From NCBI GenBank assembly GCA_016649715.1, contig JAENXC010000006.1, forward strand, positions 1 through 64,000: 64,000 bases of DNA, read 5' to 3'. Shown here piece by piece: positions 1 to 64,000 of the stretch. Source of the DNA: Flavobacteriaceae bacterium. Its GTDB lineage: Bacteria > Bacteroidota > Bacteroidia > Flavobacteriales > Flavobacteriaceae. Made by a program: the position numbers and the translations under genes. Below the pieces are notes generated by a model. The model was not told where the DNA came from. It saw only the letters and a list, made by a program, of their open reading frames with translations, and did no database searches. Positions within the stretch are counted from its first letter, which is position 1. The number at the start of each line of letters is the position of its first letter.

Positions 1-56
1 ACCGGATTGACCTCAAAGGAGAATCATTAAGAAAAGGAGCTTTAAAGAACGAATAA
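1..56 (+). CDS. istB: IstB-like IS21 transposition helper, C-terminal end (partial)
   Basis: Only the last 17 codons are in the window, read from base 3 to the TAA at 54-56. They spell RIDLKGESLRKGALKNE, which resembles the end of IS21-family IstB ATPases (a conserved ...I.(G/L)ESLR/YR tail). IstB is the AAA+ partner of the IstA transposase. The sequence after the stop looks like an insertion-sequence end, which supports the call. The assignment rests on a very short peptide and on context, so it is tentative. Confidence 0.5.
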   Translation, partial: RIDLKGESLRKGALKNE

Positions 57-140
57 CATTAATTTTTTATATAATTGCAGTATCTTTCAAAGTGGCACTG
101 TTTGACCGAAACAGGTGGCACCATCACTCCGAAATAGCCA
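1..140 (+). mobile_element. Right-hand end of an IS21-like insertion sequence
   Basis: After the istB-like stop codon, bases 94-135 hold two copies of a GTGGCAC motif, each followed by a related block (TGTTTGACCG and CATCACTCCG). Closely spaced short repeats of this kind are typical of IS21 termini. The outer boundary is not certain; the element may stop near 135. The left part lies outside the window. The next gene ends inside this sequence, so its last codons may be supplied by the element. Confidence 0.45.
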
Positions 141-597
141 ATCTTATTGGTCTATTGTCGGCGTTGTAACCTATTGTATAGTAAATGTCTAATAAATTAT
201 CTTTAATTTCAATATTTGGATTTGGCGGATTTAAATCACTAAAAAATTCGAATTGACAACAAATCTTTTCTTTTTTCTCGTTTAAAATTTGAAGTGCTGA
301 AGTTAATGCAAAATCAGGTTGAAGATAAAGGACTTCATCACAAAAACAGGACTGATTACCTAAATATATTTCTGATTTTTCAAGGAATACAGTAGTTTTA
401 GTATTCAACAAGAATATATTTTGACTTTTATCTTCTTGCAATTTGTAATTAATAATTGTTGTTGTTAATTCTGAAATTTCATATTTCTGAAAATACATAA
501 ACCCTATTACTAAAACTGTAATTCCGAGAAAAACACCTACTGTTTTTAGTATACCTCTTAATGAAATATTGAAGCTTATATTTACTTTTTTACTCAT
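124..597 (-). CDS. Hypothetical protein with one N-terminal membrane anchor
   Basis: This 157-residue protein is not recognised. Residues about 14-36 form a hydrophobic segment (LKTVGVFLGITVLVIGFMYF) after a lysine-bearing N-terminus, so it is probably an inner-membrane protein with the rest outside the cytoplasm. A CFCDEV stretch and a later CC pair give several cysteines in the soluble part. The stop codon and the last few residues lie in the putative insertion-sequence end, so the natural C-terminus may have been cut off. It is very AT-rich and is the first of three orphan minus-strand genes separated by palindromic spacers. Confidence 0.55.
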   Translation of the reverse strand: MSKKVNISFNISLRGILKTVGVFLGITVLVIGFMYFQKYEISELTTTIINYKLQEDKSQNIFLLNTKTTVFLEKSEIYLGNQSCFCDEVLYLQPDFALTSALQILNEKKEKICCQFEFFSDLNPPNPNIEIKDNLLDIYYTIGYNADNRPIRLAISE

Positions 598-620
598 TCA
601 TTGTTTTTTTTTAAATTACT

Positions 621-829
621 GGCAACGTTTAATATAAAAGAAGTAGGGCTGTAAATAAGCAATTACCTTTCGGATTATCCACAAGTCAAATCTTTTGCTC
701 CCGAAACTTCGGGATTGTTTTATATTATTTCTCTAAAAGCCAAATTAAAAGATTTGGCGACCTCGTAAATATGCCTGAAACATTGGGTTTAGCACTTACT
801 TGCCCTATTTTTTTTATACATTTGTTGGC
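621..829. repeat. Long imperfect palindrome between orphan genes (cassette-boundary-like)
   Basis: Bases 621-649 (GGCAAC...TAGGGC) and 802-829 (GCCCTA...GTTGGC) are inverted copies that agree at most positions over 28 bases. Inside them CAAATCTTTT at 687-696 pairs with AAAAGATTTG at 747-756, and CCCGAA/TTCGGG at 700-713 forms a small hairpin. No reading frame of note lies here. The layered palindrome fills the gap between two orphan genes, as recombination sites do in gene-cassette arrays. The sequence does not match the canonical integron attC boxes, and no integrase is present in the window. Confidence 0.5.
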
Positions 830-841
830 AACAGTATTTTT

Positions 842-1438
842 TTACCAATTGTCATCTTCTGTCTCCATAAATATTTTTAAAGTACTTTCAAAATCTTCCA
901 TTTGTTTGTCTAAATCTTGAAAAATTTTAAATCTTTTATGATTTTTTCCGATTCTGTATAGATTTTCGAGTGGTTCTTTAGGAATTTCTCTTGGAATTCT
1001 GGTAACAGAACTGCCAATAAAACCGCCATTCCCAATTGCCCCAGCAGAGCCTATTGAATATATATTAATTTTTTTAGGCACTATATAGAAGTTGTAAGCT
1101 TTATATTTCACTTTGTTGTCCTTAAAAGAAAGCTGTAAGTCATAAATAACATCTTTTGTTTTGTTATTGTAGAAAATCAAAAAATGAGATTTATACGCAA
1201 GTTCTTTTTCTCCGATAGTGTACATTTCGTTTTCATCTTTATAAATGATGGGCATTTTGTTTACTTGACAAAACTTTTCGAATTTTTCAATCAATTCAGT
1301 TTTATCCTTTTCGGAGAATTGAATTATATTTTCATAATAGATTAAATTTTCGTTTTTATCATATTGATAAGTAGTCTGAGCATAAATAGATTTTGCAGAA
1401 AGAATAATAAATAGTAGGATAAATGTTGATTTTTTCAT
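842..1438 (-). CDS. Secreted hypothetical protein
   Basis: This 198-residue protein begins MKKSTFILLFIILSAKSIYAQ, a clear Sec signal peptide with probable cleavage after the Ala at position 20. The mature part is polar and rich in Asn, Lys and Tyr. A Gly-rich stretch (SIGSAGAIGNGGFIGSS) lies near residues 128-144. No family was recognised. It should be periplasmic or outer-membrane associated. It stands alone on the minus strand with palindromic spacers on both sides (the TTGGCAACA motif at 824-833 and CTATTGC-tg-GCAATAG near 1490), like its neighbours. Confidence 0.6.
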   Translation of the reverse strand: MKKSTFILLFIILSAKSIYAQTTYQYDKNENLIYYENIIQFSEKDKTELIEKFEKFCQVNKMPIIYKDENEMYTIGEKELAYKSHFLIFYNNKTKDVIYDLQLSFKDNKVKYKAYNFYIVPKKINIYSIGSAGAIGNGGFIGSSVTRIPREIPKEPLENLYRIGKNHKRFKIFQDLDKQMEDFESTLKIFMETEDDNW

Positions 1439-1554
1439 TTTCTTTAAAATTATAAGTGTTTAGGTTATTAAAATTAATTTCGGTTTTCCTATTGCTGGCA
1501 ATAGTGTTTTTCCACTTTGAATAATTTTTTTTGAAATTTGATCCAAATACTGTC

Positions 1555-2016
1555 CTAAAGATTTTCTTTAAGTTTGGGATTATTATAATAGGAATCATCA
1601 AAATTTCCGACCCAATCATTTAACTTTTTATAATGATGGTGAAAAATTTCTATTATACTTTTTTCATCTTTATTCATAAGATTTTCAACATCGTGTATTT
1701 CTTCCCAAACTCCTTGGTTATATAACCCAATAATTTTAAATGCTATCCGACCTTGATTCTTATAAATCATTGCGCTTGTTAAAAAAGGTGTTTGTTGATT
1801 TAAGTCATTAAAAATATCTAGAGATTTTTTAAAAGTAATTCCAGCTGTCGTTTTCATCTGTCCAGTTTTAAAATCTAATCTATCAAATATTACAGGAACA
1901 ATTGGGCCTTTTGATTTTTCTATAAATATTTTTTTAACAGTTACTGGAATTTTAAAAACTTCTTGATTATTAAATTTATCCTTATCCTTTATTGGTGGTA
2001 TTAATCTAAAGTCCAT
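1555..2016 (-). CDS. Hypothetical protein
   Basis: A 153-residue soluble protein of unrecognised family, without signal peptide or membrane segment. It starts MDFRLIPPIKDKDKFN and is rich in Lys, Phe, Ile and Asn, like the other AT-rich orphan genes next to it. The C-terminal third (NLMNKDEKSIIEIFHHHYKK) is likely helical. It is bordered by short palindromic spacers rather than by operon partners. Such singletons in flavobacterial accessory regions often come from phage or immunity functions, but nothing in this sequence decides it. Confidence 0.5.
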   Translation of the reverse strand: MDFRLIPPIKDKDKFNNQEVFKIPVTVKKIFIEKSKGPIVPVIFDRLDFKTGQMKTTAGITFKKSLDIFNDLNQQTPFLTSAMIYKNQGRIAFKIIGLYNQGVWEEIHDVENLMNKDEKSIIEIFHHHYKKLNDWVGNFDDSYYNNPKLKENL

Positions 2017-2090
2017 AATTGTTTTTATTTTAAATATCGTAGTTTAATCTTCAAAAAAACAATTTCACTATGAATTATTCAATTATTTTA

Positions 2091-2114
2091 TATTGTTGCC
2101 AACATGTGGATAAA
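2091..2114. repeat. GTTGCCAAC palindrome, third spacer copy
   Basis: The sequence TTGTTGCCAACATGTGGATAA resembles the outer arm of the 621-829 palindrome (GCCAAC, a short AT-rich gap, then ATAAAA). It marks the end of the run of orphan genes. No matching second arm was found before the GC-rich gene at 2183, so this copy may have been truncated. Confidence 0.35.
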
Positions 2115-2182
2115 AACCATTATAGTGTTTATTCCCATTATATAGTTATATTGTTTACCTTCAAATATAACAAAAAAAACCC

Positions 2183-2533
2183 CTACTTCCGCACCACCGC
2201 CATCAGGGTTTCCACCTTGGCATTCAACAACCTATTCTCCTCCTCCAGCGCGGCAATGCGCTCCTGCAAGGGCAAGGTTGGGTCTGGCGCATCGGTGCTA
2301 AAGCCTGGCGGCAGCTGGGCGGCGAGGTCCATTAAAAAATTGTGCTTTAACGCCAATGATAGCTCCCAAAGAATAGCAACTTGCAGGCTTGGGCGTGAAA
2401 GGTAACGCTGTATCCCGCTTTTGTGCGTATCCATAACACGGGCAAGGGCGGCTTTATAGATTCGTTCGTTCTTAAAATATGTTTTCAGTAGCAGGCCCAC
2501 ATGCGGCATGGGCAATTTTGGAAGTGCTGTCAT
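2183..2533 (-). CDS. Putative small DNA-binding protein with C-terminal coiled coil
   Basis: This 116-residue protein has an N-terminal helical region (residues about 20-75) with helix-turn-helix character: KSGIQRYLSRPSLQVAIL followed by WELSLALKHNFLMDLA, which resembles the LL.IS.AL..NFF.DL segment of small Bacteroidetes XRE-like regulators. Residues about 90-113 (LQERIAALEEENRLLNAKVE) form a leucine-zipper-like coiled coil that would allow dimerisation. The gene is clearly richer in G+C than its AT-rich neighbours, which suggests transfer. Its upstream region carries ten 21-bp repeats, so autoregulation by binding these is a reasonable inference, not shown. No confident family name can be given. 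Confidence 0.55.
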   Translation of the reverse strand: MTALPKLPMPHVGLLLKTYFKNERIYKAALARVMDTHKSGIQRYLSRPSLQVAILWELSLALKHNFLMDLAAQLPPGFSTDAPDPTLPLQERIAALEEENRLLNAKVETLMAVVRK

Positions 2534-2566
2534 AGTCCGTGTTTTTATAAAAGTTGATAAAACAGT

Positions 2567-2771
2567 TAACTAAGTAATTATAAATGCAAACTAAGTAATC
2601 AATAATGATAACTATGTAATTGAAAATGCTGATTGAGTAATTGAAAATGCTGATTAAGTGATTTAAATAGTTTACTAAGTATTATAAATTGATTATTGAG
2701 TAGTATGAAATGCCAACTAAATAATAAAATATATCAACTAAATAAACTTAACTGTTAACTAAGTATGCCAT
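2567..2771. repeat. Ten direct repeats with exact 21-bp period (iteron or operator array)
   Basis: The degenerate core A(C/T)T(A/G)A(G/A)T begins at 2569, 2590, 2611, 2632, 2653, 2674, 2695, 2716, 2737 and 2758, every 21 bases without exception. Best-conserved units read AACTAAGTAATT. Spacers between cores are AT-rich and partly alike (GAAAATGCT recurs). Twenty-one bases are two helical turns, so all cores face the same side of DNA. The array fills the gap upstream of the HTH-like gene and downstream of the next one, and could be an operator array or replication-type iterons. Confidence 0.8.
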
Positions 2772-2800
2772 AAAGCCAACTTTTTTAGGCTGGTACGGGC

Positions 2801-2833
2801 TCAAAAAAACGGGCCCGAGGCCCGTCTTTTTCT
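2801..2833 (-). terminator. Rho-independent terminator of the Pro/Glu-tailed protein gene
   Basis: On the minus strand ACGGGCC and GGCCCGT arms (2809-2825) form a very GC-rich hairpin followed by a run of seven T. It begins right after the stop codon of the gene ending at 2832. The A-run on the other side makes it usable in both directions. Confidence 0.8.
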
Positions 2834-3323
2834 AAGGTTCCGGTTCAGGCTCGCGGCTTCCGCCACCTTGGCTCTGATAGCGTTCCTTCAAGCGGTCATA
2901 GCTGGCCTGTGCCCCGGGCACACCACTGCGCGCCATCATTTCAAACATACCGTACACAGAGGTGCTCATGCCGTAGCCTTCATGTCCCGTTAGGCGAATG
3001 ATGTCGTCCAGCCGCTGCACAATGTTCAGCATACGGCTCCGGATGCTCTGGGCTTGGGTGTTCAGGGTAAGGTCATTGTCCAAAAATTCCTTGTTGTAAA
3101 AGGCTGGGATGGTCACCGTGGTATTGATGTTCATCTCGTCCAGCACATGTTCAGCAAAAACTTTGTTGTCCACGCTAATGGCGTTATAGGTTCGGCGCTG
3201 TTCATCAGTCAGCGTGCTGTCTGGCAGATTGCTCTCCACAGCGGTAAGGCTCTCCATGATACTTGTGATAGTTTCAGGGCTTAGGGCCTGGTTCAGAAGG
3301 TTTTGGTTTACATTACTCATCAT
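2832..3323 (-). CDS. Hypothetical protein with Glu-Pro tail
   Basis: A 163-residue soluble protein (162 if the second of two adjacent ATG codons is used). It is mostly helical, with no signal peptide and no known motif. Two internal stretches, SNLPDSTLTDEQRRTYNAIS and the helix NIVQRLDDIIRLTGHEGY, look well folded; the C-terminus ends in QGGGSREPEPEP, a flexible tail. G+C content is high compared with neighbours, as in the HTH-like gene at 2183, so the two genes were probably acquired together. Function is unknown. A strong terminator follows the stop codon directly. Confidence 0.6.
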   Translation of the reverse strand: MMSNVNQNLLNQALSPETITSIMESLTAVESNLPDSTLTDEQRRTYNAISVDNKVFAEHVLDEMNINTTVTIPAFYNKEFLDNDLTLNTQAQSIRSRMLNIVQRLDDIIRLTGHEGYGMSTSVYGMFEMMARSGVPGAQASYDRLKERYQSQGGGSREPEPEP

Positions 3324-3436
3324 TAAAAGTTTTAAAAATTATTATATCTCTAATTTCGGGAAAAAAAGCAGTACCAGTCAAGAGGAAAAACCCTGTTTTT
3401 TTAGGGGGATTTCCCCCTTTTTTTAAGTGAACTGAT

Positions 3437-3535
3437 TTATTTATAAAAAGCATCCGGTACTTCATCGCTATTTTCGAAGAAGAGGCTTTTATTATTTTTC
3501 TGGGCGCCGCGGCCTTTTAGAATAGTATCAGACAT
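3437..3535 (-). pseudogene. Short remnant resembling the start of a PA0069-type radical SAM protein
   Basis: A 32-codon frame begins MSDTILKGRGAQKN and stops soon after (...DEVPDAFYK). The (I/L)KGRGAQ.N motif is characteristic of the first residues of PA0069-family radical SAM proteins, which normally continue for about 350 residues with a CxxxCxxC cluster. Here nothing follows, so this is either a truncated 5' remnant or an unrelated microprotein with a chance match. A terminator-like hairpin ends directly at its ATG. Confidence 0.35.
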
Positions 3536-3569
3536 AAAAAAACTTTGAAGAATGGGGTTCTTCAAAGTT
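3536..3569 (-). terminator. 12-bp hairpin with T-run abutting a start codon
   Basis: AACTTTGAAGAA and TTCTTCAAAGTT (3541-3569) pair perfectly around a 5-base loop. On the minus strand the hairpin is followed by T residues that lead straight into the ATG at 3535. It has the form of an intrinsic terminator but sits where a leader would be, so it may be the relic of an attenuator or just the terminator of an upstream transcript. Confidence 0.5.
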
Positions 3570-3644
3570 ATTTGTTGTTTGGAATAAACCCTTTTTTGTT
3601 TGAATGTATTCCTATTTATTGATTTTTAATATCGTTGAAATTTT

Positions 3645-3773
3645 TGCCACGAATTGCACGAATATTCACTAACCTGCCTGCCGGCAGGTCCACTCATCTG
3701 TTGAAAATGAATGCGCGAATAATATTGTTTTTATTTTCACGAATGTAACAGACCTGCCTGCCGGCAAGGCAGG
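3645..3773. repeat. Intergenic cluster of CACGAAT repeats and two GC-rich palindromes
   Basis: Between the remnant at 3535 and the peptidase gene, CCACGAATTGCACGAAT (about 3645-3661) and a later TTTTCACGAATG (about 3735-3745) belong to a CACGAAT family seen again near 6467, 37245 and 45186. The palindrome CCTGCCTGCCGGCAGG occurs at 3673-3688, and a form with one extra base at 3753-3773. No gene is visible. Confidence 0.7.
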
Positions 3774-3816
3774 CTTTCAGTCTGTTTTAGGAACCTGAAA
3801 ATTGCAATTTATAGGT

Positions 3817-5637
3817 TTAGTTTGTTGCTTTATGGAAAGCTTCCTTTCCACCGACAATTGGAATTTCAATGGTTGTTTCATCGAGATCAACAGTTAAGAT
3901 AGTTCCAGGTTCTGGCAGAAGCGTAAATTGGCTGTCGCTTGAAAAAATCATCAACCCAATCTGTTGCCCTGCCGGGATTACTTGATCGTCGGGAATTAGA
4001 TTGAAGGACATTTCATAAAACTTGCCCGGTTTTAAAGGTTCACTTTCGGTAATGGATTTATAGTTCTGTGGATCTGCCCAACCCCGCGTGATAATATTGT
4101 CGGTCAGTTTTGCATTCTTGTCTTTGTTCCACGGCAAGGAAACCATCCAAACGGAAAGGTTTGCCGCAGGTTTACTACTGGCCAATTTGATGTGTAATTT
4201 CGAAAGCCCTGAAAGGTGCAAATCTTCTTTTAATAGTGGTGTTAAAAAAAGTAATCTATTTATGGAGGTTGAAAGTTGCGCGAGTGAATCTCCAGAAAAA
4301 TTATAGTCATCTCTCAACATAGCTTGTAATTGTACTGTACCCTTCTTTTTGATAGCCAAAACCCCTTCATTTGGTGAGGTAGAATTTAAATGAAGTGTAA
4401 CATTTTCAGCATCCGGATTTGGGTAATCAGCGTAAGGCGTAGGATTGTCATTTTTATCATTTTCACGGACAATCCATGCTTTTGGGCCTTTTTCAATATC
4501 ATTCTCAATTCCGAAAAGATAATGTGTAAACCACTTATTCATCATAGAAAAAGGTGGTGGCCCGCCGTGACCGTATTGATGGTAATAAATTTTTACGGGC
4601 AATCCCATTTCCTCGGCAGCTTTGTAAATTCTATAACTGTGCTCTGGCATTACGTTCCAATCGTTAAACCCGTGCGACATAAATAGCGCGGCTTTCATCG
4701 GTTTCATATCGTTCAAATAATCACGGCCAGCCCAAAATTCATTGTAATCGCCTGTTTTTCTATCTATTCCATTTTTTATTTCGTTGTCTCGATAAACTTC
4801 ATTGTTATGAGCACGTTTTGACTCATCGCCACTATTGATGAAATCATTAAGCACGTCAACGTCTTCGCCCAAATATCCTCCGGGAGAACGAACTAGTCCA
4901 TTACTTCTGTAATAATGATAATAGGAAGTATTTGGCGCGATGGGGATGATTGCCTCAAGTCCTTCAACACCGGTGGTTGCTGCTGCCAACGGAATTGTAC
5001 CGTTATAGGAAGTGCCCGTCATCCCCACTTTTCCAGTGGTCCAATACGCTTTTACTTCTTCATTTCCGTTGGGAGTTGTGTAGCCTTTTGCACGGCCGTT
5101 TAGCCAATCTATAACGGCTTTTGGCGCCAGTGATTCATTATCACCACCAACGGTTGGAGAACCTTGGGAAAGTCCCGTTCCAGGCGAAGAGGAGTGTATA
5201 ACGATATAGCCACGCGGAACCCAAGTTTTAATTTGTGAATTGGAAATGATGGGTCGTTCGCCTTTTCTTGTAACTGAAGGGTGTACAATTTCTTTTTCGG
5301 GTGCGCCCAATTCGTGATGTACGTCGTGAAAAGCACCTTCAACTTCTGGCGCTACGCCTGCAAAATAGGGGCTGGATTCATAAACCACGGGAAGTTTTAA
5401 TCCGTCTTCGGTTTGTTTGGGTCTGGTAACGTCCACGTGCATTCGGTCTGGGTTACCGTCGCCGTCGGTATCAAAGGTGGTTTCTACCCACAAGTCGGTA
5501 CGTATCCAATCCGTCGGATTTTCAAAAGCGGGGATAATTTGTGCTTCGCCATCTTTGAACCACGATTCGGCTTTATCTTGGGCGATTAACTGAAATGCAA
5601 AAGCTAAAAAGAGAAAAAGTAAAATATGTTTTTTCAT
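3817..5637 (-). CDS. Secreted Xaa-Pro dipeptidyl-peptidase-like hydrolase (S15/CocE family)
   Basis: This 606-residue protein starts with a Sec signal peptide (MKKHILLFLFLAFAFQLIAQ), so it acts in the periplasm or outside the cell. It has the S15/CocE alpha/beta-hydrolase plan: a nucleophile elbow GTSYNG with Ser210, an acid in HGFNDWNV (Asp326) and a histidine in YGHGG (His357), then a C-terminal beta-sandwich of about 200 residues. Members remove Xaa-Pro dipeptides or hydrolyse esters; substrate cannot be fixed from sequence. Residues 57-65 (DTDGDGNPD) look like a calcium-binding loop. It is followed closely by, and may share transcription with, the enoyl-CoA hydratase gene upstream at 5653-6435. 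Confidence 0.88.
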   Translation of the reverse strand: MKKHILLFLFLAFAFQLIAQDKAESWFKDGEAQIIPAFENPTDWIRTDLWVETTFDTDGDGNPDRMHVDVTRPKQTEDGLKLPVVYESSPYFAGVAPEVEGAFHDVHHELGAPEKEIVHPSVTRKGERPIISNSQIKTWVPRGYIVIHSSSPGTGLSQGSPTVGGDNESLAPKAVIDWLNGRAKGYTTPNGNEEVKAYWTTGKVGMTGTSYNGTIPLAAATTGVEGLEAIIPIAPNTSYYHYYRSNGLVRSPGGYLGEDVDVLNDFINSGDESKRAHNNEVYRDNEIKNGIDRKTGDYNEFWAGRDYLNDMKPMKAALFMSHGFNDWNVMPEHSYRIYKAAEEMGLPVKIYYHQYGHGGPPPFSMMNKWFTHYLFGIENDIEKGPKAWIVRENDKNDNPTPYADYPNPDAENVTLHLNSTSPNEGVLAIKKKGTVQLQAMLRDDYNFSGDSLAQLSTSINRLLFLTPLLKEDLHLSGLSKLHIKLASSKPAANLSVWMVSLPWNKDKNAKLTDNIITRGWADPQNYKSITESEPLKPGKFYEMSFNLIPDDQVIPAGQQIGLMIFSSDSQFTLLPEPGTILTVDLDETTIEIPIVGGKEAFHKATN

Positions 5638-5652
5638 AAAATTTTGATTTAA

Positions 5653-6435
5653 TTAATCACCAGGAAATTCAGCTTTTCTCTTTTGAAGAAATGCCTGTGT
5701 GCCTTCTTTAAAATCTTCAGTCCCAAAACAATTGCCAAATTTTTCAATTTCAACTTGAAAACCGTTTTCGCCATCCTCAAAATTTGCATTGATTGCGCGT
5801 ATTGCGGAAGCGATTGCAACGGAAGAATTCCGCATAATTTTTCCAGCAAGCTTTTCTGCGAAGTCCAGCAATTCTTCGGGAGTGGTTACGTGGTTTACCA
5901 AACCGTATTGCAGTGCTTGGTTGGCGTCTATCATTCCGGCGGTCATAATCATTTCCATCGCGCGACCTTTGCCAACGAGTTGTGGTAACCGCTGGGTTCC
6001 TCCATAACCGGGGATTACGCCCAGTGAAACTTCGGGAAGTCCCATTTTTGCGTTATCGGAAGCAATGCGGAAGTGTGCCGCCATTGCCAGTTCAAGTCCA
6101 CCGCCCAAGGCAAAACCATTTACGGCGGCAATTACTGGTTTAGATAAATTTGCTACAAAATCGAACAATAATTCCTGTCCCTTCGCTGCGAGTTTGCTGC
6201 CTTCTTCAATTGAGAAATCTGCAAACTCACTAATGTCTGCGCCAGCGACGAATGCTTTTTCTCCGCTTCCTGTTAGGATTATGACCTTCGTTTTGGGTGA
6301 ATTTTCTGCTATTTCAAAAGCATCGTGCAACTCCTGGATTGTTTCGCGGTTCAATGCGTTTAATTTTGAAGGGCGGTTGATAGTTATAGTTGTAATTCCA
6401 TTATCGGTTTCGGAGAGTATATTTTGAAATTTCAT
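5653..6435 (-). CDS. Enoyl-CoA hydratase (crotonase family)
   Basis: This 260-residue protein hydrates 2-enoyl-CoA to 3-hydroxyacyl-CoA in fatty-acid or butanoate metabolism in the cytoplasm. The CoA/oxyanion-hole segment AGADISEF and the GGGLELA segment are intact, with the first catalytic Glu in GGGLELA and the second in LPEVSLGVIPGYGGTQRL, so it should be a hydratase and not merely an isomerase. Length is normal for the family. The ATG at 6435 was chosen; a TTG three codons earlier is less likely. It lies 15 bp upstream of the S15 peptidase on the same strand. Chain-length preference is unknown. Confidence 0.9.
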   Translation of the reverse strand: MKFQNILSETDNGITTITINRPSKLNALNRETIQELHDAFEIAENSPKTKVIILTGSGEKAFVAGADISEFADFSIEEGSKLAAKGQELLFDFVANLSKPVIAAVNGFALGGGLELAMAAHFRIASDNAKMGLPEVSLGVIPGYGGTQRLPQLVGKGRAMEMIMTAGMIDANQALQYGLVNHVTTPEELLDFAEKLAGKIMRNSSVAIASAIRAINANFEDGENGFQVEIEKFGNCFGTEDFKEGTQAFLQKRKAEFPGD

Positions 6436-6466
6436 GTTTAACAATGTTTTTGTTTAAGGGTTATTT

Positions 6467-6516
6467 GACCACGAATACACGAATAATTATGTAAAAAAAA
6501 TCGTGTATTCGTGGTC
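6467..6516. repeat. Perfect 16-bp inverted repeat of the CCACGAAT family
   Basis: GACCACGAATACACGA at 6467-6482 is repeated inverted at 6501-6516, with an AT-rich loop. It lies between the histidine kinase stop and the hydratase start, where its RNA would fold into a long hairpin. It belongs to the dispersed CACGAAT family and lacks a proper T-run for a terminator. Confidence 0.75.
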
Positions 6517-6540
6517 GTTTTCACAAAGCTACTAAAAACC

Positions 6541-8019
6541 TTAAAGCATTGCGGGAAACGAAACTTTAAAAGTAGTTTTTTCCTGCCTGCCGGCAGGCGC
6601 GGCTTCGGAAGAAGTAAGTGTTATTGTTCCGCCGTAGGTTTCAACTATGTTTTTCACCATTCCCAAACCTAGACCCATCCCGCTAGATTTGGTGGTGAAT
6701 TGTGGCTCAAAAATGCTGCTTCGGTTTTCTTCGGGAACACCTATGCCGTTGTCGGTGACCGTAATGGTAACGAAGTTTTCTTCCGCTTTTACCTCAACAT
6801 CAATTCTCGGATTTTCGGGCTCTTTTTGCTCCACGGATTGAATGCTGTTTTTGACCAAATTTGTAACCACTCGAATCAGTTGAGTCCGGTCAAAACGCGC
6901 TCGGACTTCATCTTCCTCAGAAAAGAAATAGATATAATCTTCGGTAAAGATATCGAGAGCCAGTTTGGTGATTTTTACCACGTTCAGAGTCTCATCTTGT
7001 TGGGCGGGCATTTTTGCATAGGTTGAAAAGGCCGATGAAATAGAGCTCAACGTATCAATCTGCTGAAGCAATGTATTGGTATATTCCGTCATTTTTTTGT
7101 CAATATCCGGATCGTTGCTGTCAAATTTTCTTTGGAAACTTTGCACGGTAAGCTTCATGGGCGTTAATGGATTTTTAATTTCGTGCGCCACTTGTTTCGC
7201 CATTTCGCGCCAAGCGGTTTCGCGTTCGCTGGCGGCAAGCTGGGCGGCACTGTTTTCCAGTTCGTCTATCATGCCGTTGTAGGCGTTTACGATGGTTGAA
7301 ATCTCAGTGGGCGTATCGCTGAGGTGGATTTTTTTGTTGCGCATATCGAAACGGGTTTCAGTAAGTTTTTCACTTATTTCCATCAAAGAACGCGTAATGT
7401 ATTTTGATAGAAAATAGGAAATTGCGATTGCTGCTATCAACATCGAAAAGTACGCTATGCCCAATCTGTAAAGATATTCGGTAAGTTCTTTTGTGATAAA
7501 CCCGTCGTCTTCAATATAGGGTAAATTCAGGATTGCCAAAGGTTTGAAGTAGCTATCGGTAATATAGGTATAAGAGGACTGGTATTTTTGTCCGCCTTCC
7601 TCAAATTCCTTTATATAGCTTTTTGTGGATGAATTTTGAAGCGCTTCCAAGGCATATTTCGGTATTTTTGGGAAAACGGTATCTTTAAAAAAAGAAGGTT
7701 TTGATGATTTTAAAAAGTTTCCGTCCAGATCGTACAGAAAAATCTCAAGACTGTGAATATCTTTTATTTCGTATATTTTATCTTTAAAAATGAGCGGAAT
7801 CTGGTCGGTTTCAACAGGATAAGTGGTGGTTTTTAGAACGTAATTTATGTTTTCGCGGATGGCGGCCTCCTTTCTTAACAAACGGTCGCGGTGATAATCC
7901 TGTGCCTCTTCTTTATATTGAAAAACGGTAACGATGGCAATGAGTACCGAAGCTCCCAAAACCAAAAGGATCATAGAAAGAAAAATGCGGGTGCGGAGCG
8001 ATTTTTTGTAAAAGTACAT
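6541..8019 (-). CDS. Membrane sensor histidine kinase, NtrY-like
   Basis: This 492-residue kinase has two membrane segments (about 11-33 and 187-205) flanking an extracytoplasmic sensor of about 150 residues, then a HAMP linker, a dimerisation/phosphoacceptor helix with His279 ([15 protein letters not shown]) and an ATPase domain with N box ([10 protein letters not shown]), G1 (DNGIGVP), F box (FEPQFTTK) and G2 ([10 protein letters not shown]). The H box with ..HEIKNPLTP.. is typical of NtrY-like kinases. No response regulator gene is next to it, so its partner is elsewhere. Residues about 474-481 (APAGRQEK) just before the last strands come from an in-frame copy of the GC-rich palindrome. 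Confidence 0.9.
6576..6606. repeat. GC-rich palindrome inside the histidine kinase gene
   Basis: Core CCTGCCTGCCGGCAGG at 6582-6597 with flanks TTTTT and GCGGCTTC. Read on the coding strand it gives A-A-P-A-G-R-Q-E-K. It is in frame and sits in a loop region near the C-terminus of the ATPase domain. Confidence 0.85.
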
Positions 8020-8105
8020 TTACATTTTTTTGAAGAAAGAAAGATAGCAATAATTAAACCATACTGGAAAGCACCAAAGTTTTAAAATTCCAAATTCCAA
8101 AGAAA

Positions 8106-8132
8106 TGTCATCCCGAGCGCAGTCGAGGGGTC
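8106..8132. repeat. Dispersed GTCATCCCGAGCG element
   Basis: The stretch TGTCATCCCGAGCGCAGTCG and the following GAGGGGTC is of a type that recurs in many bacterial genomes as a short intergenic repeat. Only this copy is in the window. It lies in the gap between the HemJ and histidine kinase genes. Confidence 0.4.
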
Positions 8133-8153
8133 AAATTCCAAAAATCGAAAAAA

Positions 8154-8699
8154 TCAATTTTTATTCTCTCGAATTCTTTTGTAAATTTTATAGCCCATCA
8201 TCAACAAAACGGCAAAGATTATAATGCCAACGGTTCCGTAAAGCCAATTGGTGCCATCTTTTAAAATAACTAAAAAAACTACGGCAAACAGAATGATTGT
8301 GGGTACTTCATTGAAAAGGCGCATATAGTTTGACGAATGTTTTACCACTCCCTTTTGAAGCTGTTTGAATATTTGGTGACACTTAAATTGATAGATTATC
8401 AAAATTACAACAAAGCCCAATTTTACCTGCATCCAAGCGTCGCCAAAAAAAAACATGCGCATGTAGATGAGCCAAATCCCGAAGAAAATTGCTAAAATCA
8501 TCGAGGGCCAAGTGATGATATTCCAAAGTCGGGCAGCCATTATTTTCAGTTGTTCTCCTATAATCTCCTTTTCGGGCGAAGGTTTTTGGGAAGCTTCAAT
8601 TTGATAGACAAACAAACGGACAATGTAGAAAAGCCCGGCAAACCAAGTGATGACAAAGATGAGGTGAAGAGATTTTATGTAGGGATAGTATTGTTCCAT
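8154..8699 (-). CDS. hemJ: Protoporphyrinogen IX oxidase HemJ-like (UPF0093/CopD family)
   Basis: This 181-residue membrane protein has four to five hydrophobic segments. The start YPYIKSLHLIFVITWFAGLF with His12 in the first helix, RLFVYQIEA after it, and QVKLG in a middle helix are the signature of HemJ, where the His and Lys are needed for haem b binding and activity. HemJ oxidises protoporphyrinogen IX to protoporphyrin IX in the inner membrane. Ferrochelatase, the next enzyme of the pathway, is encoded 3.2 kb away on the same strand, which supports the assignment. CopD-type copper proteins are the main alternative. Confidence 0.82.
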   Translation of the reverse strand: MEQYYPYIKSLHLIFVITWFAGLFYIVRLFVYQIEASQKPSPEKEIIGEQLKIMAARLWNIITWPSMILAIFFGIWLIYMRMFFFGDAWMQVKLGFVVILIIYQFKCHQIFKQLQKGVVKHSSNYMRLFNEVPTIILFAVVFLVILKDGTNWLYGTVGIIIFAVLLMMGYKIYKRIRENKN

Positions 8700-8717
8700 A
8701 AATGCTAAAGACTAAAC

Positions 8718-9008
8718 TTATTTCGGTTTTTGACTTGGGTTTCGGCTGGTGTGGAAGAAAGAACTAATATAGATAGTGTCTTCCTTTATTTCATAAATTA
8801 TTAGAAAAAGAAATTTCTTAACAACCGCTTCACGATAGCCATGGTCGTTTTCTCTATAAATAAAGGGCGTTTTTAAAAGATGATTATAAACCGAATTGAT
8901 CTCATATAGAAAACTGTTTCCCAAACCCTTTTTTCTGCTTTCGTAGAAACCTAATGCTTCGTCCAATTGTTTCTCTGCAATATTGAGAACGACAATTTTA
9001 TAAATCAT
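8718..9008 (-). CDS. ParE/RelE-type toxin
   Basis: A 96-residue basic protein of the ParE/RelE fold: an N-terminal helix pair (AEKQLDEALGFYESRKKGLG), then TPFIYRENDHGYREAVVKKF and the strand FLFLIIYEI, typical of this superfamily. Type II toxins of this fold either inhibit gyrase (ParE) or cleave mRNA on the ribosome (RelE); sequence alone does not separate them here. The ATG at 9006-9008 was chosen because it overlaps the antitoxin stop by 11 bases (translational coupling); longer frames upstream would run deep into the antitoxin gene. Confidence 0.78.
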   Translation of the reverse strand: MIYKIVVLNIAEKQLDEALGFYESRKKGLGNSFLYEINSVYNHLLKTPFIYRENDHGYREAVVKKFLFLIIYEIKEDTIYISSFFHTSRNPSQKPK

Positions 9009-9294
9009 GTTTTTTTCGCATTTCAGCTTCGAAAACAGCCCAAGGTATTCCAGTAATTTCTCCCCGCTCCAGTTTTTCACTTTGTTCTTTAAGCAAATCC
9101 CAATGCTCCTGTGGTACAGGAGATTTGTACTGGGTTTCATATCCTGTTTCCGCCTCGTTTACTTTAGCGTATTTGTGTGAAGAAGGTGGTGGCCCAATCA
9201 ACAGCAACAATGCTTCCAGTAACAAATCGTTGTTTTGGCAATTTTCAATCTCTGAAATGAGTGCTTTTTTGAGGTCTTCATTTTTCATAGCCAT
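8998..9294 (-). CDS. Antitoxin partner of the ParE/RelE-type toxin
   Basis: A 98-residue acidic-to-neutral protein just upstream of the toxin and overlapping its start by 11 bases. The N-terminal part is helical (MAMKNEDLKKALISEIENC..LLEALLLL) and the C-terminal part (ERGEITGIPWAVFEAEMRKK) looks like the toxin-wrapping tail of addiction-module antitoxins, with E(R/K)G.(I/G)..W..F. An AGGAT sequence precedes the ATG at 9294; a second ATG two codons later is also possible. It should neutralise the toxin and repress the operon. Confidence 0.72.
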   Translation of the reverse strand: MAMKNEDLKKALISEIENCQNNDLLLEALLLLIGPPPSSHKYAKVNEAETGYETQYKSPVPQEHWDLLKEQSEKLERGEITGIPWAVFEAEMRKKHDL

Positions 9295-9317
9295 ATCCTT
9301 TTCATATTACAAAATAA

Positions 9318-10397
9318 CTATTTTTTGATGAATTTCTTCGTTATTTTCCCTTCGGAAGAGGTAACGGTTATAAAATACATTCCAGATTTTAAGGCTGAAA
9401 CCTCTATTTCGTTAGATGCTAACTTTTCTGTTGAATATACGATTCTACCATTTACATCAGCAATGGAAACGGAATCGAAATCATTGGCAGTGGATTGAAG
9501 AATCAGTTTGTCTTGGGCGGGATTTGGGAAAATAACCAAATTAGACAAACTATGTTCGTTAACTGACAATAATTGATTTGAGAAATAGGAAATAAAACCA
9601 GCGGCGGTTTCATACTGAAAATAGTCTATTCCGTCGTTTCCTGTATATAAATTACAGCCCAGCGGATAGCTGTACATCAGGTCATACAATGCATAACCAA
9701 CGGGTCCGGGCGAGCAATTGCTTTCATCTTGTTGATAGTTTTGTGATTGCAACTTAAAATCATAATCCTCCCCATTTCCCAAAATAAAATCGCCACTTAT
9801 TAAAGCACAGCCTTCAATCCCCGTATATGTAAAATCCGGGGTTATGGTAAATTGTGGAGGATTGGGTCCTGGATAAAAAACCGGATCGCCAAGATCTACT
9901 TCAGTCATATATAGATACCAAGTTTGGAACAACCTTGCATCTGGCACTGGAGCTGGTTCTGTGCTAAAATATGCCCAATTATAGTCGGAATCTCTTAGCG
10001 ATAGGTATTTGTAACCGTTTCTTTCATTGTAATAATACGTGAAGGTTTTAGATTCGAGGTTATGGGTGGTTAAAATTTCATAGAAATAAAGGTCTTCGTA
10101 ATAACAATTTGGCTCCACACAATCGTTTAGCGTGACGCCGTAAGAATGAAGCGTTAATGAATTACCATTAAAATTTGCTCCGGCATTCAACACATTAAAA
10201 ATACCTTCAGCTTCTAAAACATAACTGTTTGGAAGATCATAAAAGGCCACAGTTGGGGTTTCTCCATTTGGGGTAAAAAAAAGATCATTTGTTTCAATAA
10301 ATTTTAAATTGAAAGTCTCGCTCAGCAATCCAACAGGCTGAGCAAAAGCAGTTAGGATTGAAAAAACAGTGCCGAAAAGAAGTATAAGTTTTTTCAT
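9318..10397 (-). CDS. Secreted protein with type IX secretion sorting domain
   Basis: This 359-residue protein has a signal peptide (MKKLILLFGTVFSILTAFAQ) and a C-terminal type A T9SS sorting domain of about 75 residues (IFPNPAQDKLIL ... GMYFITVTS ... KKFIKK). Such proteins cross the outer membrane by the type IX system and are released or anchored on the surface. The 260-residue central region, rich in Tyr, Asn and Phe, matches no domain I recognise; it resembles many flavobacterial extracellular proteins of unknown function. It is a single gene with short flanking gaps. Confidence 0.85.
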   Translation of the reverse strand: MKKLILLFGTVFSILTAFAQPVGLLSETFNLKFIETNDLFFTPNGETPTVAFYDLPNSYVLEAEGIFNVLNAGANFNGNSLTLHSYGVTLNDCVEPNCYYEDLYFYEILTTHNLESKTFTYYYNERNGYKYLSLRDSDYNWAYFSTEPAPVPDARLFQTWYLYMTEVDLGDPVFYPGPNPPQFTITPDFTYTGIEGCALISGDFILGNGEDYDFKLQSQNYQQDESNCSPGPVGYALYDLMYSYPLGCNLYTGNDGIDYFQYETAAGFISYFSNQLLSVNEHSLSNLVIFPNPAQDKLILQSTANDFDSVSIADVNGRIVYSTEKLASNEIEVSALKSGMYFITVTSSEGKITKKFIKK

Positions 10398-10437
10398 AAC
10401 TGAAAGATTAGTAGTTAAAAATACTAAAAATTCAGCT

Positions 10438-11778
10438 TTAATCTTTAAGTGTCTTACGAATTTCTCGATTTAAAAAATACCCTGTTACAATTGTTGAAAG
10501 CACATCGGCCGCAGGAAAGGAAATCCAAACGCCCAACTCGCCAAAAAAATGTGGCAGAATAAAAATCAAAGGGATAAAGAAGAATCCTTGCCGCGTAAGT
10601 GTAAGCAACAACGCAGGGACGGCTTTCCCAATGGCCTGAAAATAGGCAGAGCCAATCAATTGAATTGCAATAATTGGCGTGGCTGCAAAAACCCAGCGCA
10701 TATAATGTGGGGTTTCGGAAAGAATAGCTGCATCATTTGTAAAAACCGAAACAATAGCTTCGGGAAAAAGCATTATTACTGCAAAAATAGTGAGGCCTAA
10801 ACCCCCTGCGTACAAAATTGCTTTGTTGATGCTTTCGCGGACCCGTGGAAATTTATGTGCGCCATAATTATAGCCCGCAATCGGCAAAAACCCTTGTGTT
10901 ACTCCCAAAACAGGGAAAAGCGCAAACATCAGCATGCGTCCAATAATGCCATAAGCCGCTACGGAAGCTGCGCCACCCAGATTAAACAGGATGTTGTTCA
11001 TTAATAGATAAGTTACGCTAACTGCGGCCTGTCTCGATAGCGTGACAAAACCGAGGGCGGACATTTCTTTGATAATAGAGCCATCCAGCCCGAAATGTGA
11101 CAGACTTATTTTCAGCTCGGATTTATCGCTCATAAAGAAATAGAGCACATACAGGAAACACAAACCGTACGAAATGGTGGTGGCCCAAGCCGCTCCTGCC
11201 ATTCCCATATCCAAAAGGTTGATAAGAATATAGTCTAAAACAAGGTTCCCCACAGAAGGTATAATCATTGCGATCATCGCGAATTTTGGCTTTCCTTCGG
11301 CACGGATCACATTGTTGCCCATCATACAAAGCGCCAAAAGTGGAACACCGTAAAGCACAATACGGTAATAGATTTTTGCGGGCTCAAAAATGTCGCCTTT
11401 TCCACCGAAAGTGGGAATCAATTCATTTATAAAAACCAAACCGAAAACCACCATTGCGGAAGATAACAACAATGTTAAAGTGATTTGATTGCCAAAAGTT
11501 TTTAGAGCGCGCTCTTTATTATTCGCCCCCAAAGCGCGTGAAATCATAGAAGAACCGCCAATACCAATAGCCATTCCCAGCGCAGCGATAAAAAACGAAA
11601 CAGGCAAAACCACATTTATCGCAGCAATGGCTATGGAACCAATCCAGTTTCCCACAAAAATGGTGTCCACCAATATATTCAGCGACATCACCAAAATACC
11701 GATAGAGGCTGGCACGGCTTGTTTAATCAGTAAACTTCCTATGGAATCTGTACCCAGTGCGGCAGATTTATTGTTCAT
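10438..11778 (-). CDS. MATE family efflux transporter
   Basis: A 446-residue protein with about twelve membrane helices in two repeats of six. The N-terminal half has LIKQAVPASIGILVMSLNIL and VDTIFVGNWIG, and the second half has the related LSRQAAVSVTYLLMNNILF, the usual MATE pattern. MATE pumps export cationic drugs or metabolites in exchange for Na+ or H+. Substrate is not predictable. Sequence closeness to the MepA-like branch is suggested by IGIGGSSMISRALGANN. A second, DinF-like MATE protein is encoded at 47688-49022. Confidence 0.9.
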   Translation of the reverse strand: MNNKSAALGTDSIGSLLIKQAVPASIGILVMSLNILVDTIFVGNWIGSIAIAAINVVLPVSFFIAALGMAIGIGGSSMISRALGANNKERALKTFGNQITLTLLLSSAMVVFGLVFINELIPTFGGKGDIFEPAKIYYRIVLYGVPLLALCMMGNNVIRAEGKPKFAMIAMIIPSVGNLVLDYILINLLDMGMAGAAWATTISYGLCFLYVLYFFMSDKSELKISLSHFGLDGSIIKEMSALGFVTLSRQAAVSVTYLLMNNILFNLGGAASVAAYGIIGRMLMFALFPVLGVTQGFLPIAGYNYGAHKFPRVRESINKAILYAGGLGLTIFAVIMLFPEAIVSVFTNDAAILSETPHYMRWVFAATPIIAIQLIGSAYFQAIGKAVPALLLTLTRQGFFFIPLIFILPHFFGELGVWISFPAADVLSTIVTGYFLNREIRKTLKD

Positions 11779-11873
11779 TCTTTATTATTATTTTTTATTC
11801 AAAAAATATAAGCAAACACTAAAACACCTTAATTCAATGCTGATAAAAAATAGCAATAGAAAATAAAGAATAA

Positions 11874-12917
11874 TTAGGCTATCGCAGTTTTTACATCCAC
11901 AATCCGCCAGTGGTCAATCCATCCCGTAAGTGCCTCGGCCCAATCGTCGCGGTCGTTCAAACAGGGGATTACAGTAAATTCCTTTCCGCCCGCTTCGTGG
12001 AAAATTTCTTGGCCTTCCATTGCTATTTCTTCCAAAGTTTCCAAACAGTCGCTGACGAATGCTGGGGTAACGATCGCCATTTTTTTTATTCCGTTCAAAC
12101 CCATTCGTTCAATAGTCCTATCGGTATAGGGTTGTAACCACGGGTCAAAACCCAAACGCGATTGGAACGAGGTTGAAAAAGTGCCAGCCTGCAAATTGAG
12201 TTTTTCGGCAACCAAAGCAGTTGTTTTCAAACACTGATGGCGATAGCAAAATTGATGCGCGGGGGAATCCGTAACACAGCATGTTCCATCAATTTTACAG
12301 TGGCTTTTAGTGATGTCGCTTTTGCGGATATGTCTTTCGGGAACGCCGTGGTAGCTGAACAATAGATGTTCGTAATCCAAATTTTCCAGTTTTTCTGAAA
12401 TGCTTTTTGAAAGTACTTCAATATATTCTGGCTTGTTGTAAAATGCCGCAAGCGAAGTAATTTGCAGCTGTGGAAAAAATTCGTTTTTAAGTTCTTCAAC
12501 TTTTACGTCAATAGTTTCGGTGGTTGCCATTGCAAACTGTGGATAGAGGGGAATGGTCAACACTTCATCAACGCCTTGATTCACTAATTCCTGCAAGCCC
12601 TTTTTCAAAGTCATGCTTCCGTAACGCATTGCCAAAGCAACGGGAACGGTTGTTTTCTCTTGAATTTTTTTCAGAAGTCGTTCTGAAATAACAATTAAAG
12701 GCGACCCTTCGTCCCACCAAATTTTCTGATAGGCTTCTGCAGATTTTTTTGGACGGGTATTCAAAATAATACCCCGCACCAAAAACGAACGGAACCAAAA
12801 AGGCATGTCGATTACCCGCGGATCCATCAAAAATTCATCTAAATATTTTTTTACGTCTTTGGGGTTGGTACTGTCCGGCGAACCGAGGTTTACGAGGAGG
12901 ACTCCTTTTTTATTCAT
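11874..12917 (-). CDS. hemH: Ferrochelatase
   Basis: This 347-residue enzyme inserts Fe2+ into protoporphyrin IX, the final step of protohaem synthesis. It starts MNKKGVLLVNLGSPDS, a typical N-terminus, and carries the catalytic His in FSYHGVPERH and the acidic metal-path segment DCLETLEEI. Length fits bacterial ferrochelatases. Between these lies a cysteine-rich insert (HCKIDGTCC and later FCYRHQC), which recalls the [2Fe-2S]-binding ferrochelatases of some bacteria although the spacing would have to be checked. HemJ, the preceding enzyme, is encoded nearby on the same strand. Confidence 0.95.
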   Translation of the reverse strand: MNKKGVLLVNLGSPDSTNPKDVKKYLDEFLMDPRVIDMPFWFRSFLVRGIILNTRPKKSAEAYQKIWWDEGSPLIVISERLLKKIQEKTTVPVALAMRYGSMTLKKGLQELVNQGVDEVLTIPLYPQFAMATTETIDVKVEELKNEFFPQLQITSLAAFYNKPEYIEVLSKSISEKLENLDYEHLLFSYHGVPERHIRKSDITKSHCKIDGTCCVTDSPAHQFCYRHQCLKTTALVAEKLNLQAGTFSTSFQSRLGFDPWLQPYTDRTIERMGLNGIKKMAIVTPAFVSDCLETLEEIAMEGQEIFHEAGGKEFTVIPCLNDRDDWAEALTGWIDHWRIVDVKTAIA

Positions 12918-12936
12918 TAAAAAATGGATTTGTATT

Positions 12937-13290
12937 CTAAGTATTATTATGAATCAATAAATTTTCTACCTCAGTTTTTAATTTGGGAAGATGGGTAATT
13001 AAAATGGACCAGATATTTTCGTCGGAAACTGAATCGTAAGAGTGAATAATATAATTTCTTAAATTGACAATGGGGCGCGCGTCAGAGATTTTTTCGGCGT
13101 AGGTTTCATCAAAATTTAATATTCTATTTACTGCTTCTCCTATAATCTCCAGATTTCTTTCCACCGCTTTTTTGCGCATTCCATTTTGAATATATTTATT
13201 GAAATCTTTTTCTTCCCCTTCAAAATATGATTCTATGGTTTTAATGGTCTCTTGTATATCCAACAACCATTTTTTTATTCGCTTATCCAT
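12937..13290 (-). CDS. hepT: HepT-like HEPN toxin (DUF86)
   Basis: A 117-residue helical protein with the HEPN ribonuclease motif R-X4-H-X-Y seen as RNYIIHSY. HepT toxins are dimeric RNases of type VII-like/HEPN-MNT modules. The gene overlaps its partner nucleotidyltransferase gene by 8 bases and follows it in the transcript, the standard order. The characteristic RKAVERNLEIIGEA-like helix is present (KAVERNLEIIGEAVNRI). In known systems the MntA partner inactivates HepT by adding AMP to the motif tyrosine. Confidence 0.88.
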   Translation of the reverse strand: MDKRIKKWLLDIQETIKTIESYFEGEEKDFNKYIQNGMRKKAVERNLEIIGEAVNRILNFDETYAEKISDARPIVNLRNYIIHSYDSVSDENIWSILITHLPKLKTEVENLLIHNNT

Positions 13291-13582
13291 AAATCAACTG
13301 CTTACTATTTTCAATAGATTCAATCAGAACGGGGTTTTTCAGCGTTTGTTCTTCCAAAAGGTCTACTTCTCTTTGCAAAAGTGAACTCAGTTCTTCTTTA
13401 AAGGAAATATAGTTGTCAAAATAACCAGCGAGGTCAAATTTTTTGAAACGCACCAAAAAATCAACATCACTGTTTTGATTGAAATTATCTGAAACAGCGG
13501 ACCCGAACAAGTACATTTTATCCACTTTGTGCAGCTCACAAAGTAGTTTAATGCCATCAATATGATTTACAATATTTTTCAT
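13283..13582 (-). CDS. mntA: MntA-like minimal nucleotidyltransferase antitoxin
   Basis: This 99-residue protein has the polymerase-beta-type motif GS-X10-DxD (LFGSAVSDNFNQNSDVDFLV), which binds metal and ATP. In HEPN/MNT modules this enzyme AMPylates the HepT tyrosine and so neutralises the toxin. The gene is first in a two-gene operon with hepT and overlaps it by 8 bases. The motif is complete, so the antitoxin is probably active. Confidence 0.88.
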   Translation of the reverse strand: MKNIVNHIDGIKLLCELHKVDKMYLFGSAVSDNFNQNSDVDFLVRFKKFDLAGYFDNYISFKEELSSLLQREVDLLEEQTLKNPVLIESIENSKQLIYG

Positions 13583-13883
13583 AATCCAAAGATAAACAAA
13601 AGCTTTTCGATATATTGATTTGCAAAGGTAACAAGTGAAGCACGAAAGGTTTCAAAAAAATGGTAAAAATTCTTGACGAAAAGTTCTTCTGAGTTTTCAT
13701 CGGATTTTGTGGTAAAAGTCGCCTGTTTCAGTATTATTATCCGTTTCCAAACGACTACAAACAACTATAAACGAAAGTAAATAAGTAACAACCAACTAAA
13801 ATTTGGAAGCCAATGTAAGTTTGTCCTGTCGAATAAAATGAAGTTCGATAGTATCAATTGTTTAACATTAAATATTAGAAATC
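13583..13883. other. Intergenic region between mntA and ssb
   Basis: About 300 bases holding the divergent upstream regions of mntA (minus) and ssb (plus). A minus-strand frame of 61 codons is present but has no coding character. A TAAGTTTG sequence at 13816-13823 could be the -7 element of the ssb promoter. Nothing else is visible. Confidence 0.5.
13816..13823 (+). promoter_or_regulatory. Possible -7 element of the ssb promoter
   Basis: TAAGTTTG matches the Bacteroidetes -7 consensus TAnnTTTG, 60 bases before the ssb start. No TTTG was found at the expected 19-base distance upstream, so confidence is low. Confidence 0.3.
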
Positions 13884-14222
13884 ATGAACGCACTTAGAAA
13901 CAAAGTACAGTTGATTGGAAGATTGGGCCAAGACCCAGAAATCGTAACATTTGCCGATGGCAATAAAATGGCCAAGTTCTCAATGGCCACAGATGACAGT
14001 TACAAAGACAAAGACGGTAAAAAAGTGGAACACACTTATTGGCACAATGTTGTTGTGAAAAGGCCTGGCCTTGTAAATGTAGTCGAAACCTATATAACCA
14101 AAGGCCAAGAAATAGTAATTGAAGGAAAGCTAACAAATCGTACTTGGGACGATAAGGAAGGCAACAAACATTATATCACCGAAGTATTTTGCAACGAGCT
14201 AGTCATGCTGGGGAGTAAATAA
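13884..14222 (+). CDS. ssb: Single-stranded DNA-binding protein (short form)
   Basis: A 112-residue OB-fold protein that starts MNALRNKVQLIGRLGQDPE and includes NKMAKFSMATDDSYKDKDGK and THWHNVVV-like TYWHNVVVKRP, all typical of bacterial SSB. It coats single-stranded DNA in replication and repair. It ends at the OB fold (FCNELVMLGSK) and lacks the acidic C-terminal tail (..DIPF) used to recruit partner proteins, so it is probably a secondary SSB; the main one would be elsewhere. It has its own terminator and is followed by recQ. Confidence 0.92.
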   Translation: MNALRNKVQLIGRLGQDPEIVTFADGNKMAKFSMATDDSYKDKDGKKVEHTYWHNVVVKRPGLVNVVETYITKGQEIVIEGKLTNRTWDDKEGNKHYITEVFCNELVMLGSK

Positions 14223-14237
14223 AATGACTGGCCATCC

Positions 14238-14270
14238 AAGCCCCCGCTTTTTGTGGGGGCTTATTTTTTT
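14238..14270 (+). terminator. Rho-independent terminator after ssb
   Basis: AAGCCCCC and GGGGGCTT arms enclose a short loop and are followed by TATTTTTTT. It starts 16 bases after the ssb stop and ends 28 bases before recQ, so recQ needs its own promoter or readthrough. Confidence 0.88.
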
Positions 14271-14297
14271 AAAGTTTGAATCGCTATTTTTACCGAA

Positions 14298-16385
14298 ATG
14301 GAAACAAATACCCAGCTAAGCATATTCGATCTGCTAAAAACGCATTTCGGATACGAGAAATTTCTTCCGAATCAGGAAGAAATCATAAACAACATTTTAG
14401 ACCAAAAAGACACCATTGCCATTATGCCCACGGGCGGCGGCAAATCGTTGTGTTTTCAATTGCCGGCATTGGCTTTGGAGGGAACGGCGATTGTGATTTC
14501 TCCATTAATTGCTTTAATGAAGGATCAAGTGGATGCATTAAAAGCGAACGGAATTTCCGCGGCTTTTTTCAACAGTTCACAACCTTATGAGGAACAACAG
14601 CAGGTTTTAAAAGATTTACAAAACGGAGATTTAAAGTTGCTGTATGTAGCTCCGGAAAGTCTTCCACTATTAAATTTTATTTTGGGTTCAATAAAAATCA
14701 GTCTTTTCGCCGTGGACGAAGCACACTGTATTTCCACTTGGGGTCACGATTTTCGGCCAGCTTATACGCAACTAAGCAGTTTGAAAGAGCAATTTCCAAA
14801 CGTTCCGTTGATTGCTTTAACTGCTACGGCAGATCGCGCCACTCGGGAAGATATTGCAACACAACTTTCAGTTCCCGAAGCCAAAACATTTATCGCTTCT
14901 TTTGATAGACCAAATTTGTATTTGGATGTTAGGCCCGGTCAAAACCGCAACAAACAAATTCTAGATTTTCTGAAAAGACATAAAGATGAAAGTGGTATTA
15001 TTTATTGCCTCAGCCGAAAAAGTACAGAGAAACTCGCTGCGACACTTTCCTCAAAAGGTTATAAAGCTGAAGCATACCACGCGGGATTAACTTCCGAAGA
15101 AAGAACTCAAATTCAAGAAAATTTTATCAACGATATTTCACCTATAATCGTTGCCACTATCGCCTTTGGAATGGGCATCGATAAGAGCAACGTGCGCTGG
15201 GTAATACATTACAACATGCCCAAGAATATTGATGGATACTATCAAGAAATTGGACGGAGTGGGCGCGATGGCTTGCCCGCACATACCATACTTTTCTACA
15301 GTTTCGCTGATGTAATTATGCTTCGGAAATTTGCTGAAGGCTCCGAAACTGAGGCCTACCAATTGGCCAAATTGGAGCGGATGCAGCAATATGCCGAAGC
15401 ACTGAGTTGCCGAAGAAAAGCGTTGCTCGGTTATTTCGGGGAACATATAACCGAAGACTGCGGCAATTGCGATATCTGCAAAACCCCACCAAAATATTTT
15501 GACGGTACGCTTATCGCCCAAAAAGTATGCTCTGCCGTCGCGCGATTGCAGGAGCAAGAAGCTTTGGGAATGGTTTTGGATGTGCTTCGTGGTTCACAAA
15601 ACGCACAGGTTTTTGACAAAGGTTACCAAAAGATAAAAACCTTCGGAGCAGCGAAAGACATTGCTTGGCGCGATTTGCAGCAATATGCCATCCAACTTTT
15701 GAACCAAGGTGTTTTGCAAATCTATTTTCACGAAAATGGACGATTGTTGCTCACACCGCTTGCTAAAAAAGTTTTGTTTGAAGGCAAAAAAGTACGGTTG
15801 GCTAACATCATTCAAGAAGTGGAAAAAGTGAAAACCGAAAGAGCCCCGCGCAAACGTGCCGATCTTTTTGACAAACTGAAAACACTTCGTTTAAAGTTGG
15901 CGCAAGAAATCGGTATGCCGGCATATATAGTGTTTAGCGACGCAGCTCTGGAAGATATGGAACACAAAAAACCGCGTACACGTGAAGAATTCGCAACCAT
16001 TTCGGGAGTTGGGGAAGCGAAGCTTGAAAAGTATGCAGATGATTTCCTAAAAGTCATCAATCGGCATTTGGACAGTTTGGAAAGTGATTTACCAACCCAC
16101 GAGCGAAGTTATAAAATGTATGCCGAGGATAATCTTTCGCCCTCAGAAATTGCCGGCCAACGTGGACTTTCGGAAGATTCAGTTTATGGGCATTTTATAA
16201 AAATGCACCAATTGGGTGTGCCTTTCGATTTTTTAAAATTTATTTCTTCCAAAGAAATTCAGCAAATAAAAAATGCCCAAAAAATGCTTGAAAATCCGGA
16301 AGCGCTAAAACCTTATTTTGAATATTTTGAAGAGAAAATGCCGTATTGGAAAATTCGGCTTGGTTTATATTTAATGGAAAAATAA
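14298..16385 (+). CDS. recQ: ATP-dependent DNA helicase RecQ
   Basis: This 695-residue 3'-5' helicase resolves recombination and stalled-fork structures. Domain order: N-terminal ATPase with Walker A ([14 protein letters not shown]) and DEAH box ([16 protein letters not shown]), helicase C domain ([23 protein letters not shown]), zinc-binding/RQC region with four cysteines ([10 protein letters not shown] ... CGNCDIC), an HRDC domain near residues 515-590 ([12 protein letters not shown]), and a C-terminal helix-turn-helix region ([20 protein letters not shown]) seen in many RecQ proteins of Bacteroidetes. All key motifs are intact. Confidence 0.96.
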
Positions 16386-16391
16386 TCCAAT

Positions 16392-16550
16392 TTACTTCCC
16401 AATGTATAAAATTGAAGTCTTTTCAGATGGCAATCCTCTATTCATATAATAATGTGCGGTTTCTCGTAAATCTTCAGAAACCGAATTATTGTCAAAGAAA
16501 ATTGCAAATAGGTTGCTATGTATATAATCAACTCTATTTTTTAACGATAT
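16392..16550 (-). pseudogene. Possible gene remnant
   Basis: A minus-strand frame of 52 codons without a start codon reads with normal protein character (NLFAIFFDNNSVSEDLRETA, HYYMNRGLPSEKTSIL) and ends in TAA at 16392. It has no ATG or ribosome site and is closed upstream by a stop, so if real it is the 3' end of a decayed gene. The family is not recognised. An 8-bp inverted repeat (CGGTTTCT/AGAAACCG) lies inside. Confidence 0.3.
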
Positions 16551-16958
16551 TTAATCTATAAATATTGGAAATCAAGCTTTTCAATGTTATAAGCGCCTAC
16601 CGAATCTATCTGAAGAATTCGAATTCATAATTTTTATCTAATAGAATAGGTAAAGGCCCACTTCAAAGGAAGACAGGGGAATGACAATTATCAGTACAGG
16701 TGTTTATAACTTTCTTATTGAATAATTTTCACGAAATTCTTTTTAAGACAAATTTCCGATGATTTTTATTATATAAACACAATGCTCGACTTGAAACAAC
16801 CTTTAAAGGATTGATATGCCCCTTTAATGGATTTGCTATTTCATAAGTTGCGGTGTTATGCCAATTTTGTAACTATAAGACAAGGAAGTTGAAAATTTAA
16901 AAGAATTGTTGATTTTGAGACCAGGTGTACTTATAATATTATAGAAAAACTAACCAAT
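16551..16958. other. AT-rich gap before the giant surface protein gene
   Basis: About 400 bases with no convincing frame on either strand. The only structure noted is a GAATTCGAATTC palindrome near 16618-16629. No clear TAnnTTTG promoter was found ahead of the ATG at 16959. Confidence 0.4.
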
Positions 16959-19900
16959 ATGAAATCTATTATCCTACCATTCGTTACAATACTTTTTTGT
17001 ATTTCCTTTTGTGAAAGTATGGCACAACAAGAAACTATTCAAAACATTACTGGAGAAGCGACCATCACAAAATCAACAGTTTTAGTGCCTTCAATTCCTA
17101 CAGGGGAACCATTTAATTACAAAATAAACTTCCAAAATTTAAATCAAGCCAATACACTTTCTATGACAGATGTCCTACCATTAGGGCTGTGTTATGCGGC
17201 AAGTGATATTATTGCCGACCCATCTTTTATTGATTTTAACGGTAATGTTGTTAACCCCAATACTATCCCAGGGCTTATTGATACTAGTAATCTTCCAACG
17301 GTTATATTTAATATCCCAAACTATATTCAAAGAGGATCTTTTACAATTACTGTCACTTTTTGTGCTGGAATAACCCCAGATGGTTTTACTGTAACAAACC
17401 ATATTTGTGCAGACTATGGAAATGGGACAAATAATGAAAATTTTTGTACTTCAACTGGAATCACAAGTACAGCATCTGCCATAAATCCCTGGGGAGAAAT
17501 TACAAAAGAACCTTTATTTCCTGCTATTGCAGGGCCAAATGGAGACTATTATATACCTACCTCTGGAGGGGCTTCCAATTATAAGATTAGAATTCAAAAA
17601 AGCCCACCTTATGAGCCTTCAATTTTTGGGATGTTGAATCTTACCAACGTAACGATTTCTGAAATGTTTCTGCCATGTGCTTCTGTTACTTTAATAAGCG
17701 GTCCAGGAACTTTTAACCCAGTAACCAATACAATTACATTAAACAATGACTTACAGGGGAGTGTCCCCTATGAATTCGTAGAATTTATTGTGAATGTAGA
17801 TTATTCAGGCTGTGGTAATTTTAATAATAATCAAGTAATTTCAAATACAGTAGAATTAAATGGAACTCCCGTGGGGGAAAACCCAATAATCAACATAGAC
17901 TCTAATACTGCTGATGTTATTGCGGTAGATAATTTACCGCCGCCAAATGGTTCTTCATCAATTGCAAAAACTGTTGAGGCTTCTAACCCTGTCCCAGGAT
18001 GTCTAGGCAGATACACAATCAATTATACTAACACCGATAACAGACCAATATCTTTTTCTGAAATAGAGGATATTCTTCCTAATAATATTCTCCCTCAAAA
18101 TATTTCAATTACGGGTATGATTAATTCTGCTTCAATAACAGACACCTTTGATTTAATTGTAAATAATGGAACACCAACAGTGGTTTCCATGGCTACAGGG
18201 TTTTCTGGAAATCCTTGGGCTACTACTAATAATTCATTCACATTAAGGGCAAATATAAATACTCTTTTGTACCCTAATGATATCATTAGAGTAACTATTG
18301 AATTTATTATAGATGCCAACAACCCGACAGGTTCAGTCATTGCTAATTGTGCAGATTTTGACGGTTCAATCATAGATATTCCCAATAATATCAATCTTCC
18401 GGTGCCAAGTAATAGTTGTGTGTCATTTGCTATAGAAACCCCCGAAGTAAAATTATGCGCCACCAAAGGGGTTAGAAAAGCAAATACTTCGAATCCGTTT
18501 TCAGCCTTTATAACCAATATTGTTCCTACCGATGAACTGGAATTCCAAATATGTGTGCAAAATAATGGAAGTGTTAACTATAATGGCGATCTGGTAGATG
18601 TGTTGGATGCTAAATACGAATTCATCTCTGTTGTTTCAAACAATTTACCCTCTGGCTCTACTTTTAATCAGAATGGGCAAACATTAACTTGGGGCAATAT
18701 TGATTTATTTCAAAATTGCAATGCTTTTGCAGGAATTTATGGTTGTTTAAATCCTTCCAACCCGTCTTATTGTGTTATTATTAAAGTTAGGGTAAAACCC
18801 TTAACCCCTCCGGGTAATATCGATAATAGTGCTACAATATCAGGAGCTAATGCCAATCCTGAAACTACGGAGCTTGCCAAAGTGAATATTATTCAAGCTT
18901 CTGTTTTAAAACTAGAACAAGAAGTCACTAAAGATCTTAATAATTATGGGCAAACAATTCCGTTAAATCCAGTTTGTGACATTACAGTATTTTATAAAAT
19001 TACCATCACCAATTTAGGGAACATTCCTGTTGCCCAACACCAAATAATTAATGAGTTTCCTCATATCGGAGATGTATACTATCCTACAACACTTGCACGC
19101 AACAGTAGCTTTTCCTATAAATTAATAGCGGATTATAATTCGCCAGACTACATAGTTTCTTATTTAAATAGTGTTCCATCTACTACTACAACGCCTCCAA
19201 ATTTTGATTGTAATACTGTTCCACCGGGCAACCCATTTCCGAGTATATATGATATTACAATGGTTTTTGATAGTCAAAATTCGCTAGCCGTTGGCGCAAG
19301 CAATACCATAGTTGTTGAAACAACCATAGACGATCCGTATGCTTTAAACTCTGGTGACATAGCTGTTAACAGTGCTTATTTCGTTGACTGTGGAACAAGT
19401 AATGGAAACATTATAGTGCCCACAAATATGACCCAAGTTACCATAGAATCTCCATTAGACACCTGTACTCCATTAGTACTTGATCCTTATGCAAATGCCG
19501 TTCCAGATATTATGGATGTTGCGGTTCAACAGGAATTAAGTTCTGGTGGCCTTACGACAATGGATAAGGAGTATGGAGATGTTGACAATGATCGTGACAT
19601 AGATATCATTTACACAAAGAACAATCACGAATTGTTTGTACTTGAAAACACTGCGGGGCCAGGGGTAATGCCAATATATAATACCCCAGGAACTTCCTTG
19701 AACATTACAAATTACGCATATTCCTATAGACTAATAGATTGGGATAACGATGGATGGCAAGACTTGGTGGTTTACGATTCAGACCCAGGACAGACTACGT
19801 ATCAAATTTCACTTTATTTAAATAACGGAAATGGAACCTTTTCTGCAACGTCTTCAGTTACATTCCTACAGGGTAATGTAGATTTTCCAATAGACCCCAA

Positions 19901-20702
19901 TATACTTATTGAATTGGGAGACCTCAATGGAGATACCCTTCCAGATTTATTAATGAGTAGTCAATGGGGTATTTATGGTACAGCCTATTTTGAAAATACA
20001 GGTGGATCATCACCCTATTTTATATTGCCCGCCCCACAATCCTACACTCCCGGGGGGGCTTCAATTAATAATATTTTTATTCCCGACGATGGTGGAAGCT
20101 ATCAAACGGCAGAAATATTTGATGCCGATTGCGATGGAGACAACGATATATTTATTTCAGACCCATTATATGACGCACCAAATTGGGGTGGCGGTAAAAT
20201 GTTTTTTCACGAAAATAATGGAATTCCAACTACGGGCACACTTCCAGATATAAATGCAACTGGGATTACAGAACTATTTGGTTTCATAGAAATCTTGAAT
20301 AATGATTTACGATGTGACTGGGTAATAATGAGATTTGTAGATTACCTAGGCAATGGGTGTCCTATTGCAATTTCATATAACCCTTGCAATGATAAGTTTT
20401 TCTATTACAATAGAATATGTTATACGTGTGACACCACAATTTCAGTTTCAGATTTTGAAGATGAGTCTAGTGAAGACGAAATACTGGTTTATCCTAATCC
20501 ATCAAATGACTTTATTAAAGTTGAAAGCAAAAAAAATAATGTTTTAGAAGCTATAGAAATTTATAGCATCACAGGAGCTTTAATTAAAGAAACAAAGAAA
20601 ACAAAGGAGCCTATTGATGTAAGTGCACTAAGCAATGGTATGTACTTTATAAAAATATATTGTGAGGGGAAATATATTTCTAAAAAATTAATTAAAAATT
20701 AA
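16959..20702 (+). CDS. Giant T9SS surface protein with repeated beta domains and FG-GAP repeats
   Basis: This 1247-residue protein begins with a signal peptide (MKSIILPFVTILFCISFCESMAQ). Residues about 30-830 hold several DUF11-like beta-sandwich repeats (phrases such as ITKSTVLVPSIPTGEPFNYK, LGNIPVAQHQI, TITFEI...). About 860-1140 contain FG-GAP/VCBS-like calcium motifs (GDVDNDRDIDIIY, DWDNDGWQDLVVYD, GDLNGDTLPDLL, DADCDGDNDIF). The last 75 residues are a type A sorting domain (ILVYPNPSNDFIKV ... GMYFIKIYC ... KKLIKN). It is exported by the type IX system, probably an adhesin or surface-layer type protein. The gene stands alone and is followed by a terminator. Confidence 0.88.
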   Translation: MKSIILPFVTILFCISFCESMAQQETIQNITGEATITKSTVLVPSIPTGEPFNYKINFQNLNQANTLSMTDVLPLGLCYAASDIIADPSFIDFNGNVVNPNTIPGLIDTSNLPTVIFNIPNYIQRGSFTITVTFCAGITPDGFTVTNHICADYGNGTNNENFCTSTGITSTASAINPWGEITKEPLFPAIAGPNGDYYIPTSGGASNYKIRIQKSPPYEPSIFGMLNLTNVTISEMFLPCASVTLISGPGTFNPVTNTITLNNDLQGSVPYEFVEFIVNVDYSGCGNFNNNQVISNTVELNGTPVGENPIINIDSNTADVIAVDNLPPPNGSSSIAKTVEASNPVPGCLGRYTINYTNTDNRPISFSEIEDILPNNILPQNISITGMINSASITDTFDLIVNNGTPTVVSMATGFSGNPWATTNNSFTLRANINTLLYPNDIIRVTIEFIIDANNPTGSVIANCADFDGSIIDIPNNINLPVPSNSCVSFAIETPEVKLCATKGVRKANTSNPFSAFITNIVPTDELEFQICVQNNGSVNYNGDLVDVLDAKYEFISVVSNNLPSGSTFNQNGQTLTWGNIDLFQNCNAFAGIYGCLNPSNPSYCVIIKVRVKPLTPPGNIDNSATISGANANPETTELAKVNIIQASVLKLEQEVTKDLNNYGQTIPLNPVCDITVFYKITITNLGNIPVAQHQIINEFPHIGDVYYPTTLARNSSFSYKLIADYNSPDYIVSYLNSVPSTTTTPPNFDCNTVPPGNPFPSIYDITMVFDSQNSLAVGASNTIVVETTIDDPYALNSGDIAVNSAYFVDCGTSNGNIIVPTNMTQVTIESPLDTCTPLVLDPYANAVPDIMDVAVQQELSSGGLTTMDKEYGDVDNDRDIDIIYTKNNHELFVLENTAGPGVMPIYNTPGTSLNITNYAYSYRLIDWDNDGWQDLVVYDSDPGQTTYQISLYLNNGNGTFSATSSVTFLQGNVDFPIDPNILIELGDLNGDTLPDLLMSSQWGIYGTAYFENTGGSSPYFILPAPQSYTPGGASINNIFIPDDGGSYQTAEIFDADCDGDNDIFISDPLYDAPNWGGGKMFFHENNGIPTTGTLPDINATGITELFGFIEILNNDLRCDWVIMRFVDYLGNGCPIAISYNPCNDKFFYYNRICYTCDTTISVSDFEDESSEDEILVYPNPSNDFIKVESKKNNVLEAIEIYSITGALIKETKKTKEPIDVSALSNGMYFIKIYCEGKYISKKLIKN

Positions 20703-21048
20703 TTTGGGCAATTGAACTTAAAATTTGAACATGTTTTTTTCAAAATCTTGATTGTTTGATTTTTAATAAATCGTAGCCCCATTCGCAACCTCTTCATTTT
20801 TTAGTAAAGCAGTTAAAGGAAATATTTGGCGCTGGTAAATAATCTAGTATAAAAGGTCGTCTGATTGGGCGGCCTTACTTTTTTATGTCCATCATCTAAA
20901 TAAATCAATATTTACGTTACGATTAACCCTTTATTTAATTTTTTAAAATATTCGATTTCGAATAAAATATAACCAAACCTAACAAATATCATATTTTAAA
21001 AGGAAAACAATCCCGAACTTTGTAGCCATTTTTAAAATTTTTCAGCAA
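20703..21048. other. Gap between surface protein gene and U32 gene
   Basis: About 345 bases containing a terminator (20853-20884), a 29-base segment (20767-20795) that matches the 3' end of metG at 25 of 29 positions, and a likely promoter region with GAACTTTG about 30 bases before the U32 start. No gene is visible. Confidence 0.5.
20853..20884 (+). terminator. Rho-independent terminator
   Basis: AAGGTCGTC and GGCGGCCTT form a 9-bp stem (with G-U pairs) followed by ACTTTTTTT. It lies 150 bases after the surface protein stop codon. Confidence 0.7.
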
Positions 21049-22290
21049 ATGACTTCTTCCGGAAAAATAGAATTGATGGCTCCGGCCGGTAATTTCGAAT
21101 CCTTGCAGGCTGCATTGGACAACGGCGCGGACTCTGTTTATTTTGGCGTGGAACAGTTAAATATGCGTGCCCGCGCAAGTATCAACTTTACTACAGGTGA
21201 TCTTTCGGAAATTACAAAACGGTGCAAAAAGAAAAATGTTAGAACCTACATCACGCTGAACACTATTATTTACGACCACGATCTTTCAGTAATAAAAACG
21301 ATTCTAAACGCTGCGAAGAAAGCTGAAATCACTGCCGTGATTGCAATGGATCAAGCTGTGATTGCCTATGCACGGCAAATTGGGGTGGAAGTGCACATTT
21401 CAACCCAAATAAATGTTACCAATATTGAAACGGTAAAATTCTATGCACTTTTTGCCGATACAATGGTAATGAGCCGAGAGCTGAGCCTTCGGCAAGTGAA
21501 AAAAATTACTGAACAAATCGAGAAAGAACAGGTAAAAGGCCCTTCCGGCAACTTGGTTGAAGTGGAGATTTTTGGTCACGGCGCACTGTGTATGGCTGTT
21601 TCGGGAAAATGTTATTTGAGTTTACATTCGTACAATTCCTCGGCAAACCGTGGGGCTTGCAAACAGAATTGTCGAAAAAAATATACCGTAATCGATCAGG
21701 AAACTGGCTTTGAAATTGAATTGGACAACGAATATATGATGTCGCCCAAAGACCTTTGCACTGTGGATTTTTTGGACCAAGTGATTGAAACTGGCATTAA
21801 AGTACTGAAAATTGAAGGCCGTGGCCGCGCCCCAGAATATGTGGCAACGGTAACCAAAACCTATCGCGAAGCTATTGACGCTTGTTACGATGGAACCTAT
21901 TCTGAAGAAAAAGTGGAACAGTGGATGACTGAACTGGCAAAGGTTTACAATCGCGGATTTTGGAGCGGCTATTATTTGGGGCAAAAACTGGGTGAATGGA
22001 GCAATACCGAAGGTTCGCAAGCCACACAGAAGAAAGTATATATTGGAAAAGGCGTCCATTATTTTCCGAAAACCAAAATTGCTGAATTTAAGATTGAAGC
22101 TTATGATTTAAGCGTAGGCGATAAAATTTTGATTACAGGCCCAACTACTGGTGCTAAGGAATTTGACCTTTCTGAAATGCTTGTTAATGACGAAGCCCTT
22201 GCCACCGCAAAAAAAGGGGATTCTTGCACGATTCCAACACCTTTTCGAGTGCGTCCCTCAGATAAGTTGTATAAAATTGTAGCTTCGTAA
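21049..22290 (+). CDS. U32 family protein, TrhP/YegQ-like (tRNA hydroxylation)
   Basis: This 413-residue protein has the U32 barrel start (ELMAPAGNFESLQAALDNGADSVYFG), the signature E-x-F-x-H-G-x(3)-C as EIFGHGALCMAVSGKCYLS, further conserved cysteines (RGACKQNCRKKY) that bind an Fe-S cluster in characterised members, and a C-terminal U32 beta domain (VYIGKGVHYFPKTKIAEFKI). Members once called peptidases hydroxylate RNA or ubiquinone; the form with this C-terminal domain matches TrhP, which makes 5-hydroxyuridine at tRNA position 34. A ferredoxin gene starts 1 base after its stop, consistent with an electron donor for this reaction. Role inferred from homology. Confidence 0.85.
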   Translation: MTSSGKIELMAPAGNFESLQAALDNGADSVYFGVEQLNMRARASINFTTGDLSEITKRCKKKNVRTYITLNTIIYDHDLSVIKTILNAAKKAEITAVIAMDQAVIAYARQIGVEVHISTQINVTNIETVKFYALFADTMVMSRELSLRQVKKITEQIEKEQVKGPSGNLVEVEIFGHGALCMAVSGKCYLSLHSYNSSANRGACKQNCRKKYTVIDQETGFEIELDNEYMMSPKDLCTVDFLDQVIETGIKVLKIEGRGRAPEYVATVTKTYREAIDACYDGTYSEEKVEQWMTELAKVYNRGFWSGYYLGQKLGEWSNTEGSQATQKKVYIGKGVHYFPKTKIAEFKIEAYDLSVGDKILITGPTTGAKEFDLSEMLVNDEALATAKKGDSCTIPTPFRVRPSDKLYKIVAS

Positions 22291-22291
22291 A

Positions 22292-22522
22292 ATGGTGGTC
22301 GTAACCCTTCAGCGGAACAAATGTATTGGCTGCAATTATTGTGTTGAGTTGGCGCCGGCTTATTTTCGAATGTCGAAAAAAGACGGGAAAACCGTACTGC
22401 TACATTCCGAAGAAAAAAGAGGATTTTTTACGCTGAAAATTGCAGATAATTCAGAATTTGAAACCTGCGAACAAGCTGCAAAAGCCTGTCCCGTGAAAAT
22501 TATTTCAACGAAATTGATCTAA
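22292..22522 (+). CDS. Small 4Fe-4S ferredoxin
   Basis: A 76-residue protein with one ferredoxin motif, CIGCNYC at the N-terminal side and CEQAAKACPVK at the C-terminal side, which binds a single 4Fe-4S cluster. Its ATG starts right after the U32 stop, so the two are co-translated. In E. coli, TrhP-dependent tRNA hydroxylation was reported to need a ferredoxin (YfhL), and this gene may fill the same role; that link is an inference from gene order. Confidence 0.9.
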   Translation: MVVVTLQRNKCIGCNYCVELAPAYFRMSKKDGKTVLLHSEEKRGFFTLKIADNSEFETCEQAAKACPVKIISTKLI

Positions 22523-22526
22523 TTTT

Positions 22527-23420
22527 TTAAGCGGGTTCTCCACTGCTATTATTTCTTCCGAAGAAAGGAAATGGTTTATTGTAAAAAGTGATCCGAATAC
22601 CAAAAAGCAAAATCATTCCGCCCAAAATCATTTGAATACTTACTTTTTCGCCAATAAAAAGCCACGCCAAAATGGTCGTTAAAACCGCCTGCCCCAAAAG
22701 ACTCACAGAAACGCGGGTTGCCCGCATATGTTTGGTGGCATAACCCAAAAGCAGCCACGCCAGCAATTGGCAAACAACACCCTGAACTACCAAAACAAAC
22801 CACCCCATATTGCTAAAACCCGAAAAAGGTTGGCCAATAAAATAACTCAAAATTGCCAAGAACACAGCCGATGAAAGCGTGCTAACGGTAATAAACGGAA
22901 GCACTTCCACTTCGTATAGCACGTGCTTGCTGAGCAGCATATAAATGGCGTAGAAAACGCCCGAAAGTATCGCAAACACAAACGCGAGGTCAAAATCTAA
23001 TTCAAGGAAAAATCGAAATCCAACCAACATTATCATTCCAAAAATGGCGATTGCAGTACCGATCCAAAAATTAGTGGTTGGCTTATTTTTTAAGAAGAAA
23101 AACGCGCCAACCCCAACCCAAACTGGTGAAAGATTGGTAAGCAAGGTAGCCTGCGTAGCGGTAGATTGCTGGATGGCAACGTTCCAGACCGCAACATCCG
23201 CAGCGAAAATGGCGCCACAAAGAATGGTAAGTAACAAAATCTTCAGAGATGGAATTTTCATTTTTCCAGTCAGAACAGTGAACGGAACCAACAGCGCCGC
23301 GGCAATTGCCATTCTATAAAATGCAGATATAACCCCCGGCGACAAACTGAGTCTTACCAAAATAGGGAAAATAGAAATACAAACTATACCGATGACAAGG
23401 GCAATTCTGGGCTTTGTCAT
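22527..23420 (-). CDS. EamA/DMT-family transporter
   Basis: A 297-residue membrane protein with about ten helices in two EamA repeats; the first holds LSPGVISAFYRMAIAAALLV and TLLTNLSPVWVGVGAFFFL, the second ISGVFYAIYMLLSKHVLY and SLLGQAVLTTILAWLFIGEK. The drug/metabolite transporter family exports or imports small metabolites, amino acids or nucleotides; no substrate can be read. It is convergent with the ferredoxin gene, their stops being only 4 bases apart. Confidence 0.88.
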   Translation of the reverse strand: MTKPRIALVIGIVCISIFPILVRLSLSPGVISAFYRMAIAAALLVPFTVLTGKMKIPSLKILLLTILCGAIFAADVAVWNVAIQQSTATQATLLTNLSPVWVGVGAFFFLKNKPTTNFWIGTAIAIFGMIMLVGFRFFLELDFDLAFVFAILSGVFYAIYMLLSKHVLYEVEVLPFITVSTLSSAVFLAILSYFIGQPFSGFSNMGWFVLVVQGVVCQLLAWLLLGYATKHMRATRVSVSLLGQAVLTTILAWLFIGEKVSIQMILGGMILLFGIRITFYNKPFPFFGRNNSSGEPA

Positions 23421-23524
23421 AAAACTAAAATTGAGCAGGTTAAAATAAAAGCCGTAAAATTAGTCTTTAATAATCGTTGCGCGATTACTTAAGCCATCAT
23501 TAATAATTAATTAACAAGTCGATT

Positions 23525-25684
23525 TTATTTGTGAAGTTTCAGTTGAATTCGCTTTCGATCCACATCAACCTCAAGCACTTTTACAATGATTTGTTGGTGC
23601 AAATGCACGTGCTCGTTAACATCTGAAACGAAAGCGTCGGCAAGATTCGAAACGTGAATCAGCCCACTTTCCTTAATTCCAATATCCACAAAACATCCAA
23701 AATTAGTGATGTTGTTTACAATTCCCGGCAGTAATTGCCCTTCCTGTAAATCGGTTATCGTTCTTATATTTTGATTAAAAGTGAACACTTTTGCCTGTTC
23801 ACGAATGTCGAGACCTGGTTTTTCGAGTTCGGTGAGAATATCTTTTAGCGTTGGAAGGCCTATCTTTTCCGAAATATATTTCTCAAGATTTATTTTCTGA
23901 AGAAGTGCTTTGTTTCCAATCAATTCTGAAACTTTTACTTTTTCATCCTTCGCCATTTTTGAAACCACCGCATAACTTTCGGGATGCACGGACGAATCGT
24001 CCAGCGGGTTGTCGCCATTTTTTATTCGAAGAAATCCAGCTGCCTGTTCAAAAGCTTTTCCGCCCAAACGCGCAACTTTTTTAATCTCTTCGCGAGAAGA
24101 AAATGCGCCGTTTTCTTCGCGATAACTTACCACATTTTCTGCAAGTTTTGGGCCGATCCCCGAAACATAACTCAGCAGCGGAACACTTGCTGTATTAATG
24201 TTTACGCCAACAGAATTTACACACAATTCCACCGAAATATCCAGCGAACTTTTTAGCTTTGATTGATCCACATCGTGTTGATATTGCCCAACACCTATGG
24301 ATTTAGCGTCAATTTTCACCAACTCCGCAAGTGGATCCTGCAAACGGCGACCGATGGAAACTGCGCCACGAACGGTAACATCATAATTCGGAAATTCATC
24401 ACGAGCAATTTTTGAAGCCGAATAAATAGACGCTCCGGCTTCGCTTACCACAAAAACCTGCATTGCATTTTTAAACTGGATTCGTTTTATAAATTGCTCA
24501 GTTTCCCGTGAAGCCGTTCCGTTTCCAATTGCAATTGCTTCAATTTTATAGGCATCGGCGAGCGAGCTGATCTTTTTCATCGCGCCGCTACTATCGTTTT
24601 TTGGTGGGTGCGGATAAATAGTTTCGTTGTGCTGCAAACCGCCCTGGGCATCGAGGCAAACCACTTTGCAACCGGATCTAAAACCAGGATCAATTGCCAA
24701 AACTCGCTTTTCACCCAAAGGCGAACCGAGCAACAATTGTCTTAAGTTTTTGGCGAAAACATTAATTGCAGTTTCGTCTGCCTTCTCTTTTGCTGCAGAT
24801 AATGCTTCGTTTGAAAGTGCTGGAAGCAAAAGCCGTTTGTAGCTGTCTTCAATCGCAAGTTTTATTTGTTTTGAAGCGGCATCGTTCGATTTTATAATGC
24901 GTTCCTCAATTTTCGAAATGGTTTTTTCGTCGTCAATCTCAATTTTTTGGCGAATAAATCCTTCGGAAGTTGCTCGTAAAATTGCCAACAATCTGTGTGA
25001 AGGGATTCTATTTAAAGCTTCGTTCCAATCAAAATAATCACGGAATTTCTGTGCTTTTTCCTGCCTGCCGGCAGGCACGGCATCGTCTTCAAGCTTCTTT
25101 ACAACTTTAGTTGAAATCACCGCGAAGCGTTCCAATTGATTTCGAAGCATATTTCGGATATCGGTACGCTCGTTTATCCATTCAGCAATAATGTGGCGCG
25201 CGCCTTCCAAAGCTTCTTCTTCGGAATTTACTTCCCCTTTCACATACTTAACTGCAAGCGAAGAAATATCTGAGCTTCCAAGACTTCGGGTTTGACTCAT
25301 AATTATTTTTGCCAAAGGTTCTAACCCATTTTCCCGTGCAGTATCGGCTTTAGTTTTTCGCTTCTTTTTGTACGGCAAATACAAATCTTCTAGAGTGATT
25401 AAATCTGTAGCTTCTTCTATTTTTTTTTGAAGTTCTCCAGTTAAAACTTCTTGTTCTTCCAACGTTTTCAGAATAGCAAGTTTTCGCTTTTCAACTGCTT
25501 CAAATTGCTCTTTAAACTTTACGATATCGCCAATTTGAACTTCATCGAGATTTCCTGTTAACTCCTTACGATAACGGGAAATGAAGGGAATGGTGCAATC
25601 TTCGTTTAAAAGTTTTACTGTGTTTTCAACACTTTTTGTGGGAAGTTTGGTTTGGGAGGTTATAAAGTTTAGAATAGTTGTCAT
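23525..25684 (-). CDS. tex: Tex-like RNA-binding transcription accessory protein
   Basis: This 719-residue protein has the Tex plan: N-terminal helical region (ISRYRKELTGNLDEVQIGDI; YLPYKKKRKTKADTARENGL), a YqgF-like RNase H fold (VLAIDPGFRSGCKVVCLD), helix-hairpin-helix pairs (LSYVSGIGPKLAENVVSYRE; VARLGGKAFEQAAGFL) and a C-terminal S1 domain (GQLLPGIVNNITNFGCFVDI). Tex binds nucleic acids and affects transcription and toxin expression in several bacteria. Residues about 203-211 (DAVPAGRQEKA) are an in-frame copy of the GC-rich palindrome, absent from normal Tex proteins as I know them. Confidence 0.94.
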   Translation of the reverse strand: MTTILNFITSQTKLPTKSVENTVKLLNEDCTIPFISRYRKELTGNLDEVQIGDIVKFKEQFEAVEKRKLAILKTLEEQEVLTGELQKKIEEATDLITLEDLYLPYKKKRKTKADTARENGLEPLAKIIMSQTRSLGSSDISSLAVKYVKGEVNSEEEALEGARHIIAEWINERTDIRNMLRNQLERFAVISTKVVKKLEDDAVPAGRQEKAQKFRDYFDWNEALNRIPSHRLLAILRATSEGFIRQKIEIDDEKTISKIEERIIKSNDAASKQIKLAIEDSYKRLLLPALSNEALSAAKEKADETAINVFAKNLRQLLLGSPLGEKRVLAIDPGFRSGCKVVCLDAQGGLQHNETIYPHPPKNDSSGAMKKISSLADAYKIEAIAIGNGTASRETEQFIKRIQFKNAMQVFVVSEAGASIYSASKIARDEFPNYDVTVRGAVSIGRRLQDPLAELVKIDAKSIGVGQYQHDVDQSKLKSSLDISVELCVNSVGVNINTASVPLLSYVSGIGPKLAENVVSYREENGAFSSREEIKKVARLGGKAFEQAAGFLRIKNGDNPLDDSSVHPESYAVVSKMAKDEKVKVSELIGNKALLQKINLEKYISEKIGLPTLKDILTELEKPGLDIREQAKVFTFNQNIRTITDLQEGQLLPGIVNNITNFGCFVDIGIKESGLIHVSNLADAFVSDVNEHVHLHQQIIVKVLEVDVDRKRIQLKLHK
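25055..25082. repeat. GC-rich palindrome inside tex
   Basis: Core CCTGCCTGCCGGCAGG at 25060-25075 preceded by TTTTT and followed by CACGGC. On the coding strand it reads A-V-P-A-G-R-Q-E-K in frame. It interrupts the helical N-terminal part of Tex between KKLEDD and AQKFRDYF. Confidence 0.88.
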
Positions 25685-25758
25685 TTCAGAAAAAATTAAA
25701 TCCTTCGAGAGACCATTAATTTATGCTCTTCCGAAGGACTTATGAGTATAAAAAAGGA

Positions 25759-27831
25759 TTAATTAATCGTCGCCCCATTCTCAACCTCATCAACATCGGG
25801 ATTTACAAACACCAATTTTCCTTCAGCATTTTCGGTCATTAAAATCATGCCTTGGCTTTCCACGCCACGAAGTACACGCGGTGCAAGATTCACCAAAACA
25901 GTAACTTTCTTTCCAATTATTTCTTCAGCCGTAAAACTCTGGGCAATGCCGGAAACGATTGTGCGAACGTCAATTCCCGTATCAATTTTTAAAACCAAAA
26001 GTTTATCTGCTTTAGGCATTTTTTCGGCTTCAATGATTGTTCCAACACGCATATCGAGTTTTGCAAAATCGTCGTATTGGATTGTTTCTTTTTGTGGGGT
26101 TACTTTTTTGTTTGCTTCGGCATTCATCTTTTTACTGGCTTGAAGTTTATCTAATTGTTGTTGAATTTGTTCATCCTCTATTTTACTGAAAAGTAATTCG
26201 GCTTTGCCTATTCTGTGTCCGGGTTTCAGTAATTCGGTTTTGGTAGAAACATCGTTCCATTTCAATGTCTGGTCGAGCGCAATCGAGGCCTCCAACATTT
26301 TTTTTAATTTGTCTGAAGTAAACGGTAAAAACGGTTCGCTTAAAACTGCCAATGCTGAAGCAATTTGCAAAGCAACATACATTACTGTTTTGGTGCGTTC
26401 TTCATCGGTTTTAATGCTTTTCCACGGCTCTTCGTCTGCTAAATATTTATTTCCAAGGCGGGCAACGTTCATCAATTCTCCTTGTGCTTCGCGGAAACGG
26501 TAACGCTCCAACGAACTTGCAATCACCGCAGGATATGATTTTAATTCGCTTAATGTCTGCTCGTCAACTTCTGAAAAAGTAGCAGGTTGTGGCACGATGC
26601 CTTCGTAATATTTATCAGTCAAAACTAGTACGCGGTTGATGAAATTTCCAAAGATGGCAACCAATTCGTTATTATTCCGAGCTTGAAAATCTGCCCAAGT
26701 AAAGTCGTTATCCTTTGTTTCCGGGGCGTTTGCTGTTAAAGTATAACGCAACACATCTTGCTGATTTGGAAAATCTTCCAAATATTCGTGCAGCCAAACT
26801 GCCCAGTTTTTACTGGTTGAGATTTTATTGCCTTCCAAATTCAAAAATTCATTTGCAGGAACATTGTTTGGCAGAATATAACTTCCTTCCGCTTTCAGCA
26901 TAGCAGGAAATATGATACAATGGAAAACTATGTTGTCTTTCCCTATAAAATGAAGGAGTTTGGTGTTTTCGTCTTTCCAATAATCCTCCCAATTTTTACC
27001 TTCTCTTTCGGCCCATTCCTTCGTTGAAGAAATATAACCGATAGGCGCATCAAACCAGACGTAGAGCACTTTTCCTTCGGCGCCTTTTACTGGCACAGGA
27101 ATTCCCCAATCCAAATCGCGAGTAACGGCGCGCGGGCGCAAACCGTCGTCAATCCAGCTTTTGCATTGTCCATAAACATTGGTTTTCCAGTCTTTTTTGT
27201 GATCAACGAGAATCCATTGTTTTAAGAATTCTTCGTACTCATTTAAAGGTAAAAACCAGTGTTTTGTTTCTTTCAAAATAGGTTTATTCCCAGAAATCGC
27301 ACTTTTCGGATTTATCAAATCGGTAGCATTATGACTTGTTCCGCAGTTTTCACACTGGTCGCCGTAGCTTTCCGCAAAACCGCATTTTGGGCAAGTGCCA
27401 ATTATAAAACGGTCTGCCAAAAACTGGTTGGCTTCTTCGTCATATAATTGCTCGGTAACTTCTTCAATAAATTTTCCATCTTCGTATAATTTTTTGAAAA
27501 ATTCCGAAGCGGTTTTATGATGGATTTCCGCAGAAGTGCGTGAATAATTGTCAAAGGAAATCCCAAAATCAGCAAAACTCTTTTTGATGATGGCGTGGTA
27601 TTTATCAACCACTTGTTGTGGTGTGATGCCTTCCTTTTTTGCTTTTATGGTAATTGGCACTCCGTGTTCATCACTGCCGCAGATAAAGGCAACATCTTTG
27701 TTTTGAAGACGCTGATAGCGTGCATAAATATCGGCAGGGACGTAAACTCCCGCCAAATGGCCAATGTGAACTGGGCCGTTTGTATAAGGCAATGCTGCCG
27801 TAATTGTATATCTATTTGGGTTCTGATCCAT
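25759..27831 (-). CDS. metG: Methionyl-tRNA synthetase
   Basis: This 690-residue enzyme charges tRNA-Met. It has the HIGH motif ([20 protein letters not shown]), a four-cysteine zinc knuckle ([18 protein letters not shown]), the KMSKS equivalent KISTSKNW, the anticodon-binding helical domain and a C-terminal OB fold ([20 protein letters not shown]) used for dimerisation and tRNA binding, which makes it the long E. coli-like type. The start was set at ATG 27831 ([14 protein letters not shown]); an in-frame extension of 14 codons upstream is encoded by a palindromic repeat and is not likely to be translated. Confidence 0.96.
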
Positions 27832-27845
27832 AATTTTTTTTGAAA

Positions 27846-27869
27846 GCCTGCCAAAAAGGGCAGGCAGGC
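27846..27869. repeat. GC-rich palindrome upstream of metG
   Basis: GCCTGCC and GGCAGGC arms around an AAAAA loop, followed by a further CAGGCAC. It is a variant of the repeat found inside tex, the kinase and the AddA-like gene. It lies between the divergent metG and ldcA-like starts. Confidence 0.7.
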
Positions 27870-27915
27870 ACAAAAGTACATATAAATGTAGTAATTTGTG
27901 GTTTTAAATAGATTC

Positions 27916-28827
27916 ATGAATACTCCAAACAGACTTCAAAAGGGCGATACGATTGCCATAGTTTCCACCGCTCGTAAAATTTCAAAAGAAGAATTGAGCC
28001 CTGCGCTTCAATTACTTGAAAGTTGGGGCTTGAAAGCCGTTTTAGGTAAAACCATCGGGGCCGAAGAAAACCAATTTGCAGGCAGTGACGATTTGCGCAC
28101 GGCAGATTTTCAGCAAATGTTAGACGATCCAAAAATAAAAGCCATTTGGTGTGCCCGCGGTGGATACGGAACCATCCGCATTATTGATAAACTTGATTTT
28201 TCAGAATTCAGGAAAAATCCAAAATGGATTATTGGCTATAGCGATGTAACGGTTTTGCACTCGCATATTCACAATTTTGGGATTGAAACGCTGCACGCGC
28301 AGATGTGTTTGGAAATTGAAAACAAAACCACTGAAACTGCGGAATCTATTCGGAAGGTTTTGTTTGGGGAAGAATATACAGTAGGATTTTCGGGAAGCGG
28401 TGCCGCAATAAATGCGGCAACTCAGGTTGTTAAAGGTGAATTAATTGGTGGAAATCTGTCGGTGCTTTATTCGCTTTGCGGCAGTGCTTCGGAAATGAAA
28501 ACCGACGGGAAAATTCTTTTTATTGAAGATCTTGACGAAATGCTGTATCACATAGACCGAATGATGATGAATTTGAAGCGAAGCGGTTATTTAAAAAACC
28601 TGAAAGCCCTTCTTATTGGTGGAATGACAGAGATGAAGGACAACAAAGTTTACTTCGGAAAAACGGCCGAGGAAATAATTGTTGAATTGATAAAAGAATA
28701 CAATTATCCAATAATTTCAAATTTCCCTGCCGGACATATTAAAGACAATAGAGCTTTGATTTTCGGAAGGGAAGTGAAAATTAATATTCAATCTTCAATT
28801 GCCAATCTTCAATTTTCAACTTCATAA
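27916..28827 (+). CDS. LD-carboxypeptidase (S66 family)
   Basis: A 303-residue cytoplasmic serine peptidase that removes the terminal D-alanine from recycled muropeptide tetrapeptides. The S66 triad can be seen: nucleophile Ser in IIGYSDVTVLH, Glu in ILFIEDLDEMLYHIDRM, His in PAGHIKDNRALIFG. The N-terminal substrate segment CARGGYGTIRIIDKL is also typical. ATG at 27916 (MNTPNRLQKGDTIAI) was chosen; a GTG six codons earlier lacks support. MccF-type microcin immunity peptidases belong to the same family and are the main alternative. It is 34 bases ahead of yraN and probably co-transcribed. Confidence 0.9.
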   Translation: MNTPNRLQKGDTIAIVSTARKISKEELSPALQLLESWGLKAVLGKTIGAEENQFAGSDDLRTADFQQMLDDPKIKAIWCARGGYGTIRIIDKLDFSEFRKNPKWIIGYSDVTVLHSHIHNFGIETLHAQMCLEIENKTTETAESIRKVLFGEEYTVGFSGSGAAINAATQVVKGELIGGNLSVLYSLCGSASEMKTDGKILFIEDLDEMLYHIDRMMMNLKRSGYLKNLKALLIGGMTEMKDNKVYFGKTAEEIIVELIKEYNYPIISNFPAGHIKDNRALIFGREVKINIQSSIANLQFSTS

Positions 28828-28861
28828 AATCGTATTTCAACAATCTAAAATCCTTAATCGA

Positions 28862-29224
28862 ATGGCCTCACACAACGAACTCGGAAAAATAGGGGAAGAA
28901 ATAGCCGCACAATACTTACTTCGCAGCGGTTATAAAATCCTGCGCCGCAACTTTTTCTTCGACAAAGCGGAGATCGATATCATTGCCCAAAAAGAAGAAG
29001 GGATCGTTGTAATTGTGGAAGTAAAAACACGAAACAGCGATTTTTTCGGCGATCCGCAGAGTTTCGTAACGCCCAAGAAAATCAAACTTTTAGTAAAGGC
29101 GGCCAATCAATTTATTGTGTCAAATGAAATGGATGTTGAAGTGCGTTTCGATATTATCGCAATTTTAAAAAACCAAAAAGTAGAAAAATTGGAGCATTTT
29201 GAAAATGCTTTTTACCATTTCTAA
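28862..29224 (+). CDS. yraN: YraN family (UPF0102) endonuclease-like protein
   Basis: A 120-residue protein with a PD-(D/E)XK-like fold: GEEIAAQYLLRSGYKILRRN, then KAEIDIIAQK and VVIVEVKTRNSDFFG, giving the E..D..EVK catalytic arrangement of the family. UPF0102 proteins are often near DNA-processing genes, but their role is not established. The start ATG at 28862 fits the usual family N-terminus (MA.HNELGK.GE). Its stop overlaps the convergent XRE gene by 4 bases. Confidence 0.9.
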   Translation: MASHNELGKIGEEIAAQYLLRSGYKILRRNFFFDKAEIDIIAQKEEGIVVIVEVKTRNSDFFGDPQSFVTPKKIKLLVKAANQFIVSNEMDVEVRFDIIAILKNQKVEKLEHFENAFYHF

Positions 29225-30033
29225 TCCATCTCTTCTACACTTTCCCTATTCAAAATTTCCTCAATTTTGTAAAGCAAAATAATTTGTAAAATTACAGCGG
29301 GGATTAAAAATAAATACCCCAACCAAGCCATAAAAACTATAATAAACAATGCTCCACTGGCTATTTTTAATCCACCTGCAATTTTGGCAATTATTCCCAT
29401 AGGATTTTCCAGACGCAACAATGCAAATCCAAAAATAAAGCTTCCAATTCCGTAGAAAATGGATTGGGTCACCAAAACATATTTAGTGTAAAACCCATCA
29501 AAATAAAGGGATGCCATATCGTAACCATAAAATAAAATAGTATTACCAATTAAAAAGAAGGCACCTATTTTCAACAAATAATTATTAAAGATTTTACCGC
29601 TCAACACAAACCCCCACATAAAATAAATGTAGGCAATCATTACAATAAACTTCATACTGATGTAAGCTTCCTTGGAAATTATTAAGTCATCCTCATAAAA
29701 TCTGGCATAGTCCACAGCAAATTCTATAAAACCTGAAAGAAAATAAATGAGCCCACAAATCCAAGCTAGTTTTATGTAAAAAATTGAAAAGTCAATGTCT
29801 TTTAAAACGAAATTTTCAGAAACCAAAGAATCGGAATCTTTCAGATTTTCCAAGTCTTCACCCAAAGCATTCAATATAGTTTTTAGGGTAAAACTTCGGG
29901 GGGTTACTTCCCCAGCTTCAATACGTTGAATGGTTCGCACATTTATATTGCATTGCTCCACAAGTTCTTCCTGTGTTAAGCCTTTTTGCTTTCGGAGTTC
30001 CAAAATTTTTCGACCAAGTTCGGGTTGTTTCAT
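29221..30033 (-). CDS. XRE regulator fused to a multi-helix membrane domain
   Basis: This 270-residue protein has an N-terminal helix-turn-helix of the XRE/Cro type (residues about 8-62, LRKQKGLTQEELVEQCNINV and RTIQRIEAGEVTPRS) and a C-terminal domain with five to six hydrophobic helices (from about residue 85). Membrane-bound one-component regulators of this build occur in Bacteroidetes and may sense membrane state or a small molecule, but target and signal are unknown. It lies alone between yraN (convergent) and mfd; the repeat at 30136-30168 lies in its upstream region. Confidence 0.85.
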   Translation of the reverse strand: MKQPELGRKILELRKQKGLTQEELVEQCNINVRTIQRIEAGEVTPRSFTLKTILNALGEDLENLKDSDSLVSENFVLKDIDFSIFYIKLAWICGLIYFLSGFIEFAVDYARFYEDDLIISKEAYISMKFIVMIAYIYFMWGFVLSGKIFNNYLLKIGAFFLIGNTILFYGYDMASLYFDGFYTKYVLVTQSIFYGIGSFIFGFALLRLENPMGIIAKIAGGLKIASGALFIIVFMAWLGYLFLIPAVILQIILLYKIEEILNRESVEEMD

Positions 30034-30135
30034 TTTTTAAAGATTTATGAAGCAATAGTACGATGACCGTAAATATAGTGCAATATTTTCAAGGGAATTT
30101 CACCCGACATTTGCCCGACATTCTATCCTAATAGT

Positions 30136-30168
30136 AGACCTAACAGGTTTTAAAAACCTGTTAGGTCT
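30136..30168. repeat. Perfect 16-bp inverted repeat downstream of mfd
   Basis: AGACCTAACAGGTTTT and its inverted copy flank a single central A. It is perfectly symmetric and lies 8 bases after the mfd stop. It could act as a transcript-end hairpin, but no T-run follows. Part of it (AGACCTGTTGAG) recurs near 33560. Confidence 0.75.
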
Positions 30169-30175
30169 AAAATCG

Positions 30176-33100
30176 TTAATCTGCAAATGGTTCCAAAGCC
30201 AGAAGTGCTTTATCCACTGAAGAAATCCCTTCAAAAGTGAGCAATAACCGCAATCCGTTGCGGGTTTGTTTTTCTTTCATCGTCACTTTTCGTGGATGGT
30301 TTTGCACGTATTGCAGCACTTTTGTGAAGGCAGGACTTTGATAAAACGCACTTTGCTGATCTGCCACAAAATAGCCGACCAGTTTTTTCTGTTTCATAAC
30401 AACACGTTCCAAGCCCATTGAAATAGCAAGCCATTTCACGCGAACGCTGTTCAAAAGATCTTTCGCTTGTTTTGGCACTTCGCCAAAACGATCTAAAAGT
30501 TCCTTTTCAAACTTTTCAAGTTCCGCTTCGGTTTTCAACTCGTTCAGTTTTGTGTACAGATTTAGTCGTTCGGTAATATTATTGACGTAATCGTCTGGAA
30601 AAAGAAGTTCGAAATCGGTATCGATTGTCATTTCTTTTACAAAGTTTTTCTTCGGTCCTTCGGTTTCATCATACAGTGATTTAAACTCTTTTTCTTTTAA
30701 TTCCTCAATCGCTTCAGCTAGGATTTTTTGATAGGTTTCAAAACCAATTTCATTGATAAATCCGCTCTGTTCGCCACCTAGCAAATCGCCCGCACCGCGA
30801 ATTTCCAAATCCTTCATTGCAATGTGAATACCGCTTCCCAATTCTGAAAATTGTTCCAAGGCGGTGATTCGTTTTCTAGCTTCATCCGTCATCGCGGAAT
30901 ATTCCGGAGTAATAAAATAACAGAACGCTTTTTTGTTGCTTCGGCCCACACGGCCACGCATTTGGTGTAAATCTGAAAGGCCGAAATTGTTGGCGTTGTT
31001 GATGAAAATGGTGTTTGCATTCGGCACATCCAAACCGCTTTCAATAATGGTGGTTGAAACGAGGACATCAAATTCATTGTTCATAAACCGAAGCATTAAA
31101 TCTTCCAATTTTTTGCCCTCCATCTGCCCGTGGCCAATTCCTATTTTTGCATCGGGAACCAAACGCTCAATCATTCCTGCAACTTCTTTTATGTTTTCAA
31201 TACGGTTGTGAACAAAGAAAACCTGACCACCGCGTGAAATTTCATAATGCACCGCATCACGAATGGTTTCTTCCCCAAAACGGATGACGTGCGTTTCCAC
31301 TGGATACCGATTGGGCGGCGGAGTTGTAATTATCGAAAGGTCGCGCGCAGCCATCAAACTGAACTGCAACGTCCGTGGAATGGGCGTTGCGGTGAGTGTG
31401 AGCGTGTCCACATTTTCTTTGATGGTTTTTAGCTTGTCTTTTACCGCAACTCCAAATTTCTGTTCTTCGTCAATAATCAACAATCCCAAATCCTTGAATT
31501 CAACGGATTTGTTGACTAATTGGTGCGTGCCGATTACGATGTCAAGTCTTCCATCTTTTAAACTATCGAGAACAATTTTTCGTTCCTTTGCAGTTCTAAA
31601 ACGGTTGAGATAATCCACTGTTACGGGCATTTCTGAAAGCCGTTCTGTAAATGTTTTGAAATGTTGAAACGCCAAAATAGTAGTCGGAACCAAAATGGCA
31701 ACCTGTTTTCCGTTGTCCACCGCTTTGAAAGCTGCGCGAATGGCGACTTCCGTTTTTCCAAAACCTACATCGCCACAGACCAAACGATCCATTGGGCGCT
31801 CGTTTTCCATATCTTTTTTTACGTCTTCAGTCGCTGTGCTTTGGTCGGGCGTGTCTTCATAAATAAAGGAAGATTCCAACTCTGCCTGCAAATAACTATC
31901 GGGATCGAAAGCGAAACCTTTCAGCGTGCGGCGTTTTGCGTACAGTTCAATTAAATTAAACGCAATTTCCTTTACGCGGGTTTTGGTTTTCTGTTTCAGT
32001 TTTTTCCATGCATCGCTACCCAATTTGTATATTTTGGGCTCCTTTCCGTCTTTTCCATTGAATTTTGAAATCTTGTGAAGGCTATGGATGCTGAGATATA
32101 AAATATCGCGATCGCCATAAAAAAGTTTGATGGCTTCCTGCATTTTTCCTTCCACATCGATCTTCTGTAAACCCCCGAATTTCCCAATTCCGTGGTCAAT
32201 GTGCGTTACGTAATCGCCCACTTCAAGATTGGTAATTTCCTTTAATGTGATTGCCTGTTTTTTGGCGTAACCGTTTTTCAGCTGAAATTTGTGGTAGCGC
32301 TCAAAAATTTGATGGTCGGTATAGCAAACAACTTTTAAATCGTCATCGATAAAACCCTGAAACAGTGAAAACAAAACAGTTTCAAACTGTTCTACATTTT
32401 GCTCGGCATCTTCAAAAATATCGTGAAAACGTTTTGCCTGCTGCTCGCTGCTGCAGAAAATATAGTTTATATAACCCTTTTCAGTATTTTCATTCAAGTT
32501 TTCAATCAATAAGTTGAATTGTTTGTTGAACGACGGCTGTGGTTTTGTTTGGAATGAAATTGAAGTTGAATCTGAATTTGAAATTGAGCTATTTTTCAAT
32601 TCAACTTTAGTGAAATCATTTAATTGTTCTTTCAACAATTCAGAAGAACTGAACAATTCCGAAGGTTTGGCGCGTTTTATTTCTGAATCAATTGCATTAA
32701 AAGTTTCGGTTGCTTTTTTGAAAAGATTGTCGATTGCGCTGCTGAAAAGTTCTTCGTTTTTTAGGAAAACAACAGTTTTTGAAGATATGTATTTCAGAAA
32801 ACTTTCGCGGTTTTCATCTATCAGTTTATTTTCCACATTCGGAATGATAGAAACTTTTTTTGTCTGTTCCAAAGAAAGCTGCGTTTCCACATCAAAAGTT
32901 CGGATGCTGTCAACCTCATCACCGAAAAATTCAATTCGGTACGGCTCATCGTTACTGAAACTGAATACATCCAAAATTCCACCGCGGACTGAAAACTCGC
33001 CCGGTTCGGTTACAAAATCGGTGCGTTTGAAACGGTATTCAAACAAAACCTCGTTTACAAAATCGATTGAAAGTTGATCGTTTACGGAAATTTTCAGCGT

Positions 33101-33523
33101 GTTTCGCTCCAATTCCTTTCGCGTTATCACTTTTTCAAAAAGCGCTTCGGGGTAGGTAATGATAAACGCAGGTTTTTTCCGGGAATTGATTCGGTTTAAA
33201 ACTTCGCTCCGCAACAAAATATTCGCGTTGTCGGTTTCCTCAATTTGGTAAGGCCGGCGATAACTTCCGGGATAGAAAAGCACATTTTGGTCGCCCAATA
33301 GATTTTCCAAATCGTTCAAATGATAGGCGGCTTCCTCTTTATCATTAAAAATTAAAAGGAAAGGCAATTCCGAAGTATTAAAAACCTCAGCCAAAACAAG
33401 CGAAAGCGAAGAGCCAACAAGACCTGAAACTAATATATTTTGTTGGGATTGGGCAATAGTTTCCCTCAGTTTTCGTGTTTGCGAAGACTCCGAATAAAGT
33501 GAAGTAACGAGTTTTTTGCTCAT
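30176..33523 (-). CDS. mfd: Transcription-repair coupling factor Mfd
   Basis: This 1115-residue protein removes stalled RNA polymerase and recruits UvrA to the lesion. It has the degenerate UvrB-like N-terminal modules (LLRSEVLNRI; EPGEFSVRGGILDVFSF), the CarD-like polymerase-interacting domain (VGDYVTHIDHGIGKFGGLQK), a RecG-like motor with Walker A (CGDVGFGKTEVAIRAAF), Walker B (LLIIDEEQKFGV) and motif VI region (QMRGRVGRSNKKAF), then the C-terminal D7 domain (PDDYVNNITERLNLYTKL). The ATG at 33523 (MSKKLVTSLY) is preferred over one seven codons upstream. Length is within the family's range. Confidence 0.97.
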   Translation of the reverse strand: MSKKLVTSLYSESSQTRKLRETIAQSQQNILVSGLVGSSLSLVLAEVFNTSELPFLLIFNDKEEAAYHLNDLENLLGDQNVLFYPGSYRRPYQIEETDNANILLRSEVLNRINSRKKPAFIITYPEALFEKVITRKELERNTLKISVNDQLSIDFVNEVLFEYRFKRTDFVTEPGEFSVRGGILDVFSFSNDEPYRIEFFGDEVDSIRTFDVETQLSLEQTKKVSIIPNVENKLIDENRESFLKYISSKTVVFLKNEELFSSAIDNLFKKATETFNAIDSEIKRAKPSELFSSSELLKEQLNDFTKVELKNSSISNSDSTSISFQTKPQPSFNKQFNLLIENLNENTEKGYINYIFCSSEQQAKRFHDIFEDAEQNVEQFETVLFSLFQGFIDDDLKVVCYTDHQIFERYHKFQLKNGYAKKQAITLKEITNLEVGDYVTHIDHGIGKFGGLQKIDVEGKMQEAIKLFYGDRDILYLSIHSLHKISKFNGKDGKEPKIYKLGSDAWKKLKQKTKTRVKEIAFNLIELYAKRRTLKGFAFDPDSYLQAELESSFIYEDTPDQSTATEDVKKDMENERPMDRLVCGDVGFGKTEVAIRAAFKAVDNGKQVAILVPTTILAFQHFKTFTERLSEMPVTVDYLNRFRTAKERKIVLDSLKDGRLDIVIGTHQLVNKSVEFKDLGLLIIDEEQKFGVAVKDKLKTIKENVDTLTLTATPIPRTLQFSLMAARDLSIITTPPPNRYPVETHVIRFGEETIRDAVHYEISRGGQVFFVHNRIENIKEVAGMIERLVPDAKIGIGHGQMEGKKLEDLMLRFMNNEFDVLVSTTIIESGLDVPNANTIFINNANNFGLSDLHQMRGRVGRSNKKAFCYFITPEYSAMTDEARKRITALEQFSELGSGIHIAMKDLEIRGAGDLLGGEQSGFINEIGFETYQKILAEAIEELKEKEFKSLYDETEGPKKNFVKEMTIDTDFELLFPDDYVNNITERLNLYTKLNELKTEAELEKFEKELLDRFGEVPKQAKDLLNSVRVKWLAISMGLERVVMKQKKLVGYFVADQQSAFYQSPAFTKVLQYVQNHPRKVTMKEKQTRNGLRLLLTFEGISSVDKALLALEPFAD

Positions 33524-33762
33524 TGAGCGGCAAAGATAAATCAAACCTCACAGTCCTCAAAGACCTGTTGAGATTTTACCGCAATTTTTTCATTTTGATG
33601 CATACGTCAATCTTCTTGCCTGTTAATAATGAAAATATACTTGATTTCCGCATTGGGCGGAAATAAACCGTAGGTCAATAAATTTTCGGAATTTCCTTCC
33701 ATGCCACTTACTAAGCCAAAACAATGTAAAAGAACAAAAGCGATGTAAAAAATATTGCGTTT

Positions 33763-33814
33763 TCGGTGATTACATTCACCAAATATACGTATATTTGGTG
33801 AATGTAATCACCGA
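33763..33814. repeat. Perfect 52-bp palindrome directly upstream of the AAA_14 gene
   Basis: All 26 bases of the left arm (33763-33788, beginning TCGGTGATTACATTCACC) are repeated inverted in the right arm (33789-33814) with no loop. It ends 2 bases before the ATG at 33817. In RNA it would be a 26-bp hairpin covering the ribosome site; in DNA it could be a binding site for a symmetric repressor, with TTTGGTGAATGTAATCACC as half-site. Confidence 0.95.
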
Positions 33815-33816
33815 TT

Positions 33817-34941
33817 ATGCAATTTGAAAGAATAATTAAACCCCAAATTGAAGAAAAATTCTCTAAAGGCAAAGCTATTATTCTAGTGGGACCAAGGCAA
33901 GTGGGCAAAACTACATTGTTGCAAGAAATTTTGAAAAACAAGGATTTCCTCTTTCTGAATGGCGATGACCCTACGGTCCGGCAATTGCTCAAAGAGCCCA
34001 ATACCAAGGAAATTCAAAATATCATCGGTAAAAAAAATTACATTTTCATTGACGAGGCGCAGCGCATTGAAAATGTGGGCCTCACTTCAAAAATCATAAC
34101 GGACCTGTTTCCAAACGTCCAACTTTTGCTGAGTGGTTCTTCTGCATTTGACCTCAACAATCAAATTAATGAACCGCTAACGGGTCGCAAATGGGAGTTC
34201 CAGCTTTTTCCGATATCGTGGGCGGAAATGGAAAACACCGTAGGCTATTTGGAGGCAAGACAACAACTAAACCTGCGGTTGATTTACGGAATGTATCCTG
34301 AGGTACTTACCTCCATCGGTTCTGAAAAAGAGGTGCTCAAAGAACTAGTAAGTAGTTATCTGTACAAAGATGTGCTGGCCTTGAGTGGCATCCGGAAAGC
34401 TGAAGTACTTGATAAGCTATTGCGCGCTTTGGCATTTCAGGTTGGCAGCGAAGTTAGCTACAACGAATTGGCGCAACTTGTGGGAATAGACAAAAACACG
34501 ATTTCGAATTATATTGATTTGCTTTGTAAAGCTTATGTAGTGTTCAAATTGCCGAGTTTCAGTAAAAATCTTCGCAATGAAATAAAGACCAATCAAAAAA
34601 TATTTTTTTATGACAATGGCGTGCGGAATGCCATCATCGGGAATTTAAATTTTCTTGAATCTCGTGCCGACAAAGGCGCATTGTGGGAAAACTTTTTAAT
34701 GGCTGAGAGGCTGAAAGTTCTACGCTACACAAAAAGCGAAGCCCGAATGTATTTTTGGAGGACCATTCGGCAGCAAGAAATTGATTATGTGGAAGAAAAT
34801 GCCGAAGAAATAAAAGGTTTTGAATTCAAATTCAACCCGAAAGCGAAAACTAAAATTCCCAAATTGTTTGGGGAAACCTACAAAACAACAGTTAAAGTGG
34901 TGAATACTGAAAATTTTAGTGAGTTTGTGGGCATGGGTTGA
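33817..34941 (+). CDS. AAA_14/DUF4143 ATP-binding protein
   Basis: A 374-residue P-loop ATPase with Walker A (LVGPRQVGKTTLLQEIL, near residue 25-35), Walker B (NYIFIDEAQRIENVG), sensor-1-like LLLSGSSAF and a C-terminal DUF4143 region ending in a nuclease-like segment (FWRTIRQQEIDYVEE, GFEFKFN). Proteins of this family are common in Bacteroidetes and in archaea; their role is not established. The gene is alone and preceded by a perfect 52-bp palindrome, which suggests tight control. Its DUF4143 part ends with E(I/V)D..E and EFK, which resembles the catalytic pattern of PD-(D/E)XK folds; that is an inference. Confidence 0.88.
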   Translation: MQFERIIKPQIEEKFSKGKAIILVGPRQVGKTTLLQEILKNKDFLFLNGDDPTVRQLLKEPNTKEIQNIIGKKNYIFIDEAQRIENVGLTSKIITDLFPNVQLLLSGSSAFDLNNQINEPLTGRKWEFQLFPISWAEMENTVGYLEARQQLNLRLIYGMYPEVLTSIGSEKEVLKELVSSYLYKDVLALSGIRKAEVLDKLLRALAFQVGSEVSYNELAQLVGIDKNTISNYIDLLCKAYVVFKLPSFSKNLRNEIKTNQKIFFYDNGVRNAIIGNLNFLESRADKGALWENFLMAERLKVLRYTKSEARMYFWRTIRQQEIDYVEENAEEIKGFEFKFNPKAKTKIPKLFGETYKTTVKVVNTENFSEFVGMG

Positions 34942-35133
34942 TTTTTGTTCTATTGGTAAGAAAATTGCTTAAACCTTAAAGGCTTCAAAATTCTTTGAGG
35001 TTTGGGTTAATCTGAAGGTGCAAAAGTTTGTATTCCAATTTCAATGGTAAGGAAAGAAAAACTTGAACAGATTGCTTCGTACAGCCCAGAATGTCGTTTA
35101 CAAGTTTTATATTTGCAGCATAAAAACCATATT

Positions 35134-35559
35134 ATGTCATTTACAGATTTATTCGAAAGTGGGGAACATTCCAGGAATTTGGGCCATTTTGCATCTATTG
35201 CGAATATAGCTTCGGTTCATGGTGTCATCAACGCAGAAGAGGAAAAAATGCTAAAGCGATTTGCCCAAAAATTGGACATTGACGAAACCGAATATGAAGC
35301 AGTTTTGAAAAATCCGGGCAAATATCCAATCAATCCACCCAATGACGCAGAAAGACGTTTGGAGCGCATCCACGACCTTTTCGAGATGATTTTTGCAGAC
35401 AATGAAATTGACGACCACGAGCGTTTTTTGATTGAGAAATACGCTATTGGCCTTGGTTACGACGTTGCCACAGCGCAGCATTTAATAAAACGTTCCATTG
35501 AAATTTACAGCGGTGGATTGGATTTGGAAGATTACAGATATCTTTTGAATAAGAAATAA
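35134..35559 (+). CDS. TerB-like protein
   Basis: A 141-residue helical protein of the TerB family: ASIANIASVHGVINAEEEKM followed by LERIHDLFEMIFADNEIDDHERFLIEKYA, the two half-repeats with acidic metal-binding positions (E, D in VHG.I...E and ADNEID..E). TerB domains are found in tellurite/stress modules and in many lone bacterial proteins. The ATG at 35134 (MSFTDLFES) matches the usual start; frames further upstream are not likely. Function here is unknown. Confidence 0.85.
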   Translation: MSFTDLFESGEHSRNLGHFASIANIASVHGVINAEEEKMLKRFAQKLDIDETEYEAVLKNPGKYPINPPNDAERRLERIHDLFEMIFADNEIDDHERFLIEKYAIGLGYDVATAQHLIKRSIEIYSGGLDLEDYRYLLNKK

Positions 35560-35560
35560 G

Positions 35561-35663
35561 CCTCCTAACTCCCGAAGGGGAATCCCAACTCAAACCCAAA
35601 AAAAGGCTCCTTTCGGAGCTTATTTTTTTATAACACTGATATTCCCCTCTGGGAGTTAGGGGG
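35561..35663. terminator. Nested inverted repeat with terminator hairpin between terB-like gene and fbp
   Basis: Outer arms at 35561-35583 and 35641-35663 (CCTAACTCCC and GGGAGTTAGG type) match at 20 of 23 positions. An inner GCTCC-TTTC-GGAGC hairpin followed by TTATTTTTTT near 35604-35630 serves as terminator for the plus-strand gene. The right outer arm supplies the fbp stop codon and the last three fbp codons. Confidence 0.75.
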
Positions 35664-36666
35664 CTGCCTGTTTCATAAATTCCTCTACCTTTTCTACCAT
35701 TTTAGTGTTTCCAGTGAAAAAAGGTACTCGCTGGTGAAGACTCGTTGGTTGGATTTCCAAAATACGTTCAAAACCGTTACTGGCCTTTCCTCCCGCCTGC
35801 TCAGCGATCATTGCCATTGGGTTACATTCGTATAAAAGCCGAAGTTTTCCTTCAGGGTTTTTTGAAGTGTTTGGATAAATATAAATTCCACCTTTTATCA
35901 TATTTCGGTGAAAGTCTGAAACCAAAGATCCTATATATCTCGAAGTGTACGGGCGATCCTCTTCTTCCTTTTGACAGTATTTTATATAATCTTTTACCCC
36001 CTGCGGAAAGTGAACATAGTTACCTTCGTTTACCGAATATATGCTTCCATTTTCAGGAAATTTCATGTTTGGATGTGAAAGATAGTACGTACCGATGGCT
36101 GGATTTAACGTGAAACCGTTAACGCCGTAGCCCGTTGTGTAAACAATCATAGTTGAAGTTCCATAAACAATGTAGCCAGCAGCAACTTGATTAACGCCAG
36201 GTTGAAGAAAATCGTCTATGGAAACTGGGGTTCCGGAAGGTGTAATCCGTCTGTAAATTGAAAAAATAGTTCCTACCGAAACGTTTACATCAATGTTGGA
36301 AGATCCGTCCAAAGGATCCATCAACACTACATATTTGTTATCATTTTTCTCGTTTCGTCCTTTTATAGTGATAAAATCGTCTTCCTCTTCGCTGGCAATT
36401 CCGCAGACAATTTCACGGTTTGTAAGCGTGTTTATAAAAACCTCGTTTGCAAACACATCAAGCTTTTGCTGGTCTTCTCCCTGAACATTGCTATTGCCCG
36501 CGTTCCCCAAGATATCTACCAAACCGGCTTTGTTTACTTTGTGGTTCACCACTTTTGCCGCCAAACGGATAGAATTGATAAGCCGCGAAAGTTCGCCCGA
36601 AGAGTATCTGAATTCACTTTGGTTTTCAATTATAAACTCGCCGAGGGATTGATTTATTTTTGCCAT
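35656..36666 (-). CDS. fbp: Fructose-1,6-bisphosphatase, class I
   Basis: This 336-residue enzyme hydrolyses fructose 1,6-bisphosphate to fructose 6-phosphate in gluconeogenesis. It has the metal-site motif [30 protein letters not shown] upstream of it, and the C-terminal substrate segment [23 protein letters not shown] 36666 ([16 protein letters not shown]) fits the family; an in-frame 23-codon extension upstream crosses the promoter region and was rejected. The last residues QAAP come from a dispersed repeat, so the C-terminus has been altered slightly. Confidence 0.95.
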
Positions 36667-36693
36667 TGGGTTGCAGGGGTTCCTGAATTTGAC

Positions 36694-36733
36694 GCAAATA
36701 TCGGGATTTTTAAGAAATTGAACCGATATTTGC
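36694..36733. promoter_or_regulatory. Mirror-image divergent promoter region of fbp and the GNAT gene
   Basis: GCAAATATCGG at 36694-36704 and CCGATATTTGC at 36723-36733 are perfect inverted copies, 18 bases apart. Each carries ATATTTG, one mismatch from the Bacteroidetes -7 box TAnnTTTG, and each points to the gene 23-28 bases away. The two genes thus appear to have symmetric, overlapping promoters. Confidence 0.5.
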
Positions 36734-36755
36734 AATTCTAATTAATTTAAGAAAA

Positions 36756-37238
36756 ATGAAGGTAAGAGAATCTTTGAAAAAGGACATGCCGCAAGTTTTG
36801 GAGCTCATTAAAGAGCTTGCCATTTTTGAAAAAGAACCCGATGCGGTTGAAGTGACCGTTGAAGATTTGGAGCGTGAGGGTTTTGCCGAAAATCCACTGT
36901 TTATGTGTTTTGTGGCCGAAATGGATGATGAAATTGTAGGTGCAGCCTTGGTTTATTATCGTTTTTCAACCTGGAAGGGACGCACACTTCATTTAGAAGA
37001 TCTAATTGTGAAAGAAGCAATGCGCGGCAACGGAATTGGTGAAGCACTTTATAAACAAGTGATGCAATTTGCCAATGACCGCGGTTTAAAACGCGTGGCT
37101 TGGGACGTGTTGGATTGGAATACGGGTGCCATACGTTTTTATGAGCGAAGTGGTGCCAACGTTTTAAAAACTTGGCGGGTGGTGCATATGGATGAGAAGG
37201 GGCTCAAAAGTTTTATAGAAAAATCAAATACAAAATAA
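36756..37238 (+). CDS. GNAT family N-acetyltransferase (spermidine/diamine acetyltransferase-like)
   Basis: A 160-residue acetyltransferase: acetyl-CoA loop in VKEAMRGNGIGEALYKQV (R/Q-x-x-G-x-G), strand LHLEDLIV before it, and the C-terminal NTGAIRFYERSGANVLKTW. FSTWKGRTLHLEDL and the FYE..GA region match the SSAT-like branch that acetylates polyamines or related amines. Substrate is inferred. It is divergent from fbp. Confidence 0.88.
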   Translation: MKVRESLKKDMPQVLELIKELAIFEKEPDAVEVTVEDLEREGFAENPLFMCFVAEMDDEIVGAALVYYRFSTWKGRTLHLEDLIVKEAMRGNGIGEALYKQVMQFANDRGLKRVAWDVLDWNTGAIRFYERSGANVLKTWRVVHMDEKGLKSFIEKSNTK

Positions 37239-37244
37239 ATTTGA

Positions 37245-37290
37245 CCACGAATTCACGAATTATTAGTTATAAATATTCGTGAACTCGTAG
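37245..37290. repeat. Imperfect inverted repeat of the CCACGAAT family
   Basis: CCACGAATTCACGAAT and an inverted, slightly changed copy (ATTCGTGAACTCGTAG) lie between the GNAT and aspartate kinase genes. Same family as 6467-6516. It would place a hairpin just ahead of the kinase start at 37307. Confidence 0.7.
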
Positions 37291-37306
37291 TGAATATATA
37301 GTAATT

Positions 37307-38566
37307 ATGAAAATTTTCAAATTTGGTGGCGCATCCACAAAAGATGCCGAAAGTGTTAAAAATACGGCATCCGTTATTGTGCAATCGGGTGAAAAGGATT
37401 TGGTGATTGTGGTTTCGGCAATGGGGAAAATTACCAATTTGCTCGAAAAAGTGGTTGAAGAATATCTTAATGAAAATAGCACTAAGGACAATGAATACGT
37501 ATCAGAATTCAAAGAATACCATCTTAAAATTTTAAACGGACTTTTCAAAAATACAAACCATTCCGCCTATAAAAATGTTGCGGAACTGTTTGAGAAAATG
37601 GCTTCATTTTTAAAGGTGAATAAATCCAAAAACCACGCTTTTGTTTACGACCAAGTGGTAAGTTTTGGCGAAATGGTTTCCAGCACGATTGTTTCGGAAT
37701 ACCTTTCTGAAATTGGTATAAAAAATTCTTTTCTCGATGTTCGAAAATGTATCAAAACCGATGCAAACTATCGCGATGCTAACGTAGATTGGGAAGCCAC
37801 ACAGAAAAAAATCACAAAAAAAGTAAGTGCAAACGGTATCACAATTACGCAGGGATTTTTAGGGTCTGAAACCACAAATAACTTTACAACCACCCTTGGC
37901 CGCGAAGGAAGTGATTACACCGCCGCAATCTTCGCCTATTGTTTAAATGCCGAAAGTGTGACTATCTGGAAAGACGTTTCCGGCGTGCTGAATGCAGATC
38001 CGCGCTATTTTTCGCAAACCATATTGCTGAATCACATCAGTTACCGCGAGGCTATTGAACTGGCATTTTACGGGGCTTCGGTAATTCACCCAAAAACGCT
38101 TCAACCACTTCAGCGAAAAGAAATTCCACTTTTCGTGAAATCTTTTTTAAACCCAACAGCACCTGGAACTTGTGTTGGCAAAGGCATAACGCTGGATCCT
38201 ACTACTTCATGTTTTATACTGAAAAAAAAATTGGTGCTTATTTCACTTTCATCGTTAGACTTCTCGTTTATGGTGGAAGACAACATTGGCGACGTTTTCA
38301 AATGGCTTCACAAATACAAAATGAAAGTGGAGCTAATCCAAAATTCCGCTATCAGTTTTTCAGTCTGTGCGAATGATAAATTCAACAATCTGGAGCCGTT
38401 GCTAGCAAAGCTTCGCGAAAAATTCAGCGTAAAATGGAACGAAAACGTTACGCTCTACACCATTCGCCATTTTAACCCCGCTGAAGTAAAGGCACTTGCC
38501 GAAAACAAAAATGTACTTTTAAAGCAGGAAACCCAGGAGACGGTACAGTTGGTAATTAAGGAATAG
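37307..38566 (+). CDS. Aspartate kinase
   Basis: A 419-residue monofunctional aspartokinase, first step of lysine, threonine and methionine synthesis. It begins with the nucleotide-binding KFGGAS motif, includes FGEMVSS, the phosphate segment TLGREGSDYTAA and SVTIWKDVSGVLNADPR, and has a C-terminal ACT-type regulatory region (from about residue 300, including MVEDNIGDVFKWLHKYKMKV). A homoserine dehydrogenase part is absent. The gene is followed 51 bases later by the acyltransferase gene on the same strand. Confidence 0.94.
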   Translation: MKIFKFGGASTKDAESVKNTASVIVQSGEKDLVIVVSAMGKITNLLEKVVEEYLNENSTKDNEYVSEFKEYHLKILNGLFKNTNHSAYKNVAELFEKMASFLKVNKSKNHAFVYDQVVSFGEMVSSTIVSEYLSEIGIKNSFLDVRKCIKTDANYRDANVDWEATQKKITKKVSANGITITQGFLGSETTNNFTTTLGREGSDYTAAIFAYCLNAESVTIWKDVSGVLNADPRYFSQTILLNHISYREAIELAFYGASVIHPKTLQPLQRKEIPLFVKSFLNPTAPGTCVGKGITLDPTTSCFILKKKLVLISLSSLDFSFMVEDNIGDVFKWLHKYKMKVELIQNSAISFSVCANDKFNNLEPLLAKLREKFSVKWNENVTLYTIRHFNPAEVKALAENKNVLLKQETQETVQLVIKE

Positions 38567-38617
38567 TATCGATTGGTTTAGCTATATTTGTTGGATACTA
38601 ACAACCGAAAAATTTCC

Positions 38618-40429
38618 ATGGGACTGGTCAACGCAAAAGAGATTGCCAAAGCTATAAATATCGATAAATTCGGCTTTCTGGGCACATTTATGGGTTGGTC
38701 CTTAATGAAATTGCTCAACATTTCTACCCTCAACAAAATTTACGACAGAAACAAGCATTTAAAAGATCTGGAATTCATAAATGCGTTGATGGAAGAGTTT
38801 GAAATAAAATTTGAAATTCCCGAAGAAGACCTTCGCAGAATCCCGAAAACAGGAGCTTTTATAACCATTTCAAACCATCCACTGGGTGGAATTGATGGTA
38901 TCCTTCTTCTGAAATTATTAGTGGAACACCGTCCCGATTTTAAGATTGTTGCCAATTTCCTGCTACACAGAATTGAACCGCTGAAACCTTACGTAATGCC
39001 TGTGAATCCCTTCGAAGAGCGAAAGGATGTAAAGTCCAGCATTTTGGGATTGAAAACCGCCCTTAAACATTTACAGGAAGGCCATCCGCTCGGAATTTTT
39101 CCTGCAGGGGAGGTTTCAACCTATAGAGATGACAAACTGCTGGTTGACAAACCTTGGGAAGAAGCCGCGATAAAATTAGTTAAAAAGGCTGAAGTGCCCG
39201 TTGTTCCTATCTATTTTCACGCCAAAAACAGCAAGTTGTTTTACCGTTTGGCAAAAATGAGCGACACATTGCGGACCGCAAAATTGCCCTCGGAATTACT
39301 CACGCAAAAAGAGCGGTTGATAAAAGTACGGATAGGCAACGCAATTTCTGTTGAAGACCAAAAAGAACACGAGTCACTTCCTATGTTTACCGAATTTCTT
39401 CGGAAGAAAACTTATATGCTTTCCAATGCTTTTCAAAAGAAAAAGTTGCTGGACAACATTCCCAAAACACTAAAGTTCCCGAAGCCACCGAAGAAAATCG
39501 CTGGACCCATTCCGCTGAAAGCAATGGAAGCAGAAATTGAAAAATTACGGAAAAACGATAACCGGTTGCTGACAAGCAAAAACTACGAGGTGTTTTTGGC
39601 CGAAGCAAATTCTATTCCCTACATTTTGCAGGAAATAGGAAGGCTGCGCGAAATCACATTCCGCGAAGTGGGCGAAGGTACCAACAACAGCACCGACCTC
39701 GATAAATTTGATAGCTACTACCACCATATGTTTCTTTGGGACAATGATGCTCATAAAATGGCCGGCGCATATAGAATGGGGTTGGGTTCCGAGATTTTTC
39801 CGCGCTTTGGGATTGATGGTTTTTACTTGCAAGATCTTTTTCGCTTTGAACCGGAACTGTACGAAATGATGAGCAAATCCATCGAGATGGGTCGAGCTTT
39901 CATAATCAAGGAATACCAACTGCGACCTATGCCATTGTTTTTGCTTTGGAAAGGAATAGTACACACAACCCTGCGCTATCCCGAACATCGTTATTTAATT
40001 GGCGGGGTGAGCATTAGCAATAAGTTCTCGGAGTTCTCCAAAAGTTTGATGATTGAGTTTATGAAATCGAACTATTACGATCCGTATGTGGCGCAATACA
40101 TCAATCCGAAGAAAGAATACAAAGTAAAACTGAAGGACGCCGACAAGGATTTCATCTTTGACGAAAGCGAGGCCGACCTAAACAAATTCGACAAAATAAT
40201 TGACGAAGTGGAACCGGGAAGTCTGCGTTTGCCTGTTCTTATTAAAAAATATATCAAGCAAAACGCCAAAGTTGTTGCCTTCAATGTAGATCCTCTTTTC
40301 AACAATGCAGTGGACGGGTTGATGTACATTCGTATTGCAGATTTACCGGAAAGTACCGTAAAACCTGTAATGGAGGAATTTCAGGCGGAATTGGAGAAAA
40401 AATATTCTGGGAATAATAGTGAGGATTAG
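38618..40429 (+). CDS. OlsF-like fused O-acyl/N-acyltransferase (aminolipid synthesis)
   Basis: This 603-residue protein joins two acyltransferases. Residues about 60-280 are a PlsC-like domain with the block SNHPLGGIDG (His87, Asp93) and FPAGEVSTYR. Residues about 310-540 are an OlsB-like N-acyltransferase (LREITFREVGEGTNNSTDLDKFD, YHHMFLWDNDAHKMAGAYRM, EMGRAFI). OlsF proteins of this build make ornithine lipid from ornithine and acyl donors in Serratia and Flavobacterium. Glycine or other amino acids are possible substrates in Bacteroidetes. ATG 38618 was taken; a TTG ten codons earlier is unlikely. The stop overlaps the convergent gene by 4 bases. Confidence 0.85.
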   Translation: MGLVNAKEIAKAINIDKFGFLGTFMGWSLMKLLNISTLNKIYDRNKHLKDLEFINALMEEFEIKFEIPEEDLRRIPKTGAFITISNHPLGGIDGILLLKLLVEHRPDFKIVANFLLHRIEPLKPYVMPVNPFEERKDVKSSILGLKTALKHLQEGHPLGIFPAGEVSTYRDDKLLVDKPWEEAAIKLVKKAEVPVVPIYFHAKNSKLFYRLAKMSDTLRTAKLPSELLTQKERLIKVRIGNAISVEDQKEHESLPMFTEFLRKKTYMLSNAFQKKKLLDNIPKTLKFPKPPKKIAGPIPLKAMEAEIEKLRKNDNRLLTSKNYEVFLAEANSIPYILQEIGRLREITFREVGEGTNNSTDLDKFDSYYHHMFLWDNDAHKMAGAYRMGLGSEIFPRFGIDGFYLQDLFRFEPELYEMMSKSIEMGRAFIIKEYQLRPMPLFLLWKGIVHTTLRYPEHRYLIGGVSISNKFSEFSKSLMIEFMKSNYYDPYVAQYINPKKEYKVKLKDADKDFIFDESEADLNKFDKIIDEVEPGSLRLPVLIKKYIKQNAKVVAFNVDPLFNNAVDGLMYIRIADLPESTVKPVMEEFQAELEKKYSGNNSED

Positions 40430-41196
40430 GAAGATTTTTGCTCCACTTTTTCTTTTTCTACCTCTTTTTCTTTTGTCGTTTTTTTTTTCTTCTCTTTCTT
40501 TGTTCGTCCGGGCTCGGCCACCTTATCAATTATTTTCAGGAGTTTTATGGTATTGTTTATTTGCGCATCAGAAATTGTTAGATAGTTTTCGATGCTTTTT
40601 CTATGAGCTTCTAATTTAGAAGATGTACCTATATCATTACTTGAAATAACCATTCCTTCCAATTGAGAGTTCTGATTTGCCATTGCGCCTTTATCTATCA
40701 AATCGCTGAACCAAGAGAGTACTCCCACAGTCAACTGTGCATAATTGGAGCGACTGTCTTGCATTTTTTGAGGCGGGTCAGACAGTAGGTGCATCACAAT
40801 ATCGATCATTCCGAAGGATCCAAAGGCAATTGCCAAAAATTGTTGCCCCCGGAATGCAAAGATAATGGAAAACGCCATCAACGCTAGGCCAACAAAGAAC
40901 ATTCCAATATACATCCATTTGGTTATGAATTGTGCTCGTTTGCTTTCTATAAGTGTGTCACTAAGGGATTTTTTTAAATCTGAGATCACTCTAAAGGAAT
41001 GTATCCCAGATTCAATCACTTGATTATTCATCATCATCTGATATGCATTGAGATCTATTGGGGTTTGTTCTTTCGATTTCAAATGTTCGATTTTTGAAAT
41101 CATTTCTTCAGATATCTTATTTTTCCTAAAAAAATCAATATCCAAAGGCTGGTTAGGATTATCGATTGCTTCCATAACTTTTTCTAAAACTTTCAT
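40426..41196 (-). CDS. Hypothetical membrane protein with Lys/Glu tail
   Basis: A 256-residue protein with two membrane helices near residues 93-132 (WMYIGMFFVGLALMAFSIIF; GQQFLAIAFGSFGMIDIVMH). The N-terminal part is helical; the C-terminus is a highly charged tail (TKKEKKKKTTKEKEVEKEK) likely to be unstructured and cytoplasmic. No family is recognised. It stands alone between two convergent or divergent neighbours and has a normal start. Confidence 0.65.
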   Translation of the reverse strand: MKVLEKVMEAIDNPNQPLDIDFFRKNKISEEMISKIEHLKSKEQTPIDLNAYQMMMNNQVIESGIHSFRVISDLKKSLSDTLIESKRAQFITKWMYIGMFFVGLALMAFSIIFAFRGQQFLAIAFGSFGMIDIVMHLLSDPPQKMQDSRSNYAQLTVGVLSWFSDLIDKGAMANQNSQLEGMVISSNDIGTSSKLEAHRKSIENYLTISDAQINNTIKLLKIIDKVAEPGRTKKEKKKKTTKEKEVEKEKVEQKSS

Positions 41197-41272
41197 ATAT
41201 TTAGATTTATCTTTTTAAATATCAGAAAAAAATAAATTATGTCATCAAAAAAATTAAATTAATTCTATCTGT

Positions 41273-42024
41273 ATGCCTGCCACTTCCATAAATGAAGTTA
41301 TTACTAGATTGGACCAAATCATCGAAACCGAATGTGCCAACAATTCCTGTATGGCGTATTTTCCAATACTTTACAGAAAAGTTACAATTCGCATAAAAGA
41401 GGGAATTCTCAATAATGAATTTGAAAACAATCCTCGAATGGAAAAACTAGACGTTCTTTTCGCGAACAGATATATTGACGCTTATGAATGTTTGAGTCTC
41501 AACAAACCTTTTTCAAAATGCTGGAAAAGAGCGTTCGAAGCCGCAAAAACAGGAAAATTGCTGATTATGCAACATTTGCTCTTGGGCATTAACGCACATA
41601 TAAATTTAGACTTAGGAATTGCAGTTGCGGAAACCGTTGGCGACGATGGAGAGCTGATGGATTTCGAAAGCGATTTCAACAAAATCAATGCTATTTTGGG
41701 TTCGATGATAGCGAATGTGGAAGCCAAGATTATTTCGGTTTCGCCCTTGTTTGATTTGTTGGACAGATTTGGGAAAGGTCGTGAAGATAAACTGGTCAGT
41801 TTTAGTATAAATGTAGCACGGGATGGCGCTTGCTTTTTGCGAACCAATATCATATTTCACCCAATAAATTAAATGAATTAAATACCCGTGATGCCATTAT
41901 TGCGACACTTGCGGAAAAATTGATAACCCAAAAAAGTTGGGTGCTAAAATATTTAGTAAAAACCATTTATTTCTTTGAAAAGAAAGATGTGCCGCAAATT
42001 GTGGCGGTGCTTAAGCAAGATTAA
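41273..42024 (+). pseudogene. DUF5995 family gene with one frameshift
   Basis: The first frame (41273-41872) reads a DUF5995-like protein (FANRYIDAYECL, MQHLLLGINAHINLDLG, VSFSINVARDGA) and then goes out of register. The continuing frame supplies FANQYHISPNKLNELNTR to 42024, which fits as the C-terminal part. The shift lies at a run of five T near 41834-41838; one more T would restore one reading frame of about 250 residues. Function of DUF5995 is unknown. This can be a true mutation, a sequencing error or, less likely, programmed slippage. Confidence 0.75.
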
Positions 42025-42404
42025 ATCAAAATCAAACTTCCGCCGTGCGTTGCAAAAATTACAAATACACCAAGAAACAAAAGAAGGTCATAATGCCAAC
42101 CATAGCCTTTATCTTCATAAAAACCTGTTTTCCAAACGAAGATTTTTTTATACATAGCGCCCAGCATCGCACCCATAATAAGCAGCGCTCCTATTTGTGT
42201 GAAAATTCCGAAGGCAATTGAAACTGCGCCAACTATTTCGGCAATACCCAAAATGGTTGTTGCAGTTGGCGTCATACCAATACTCTCACCCCGTTCTTTT
42301 GGTTTCTGTACATGGCTTTTCCCGCTTGAGAAAAAGACGATTGCTATAATTATTCTGAGCAATAAAAGGGCGAAACCGGCAAGAAAGGCTGTGTCTAAAA
42401 TCAT
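42021..42404 (-). CDS. DoxX family membrane protein
   Basis: A 127-residue protein with four membrane helices: LAGFALLLLRIIIAIVFFSSG, ILGIAEIVGAVSIAFGIFTQIGAL in the middle, and a C-terminal LLLFLGVFVIF. The R-I-x(4-6)-F-x-x-G-x-x-K pattern near the first helix matches DoxX/SURF4-like proteins. Role unknown; members act in redox and sulfur stress. The ATG at 42404 lies 4 bases after the stop of the VOC gene, so the pair is probably one transcript. It is convergent with the DUF5995 gene (4-base overlap). Confidence 0.82.
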   Translation of the reverse strand: MILDTAFLAGFALLLLRIIIAIVFFSSGKSHVQKPKERGESIGMTPTATTILGIAEIVGAVSIAFGIFTQIGALLIMGAMLGAMYKKIFVWKTGFYEDKGYGWHYDLLLFLGVFVIFATHGGSLILI

Positions 42405-42408
42405 TTTT

Positions 42409-42825
42409 CTATTTTGAAGAGTAAGGATTATAGCTTCCAAAGCTCCAAATATATCCTTCGGTATCTTTGCAACTATAACCGCGGCTGCCGTAGTCTTCGT
42501 CTTTAATGTCCATCACTATTTTGGCTCCATTTGCCTTGGCGTTTTGGTAATGGGCATCTACTTCGTCAATAATAATATATGCAGTTTGGGTATTCAAACC
42601 ATTGGCTAATGCAGGCGTTCCGATCATTTTTCCAAAATCGCTTTCCGGGCGATACGGACCAATCATAACCATTGCATTGCCAAGCGAAAGTTCAGCGTGG
42701 TGTACTAAATTATTCTCATCTCTATAAACGAAGTGTTCTTTAAACCCAAACGCATTGGTTATGAAATCAACTGCCGCATTGGCATCTTTATAACTCATTG
42801 CGGGTATTGCTCCATATTTACTCAT
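42409..42825 (-). CDS. VOC family protein (glyoxalase/bleomycin-resistance-like)
   Basis: A 138-residue vicinal-oxygen-chelate protein: AIPAMSYKDANAAVDFITNA, FGFKEHFVYRDEN, VHHAELSLGNAMVMIG, and the second half with DVDAHYQNAKANGAKIV and EDYGSRGYSCKDTEGYIWSFG. It resembles the PhnB-like branch. Catalytic role and ligand are unknown. The start ATG 42825 was chosen for its family-like N-terminus. It lies upstream of the DoxX gene on the same strand. Confidence 0.85.
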   Translation of the reverse strand: MSKYGAIPAMSYKDANAAVDFITNAFGFKEHFVYRDENNLVHHAELSLGNAMVMIGPYRPESDFGKMIGTPALANGLNTQTAYIIIDEVDAHYQNAKANGAKIVMDIKDEDYGSRGYSCKDTEGYIWSFGSYNPYSSK

Positions 42826-42850
42826 TGTCTTACAGTTTAATTTAATGAAA

Positions 42851-42882
42851 TAAAAAAAGCCTTTGAAATAATCCAAAGGCTT
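42851..42882 (-). terminator. Rho-independent terminator after the TM2 gene
   Basis: AAAAGCCTTTG and CAAAGGCTTTT arms surround a short AT loop and, on the minus strand, are followed by TTTTTTT. It begins right behind the stop of the TM2 protein gene and can also work on the plus strand. Confidence 0.85.
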
Positions 42883-42890
42883 TTAAGTGT

Positions 42891-43253
42891 TTAGAACCAC
42901 CCTTTTTTCCCTACTTGATAGGTTTGGTAAAATTCCTCATCGCTTTTGGTGAGGTAGATAATTCCTTCAATCAGCCCAATGATACTTCCTATTCCACAAG
43001 TAACGATTGTTATTACAATTTGAATTATTCCTTCCTGTGTGTAGCCTAGTATAAATTTGTGTACCCCAAAGCACCCCAAAACAATTCCAAGGATTCCGGC
43101 CAAAACCTTTTTATTTTCTTGGGTATTTGTTGCCTGGTTCCAGCCTTCCTTAAACTCGTTTGCCGCTTGTTTTGCTTGCTGCTCAATATTTTCAGCAGAA
43201 TCCTCTGTACTTTTTTTGGTGCTGTCGTAGCCCGTGTTTTCTTGTTCTTCCAT
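42891..43253 (-). CDS. TM2 domain protein
   Basis: A 120-residue protein: an acidic, helical N-terminus (residues 1-47) followed by the TM2 domain, with KKVLAGILGIVLGCFGVHKF and LGYTQEGIIQIVITIVTCGIGSIIGLIEGI and a closing YLTKSDEEF. TM2 proteins have two helices joined by a short turn with a conserved G..G.HRFY/HKF motif. Function is unknown. ATG 43253 was chosen; the upstream 26-codon frame lies in the non-coding leader. Confidence 0.85.
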   Translation of the reverse strand: MEEQENTGYDSTKKSTEDSAENIEQQAKQAANEFKEGWNQATNTQENKKVLAGILGIVLGCFGVHKFILGYTQEGIIQIVITIVTCGIGSIIGLIEGIIYLTKSDEEFYQTYQVGKKGWF

Positions 43254-43300
43254 AATTCTAATTTGTTGGTTATTAATTGGTGAATAAAAGTATGAAAAAA

Positions 43301-43687
43301 TTATAGAAATGAACTGTCCACTGGTTCCCAAAGTTCAATTTTATTTCCCTCAGGATCAAGAATCCAACCAAATTTACCATAATCATATGTTTCCATTTCT
43401 CCCACAATGGTTACCCCTTCTTTTTTTAAAACTTTCAACAATTCTTCAAGGTTTTCTACACGGTAGTTGACCATAAATTCCTTTTCGCTTGGCGAAAAAT
43501 AGTTGGTGTCTGCCTTAAAAGGGCTCCATTGTGTGGAACACTTATTGCCCTTTTCATCTTGCCACCAAAAGGTACAACCGTAATTATCGGTGTTCAGCCC
43601 CAAATGGTTTTTGTACCATTCTTTCGTTTTATCGGGAACTTTGGTCTTAAAAAATATTCCGCCAATGCCGGTTACCCTTTTTTTCAT
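43301..43687 (-). CDS. VOC family protein
   Basis: A 128-residue VOC-fold protein (GIGGIFFKTKVPDKTKEWYK, GCTFWWQD, FMVNYRVENLEELLKVLKKE, FGWILDPEGNKIELWEPVD). It is a short single-domain glyoxalase-like protein; the Glu in IELWEP is the usual metal ligand. Activity is not predictable. Its start overlaps nothing and lies 2 bases from the stop of the upstream dehydrogenase gene, suggesting co-transcription. Confidence 0.85.
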   Translation of the reverse strand: MKKRVTGIGGIFFKTKVPDKTKEWYKNHLGLNTDNYGCTFWWQDEKGNKCSTQWSPFKADTNYFSPSEKEFMVNYRVENLEELLKVLKKEGVTIVGEMETYDYGKFGWILDPEGNKIELWEPVDSSFL

Positions 43688-43689
43688 TT

Positions 43690-44634
43690 TTATTGATTTT
43701 TGAAATTTTGAATAATCTTTTCCGCGATAACTTTCACCAATTTTTCTTTGCTTTCCACGGTCCATCCAGCAACGTGCGGACTTAAAATTACATTGTCCAT
43801 CGCAAACAGTTCTTTTAAGGAATTGGGCAAGTTGTCTGAATCAAAAAGGGTTTCAAAAGAAAGTTTTTCGAACTCCAGTACATCTAGGCCGGCACCTAAA
43901 ATTTTTCCGGATTGTATTGCTGAAACCAAATGGGCCGTGACCACGCTTTTGCCACGCGCCGTGTTTATGAGCCAAAAAGGTTTTGAAAATGAATTGATAA
44001 ATCCTGTATTTACCATTTTGTCCGTCAAGGGCGTCCACGGGGTGTGAAGGCTCAGCACATCCGCTTTTTGTTGCAGTTCTTTTAAGGAAACTTGGGTTGC
44101 GTTTTCATCGCCAACGTTTTCTTTTATATCGAAACAGATTACTTCGCAATCAAAACCGCGCAGTTTTTTGGCGAAGGCTTTGCCCATATTGCCGTAACCG
44201 ATGATTCCAACGGTTTTTCCGTCAAGTTCTATTCCACGGTTGGCCTCACGGTTCCACAAGCCGTTTTTAACCTCTCTGTCTGCTTTATTTAGATTGTTGA
44301 ATAGTGAAAGGAGCATTCCCAAAGTGTGTTCGCCCACGGCGTTTCTATTGCCTTCGGGCGCTGCAATTAATTTTATATGAAGCTTTTCGGCGTATTCGGC
44401 ATCTATACTTTCCAAACCTGCACCAACCCGGGCAATGAACTTTAGGTTTTTGGCGGCATCGAGAAATTGTTTGTCAATGTTGAAACGGCTTCGGATAACG
44501 ATTCCGTCATATTCTGAAATAATGGTTTCGATTTCAGATTTTGAAGCTTTGTAGTTTTCTTCATTTGAAAACCCAGCTTCTTTCAACATTTTTAACAATA
44601 AAGGATGATTGCTGTCTAAGTGGAGGATTTTCAT
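43690..44634 (-). CDS. D-2-hydroxyacid dehydrogenase (phosphoglycerate dehydrogenase-like)
   Basis: A 314-residue NAD-dependent dehydrogenase: catalytic-domain segment FIARVGAGLESIDAEYA, Rossmann motif GKTVGIIGYGNMGKAFAKKL (G-x-G-x-x-G), catalytic Arg in LINTARGKSVV, Glu after it, and the His in ILSPHVAGWTVES. The short form without a C-terminal ACT domain occurs in serine synthesis (SerA) and other hydroxyacid conversions. I infer SerA-like function but glyoxylate or hydroxypyruvate reduction cannot be excluded. It is transcribed together with the VOC gene just downstream. Confidence 0.88.
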   Translation of the reverse strand: MKILHLDSNHPLLLKMLKEAGFSNEENYKASKSEIETIISEYDGIVIRSRFNIDKQFLDAAKNLKFIARVGAGLESIDAEYAEKLHIKLIAAPEGNRNAVGEHTLGMLLSLFNNLNKADREVKNGLWNREANRGIELDGKTVGIIGYGNMGKAFAKKLRGFDCEVICFDIKENVGDENATQVSLKELQQKADVLSLHTPWTPLTDKMVNTGFINSFSKPFWLINTARGKSVVTAHLVSAIQSGKILGAGLDVLEFEKLSFETLFDSDNLPNSLKELFAMDNVILSPHVAGWTVESKEKLVKVIAEKIIQNFKNQ

Positions 44635-44667
44635 TTGGTAAGGGTTTTGGAAAGTCTGCAGAGATTA

Positions 44668-45174
44668 CTATTCATGAGGATTTACCTGCGGATAGGCTAT
44701 CATATCTTTGCGGGAAAGATTTGAAATTTTATAATAATTCTTTTTGCCTCCAAACCAATATTCCACAACCGCTTGATTGTCCTCCAACTGAAATGGAAAT
44801 GTTTTTGAAGGTACATTTTGCGCTTCTTTCACAGGATCGGCATCCATAATTACATCGCGTTGGGTATTGTTTTGCAGATAACCTACGTATTGATTCGGGT
44901 CGTTTACATTTCCTTTTGCTTCAAGAATATGGTTTCTGAAATAGATATTCTGAATAACAACATTGGGGTCCATTTCCTTGAAAACGATATGAATATTTGT
45001 GCCCGAACCACCTTCCTTTACACCGGCAGCCCAATCCTGAAAATAAGCTTCGGCAATCTTAAAAGGCGGATTTTGAACCAAGGCTTTCATTTCATCTTTG
45101 TTTTGCGCCCCACCACAATTGGAAAAACTGAAAAGCAAAAGAGGCATGGTCAAAATAATAAGTAGGATTTTCAT
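44668..45174 (-). CDS. Probable lipoprotein of unknown function
   Basis: A 168-residue protein with a signal sequence MKILLIILTMPLLLFSFSNC and Cys20 in a relaxed lipobox typical of Bacteroidetes, followed by GGAQNKDE. The mature domain, with PFKIAEAYFQDWAAGVKEGG and TFPFQLEDNQAVVEYWFGGK, is not recognised; similar small lipoproteins are common in Flavobacteriia. It lies upstream of, and on the same strand as, the hydroxyacid dehydrogenase gene. Confidence 0.75.
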   Translation of the reverse strand: MKILLIILTMPLLLFSFSNCGGAQNKDEMKALVQNPPFKIAEAYFQDWAAGVKEGGSGTNIHIVFKEMDPNVVIQNIYFRNHILEAKGNVNDPNQYVGYLQNNTQRDVIMDADPVKEAQNVPSKTFPFQLEDNQAVVEYWFGGKKNYYKISNLSRKDMIAYPQVNPHE

Positions 45175-45230
45175 CTTTTCTATCTTTCACGAAATTTACG
45201 AATAATATGTAACACTGAACCACCCAGGTT

Positions 45231-46004
45231 TTAAATACCCGATGGATCTGGGGTAAAAGTTTTTAGCTCAAACTTTTCACCATCAAAAACACCGTAGGAA
45301 AAATGGTTTATCCAATCGCCCAAATTATAGTAGGTTGAATTTTCACCCACTTTAATTTCCAAGGGCAAATGGCGGTGGCCAAAAATTAAGTAATCGTAAT
45401 GTTTACTTTCCAGTTTTCGTTTGGAATATTGAGCGAGCCATTCTTGCTCCTCACCCAAAAACTGTTTGTCCTCGTCACCAGAAATCAGTTTGTTTTTCAC
45501 GGAAAGATGCTGTGCCACCCGCACGCCAATATCTGGGTGCAACCAGCGGAAAAGCCATTTTGAAAAAGGATTGATGAAAACCTTCTTCATCCGCTTATAG
45601 CCTTTATCGCCCGGCCCTTTGCCATCGCCATGGCCAATGAAAAAATGTTTGCTGTTGAAAACAAATTCCTTCGGGTGGTGATATACGGGGATGTTCAGTT
45701 CCTTTTCAAAATAATCATGCATCCACAGGTCGTGGTTTCCCACAAAAAAATGGATTTGGATACCGCTGTCGCGAAGTTCGGCCAGTTTCCCCAAAACGCG
45801 CACGAAGCCTTTTGGAACCACAGTTCTGTATTCAAACCAAAAATCGAAAAGGTCGCCGAGCAGGAAGATAATTTCGGCATCGTGTTTAATGCTTTCCAAC
45901 CATTTCACAAAAATCTTTTCGCGCGGCAAGCTTTCGGCCTGCGTTGGCGCGCCAAGGTGGTTGTCACTTGAAAAGTATATTTTTTTGCCCTGTGGGATTT
46001 GCAT
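45231..46004 (-). CDS. lpxH: UDP-2,3-diacylglucosamine diphosphatase (LpxH-like)
   Basis: This 257-residue calcineurin-type phosphoesterase has all metal motifs: YFSSDNHLGAP (D-x-H), LLGDLFDFWFE (GD..D), FVGNHDLWM (GNHD), FFIGHGDGKG (GH) and YLIFGHRHLPLEI (GHxH). The GDLFDFWFEYR and YHHPKE segments match LpxH, which makes lipid X in lipid A synthesis. Cell location is the cytoplasmic face of the inner membrane. Other UDP-diacylglucosamine pyrophosphatases (LpxI) are unrelated. Confidence 0.9.
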   Translation of the reverse strand: MQIPQGKKIYFSSDNHLGAPTQAESLPREKIFVKWLESIKHDAEIIFLLGDLFDFWFEYRTVVPKGFVRVLGKLAELRDSGIQIHFFVGNHDLWMHDYFEKELNIPVYHHPKEFVFNSKHFFIGHGDGKGPGDKGYKRMKKVFINPFSKWLFRWLHPDIGVRVAQHLSVKNKLISGDEDKQFLGEEQEWLAQYSKRKLESKHYDYLIFGHRHLPLEIKVGENSTYYNLGDWINHFSYGVFDGEKFELKTFTPDPSGI

Positions 46005-46064
46005 TCGGTAAAGATAGTGAAAGTGAAGTGTTGGCTTAAGTTTTTTTTAGAAGGAAGCTATTTA

Positions 46065-46088
46065 TGTTATAACAATGTATTAACTTTG
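46065..46088 (+). promoter_or_regulatory. Putative mazEF promoter with palindrome
   Basis: TAACTTTG at 46081-46088 matches TAnnTTTG and lies 16 bases before the mazE start. TGTTATAACA at 46065-46074, a perfect palindrome, sits in the spacer where an autorepressor could bind. A -33 TTTG is not obvious. Confidence 0.45.
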
Positions 46089-46104
46089 TGAAAAATTCTT
46101 TTCT

Positions 46105-46359
46105 ATGGAAGCTAAAATAATCAAAGTTGGAAATTCAAAAGGAATAATTATTCCTTCAAAATTCCTCAAACTTATTGGACTTGAGGATAGAGTTACCATT
46201 GAGATCGAGAATGACAAAATAATTATTACAGCAACAGAATCTAAGCCCCGTGTAGGCTGGGAAGAAATGCTTGCAGAAGATGTTGCAAAATACGGCCAGC
46301 CCGAAAGGTTGATGCCAGATTTTTTTGAGGATGAAGATAAAACCGTTTGGGAATGGTAA
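46105..46359 (+). CDS. mazE: MazE-like antitoxin (AbrB fold)
   Basis: An 84-residue protein with an N-terminal AbrB/MazE swapped-hairpin domain (IIKVGNSKGIIIPSKFLKLI, GLEDRVTIEIENDKIIIT) and a C-terminal acidic tail (MPDFFEDEDKTVWEW) that should bind MazF. It is the first gene of a two-gene module and represses its own promoter in known systems. The gene ends in the sequence ATGGTAA, so its stop lies inside the MazF start. Confidence 0.9.
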   Translation: MEAKIIKVGNSKGIIIPSKFLKLIGLEDRVTIEIENDKIIITATESKPRVGWEEMLAEDVAKYGQPERLMPDFFEDEDKTVWEW

Positions 46360-46673
46360 AACAGTACGATATTTATTGGGTCAATCTTGATCCAACCGTT
46401 GGTAGCGAAATTCAAAAAACACGTCCGTGTCTTGTTATTTCTCCAAATTTTTCGAATAAAATTTTAAATACTTTATTGGTTGCACCAATTACATCAACCC
46501 TCCGAAAATTTCCGATGCGTATCCAAATCGACTTGCAAGGAAAAACCGGTCAAGTTGCCTTGGATCAAATTCGATGCGTCGATAAATCGAGATTACTCAA
46601 AAAAATGGATAGTCTGGACAAGGAATCTGTCACTAATCTCAAAGAAATTCTTTCAGAATATCTCGTAGAATAA
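46353..46673 (+). CDS. mazF: MazF-like endoribonuclease toxin
   Basis: A 106-residue protein of the MazF/PemK fold: YDIYWVNLDPTVGSEIQKTR and PCLVISPN at the start, LLVAPITSTLRKFPMRI, and DQIRCVDKSRLLKKMDSL at the C-terminal part; the R and T/S positions used in RNA cleavage are present. It cleaves mRNA at specific sites. The ATG at 46353 overlaps the mazE stop; a TTG two codons upstream was not used. Confidence 0.9.
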   Translation: MVKQYDIYWVNLDPTVGSEIQKTRPCLVISPNFSNKILNTLLVAPITSTLRKFPMRIQIDLQGKTGQVALDQIRCVDKSRLLKKMDSLDKESVTNLKEILSEYLVE

Positions 46674-46677
46674 AATT

Positions 46678-47127
46678 CTAATTATCCCCCGCAAACCACT
46701 GTGCATAACTGCTGTCGGTTTCCTGAAGTTTTAAGGAATGGAGCTGAATGTTATTGGGTAAACGTTTCTTTATTTTTTCAGAAAAATCGATTACCATCAT
46801 TTCGCTGGTGGGCTGATAATCCACGAGCAACACACTGTGGCCGCGGTCGCTCAGTTCCTTTGCCAATTCAACGTGAGGGGTGTTTTTGTTGAAAACCGTG
46901 GCGTGGTCAAAAATATCAACTATTTCCTCCCTTACAATTTTTTTGAGGTCGCTAAAATCTATTACCATTCCAAACTTTACGTTTTCGTTATCTTCAATGG
47001 GGCGCCCAATAACCGTTACCGAAAGTTTGTAACTGTGCCCGTGCACGTTGCGGCATTTACCGTCGTAGCCATAAAGGGCGTGACCGGTTTCAAAAGAAAA
47101 AATCTTGGTAATCCGTATTTTGTTCAT
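46678..47127 (-). CDS. queD: 6-carboxytetrahydropterin synthase-like (QueD/PTPS)
   Basis: A 149-residue enzyme of the 6-pyruvoyl-tetrahydropterin synthase fold. Zinc ligands are visible as the His in FETGHALYG and the pair in NVHGHSYKL; the catalytic Cys is in GKCRNVHGH, and VIDFSDLKKIVRE, FDHATVF and LHSLKLQETDSSYAQW complete the family pattern. QueD makes 6-carboxytetrahydropterin for queuosine. PTPS-type activity cannot be excluded. It is convergent with mazF, with 4 bases between the stops. Confidence 0.88.
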   Translation of the reverse strand: MNKIRITKIFSFETGHALYGYDGKCRNVHGHSYKLSVTVIGRPIEDNENVKFGMVIDFSDLKKIVREEIVDIFDHATVFNKNTPHVELAKELSDRGHSVLLVDYQPTSEMMVIDFSEKIKKRLPNNIQLHSLKLQETDSSYAQWFAGDN

Positions 47128-47166
47128 TTTCTTGAATTGTTCGGCTAAGGTACGGCATTTTAAAAA

Positions 47167-47478
47167 CTATAAATAAATCTTGTGATCGCGACAATAATCA
47201 GCTATATAATTGCGAAGGTTTTCCGTCGCATTTTTAAAGTTTACGCGTTCACTTTCGCCAAAACGCTCGGCTTCCAAATCGCGTTTCAGCTCCATAGAAA
47301 TACTCTCCCGGATTTCGTGAAGTAGAATTTTCAAATATTTTTCTTTGCTCATTTCCGTAAGCTGTTGTAGGTCTATCAGGGCATCACAGACTTTTTCATA
47401 TTCGGAAATGAGTTCTTTTACCGAAGAAGTTTCGAGCAATTCGGGATTGTTTTGGAATATTTCAAAAGAGGTTTTCAA
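47167..47478 (-). CDS. Hypothetical helical protein
   Basis: A 103-residue, highly charged helical protein without signal peptide or membrane segment (LETSSVKELISEYEKVCDAL, EIRESISMELKRDLEAERFG). No family is recognised. It lies 39 bases upstream of queD on the same strand and may be co-transcribed with it. Codon use and position support that it is a real gene. Confidence 0.65.
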   Translation of the reverse strand: MKTSFEIFQNNPELLETSSVKELISEYEKVCDALIDLQQLTEMSKEKYLKILLHEIRESISMELKRDLEAERFGESERVNFKNATENLRNYIADYCRDHKIYL

Positions 47479-47513
47479 TGCAAAATATTTTCAACTAAAA
47501 AAATACGAAGATT

Positions 47514-47612
47514 TTAGCGTTTTTTCAACTTTTGATAAACAACTACGGCAATAACCAAAACTGCCAATATCAAAAAAAGGCCTGGGCCACTCAAAAATTT
47601 TAACCAATCCAT
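47514..47612 (-). CDS. 32-residue single-helix membrane microprotein
   Basis: The frame MDWLKFLSGPGLFLILAVLV..VVVYQKLKKR has an aromatic start, one long hydrophobic helix (about residues 10-26) and a basic end, the ideal build of a bitopic small membrane protein. It is short enough to be missed by most gene callers. It lies just upstream of the helical protein gene on the same strand. Such microproteins often bind or regulate larger membrane proteins; nothing shows a partner here. Confidence 0.6.
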   Translation of the reverse strand: MDWLKFLSGPGLFLILAVLVIAVVVYQKLKKR

Positions 47613-47638
47613 ATTTTCGTGATTTGTGATTTGTTAAT

Positions 47639-47653
47639 CTGCCGGCAGGCAGG
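47639..47653. repeat. GC-rich palindrome copy
   Basis: CTGCCGGCAGGCAGG lies between the 32-residue microprotein and the MATE gene. It is another member of the family inside tex, the kinase and the AddA-like gene, here outside any coding region. Confidence 0.75.
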
Positions 47654-47687
47654 TTCTTGATTCGTTGTTTCTTGTATCGTAAAAATA

Positions 47688-49022
47688 TTACTTTTCTATC
47701 ATTGGAATGTATTTTCTTCGGAATTTAACCATCAAAGCAACCGCGCGATACGCCACCCAAACAATCAGTGCTGTCCATATTCCAATCAAACCCCAGTGCA
47801 TATATTTTGAAAAATAAAGTACGGGGATGAATCCAAAAATAGTTGCGCCCAGAAGTACATTTCGCAAATAGCCCATTTCGCCCAAGCCTTTAAAAATAGA
47901 ATCGAGCGTGAAGGCCATTGCGTTAAATGGTAAACAAATGAGCACCATAAAGAACATACTGTAGAAGATTGAAAGCACTTTTTCATCTTTGTTAAAAAGA
48001 AGGCCCAAGGGTTCGTAAAGTATAAGTCCAATCAAAACGAGCAAGGCAGCAACACCCAAATTATAAAGATTCACTTTTTTGGTGAGTTTCCACAACGAAC
48101 TGTAGTTGCGTTCACCCAAAAGTTTTCCGCCGAGAATATTTCCTGCGGCCCCATAGCCATCAATGAAAAATGCAGTAAAAATCCATATATTAAAGGCAAT
48201 AGTGTGTGCGGCAATGTATTCTTTCCCCAAATCGGCAGCTTCTCGGGTTGCCAATATTAATGCTGTGTTCAACGCTACAGAACGCAAAAAAAGATTGAAA
48301 CTCATACCGACCAGCCGTTTGATTTCGGGGTGCAACGGAAAATATAATTTTAGGGAAATTTCAGTTTTTTTCAGAAGAAAAATCAAAGCCAAAATCGCCA
48401 TAACCGCTTGCGAAATAAGACTTGCCCAAGCCGCGCCTTTTATTCCAAATGGGGCAATATAGCCGTCAATGCCATAAACCAGTACAAAGTCTAAAATTAT
48501 GTTTAGAGCTGCACCAATTGCTGCAATAATCATTGGCCAAAAGGTATTTTGAAGTCCGCGGAACAAACCAAAAACCGCAAAAGTGAAAAGTGTGAGCGGA
48601 AAGCCCCAAACGCGAATGTTGTAATAATCAATGCTGAAAGAAAGAATCATCCCTTCGGCATTGAGTAATTTGAAGATTTCCTCAACAAAAAAATAGGTTG
48701 AAAAAAGCACTATAATGCTCAATACAATATTGAAATAAATGGCCTGCGCAGGAAAATTATGCAAATCTTTCAACCTGCCTGCGCCCAAATTCTGCGAAAC
48801 AATTGCAGAAATCGCGCTACGTGTTTGACCCAAAATCCATATCAAAGCTGAAAGGAAGGAACCAACGATCCCCACTGCGGCAAGCGATTCAATTCCAAAT
48901 TCCTTCAAATTTCCAACAATGGCAGCATCGGTTGCAGACAGCACTGGCTCGGCGATTCCCGAAATTATTGCTGGAATGGCGAGCTGTTGTATTCGTTTGA
49001 ATGAAATGTCTGTCTGTAGCAT
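47688..49022 (-). CDS. MATE family efflux transporter (DinF-like)
   Basis: A 444-residue twelve-helix exporter. The N-terminal segment ISFKRIQQLAIPAIISGIAE, DAAIVGNLKEFGIESLAAVG and the C-terminal half NTFWPMIIAAIGAALNIILD and GVAALLVLIGLILYEPLGLL fit the DinF-type branch of MATE pumps. ATG 49022 was chosen; a 13-codon upstream extension is unlikely. Substrate is unknown. It is the second MATE protein in the window. Confidence 0.88.
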   Translation of the reverse strand: MLQTDISFKRIQQLAIPAIISGIAEPVLSATDAAIVGNLKEFGIESLAAVGIVGSFLSALIWILGQTRSAISAIVSQNLGAGRLKDLHNFPAQAIYFNIVLSIIVLFSTYFFVEEIFKLLNAEGMILSFSIDYYNIRVWGFPLTLFTFAVFGLFRGLQNTFWPMIIAAIGAALNIILDFVLVYGIDGYIAPFGIKGAAWASLISQAVMAILALIFLLKKTEISLKLYFPLHPEIKRLVGMSFNLFLRSVALNTALILATREAADLGKEYIAAHTIAFNIWIFTAFFIDGYGAAGNILGGKLLGERNYSSLWKLTKKVNLYNLGVAALLVLIGLILYEPLGLLFNKDEKVLSIFYSMFFMVLICLPFNAMAFTLDSIFKGLGEMGYLRNVLLGATIFGFIPVLYFSKYMHWGLIGIWTALIVWVAYRAVALMVKFRRKYIPMIEK

Positions 49023-49157
49023 TTTAGAAAGTGCAAAACTACGGAAAATGCAAAAATCCAATGGATTGGTTTCACTTTAAATGTTTAAAATTTATGTGAA
49101 ATATGTGTATAAAATATTTAGGATTAATTTTGCAACCTATCTAAAGAATTCAAAATT

Positions 49158-49402
49158 ATGAAGAATATTTTGGTGCCTGTTGGGTCTTCGGATAATTCTG
49201 TAAGCAAACTTCCTATACTAAAGCGGAAGCCTCCACTACTTTTCAAGCGGTGATTGAGTATTTTCAGCATTTTAATCCCGATATGCTTTGTGTGGTTAGG
49301 CGCAAGCGAGGATTCTTCAAAAAACTTTTGGAAAAGAACGAAAACCACAAACGGGAATTCTATACTATCAAACCGTTGTTGGTGCTTTCGGTACAGGAAT
49401 AG
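49158..49402 (+). pseudogene. Decayed universal stress protein gene
   Basis: The start (MKNILVPVGSSDNSVSK) is that of a UspA-type protein, and a different frame that ends at 49402 reads AVIEYFQHFNPDMLCVVRRK and FYTIKPLLVLSVQE, the typical C-terminal part. The middle 180 or so residues of the usual two-domain protein are missing, and the two parts are out of register. So the gene suffered an internal deletion with a frameshift. Confidence 0.82.
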
Positions 49403-49447
49403 TTTTCAGTATTCAGCAATCAGTACACAGTAGTCAGTCAAAAAAAA

Positions 49448-49490
49448 TGGCAGTATTCATCACAGGTTTACTGTTTACTGAATACTGCCA
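49448..49490. repeat. Inverted repeat near tRNA-Ala
   Basis: TGGCAGTATTC at 49448-49458 and GAATACTGCCA at 49480-49490 pair perfectly. The bases before it repeat CAGTATTCAG-type words several times (49411-49438). It lies between the broken usp gene and the tRNA gene. Confidence 0.6.
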
Positions 49491-49507
49491 ATTGTGTACA
49501 TAATCTG

Positions 49508-49581
<74 letters not shown>

Positions 49582-49662
49582 TTTTGTGTTCGGCAGCTCA
49601 CGGAGCGTAGGAACATTTGTTGTTTAGGATGCCAAAAATAGTAAATTTTTCAATATCCCACT

Positions 49663-50502
49663 TCATTTTAAAAATTCAATTGTTTTTTCAACAACATTTT
49701 TTAATGCTTCGGGCAAGTTGCGCTCGTTCCAAGGGTGTTTTGTATTGAAAACGTGGTTTGCGCCATCAATGATTTTCAGTTCACTTTTTGGGTTCCAGGA
49801 ATGGATTGCACCTGCTTCTTTTACTAAAACCGTAGGATCCTCGCTTCCGTGCACAATGAGCTGAGGGATTTTTAAATGTTTCACGGAACGGCTGATAGTC
49901 AACCGCTTTTCATTTGCCTTAAAATCCTCATAAAACTGAAAATCGTTTGGCATCATTTGCTTAGTCCGACCGTTTTCGACATAGGAAACGCCCGTTTCTT
50001 TCCAACTTTCAAACGCTGCAGTTCCTTCGTGAAACCGCGCCTTAAAATCGCTTACGCCAGCCCAGCTTACCACTTTAGAAATCCTATTATCTTCTTCTGC
50101 TTTTATCAAAACAATTCCTCCACCGCGGCTGTGGCCAATTAATAAAATGGTCAAAATTTCCTTCGGAAAATTTTCATTTCCGCTTTCAATTTCATTTAAA
50201 ACCCTGTCTAAATCATCCAGCTCCAGACTGAAATTGTTTTTGGCAAAGGCGTCCAAATCAGGGAAATCAATAGGTTGTTCCATCGTTCCGCCGTTATGCG
50301 AAAAATTGAATTTCACAAAACAGAATCCAGCAGTTGCAAAAGCTTCAGCAACCAAATTCCACGCGCCCCAATCCTTGAAACCTTTATAGCCGTGGCAAAA
50401 AATTACAAGTGGCAACGCATTTTTTGATTCCTTGAAATAAACGTCGTAAAGAATTGGCTTTTTAGCTTCGGAAGTTAGTATTTTGTTTTTTTTGATTAGC
50501 AT
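49663..50502 (-). CDS. Alpha/beta hydrolase
   Basis: A 279-residue hydrolase: oxyanion segment LPLVIFCHGYKGFKDWGAWN, nucleophile elbow LLIGHSRGGG, an Asp in LIVHGSEDPTV and a His in IIDGANHVFN, so the triad is complete. It resembles dienelactone-hydrolase-like or prolyl-oligopeptidase-like family proteins; substrate unknown. The ATG at 50502 shares one base with the upstream AddB-like stop (TAATG), so translation is probably coupled. It is the last gene of that operon. Confidence 0.88.
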   Translation of the reverse strand: MLIKKNKILTSEAKKPILYDVYFKESKNALPLVIFCHGYKGFKDWGAWNLVAEAFATAGFCFVKFNFSHNGGTMEQPIDFPDLDAFAKNNFSLELDDLDRVLNEIESGNENFPKEILTILLIGHSRGGGIVLIKAEEDNRISKVVSWAGVSDFKARFHEGTAAFESWKETGVSYVENGRTKQMMPNDFQFYEDFKANEKRLTISRSVKHLKIPQLIVHGSEDPTVLVKEAGAIHSWNPKSELKIIDGANHVFNTKHPWNERNLPEALKNVVEKTIEFLK

Positions 50503-53231
50503 TAATCTATTTCTTTTTCGGTGAATGGAATGCTTGGGTCGCAAATTTCCAATATTAATTTTTTCAGCTCAACAGTGAAATTTTCTAAAGTTTCATCTGT
50601 AATAATTTGGGTTTTAGTGCGGCTTCCGGATTTTTCCTTTACCCCAAATTTCAAAAACCCGTTGCTCAAATTTTTAAAGGAAATGATTCCCGCTTCGGCA
50701 TTGTTTACAGGAATCATTTCGTTCATCATCAATGTGTAAGTCAAAATTTGAAACACTTTGCTGAACTTGTAATCTTGGTTCAGCTCTTCCCAATCTATCA
50801 GTTCCACATCGCCTTGTTTTACCAAACCTGTTTTATAGTCAATAATGCGAAGTTGCCCGTTGTATTCATCCACCCTGTCAACTTTTCCGTGAATTTTTAC
50901 TGGAAAATCAAGCTCAGGAATTGGAACTTCCAATGTAAGATTTGTTTCAATTTTAAGGATTTTAACTTCGTTTCCGGCTTCAACTTCCACGATTTCCCTG
51001 TCAATGAAATTTGAAAAATACCGCTTTGCCACTTCAAAAATAATGAGGTTTTTCCCTTTGGAAAAAGTGCCGCCTTTAAAGGTTTTTTTAAACTGAAGGG
51101 TCACTTCTTCGTGAATTCTTCGCTTCATTTCCAAAAGTATTTGAACCGATAGCGTTTTACCTTCCAAGGGTTTATAAAAAGTTTCCAAAGTGTCGTGAAC
51201 AATAGTGCCCAAGGTATTTGCCGCAACCGTTTCTTCAACTTCCTCAAATTCATTCAGCTTCAAAATCTTCTGAAAATAAAAATCGAGCGGATTGCGAATA
51301 TAGCTTGTCAATGCGGAAGGCGAAAAACCTTTTTCAGCAATCTCGCGCAGACGCTGCACAACAGCTTCGGTTTTTTCTATTTGTTTTAAAGGTTGCGGTT
51401 TTATTTGAACCTTCGGAGAAAGGATACGCTTTTCAATGGTGTGGTTTGGGTGTTTTTCAATCTCCAATTGCCTGATGAAACGGCTCTTTTCGCCCGTATT
51501 TATTCCTTCCGAATGATTGTTGTAGAGCAAGGTAACGTTTTTGGCCCGTTGCAATAATCTGTAAAAGTGATAGGTATAAATGGCATCCTTTTCAGTATAA
51601 AGCGGCAAGTTGAACTGTTGTTTCAAATCATAAGTGATAAATGAAGCGTTTGATTTTCCGGAAGGGAAAATACCTTCGTTTACCGATGTGATAATCACGT
51701 TTTCAAAGTCGAGCACCCGTGTTTCCAGCACGCCCATAATTTGAAGTCCGTTATAGGCATCGCCTTCAAAATCGAGCGAAGTTGCAGCCACAAGTTCCGA
51801 AAAAAGGATCTGCACGCTTCTTATTGATTTGAGGTACGGATATTTTTCATTCAATGCCGAAATTGATCCAAACACCTCTGTGAGTCTATGAAGCACTACG
51901 CCTTCCCCAGAATCCAATTTATGCTTTCGTTGAAGTAATTCGAGAATCTTCAACGCTTTTTCTATGGCTGTTTTACTGTCATCTTTCCAGTCTTCAAAAA
52001 GAAGTTGAAGTATATCGCTCCCTAAAGGTTCTGAATATCTGGCCAAGTCCTTTGCAGAGATATGGGTACTATTTTCTGCTATCAATTTTTGAGAGATATG
52101 ACGAACATTGGGCACTAAATCATTTCCCAAGGGATGATTCAATATTGAAAAGATGTCTTTGTAATAAAAGGTTTCAGTACTTCGAAGATGAATGGAGAAA
52201 AGCAATTCAAAAAAAACAGCCACCGGGAAATTTTTCAACGAAACACCCATGGTAACGTTCAAATTTTTTACATTTTTCGGCAAGGAATACAATATAGGGA
52301 CCAGTAGATTTTCATCGCCCAGCACAATGGCGGTTTTGCTTATTTCGCCTTCGGAAAGGGTTGAGAGCAATTCACCCACATATTTTGCCTGTCCCACATT
52401 TTTTTGCACCTCCACAAATTGAAAATGTTTTGATTTTTCAAAATTGGAAGCGATGAATTTAGGTTCTACGTTCTGAAAATATTTCCACTCCTTTATGTAT
52501 TTCCTAATAAAATATGAGGCACTGTGTTTTGTATCGCTGAAAAAAGCAGAATCAGTGTCCCAATAAATCGAGGTGTTTCCAGTTTCCAAAAATGCTTGCA
52601 CAATTTGCTGCTCGGCTATGTTTAGAGCATTGAAACCGATGAAGATGTGCTGTTTAAGTGGGTTTCCATTTAAGTAATGCTCTAGATTGGAAACAGCTTC
52701 GCGGTAAACCATTCCTTGGTAACCAACATTCTCGGCTAACAATAATGATTGAATGTTTTCATAAAAAAAGGGAAGACTTTCCCAGAATTGCAAATAGTTG
52801 TTTATAAGCTCGGTTTTTTCGTTTGTTACGCCCCAACGTTCCAGAGTTTTAATACTGGCCAAGTAGCTGAAAAATGGTTTTGGTTCAACCAGATATCTAT
52901 CAATTTCATTAAAATCGTTTAACAGTGTAATTGCCCAAGTGGAATAGGTTTCGAAATCGTCTTTTTCAGCGATAGTAGTAGTCTTTACATACGCTTCATA
53001 GCTTTTGAAAAGCAATTCGGTATTGTCTATTATTTTAAGGTTGGAAAGTTCTTCCACGAATTCCTCTATACTGCATATTCGAGGAGCAAACTGAGTTTTG
53101 GAGATTTCCCTTTTCAATTCATTCATCAAAAATCCGCCGGCTCTTTTGCTAGGCAGTATAAATGTAATTTCAGAAATATCCGAAGTGGATTTTTGAATAT
53201 CGGCGAGGGTTTCTTGAAGGAATGTTACCAT
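50502..53231 (-). CDS. AddB-like PD-(D/E)XK nuclease subunit
   Basis: This 909-residue protein has a degenerate helicase-like N-terminus (TFILPSKRAGGFLMNELKRE, with a P-loop-like region) and a C-terminal RecB-type nuclease: SPSALTSYIRNPLDFYFQKI, LGTIVHDTLETFYKPL, and the catalytic block IHGKVDRVDEYNGQLRIIDY followed by KTG. This is the layout of Bacteroidetes AddB, which with AddA processes double-strand breaks for RecA loading. The AddA-like gene is 2.8 kb away with ompA and kbl between. Gene overlaps the hydrolase start by one base. No Fe-S cysteine cluster was noticed. Confidence 0.82.
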   Translation of the reverse strand: MVTFLQETLADIQKSTSDISEITFILPSKRAGGFLMNELKREISKTQFAPRICSIEEFVEELSNLKIIDNTELLFKSYEAYVKTTTIAEKDDFETYSTWAITLLNDFNEIDRYLVEPKPFFSYLASIKTLERWGVTNEKTELINNYLQFWESLPFFYENIQSLLLAENVGYQGMVYREAVSNLEHYLNGNPLKQHIFIGFNALNIAEQQIVQAFLETGNTSIYWDTDSAFFSDTKHSASYFIRKYIKEWKYFQNVEPKFIASNFEKSKHFQFVEVQKNVGQAKYVGELLSTLSEGEISKTAIVLGDENLLVPILYSLPKNVKNLNVTMGVSLKNFPVAVFFELLFSIHLRSTETFYYKDIFSILNHPLGNDLVPNVRHISQKLIAENSTHISAKDLARYSEPLGSDILQLLFEDWKDDSKTAIEKALKILELLQRKHKLDSGEGVVLHRLTEVFGSISALNEKYPYLKSIRSVQILFSELVAATSLDFEGDAYNGLQIMGVLETRVLDFENVIITSVNEGIFPSGKSNASFITYDLKQQFNLPLYTEKDAIYTYHFYRLLQRAKNVTLLYNNHSEGINTGEKSRFIRQLEIEKHPNHTIEKRILSPKVQIKPQPLKQIEKTEAVVQRLREIAEKGFSPSALTSYIRNPLDFYFQKILKLNEFEEVEETVAANTLGTIVHDTLETFYKPLEGKTLSVQILLEMKRRIHEEVTLQFKKTFKGGTFSKGKNLIIFEVAKRYFSNFIDREIVEVEAGNEVKILKIETNLTLEVPIPELDFPVKIHGKVDRVDEYNGQLRIIDYKTGLVKQGDVELIDWEELNQDYKFSKVFQILTYTLMMNEMIPVNNAEAGIISFKNLSNGFLKFGVKEKSGSRTKTQIITDETLENFTVELKKLILEICDPSIPFTEKEID

Positions 53232-53244
53232 AGCCTAAAAATAA

Positions 53245-53273
53245 GAAACGCCCCCGAAAATCGGGAGCGTTTC
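53245..53273 (-). terminator. Rho-independent terminator after the OmpA gene
   Basis: GAAACGC(T/C)CCCGA arms around a TTTT loop (53245-53273) form a GC-rich hairpin followed on the minus strand by TTTCTTATTTT. It separates ompA from the AddB-like gene, although the start of the latter at 53231 lies immediately behind it. Confidence 0.82.
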
Positions 53274-53305
53274 AATAATATTTATTTAAGATTTATCTGT
53301 TGAAA

Positions 53306-54694
53306 TTATTTCACTAATGAAATCTCAACACGACGGTTTTGTTGTCTTCCAGCTGCAGTATTGTTAGTTGCAATTGGTCTGTCTTCACCAAAACCTTCAG
53401 AGGTCAATCTTGCACCTTGCATACCGATTGTGGTTAAGTAATCTCTTACTGAAGCAGCTCTTTCTTTAGAAAGCTTCATATTGTAAGCATCACTACCGCG
53501 GCTATCAGTATGTCCTTCAACCAAGAAGTTAGCGTTAGGATATTCTTTCATTATGTCAGCAATACTTTGAAGTGCAGAATAAGACTCTTTTCTGATAGTT
53601 GCTTTGTCATAATCAAACAAGATAGTTTTAGAGTAATCGTTCAATTGCTTGATGATTTCCACAGAAACTTCTGGGCAACCTTTGTTGGCTACTGTACCAG
53701 GAACATCTGGACACTGATCGTCTTTGTCAAGAACACCATCACCATCTCTGTCTTTGTAAGGACAACCGTTGTTAGCTTTTGGACCAGCTTCGTTTGGACA
53801 AGCATCATCTTTATCAGCGATACCATCGCCATCAGCATCTGGACATCCATTAAGTGCAGCTAAACCAGCAACAGTAGGACATTCGTCAAGATGATCTGGA
53901 ACACCGTCACCGTCAGTATCAGGGCAACCGTTGAATTCAGCAAGACCTGGAGTGTTTGGACACTCATCTTTTCTGTCTTCGATGCCGTCACCGTCAGTAT
54001 CAGGACAACCGTTGAATTCGGCTAAACCTGGAGTTTCTGGACATTCGTCATCTTTGTCGAAGATTCCGTCACCATCAGTATCTTTTCCTCCAAATTGGAA
54101 TACGATACCAGCAGAGTGTTGGAAATGTGTAACACCATAAGCATCCTCAAATGCATGCTTGTAAGTTGATTGAAGGTTAAGAGCTATATTGTCTGTAAAC
54201 CAAAACTTAACTCCAGCAATTGCGTTTCCAGTACCAAACCCGATATCATCTATCCAAGTATAACCACCACCGATACCTATAGATGGGTCAAACCAGCTAC
54301 CGCCTAAAGCTTTTCTGAAGCTGTATTTAATTTCTCCATCAGCACCGTAGTAGCTAAGGTCGTTTACAGCAACATCTCCCATTTTATCAATACGGTTGAT
54401 AGTACCTGCTGCGGTAAATACAAAACCACTTCCAATATATCTGCTAACTGCAACTTTGGAAACTGAAGGCAGAATGTTCCAGTGGTCATTTGCATTAAAA
54501 TACTCGTCAAAGATGTCTCCTCTCATACCATTCTGTTGGTATAGTAATTGACTGTCGTTAAGTCCAGCTGGATAAACGTCAACAGCGTTCATACCAACCT
54601 CAACAGCCCAAGGATTGTTTTCGTCTTGTGCGTTTGCCACCCCGATTCCCATGAATAGGATAGCAGCAACTAATAATCTGTTAAGATGTTTCAT
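53306..54694 (-). CDS. OmpA family outer-membrane protein with thrombospondin type-3 repeats
   Basis: This 462-residue protein has a signal peptide ([22 protein letters not shown]), an N-terminal beta-barrel-like domain of about 190 residues, five calcium-binding TSP3 repeats of DTDGDGI.D..D.CP type (about residues 205-335), and a C-terminal OmpA domain that binds peptidoglycan ([65 protein letters not shown]). It joins the outer membrane to the cell wall, as in other Flavobacteriia, where such proteins are very abundant. A consensus promoter and terminator bound it, so it is a monocistronic, highly expressed gene. Confidence 0.95.
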
Positions 54695-54729
54695 ATTCGA
54701 TTGTTTAATTTTTAAGTGTTAATTAAGAG

Positions 54730-54761
54730 CAAAAGTAAGTTGTTAAATATTATAAACAAAA
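54730..54761 (-). promoter_or_regulatory. Consensus Bacteroidetes promoter of the OmpA gene
   Basis: On the minus strand TTTTG (54757-54761) is followed by a 19-base spacer and TACTTTTG (54730-54737). This is the -33/-7 arrangement of Bacteroidetes housekeeping sigma factor promoters at its known best spacing. Transcription would start near 54724, giving a leader of about 30 bases. Confidence 0.85.
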
Positions 54762-54816
54762 GCAAATCTAATAAAATTTTCCTAAAGTGGTTGCTATTGA
54801 TACGGAAATAAAGGAT

Positions 54817-56016
54817 TTAATGGTTTATGACCCCCAATTTTTTTCCAATCTTAATAAAAGCCATTATGGCTTTGTCCAAATGTTCCCTAGTATGCGCTGC
54901 TGAAAGCTGTACACGAATTCTCGCCTTTCCTTTTGGCACTACTGGAAAAAAGAAGCCAATTACATAAATCCCTTCCTGTAATAACATATCTGCCATTTGT
55001 TGTGAAAGCTTCGCATCGTATAGCATTACGGGAACTATGGCAGAATCGCCATCAATAATATCAAAACCTGCTTCTTTCATTCCTTTTTTAAAATAGGAAG
55101 TGTTTTCGGCAAGTTTATCGCGAAGTGACGTATCTTCGGAAAGCATTTCGAATACTTTAATAGATGCTCCTACAATTGCGGGCGCCAATGAGTTTGAAAA
55201 AAGATACGGCCGTGAACGCTGGCGAAGCATTTCAATTATTTCCTTTTTCCCCGTTGTATAACCGCCCATTGCACCGCCCAAAGCCTTTCCAAGGGTCCCT
55301 GTAATGATATCTATTCTCCCCATTACGCCCTTCTCTTCCAAAGTTCCTCTCCCAGTTTTACCAATGAAACCTGCAGCGTGACATTCATCTATCATTAGCA
55401 TTGCGTCATATTTATCGGCCAAATCGCAAATTTTGTCCAAAGGCGCAACCAAACCATCCATTGAAAACACGCCATCGGTAACTATAATTTTAAACCTTGC
55501 TCCATTTTCATTTGCAGCAATTAATTGCTTTTCCAAATCTTCCATATTACTGTTTTCGTAACGGTAGCGGGCTGCTTTACACAAGCGCACACCGTCAATA
55601 ATGGATGCGTGGTTCAACGAATCTGAAATGATTGCGTCTTCTTCGCCAAAAAGCGGTTCAAAAACACCGCCGTTAGCATCGAAGCAGGCAGCATAAAGTA
55701 TAGTATCCTCAGTTCCGTAAAAATTGGCAATTTTTTTCTCCAGTTTTTTGTGGATATCCTGCGTGCCACAAATAAAGCGGACAGACGACATTCCAAAACC
55801 GTGCGTGTCCATGGCATCTTTGGCAGCTTGTATCACTTCTTTGTTAGCGGATAACCCTAAATAGTTGTTCGCGCAGAAGTTTAAAACCTTTTCGCCTGTG
55901 GAAATGGTAATCTCGGCATCCTGAGGCGAAGTAATAATACGCTCTCTTTTATAAAGACCATTGTCTTTTATTTCTTCCAGTTCTTTCTGAAGATGATCTT
56001 TTATTTTTCCGTACAT
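54817..56016 (-). CDS. kbl: Glycine C-acetyltransferase (2-amino-3-ketobutyrate CoA ligase)
   Basis: This 399-residue PLP enzyme cleaves 2-amino-3-ketobutyrate with CoA to glycine and acetyl-CoA in threonine breakdown. It has the alpha-oxoamine synthase pattern: [72 protein letters not shown] and the PLP lysine in [14 protein letters not shown]. The N-terminal motif and HxxKLE signature fit Kbl rather than BioF or 5-aminolevulinate synthase. No threonine dehydrogenase gene lies beside it. It is 24 bases downstream of the AddA-like gene. Confidence 0.92.
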
Positions 56017-56040
56017 TTTCTCTGTTTTTAAAATTCAAAA

Positions 56041-59000
56041 TTAAACTTTATTTATTACTATTTCATCCTCGTTACTATAGATAAGTATTTTTTCGGAAAT
56101 CATAAATCCCATTTCTAGCAAAGCATTTGCATAATCATTCAATTGGTCTTTGTGCCAAATTTTCGGGCTTCCTGTTTTGTAATCTACTAATGTTGAATTG
56201 TTTTCCGAATTTATATTTATTCTGTCAGGCCGTAAAACCAAACCGTTTTTTGTGATGATGCTTCGTTCGTTATAAACTTTATCAGCACCGGTAAAAAGCT
56301 TTTTCAATTCCGGATGTTGCATAATTTGATTGACCGTTTTCTTTAAAATTCCAAATTCTTCCTTCGGAATGATTGCACGTGCTTCCAGTTCGGTCAAAAC
56401 TCTTCCTGCATCTGCTTCTGAAATAATTTGGGCCATGGTTTCGTGCAACAGATTTCCTGCAGAAATGGCCGCTTCGGTTTCTTCCAAATAAATTTCTTCG
56501 GAAAATACCATTTTAAGCCCATGGATTTTCGGATTGCTGGATAAATATATAGGTATGGTTTGGGAAACGACTTCCTTTTCTTCCACCGAATTGGCGGACA
56601 GGTTTGAAATCTTTTGCAAATCCTCTCCGAACTCATAAACCGTTTGATCTCCGTTCCACCTATTTTTATGCTTCAAAAACTCCATAAAAAGATGGTTGTA
56701 AGTTGAAGGAATCCCGTCTCTGGGTTCGGTTGGCATTTCAGCAAAAACATAAAGTTTTTCAACTGCCCGCGTTAAAGTAACGTACAGCAAATTTATAGCG
56801 TCCAACTCCAACTGGCTTCGGTGTTCGTTGTACATTTTTTCACCGACTTCGCCGTAATTGGCAATTTCGGATTTATAATTTATTTGCGCTTCTTTAAAGC
56901 TGAAATCCCCGTTTTCCAAAGGAAACCAAAGCTTGTCATATTTGCCATCGTACAGCTGAATGTCCGCAAAAGGAAAAATCACTACCGGAAATTCCAGCCC
57001 TTTTGCTTTGTGAATGGTCATTAATTGAACGGCGTTCGTCCCTTCACCCGCGGGGATGGAAGCACTTTCCTTTTTGGTTTCCCAATGGTCTAAAAACGAA
57101 ATTTTATCAGCCTGCGGTTGTTGTTCAAATTCATAAACCAAATCCATAAAACCGAAGAGATACGCATCTGCAAAATCGGCCAATTTGAATTGCTCAATAC
57201 AATATTCAAAAGCTTCGTAAAGCGAAACGGAACGCATTTCGGCAAAAGTGAAATCAACGCCGTATTCCTTTAAATTTTGAGTGAATTTTTCTTCCGAAAT
57301 ATTTAGGAATTTTATGAAAAAAGTGTGTTTTTCCTGCCTGTCGGCAGGCATGGCTTTTGAAATATTTAGTTGGTCATAAAGCAAATCAAGCAATTGTATT
57401 TTGGCTTCGTCGTTATTTGGATACAGACAAACCTGCAACGAAAAAACCAAAATCTGCACCAAGAACGAAGACTGAAGCAATAAGGTTTCCGATGAAATAA
57501 CTGGCACGCCGCCCTCCATCAAAAAGGTGCCGAGCGCAATCCCGTCCGCTTTTCTTCGCGTTAAAATACAGATATCACTTTCTGAAAATCCGTTGTTTTT
57601 TACACTTTGAATTGTTTCGTAAACCAAGTTTGAATATGCTTCTTCTTTGTCAGCCTTTTTCTGTTTTTCGATGAATTCAAATTTTATGTAGCCCTCTTTT
57701 TTATCGTTTCGGTTTTGATTGTTGCCGTCTTGATATAGTTTTCCGTGGCCTTCATCAGCAAAATAGGAAGAAACGAAGGTGAAAAACTGATTGTTGAAAT
57801 CTACAATTTCGGCACAACTTCTATAATTGGTGCCCAATGAAAGCACCTCCTTTTCGCGCTGAAAAGGATTACCGTTTCCATACAAATCCATAAATTGTTC
57901 GGGCAAACCACCTCGCCAACGATAGATGGATTGTTTGGCATCGCCTACCAACAAAAGGCTTCCGGAATTTGGCTCCAATTGTTGCGACAGTGCATTGTCA
58001 ATGAGCGGAATCAAATTTTCCCACTGCAATTTTGAAGTATCCTGAAATTCGTCAATAAAAAAGTGGTGGTATTTTTCGCCCAATCGTTCATAAATAAATG
58101 GTGCCGGCTGATTTTTTATTTCCTTGTTTATCAGCGAATTGAATTCTGAAATAGGAAGAATATTTTTTTCTTTCTTTATGGTTTCAATTTCTTGATTTAC
58201 CAAGTTTATTACTGAAAGCGGAGTTACGTTTTTCAGCATATTTTCAATCAAAAGCAATTTGAAAACAAGCTCTTTTGTCTTTTGAAAATTTTCAATAAAA
58301 TTAGGCGTCAATTCATCAATTATAGTCCCAACTTCAGCGGAAACCCGCCCCGGATAGAGCGGTTTTTCGCCCATGGTTTCCTGCCATTTTGCACTGAAAT
58401 TTAAATCATACCTGCCAGTTGAAAGGTTTTGAAAATGTTTCGGCAAATAACTGCCGCTGAAATCATCATCCTGCAACCCGCTTTCTTCAATAAGCTGAAG
58501 GGTTTGTGAGGCAATGTTTTCTATTTCTGAAGAAAGGTTTTTCTTTTTAAGCAGCAATTGCTTTTTGAATTCCAAAAAATCTTCCAAGGTTTTCTGTTTC
58601 AAAATCGAGACGTGTTCCGAATCATTTTCGTCGTAAAGCAATTTGGCGGCATTTGCAATATCGCGGGAGATGTCCCACGATTTGTCATCATCGGTTTTTT
58701 CCAATGCAAAATCGAGCAACACCCTGGTTATTTCTTTGTTTTCACCTGCTTTGCTCAACAATAGATCCACGGCTTCAGCCAAAAGCTCCGGAATATCGAG
58801 TGTTACTTCAAAATTGGTTGCCAGTTTTAAATCGCGTGCAAAAGTGCGGATCAATCTGTGGTTGAACTTGTCTATTGTTTCAACACTAAAGCCTGCGTAA
58901 TTATGTAGTAAGTTTTTCAGTATTTTACGGGAACGGATTTGGATTTCTTCAACATTCATCCCTGTTTCTTCCGCAATTTTATGCATCATCGGCAGCGGTT

Positions 59001-59259
59001 CTGCCACGCTTTTTTCCTGCCTGCCGGCAGGCACGGCTTCGGAAAAATTTACCAGCGTTTCCACGATGCGTTGCTTCATTTCAGAAACCGCTTTATTCGT
59101 AAAAGTGATTGCCAAAAGGTGTTTGAAATAGTCGTCTTGTTTTGAAGACAGAATTTGTTTCAAATATTCTTTTACCAGCGTAAAGGTTTTTCCGCTTCCT
59201 GCCGCGGCATCGTAAATTGAAAAGGAGGATTGTTTTTTCAAGAAATTGACATTTTGCAC
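56041..59259 (-). CDS. AddA-like UvrD-type helicase-nuclease
   Basis: This 1072-residue protein is a superfamily 1 helicase with a C-terminal RecB-like nuclease. Motifs: Walker A (YDAAAGSGKTFTLVKEYL, residues 16-33), AITFTNKAVSEMKQRI, Walker B (FIDEFQDTSKLQWENL), VGDAKQSIYRWRGG, GTNYRSCAEIV, LMTIHKAKGLEFPVVIFP, NLLYVTLTRAVEKLYVF, and nuclease block RPDRIN...LVDYKTGSPK. With the AddB-like protein it should process DNA ends. The start is a GTG at 59259, as no in-frame ATG fits. Two palindrome copies are in frame: AVPAGRQEK (about residues 75-83) and AMPADRQEK (about 636-645). Confidence 0.85.
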   Translation of the reverse strand: MQNVNFLKKQSSFSIYDAAAGSGKTFTLVKEYLKQILSSKQDDYFKHLLAITFTNKAVSEMKQRIVETLVNFSEAVPAGRQEKSVAEPLPMMHKIAEETGMNVEEIQIRSRKILKNLLHNYAGFSVETIDKFNHRLIRTFARDLKLATNFEVTLDIPELLAEAVDLLLSKAGENKEITRVLLDFALEKTDDDKSWDISRDIANAAKLLYDENDSEHVSILKQKTLEDFLEFKKQLLLKKKNLSSEIENIASQTLQLIEESGLQDDDFSGSYLPKHFQNLSTGRYDLNFSAKWQETMGEKPLYPGRVSAEVGTIIDELTPNFIENFQKTKELVFKLLLIENMLKNVTPLSVINLVNQEIETIKKEKNILPISEFNSLINKEIKNQPAPFIYERLGEKYHHFFIDEFQDTSKLQWENLIPLIDNALSQQLEPNSGSLLLVGDAKQSIYRWRGGLPEQFMDLYGNGNPFQREKEVLSLGTNYRSCAEIVDFNNQFFTFVSSYFADEGHGKLYQDGNNQNRNDKKEGYIKFEFIEKQKKADKEEAYSNLVYETIQSVKNNGFSESDICILTRRKADGIALGTFLMEGGVPVISSETLLLQSSFLVQILVFSLQVCLYPNNDEAKIQLLDLLYDQLNISKAMPADRQEKHTFFIKFLNISEEKFTQNLKEYGVDFTFAEMRSVSLYEAFEYCIEQFKLADFADAYLFGFMDLVYEFEQQPQADKISFLDHWETKKESASIPAGEGTNAVQLMTIHKAKGLEFPVVIFPFADIQLYDGKYDKLWFPLENGDFSFKEAQINYKSEIANYGEVGEKMYNEHRSQLELDAINLLYVTLTRAVEKLYVFAEMPTEPRDGIPSTYNHLFMEFLKHKNRWNGDQTVYEFGEDLQKISNLSANSVEEKEVVSQTIPIYLSSNPKIHGLKMVFSEEIYLEETEAAISAGNLLHETMAQIISEADAGRVLTELEARAIIPKEEFGILKKTVNQIMQHPELKKLFTGADKVYNERSIITKNGLVLRPDRININSENNSTLVDYKTGSPKIWHKDQLNDYANALLEMGFMISEKILIYSNEDEIVINKV
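57328..57356. repeat. GC-rich palindrome inside the AddA-like gene, diverged copy
   Basis: Core CCTGCCTGTCGGCAGG at 57333-57348; a single base change (C to T) turns the usual Gly into Asp, giving A-M-P-A-D-R-Q-E-K. It is in frame and lies in the helicase 2B-like part of the protein. Confidence 0.85.
59011..59040. repeat. GC-rich palindrome inside the AddA-like gene, intact copy
   Basis: Core CCTGCCTGCCGGCAGG at 59016-59031 preceded by TTTTT and followed by CACGGCTTC. Coding-strand reading A-V-P-A-G-R-Q-E-K, in frame, about 40 residues after motif Ia. Its flanks are the same as those of the copy in the histidine kinase gene (GCGGCTTCGGAA and CACGGCTTCGGAA). Confidence 0.88.
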
Positions 59260-59353
59260 TAAAATAGTGTTTTTATGTCTTCGGAATCAAATTAATCTAT
59301 GATTGAATAGAAATCTTATAAAAGCTATAACACTTTTAAAAAATGATAATGTC

Positions 59354-59361
59354 TAACTTTG
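59354..59361 (+). promoter_or_regulatory. Probable -7 element of the sod promoter
   Basis: TAACTTTG agrees with TAnnTTTG and lies 40 bases before the ATG, which would give a leader of about 34 bases. The expected -33 TTTG is not clear. Confidence 0.5.
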
Positions 59362-59400
59362 AGAGAATTTAGTATTAACCAATAAAAAAATGATATAATT

Positions 59401-60009
59401 ATGTCTTTCGAATTACCAAAATTACCGTACGCGTTTGACGCATTAGAACCAAACATTGATGCCAAAACGATGGAAGTACACCACGACAAACACCACCAAG
59501 GTTATACCAACAATCTTAATGCAGCCATTGAAGGAACAGCTATGGCTGGGAAAACCATCGAAAATATTTTGACTAATCTTGATATGGAAAACAAGGCCGT
59601 TCGTAACAATGGCGGCGGATTTTACAACCACAGTCTTTTTTGGAAAGTGATGTCGCCCAAAGGCGGCGGAAAACCTTCCGGCGATTTGGCAAAAGCCATT
59701 GATAGCGCTTTTGGAAGTTTCGATGCTTTTAAGGAAAAATTTTCCAACGCTGCCAAAACGCAATTTGGCTCAGGCTGGGCTTGGCTTTGTGTGCATAAAG
59801 GCGGAAAAGTGGAAGTTTGTTCCACTCCAAACCAAGACAACCCATTGATGCCAAAAGTAGGTTGTGGTGGAAATCCAATTTTAGGATTGGACGTTTGGGA
59901 ACACGCCTATTATCTGAAATACCAAAATAGGCGTCCAGACTACGTTGGCGCGTTTTGGAACGTGATTAACTGGGACGAAGTTGCTGCTAATTACGCAAAG
60001 AATAAGTAA
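59401..60009 (+). CDS. sod: Superoxide dismutase (Fe/Mn type)
   Basis: This 202-residue enzyme converts superoxide to hydrogen peroxide and oxygen. It has the Fe/Mn-SOD pattern: [53 protein letters not shown] and the C-terminal [20 protein letters not shown]. Metal ligands are His27, His82 or nearby, Asp and His of DVWEH. Fe and Mn forms cannot be told apart reliably by eye. It is cytoplasmic, lacking a signal peptide. The gene is monocistronic, with a -7 element and a strong terminator. Confidence 0.95.
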
Positions 60010-60029
60010 TAAATAGATAATTGAATTCA

Positions 60030-60067
60030 AAATCCGCAGATCTAATTAGGTCTGCGGATTTTTTTTA
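60030..60067 (+). terminator. Rho-independent terminator after sod
   Basis: AAATCCGCAGA and TCTGCGGATTT arms are separated by ten bases and followed by TTTTTTT. It lies 20 bases behind the sod stop. Confidence 0.9.
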
Positions 60068-60138
60068 TAAATTTTTGTCAGCCTTTTTTCATAGTTAGTG
60101 GGATTGACTCCCATAAGATTGATGTTATAAGAAAATGT

Positions 60139-60744
60139 TAACGGCTCGTAAAAAATATTGAGCTAAAAAAGGACTTTCTGAAATGCTCGCAACCCCATTT
60201 AGATTTGGGGTATAAACCTGTCCGTCGTAGAAGGAAAAAGGCAAACTTAGTGTCTGGGAAGAAAAGGAACGGCTCGCAAAAAGATTTAACCAAAATAATA
60301 TATTCTGGAATGCTCGCCACCCTATTTAGATTTGGGGTATAAAAAAAGGCAAACGATGTTTGCCTTTTTTTGCCCCAAATCTACCATGAACTTAACCTAC
60401 TTATGCTAATGGTAAGTACAAATATATGTCAATAAAACATTCAAAATTATGGTTTTAGATGAATTGCCTGTTTATTCGTTGAAAAACCTATTTTGCTATT
60501 TTTGAGACACAAAAATATCACCCAAACCGAGATTTTTAACATTTCAAGAAGAGGATAAAGTGCCGAAATTGGATTTTTTTAAACTTGAAATTGTGATAAT
60601 CTGGGAGGACTTGCCATATGCTATTTGTGGCATGAAAAAAGGCAGGCTTTTGCAAAAAGAAAGAAGAAACGGCCCGCAGAAAAATTTGGAATATATAGGG
60701 GAATTTTGGAACGCTCGCCACCCCTGATGATTTGAGGCATGAAA
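60139..60744. repeat. Tandem array of a degenerate element, three copies
   Basis: A 75-80-base element with conserved words CGGCTCGC, TGCTCGCCACCC and ATTTGGGGTAT appears at 60139-60215, 60268-60343 and 60668-60744. It alternates with hairpin units that end in the two small-RNA-like segments below; a part of the hairpin unit (GGCATGAAAAAAGGCAGGCT) also stands alone near 60629-60648. Minus-strand frames starting GTG (VASIPE, VASVPK) exist inside the last two copies but are short and differ after 6 residues. This is a duplicated locus of about 300 bases. Confidence 0.75.
60341..60416 (-). ncRNA. Candidate small RNA, copy A
   Basis: On the minus strand a TATATTTG box (60419-60426) is followed within a few bases by ACTTACCAT, then a loop with TAAGTAGGTTA, then ATGGTAGATTTGGGGC and a terminator hairpin AAAAAAAGGCAAAC/GTTTGCCTTTTTTT (60341-60371). 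Pattern and spacing are conserved in copy B although the hairpin stem sequence differs (GGCAAAC against GGTAGGC), which is a compensatory change. No open reading frame fits. A promoter-like box, a 5' stem, a conserved loop and a terminator within about 80 bases point to a small RNA gene. Confidence 0.55.
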
Positions 60745-60818
60745 AAAGGCAGGCTTTCGCCTACCTTTTTTGCCCCAAATCTTACCATAGACCTAACCTA
60801 CTTACGCCTTATGGTAAG
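60742..60818 (-). ncRNA. Candidate small RNA, copy B
   Basis: Second copy: TATATTTG box (60821-60828), CTTACCAT...ATGGTAAG stem, loop with GTAAGTAGGTTAGG, GATTTGGGGC, and the terminator hairpin GGTAGGCGAAAGCCTGCC plus T6 (60742-60771). Upstream of the box lies ACTAACACAGTGTTAGT (60843-60859), a perfect palindrome that could bind a regulator. Copy B resembles copy A in unpaired parts and differs mostly in paired parts. Confidence 0.55.
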
Positions 60819-60926
60819 CTCAAATATACTTCAAGTTTAAGCACTAACACAGTGTTAGTCAACAAATTCGATTAAGTGAATGGCTATCCGATAAACGGTA
60901 AGCAGTGTGTTAAAATTTAGAAAAGA

Positions 60927-62825
60927 TCAATAGGCCCGTTCTGGATTTCCTTCATAAAAGTTAATGTAGGCGCGGTTCACAACCCTGTTTCCACCAGCGG
61001 TTGGATAATTTCCAGTAAAATACCAATCCCCAAGATTTTTGGGACAGGCATTATGAAGATCGTCAACAGACTGAAATATGAGTTTCACTTGTGCTTTAAT
61101 GTTTTCATTGCTAATTATTTCAGCAATTTTGTCTGAAATCTCTTCATCCGTAAAAGGAGCGTATAGCTTTTTTACGTGATTGATAACTGAAACGTCCTCA
61201 AGAGTCACCTGTTCTTTACATTTATGATAAATTTCCTCAACGATTGCATAAGTGCCGCGGTCTTTGTGAAGACCCAAAGCAGCTTGAAAAGCCACTAAAT
61301 GCTCTAGGCGAGCCATATCTATTCCGTAACAATCGGGGTAACGAATTTGCGGTGCTGAAGAAACCACGACAATTTGTTTCGGGTTGAGCCTATCCAGCAT
61401 TTTCAGAATACTCTTTTTTAGTGTAGTTCCGCGAACGATGCTGTCATCAATAATTACCAAATTGTCATTCGGTTTTACCACTCCGTAAGTAACATCGTAA
61501 ACGTGTGCAACCAAATCGTCCCGGCTGCTATCATCAGTAATAAATGTTCTTAGTTTTACGTCCTTTATAGCAATTTTTTCGGTGCGGATTTTATGCGCTT
61601 GTATTTGCTGAAGTCTTTCAACAGTTAAACTTTCCTTTTCCTTAAGAATTGCCTCGTTTTTCTGTTTATTCAATTCGTCTTGGGCGGCCTCCAACATTCC
61701 GTAAAATGATGTTTCGGCTGTATTAGGAATAAATGAAAAGACTGAATTTTCAGTATCATAATCTATTGCTTTCAAAATTTTCGGCATTATTAATTTTCCG
61801 AGCATTTTGCGTTCCTTATATATTTCCGCATCGTTTCCGCGGGAGAAATAAATGCGTTCAAAGGAACAAGATCTTCTTTCCAAAGGTGCTAGAATTTCCT
61901 TGATTTTCATGCTTCCATCTTTTTTAATGATGATGGCATTGCCAGGTTCCAGCTCTTTAACTTCATCAAAAGGAACATTGAAAACGGTTTGAATTGCCGG
62001 TCTTTCCGAAGCGACAACAATAACCTCATCATCTTGATAAAAATATACAGGGCGAATTCCCGCTGGGTCGCGCAGCACGAAGGAATCGCCATGGCCTAAA
62101 AGTCCCGCCATTGCATAACCGCCATCCCAATCAGCGGCAGATTTCCGAAGGATTTTTGCAACATTTAGATGTTCGGCAATGTAGGGCGAAGCTTCTTGTT
62201 TGTTCAATCCTTTTGCTTTCGCCTTTTTGTAAAGTTTGCGAACAGCATCATCTAAAAAGTGACCTATTTTTTCCATCACCGTTACGGTATCAGCCTTCTC
62301 TTTAGGATGCATTCCGAGCTTTATAAGATTGTCAAAAAGCTCATTAGTATTGGTCAAATTGAAATTTCCGGCGATAATTAAATTTCGGTGCATCCAATTG
62401 TTTTGACGAAGGAAAGGGTGGACGTTTTCAACGCTGTTTATTCCGAAGGTGCCGTAACGCACATGTCCGAGATACAATTCGCCTAAATAGGGAATGTTCT
62501 TTTTTTGTGCGGCAACATCGTCTTTGTATTCTGGGTGTTGCGAAAATTCTAGATTTATTCGTTCGTTTATTTGTGCAAAAATATCCTGAATGGGTTGTGC
62601 ATCATTGGAACGAACACGGCTTATATAACGTTCTCCTGGATTAACATCTAATTTAATACTGGCGAAACCTGCACCGTCCTGTCCACGATTGTGCTGTTTT
62701 TCCATCATCAAATACATTTTGTTTACACCGTAAAAAGCTGTTCCGTATTTTTCCTTGTAATATTCCAAGGGTTTCAACAGTCTTACCAGTGCAATTCCAC
62801 ATTCGTGTTTTAAGGCGTCGCTCAT
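60927..62825 (-). CDS. purF: Amidophosphoribosyltransferase-like protein (long Bacteroidetes PurF form)
   Basis: This 632-residue protein has a glutaminase N-terminus with Cys9 (MSDALKHECGIALV), NRGQDGAGFASIK, LGHVRYGTFG and AGNFNLTN, and a PRPP-transferase domain with VIIDDSIVRGTTLKKSIL. PurF makes phosphoribosylamine, the first step of purine synthesis. It is longer than E. coli PurF (about 505 residues) because of an inserted helical segment after SRGNDAEIYKER and a C-terminal extension, as is normal in this phylum. The catalytic Cys is preceded by a short propeptide that must be cleaved if it is to act as N-terminal nucleophile; whether this happens is unknown. Confidence 0.88.
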   Translation of the reverse strand: MSDALKHECGIALVRLLKPLEYYKEKYGTAFYGVNKMYLMMEKQHNRGQDGAGFASIKLDVNPGERYISRVRSNDAQPIQDIFAQINERINLEFSQHPEYKDDVAAQKKNIPYLGELYLGHVRYGTFGINSVENVHPFLRQNNWMHRNLIIAGNFNLTNTNELFDNLIKLGMHPKEKADTVTVMEKIGHFLDDAVRKLYKKAKAKGLNKQEASPYIAEHLNVAKILRKSAADWDGGYAMAGLLGHGDSFVLRDPAGIRPVYFYQDDEVIVVASERPAIQTVFNVPFDEVKELEPGNAIIIKKDGSMKIKEILAPLERRSCSFERIYFSRGNDAEIYKERKMLGKLIMPKILKAIDYDTENSVFSFIPNTAETSFYGMLEAAQDELNKQKNEAILKEKESLTVERLQQIQAHKIRTEKIAIKDVKLRTFITDDSSRDDLVAHVYDVTYGVVKPNDNLVIIDDSIVRGTTLKKSILKMLDRLNPKQIVVVSSAPQIRYPDCYGIDMARLEHLVAFQAALGLHKDRGTYAIVEEIYHKCKEQVTLEDVSVINHVKKLYAPFTDEEISDKIAEIISNENIKAQVKLIFQSVDDLHNACPKNLGDWYFTGNYPTAGGNRVVNRAYINFYEGNPERAY

Positions 62826-62854
62826 ATTTTCAATTCTGAATTCAGAATTCTGAA

Positions 62855-63778
62855 TTAGGTTAATTTAATGTCAAATTGTGTCAGGCTTTTAAATTGCCGT
62901 ATGCGTTGGTACACTTCCTTATTTGTAAGTTTAAGCAATCTTTCCACCCCAAATTTTTCTACACAGAACGAAGCAAGTGCGGAGCCGTTGATAACAGCAT
63001 TCTTCATGTTTTCGTAACTGTAGTCGCCGGTCCTTGCCAAATAGCCGGTAAATCCACCTGCAAACGTATCACCAGCTCCGGTTGGGTCAAAAACTTCCCG
63101 CAAGGGCATGGCTGGAGCAAAGAACACATCGTCATCACTAAAAAGCAATGCGCCGTGTTCGCCTTTTTTTATTACAATATATTTTGGACCCATTTCCATA
63201 ATTTTATGGGCTGCTTTTACGAGTGAATATTCGCCGGATAGCTGCCTTGCTTCTTCGTCGTTTATTGCTATTACATCTACTTTCCCGATAACTTGCATCA
63301 GGTCATTCAAAGCGTTGTCCATCCAGAAATTCATGGTGTCCAAAACAATCAATTTTGGTGAATCCATCTGCTCAATTACTCCCAATTGGACAATCGGATG
63401 AAGGTTTCCTAACATAACTACTTCAGCATCGCGATAGTTTTCGGGAACTTGAGGATTGAAATCTGCAAGTACGTTCAAATCGGTTATCAAAGTGTCGCGT
63501 GTATTCATATCATTGTGATATTTCCCACTCCAAAAGAAGGTTTTTCCTTTTTCAACAACTTCAATGCCCGAAATGTCCATTCCTTTTTCCTCCAACATTT
63601 TCAGATTTTTTTTCGGAAAATCGCCACCCACTATCGAAACAATGGCGCCCTCCACTTTAAATTGTGAAGCTGCCAAACCTATGTAGGTTGCGGCGCCGCC
63701 AAGAATTTTATCGGTTTTCCCGAAAGGGGTTTCAATAGCGTCGAAGGCAACGGTGCCAACTATTACGAGTTTGCTCAT
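62855..63778 (-). CDS. PfkB family sugar/nucleoside kinase
   Basis: A 307-residue ribokinase-fold kinase: MSKLVIVGTVAFDAIETPFG with the N-terminal GG motif region (ILGGAATYIGLAASQF), VIAINDEEARQLSGE, and the catalytic signature REVFDPTGAGDTFAGGFTGY with the general base Asp. It probably phosphorylates adenosine or a sugar; the sequence resembles the adenosine-kinase-like branch but no substrate is certain. It lies upstream of purF on the same strand, 29 bases away, which suggests a purine-related role. Confidence 0.85.
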   Translation of the reverse strand: MSKLVIVGTVAFDAIETPFGKTDKILGGAATYIGLAASQFKVEGAIVSIVGGDFPKKNLKMLEEKGMDISGIEVVEKGKTFFWSGKYHNDMNTRDTLITDLNVLADFNPQVPENYRDAEVVMLGNLHPIVQLGVIEQMDSPKLIVLDTMNFWMDNALNDLMQVIGKVDVIAINDEEARQLSGEYSLVKAAHKIMEMGPKYIVIKKGEHGALLFSDDDVFFAPAMPLREVFDPTGAGDTFAGGFTGYLARTGDYSYENMKNAVINGSALASFCVEKFGVERLLKLTNKEVYQRIRQFKSLTQFDIKLT

Positions 63779-63870
63779 AAATGGTTTTTGAAATGAGGTG
63801 CAAATTTAATCAAATTAATGATAACAAAAGGTGGTTTTAATGGCTTTGAAACTCTGAAATTAATCAGTAT

Positions 63871-64000
63871 TCATTTCCTGCCAAAGTCTGCGGGAATTTC
63901 GCCCCAAGCTTTGGTTTCCCACTTTGCGATTTTCGTTTCATATTTGTTTGTTTTAAGCCAGTTTTCAGCTCGTTCAACCAATTCAAACAGCGTTTTGTTT
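63871..64000 (-). CDS. RNase HI, viroplasmin-type, C-terminal end (partial)
   Basis: The last 42 codons run to the window edge and read LFELVERAENWLKTNKYE then IAKWETKAWGEIPADFGRK and stop. The end KWETKAWGEIPADFGRK is characteristic of Bacteroidetes ribonuclease HI proteins with an N-terminal viroplasmin (Caulimovirus VI-like) domain. The enzyme degrades RNA in RNA-DNA hybrids. The rest is outside the window. Confidence 0.8.
   Translation of the reverse strand, partial: NKTLFELVERAENWLKTNKYETKIAKWETKAWGEIPADFGRK

Follow-up and report, generated by a model that had tools for sequence, protein, structure and literature searches.

In the immunity regions of lambdoid phages, a repressor is matched to its operators, and several such specificities exist in related elements. 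Sets of about ten phased repeats beside the gene for a DNA-binding protein are also found in plasmid iterons and parC-type centromeres, and an integron platform consists of the integrase gene intI, the promoter Pc, the recombination site attI and the gene cassettes. For direct repeats, a further comparison is provided by BldC of Streptomyces, outlined in PMC5859096 as a small, MerR-like HTH protein that forms cooperative head-to-tail multimers on DNA direct repeats and controls a regulon.

The locus described here lies at the start of contig JAENXC010000006.1 from a marine Flavobacteriaceae bacterium, of which we analysed one stretch of 64,000 nucleotides, referred to as the window; its features are collected in Table 1. 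(G, C and L numbers are our handles for genomes, contigs and loci; G000 is the genome of the window.) A first-pass annotation of the sequence had pointed to ten repeats phased at 21 bp without drift, and this was borne out: a repeat search with a 51-nt reference found ten copies in register at 2547-2786, with a start-to-start spacing of 21 in 9/9 cases (the cores start at 2569, 2590 and so on to 2758), TRF called a period of 21 at 2567-2689 and at 2664-2711, and the 21-bp autocorrelation of 2540-2780 was 0.645 versus 0.335 +/- 0.031 in 2000 dinucleotide shuffles (10 sd), none of which (0/2000) matched 0.645 at any period from 5 to 59. The core A(C/T)T(A/G)A(G/A)T, said to recur ten times, fits nine of the ten; the third, at 2611, reads ACTATGT. 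With at most one mismatch, the pattern ACTWAGT-N14-ACTWAGT occurs in its own genome only in the window array; with two mismatches it is also scattered elsewhere, giving 31 forward matches in total versus 76 for a control pattern. The flanking genes are indeed GC-richer, as had been noted (52.4% for the HTH gene and 52.2% for the 163-aa gene on the other side, here called geneA, versus 38.6% for the window), and the array itself has 21.5% GC. A search of 1-8000 against Rfam gave no match.

Table 1. Features of the array locus, in window coordinates.
Feature	Position	Strand	Evidence
Cassette-like orphan gene 3, 157 aa	124..597	-	
attC-like site between orphan genes 2 and 3, long imperfect hairpin	600..845	-	copies elsewhere
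Cassette-like orphan gene 2, 198 aa	842..1438	-	
Cassette-like orphan gene 1, 153 aa	1555..2016	-	
attI-like site for recombination; its sequence ends ..CACATG^TTGGCAACAAT (inferred crossover point)	2098..2170	-	homology to intI-flank site
Promoter-like box TATATTTG, just past the HTH stop codon; possible cassette promoter	2162..2169	-	motif
HTH gene (116 aa) with an XRE / lambda-repressor-like domain for DNA binding, residues about 10-72, and a long C-terminal helix, 87-115	2183..2533	-	AlphaFold2, Foldseek
Phased array, ten exact 21-bp units, core ACTWAGT (palindromic by eye)	2567..2778	.	repeat search, TRF, autocorrelation
Terminator-like hairpin between geneA and array	2803..2831	.	inverted repeat; terminator scan, + strand only; - strand, seven T after hairpin (direct reading)
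geneA, all-alpha orphan gene (163 aa) immediately upstream of array; member of an unnamed family in Bacteroidota	2832..3323	-	ORF, predicted fold
Leader block GGGGGAAATCCCCC...TTTTTCCTCTTGAC upstream of geneA, roughly 50 bp	3377..3425	-	sequence copies

The HTH protein gave nothing above the Pfam cut-off and no NCBIfam or PHROG match. Its AlphaFold2 model (mean pLDDT 88) is predicted to have the five-helix HTH fold of the XRE / lambda-repressor-like proteins, and Foldseek paired it with HipB, ClgR, HigA and lambda repressor (probability about 0.9-1, E 0.02-0.25) and also with C.Esp1396I. Homologues are present in 19 of 99 related genomes (18/28 of the same genus, 1/71 of the others), often several per genome; the window's own genome has seven matches, four full and three partial. 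The homologues belong to Aequorivita, and also to Halomarinibacterium, one Chryseobacterium MAG and one Bacteroidetes MAG.

On the question whether the array travels with the HTH-like protein, nearly all intact homologues in Aequorivita and Halomarinibacterium have a 21-22 bp array of their own, with a different repeat sequence; the opposite outcome, homologous loci lacking the array, did not occur. Among 34 rows for the HTH gene in related genomes (L017 and L029 being two frames of one gene, and L018 coming from another genus), 28 show a periodicity over the upstream 330 bp that was matched by 0/200 shuffles, with periods of 21-22, 42-44 or, once, 11 bp. The signal of L003 was reached by 1/200 shuffles and that of L016 by 6/200, and the rows without a signal (L014, L019, L023 and L041) are all broken or truncated genes. 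Strong homologues outside the genus also have arrays (0/100 shuffles for L068, L069, L071, L072, L073, L074, L076 and L077), with a weak signal at L095 (6/100) and none at L075; of the weak homologues among the rows listed, L080 has a period of 16 (0/100) and L093 a period of 21 (1/100). The fitted periods at HTH loci are 21 and in some cases 22, as in the L096 array (22 bp, 10 copies), with about ten copies in the clear cases. The unit sequences differ from locus to locus, including among five Halomarinibacterium copies and among four own-genome copies, with weak fits for L057, L058 and L060. Of 46 rows, 18 (with a few duplicates among them) have dyad-symmetric units (p<0.05).

At one chromosomal site, between an AsmA-like gene and a GAPDH gene, the array and the DNA-binding half of the HTH gene have been swapped as a block between conserved flanks. 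When G016 is compared with G017, nucleotide identity is 92-98% over most of geneA, dropping to 69-75% at the two ends of the gene, and 82-88% over the C-terminal half of the HTH gene, versus 30-52% for the array plus DNA-binding half, and G000 has a third version of these latter segments at the same site. The result is a mosaic in which, as for a phage-type repressor and its operators, the putative regulator and its putative sites were exchanged together. Among the 12 loci examined of 27 matching genomes, geneA lies after the AsmA-like gene and before the GAPDH gene in G016, G010, G003, G000 and G017; it is followed by the array and HTH gene in G016, G000 and G017, and by the contig end in G010 and G003. 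In G013 and G011 the GAPDH gene comes immediately after AsmA, and in G012, G024, G022 and G027 a different gene comes next after AsmA, with a platform (L010) just behind that gene in G022. The idea that the window segment was imported is supported in part, by the presence or absence of this sister copy among relatives and by the integron-like platform described below.

On sequence comparison, arrays in Aequorivita and Halomarinibacterium covary with the DNA-binding half of their HTH proteins. In Mantel tests against array distance over 42 loci, r was 0.139 for the DNA-binding domain (p 0.0005), 0.102 for the recognition region (p 0.0035) and 0.088 for the C-terminal half (p 0.025). This relation is carried by close pairs, which share their arrays: for the seven pairs at a recognition-region distance of <=0.14, the array distance runs from 0.01 to 0.21, with orthologues or duplicates among the close pairs. 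Beyond a distance of about 0.5 the arrays are unrelated (mean array distance 0.60-0.66 for pairs at >0.5). The predicted recognition helix is also the most variable helix, with a mean entropy of 2.24 bits versus 0.50-1.84 (26 loci). These observations, with the block exchange and the presence of arrays at homologues, lend indirect support to the proposal of the first-pass annotation that a protein array on one DNA face is tied to the HTH gene.

Our preferred reading, to which we assign a probability of roughly 0.55, is that the array is a cooperative operator array for the linked HTH protein, and that the two form a matched module on an integron platform. Each 21-bp unit would be one site for the HTH protein, which is probably a dimer held together through its long C-terminal helix. 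Since the units recur every two helix turns, the bound dimers would be lined up on one face of the DNA, covering the roughly 210 bp of the HTH gene's 5' region, so that autoregulation by the HTH protein is the likeliest outcome. Operator and DNA-binding domain would evolve and recombine as one matched module, and most copies within one genome should therefore not read each other's arrays; the block exchange itself points to selection for specificities that do not cross-read. Such exclusion between copies would not be strict, because G017 has two copies of the same specificity (L009 and L022). The integrase would act in trans on the attI of the platform; if this is true, one chromosomal integron integrase could work on several satellite capture sites, each under a separate regulator.

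Some observations at the HTH loci argue against the HTH protein as the reader. The window unit is not significantly dyad-symmetric (p 0.48), and arrays are kept beside damaged HTH genes, namely L028, in which the DNA-binding half is missing, and the frame-shifted L017/L029; nor did we locate a promoter for the HTH gene. Two pairs of loci have similar DNA-binding domains and rather different arrays (L007/L021, array distance 0.54, and L020/L021, 0.49); L021, the member common to both pairs, has an array fitted on just four copies.

A further argument against an HTH reader comes from the geneA family, which occurs in 31 of 395 Bacteroidota genomes. A significant array (period 20-23 or 41-45, at most 420 bp behind the gene) was found at 28 of 43 geneA-family loci. 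Behind most of these arrays an HTH gene is absent, and this HTH protein is thus not required for the layout: HTH-less loci have an array in 25 of 40 cases (17/26 genomes) versus 6/83 for control gene ends (Fisher p 1e-10; geneA rows were compared with 100 shuffles and control rows with 40, and some control windows may touch arrays). Not counted among the 43 are L157 and L178 (flanks too short; both with a signal in a separate test), L175 and L179 (the same places as L203 and L200), L172 (the window), and L181 and L182 (broken genes, no signal in a separate test). At L191 and L197 there is no signal behind the geneA-family gene and a strong periodicity in front of it. The repeats differ at most HTH-less loci, the close relatives G063 and G400 sharing theirs, and units of 22 bp and of alternating 21/22 bp occur. 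Within G063, G181 and G373, the fitted units of the HTH arrays and of the geneA arrays are not alike by eye.

The frequency of HTH-less arrays is one ground for a different explanation, in which the arrays serve as general anchor sites with a chromosome-organising, centromere-like or insulating role and are read by proteins encoded elsewhere, an HTH gene having been captured behind the array in the Aequorivita branch. Besides the frequency of HTH-less arrays behind geneA, it would account for the dyad symmetry of the units in 19/25 of them and for a second 21-bp array with the same motif in G261, 1.48 Mb away, with no geneA or HTH homologue in the 7 kb around it. (This second array, L222 3312-3513, lies between convergent genes; the gene beside it is presumably a group III truncated haemoglobin-like gene, and a similar haemoglobin-like gene is convergent to the array in L151/L161 of G181.) Two other orphan families also have adjoining arrays: two unrelated own-genome orphan genes, of 243 and 247 aa, are each followed by a 21-bp array of their own (L131 335-536 on C48 and L128 3412-3613 on C61). 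Over nine loci of these two families (9 of 12 places, the two originals included), a significant array was found behind the gene at three and none at two, and the remaining four have a strong periodicity on the other side (no shuffle test) or a short flank (L225). In 1.40 Mb of DNA chosen around geneA and HTH genes, with some places counted more than once, 110 of 118 array matches lie at most 700 bp from geneA or HTH homologues; the other eight are five 7-bp microsatellites (by eye), the one G261 array and the two behind the own-genome orphan genes. What speaks against general anchor sites is that in Aequorivita and Halomarinibacterium the array changes along with the linked DNA-binding domain and was swapped together with it, that the motif forms only one array in the window's own genome, and that no partition NTPase is seen beside the window array (ORFs, Pfam). 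On balance we consider this explanation rather unlikely.

A broader and tentative scheme, possible though less likely than not, is a phylum-wide class of elements made up of an orphan helical gene (from the geneA family or from at least two unrelated orphan families with genes of 243 and 247 aa), often a terminator, and about ten mostly palindromic sites of private sequence in strict two-turn phase. Each array would have a dedicated reader, either linked, as with the HTH protein of Aequorivita, or unlinked, and would form nucleoprotein filaments acting as addressable chromosomal anchors or silencers. The constant part of such a class would be its geometry, the sequence being private to the locus or genome. 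The occurrence of geneA-type arrays across the phylum in any case raises the question of their reader, and the data suggest that the 21-bp array layout with its matched protein is a widespread and apparently undescribed kind of DNA-protein pair; among open-licence papers, at the level of titles, we found none describing such arrays, either for integrons in Bacteroidota or Aequorivita or for 21-bp arrays with HTH proteins.

The geneA protein might itself read or organise the array, with the HTH protein secondary. The geneA-terminator-array layout occurs across the phylum, and over the 26 loci with both genes, the geneA distance is the better predictor of the array in rank tests (r 0.322; partial 0.30, p 0.002, versus r 0.144; partial 0.10, p 0.036 for the DNA-binding domain), which also counts against the HTH protein as reader. 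However, four pairs, two of which give nearly the same contrast, have similar geneA genes (distance 0.12-0.19) and unrelated arrays, and the DNA-binding domains differ in all of them; these exchange events favour the HTH protein. In addition, geneA and array distances are not significantly correlated in the 25 HTH-less loci (r 0.06, p 0.17), G005 keeps an array and HTH gene without geneA at the AsmA-GAPDH site, and the predicted fold of geneA, a helix bundle, found no PDB match in a structure search. We think it improbable that geneA is the reader. Of the seven non-own genomes with strong HTH homologues, six also carry geneA (hypergeometric p 8e-7). The geneA protein has no Pfam match above the cut-off and no NCBIfam or PHROG match, and four relatives likewise have no Pfam match. 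The leader block in front of geneA is dispersed in Aequorivita (G000:C4:299, C61:112027, C65:77202 and C48:211591), being found upstream of geneA, upstream of members of two other orphan families and also elsewhere; a link of geneA to transposition through this block was dropped because the block is dispersed at other places too.

Judged by homology, the segment is an integron platform without its own integrase, which runs from geneA through the terminator, the array and the HTH gene to the promoter-like box with attI and on to the cassette genes. The attI-like site of the window is 79% identical over 62 nt to a site behind an IntI-like gene in G006 (E 3e-9, small subject set); similarly, the own-genome intI site matches the HTH copy on own-genome contig C60 at 87.5% over 64 nt (E 9e-17), and the G017 intI site matches L019 at 90% over 71 nt. 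Of the 15 intI flanks, 11 resemble one or more of the 10 HTH sites; the E-values apply to this small set. Many HTH genes are followed by a segment ending ..CATG^TT, beyond which the loci diverge into unrelated genes. The box just past the HTH stop codon, which we take to be a Bacteroidetes-type -7 box, recurs: as a motif, TANNTTTG is found near the HTH stop in 26/40 Aequorivita/Halomarinibacterium rows versus a mean of 3.05 and a maximum of 8/40 in shuffles. One attC-like site stands behind a cassette gene of the window (600-845); it has copies behind a different gene each time in L039 (87%/230 nt), L035 (84%/240 nt) and L022 = L054 (90%/84 nt), and its folding energies are -57 and -60 kcal/mol (without a shuffle control). 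In L035 (G001), an identical 207-aa cassette gene is present twice in one cassette array (4107-4730 and 9224-9847).

No integrase was found among the ORFs in the 2.2 kb from the HTH gene to the contig start, and with the attI-like site this makes the window copy an attI-bearing platform without an integrase of its own. Using the G001 integrase as query, we found intI beside an HTH gene only in G001 (L035 = L008) and G013 (L044 = L005) among the loci examined, many of which have 1.5-kb flanks. An IntI-like gene is present on another contig of the window's own genome (G000:C48), and integrase-like genes, ordinary Xer-type recombinases included, are present in 94 of 99 genomes (E 1e-15 or better). 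The presence of intI genes in the Bacteroidetes/Chlorobi group was noted in 2008, in a passage of PMC2426708. The chromosomal integrase genes of L100 (10929-12065) and L101 (9527-10663) are oriented towards their cassettes; attI lies past the 3' end of intI, and in front of the integrase gene there is, by eye, a reversed small zinc-ribbon-like gene. Of the insertion ends of the window copy, we found only a remnant of the neighbouring gene, the other end lying beyond the contig. The remnant (3440-3533, minus strand) comprises about 30 codons of what we take to be a radical-SAM-like gene; in a relative (L122) this gene is intact (361 aa) beside a CocE-like gene, and the platform sits where its remainder is missing. 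Window 1-125 and the beginning of own-genome contig C4 share 92% identity, so a repeat may break the assembly there.

The closeness of the HTH gene to the attI-like site, which it abuts, allows the array to be seen differently, with the HTH-array complex as a recombination accessory (a directionality factor or topological filter) for the integrase. There is a precedent in RdfS, a winged-HTH directionality factor that, according to PMC11963761, is oligomeric and binds its own promoter as well. Nevertheless, the array lies about 460 bp from the putative crossover point, with a gene in between; the longer intI loci L100, L101 and L103 have no array match, and their ORFs include no HTH gene of this family; and L071, L072 and L077, from another family of the order, have arrays and no attI-like site within 250 bp behind. 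We regard an accessory role as very unlikely. It is more unlikely still that the array is not a protein array at all and reflects a coding heptad repeat (21 bp, a multiple of 3, is 7 codons, and the L008 and L028 arrays are open in the HTH-gene frame), an RNA element or neutral tandem duplication, since the HTH-gene frame at the window array closes 12 codons upstream, 22-bp and alternating 21/22-bp units exist, the two arrays folded show no excess RNA structure (z -0.72 and -0.50), the units differ by substitutions yet keep their spacing, and arrays are far commoner behind geneA-family genes than behind control genes.

If the preferred reading of a matched operator array and HTH protein is correct, these loci amount to a large natural collection of operators, each paired with its DNA-binding domain and all of one geometry, and thus a ready test set for reading protein-DNA recognition from sequence. 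Compared with known systems, the locus resembles plasmid iterons and parC-type centromeres in that some ten phased repeats adjoin a gene encoding a DNA-binding protein, but its motif is private to each copy, and neither a replication initiator nor a partner partition NTPase lies beside the array (ORFs, and Pfam searches of five proteins), although an NTPase could act in trans. A plasmid or iteron origin, which the first-pass annotation had entertained, also gains no support from 72,556 plasmid records, which contain no match to the HTH gene, to geneA or to the geneA relative L142. With BldC, as far as PMC5859096 outlines it, the likeness is a small HTH protein on direct repeats, and the difference is an XRE-like fold, often dyad-symmetric units and a motif private to its gene. 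The locus shares with integrons an attI-like site homologous to that of a chromosomal intI, a promoter-like box, attC-like sites and orphan cassette genes, whereas most copies examined have no intI beside them, carry an HTH gene and operator array instead, and occur as several platforms per genome. The lambdoid immunity module differs in having few operators rather than ten contiguous two-turn sites, and in being carried by phage rather than on a chromosomal integron-like platform, where we saw no divergent second repressor and where the HTH alignment found no match among viral contigs (IMG/VR) and none in PHROG; what the two have in common is a lambda-repressor-like fold, here predicted, and a matched putative regulator and operator set that is swapped as a block between conserved flanks.
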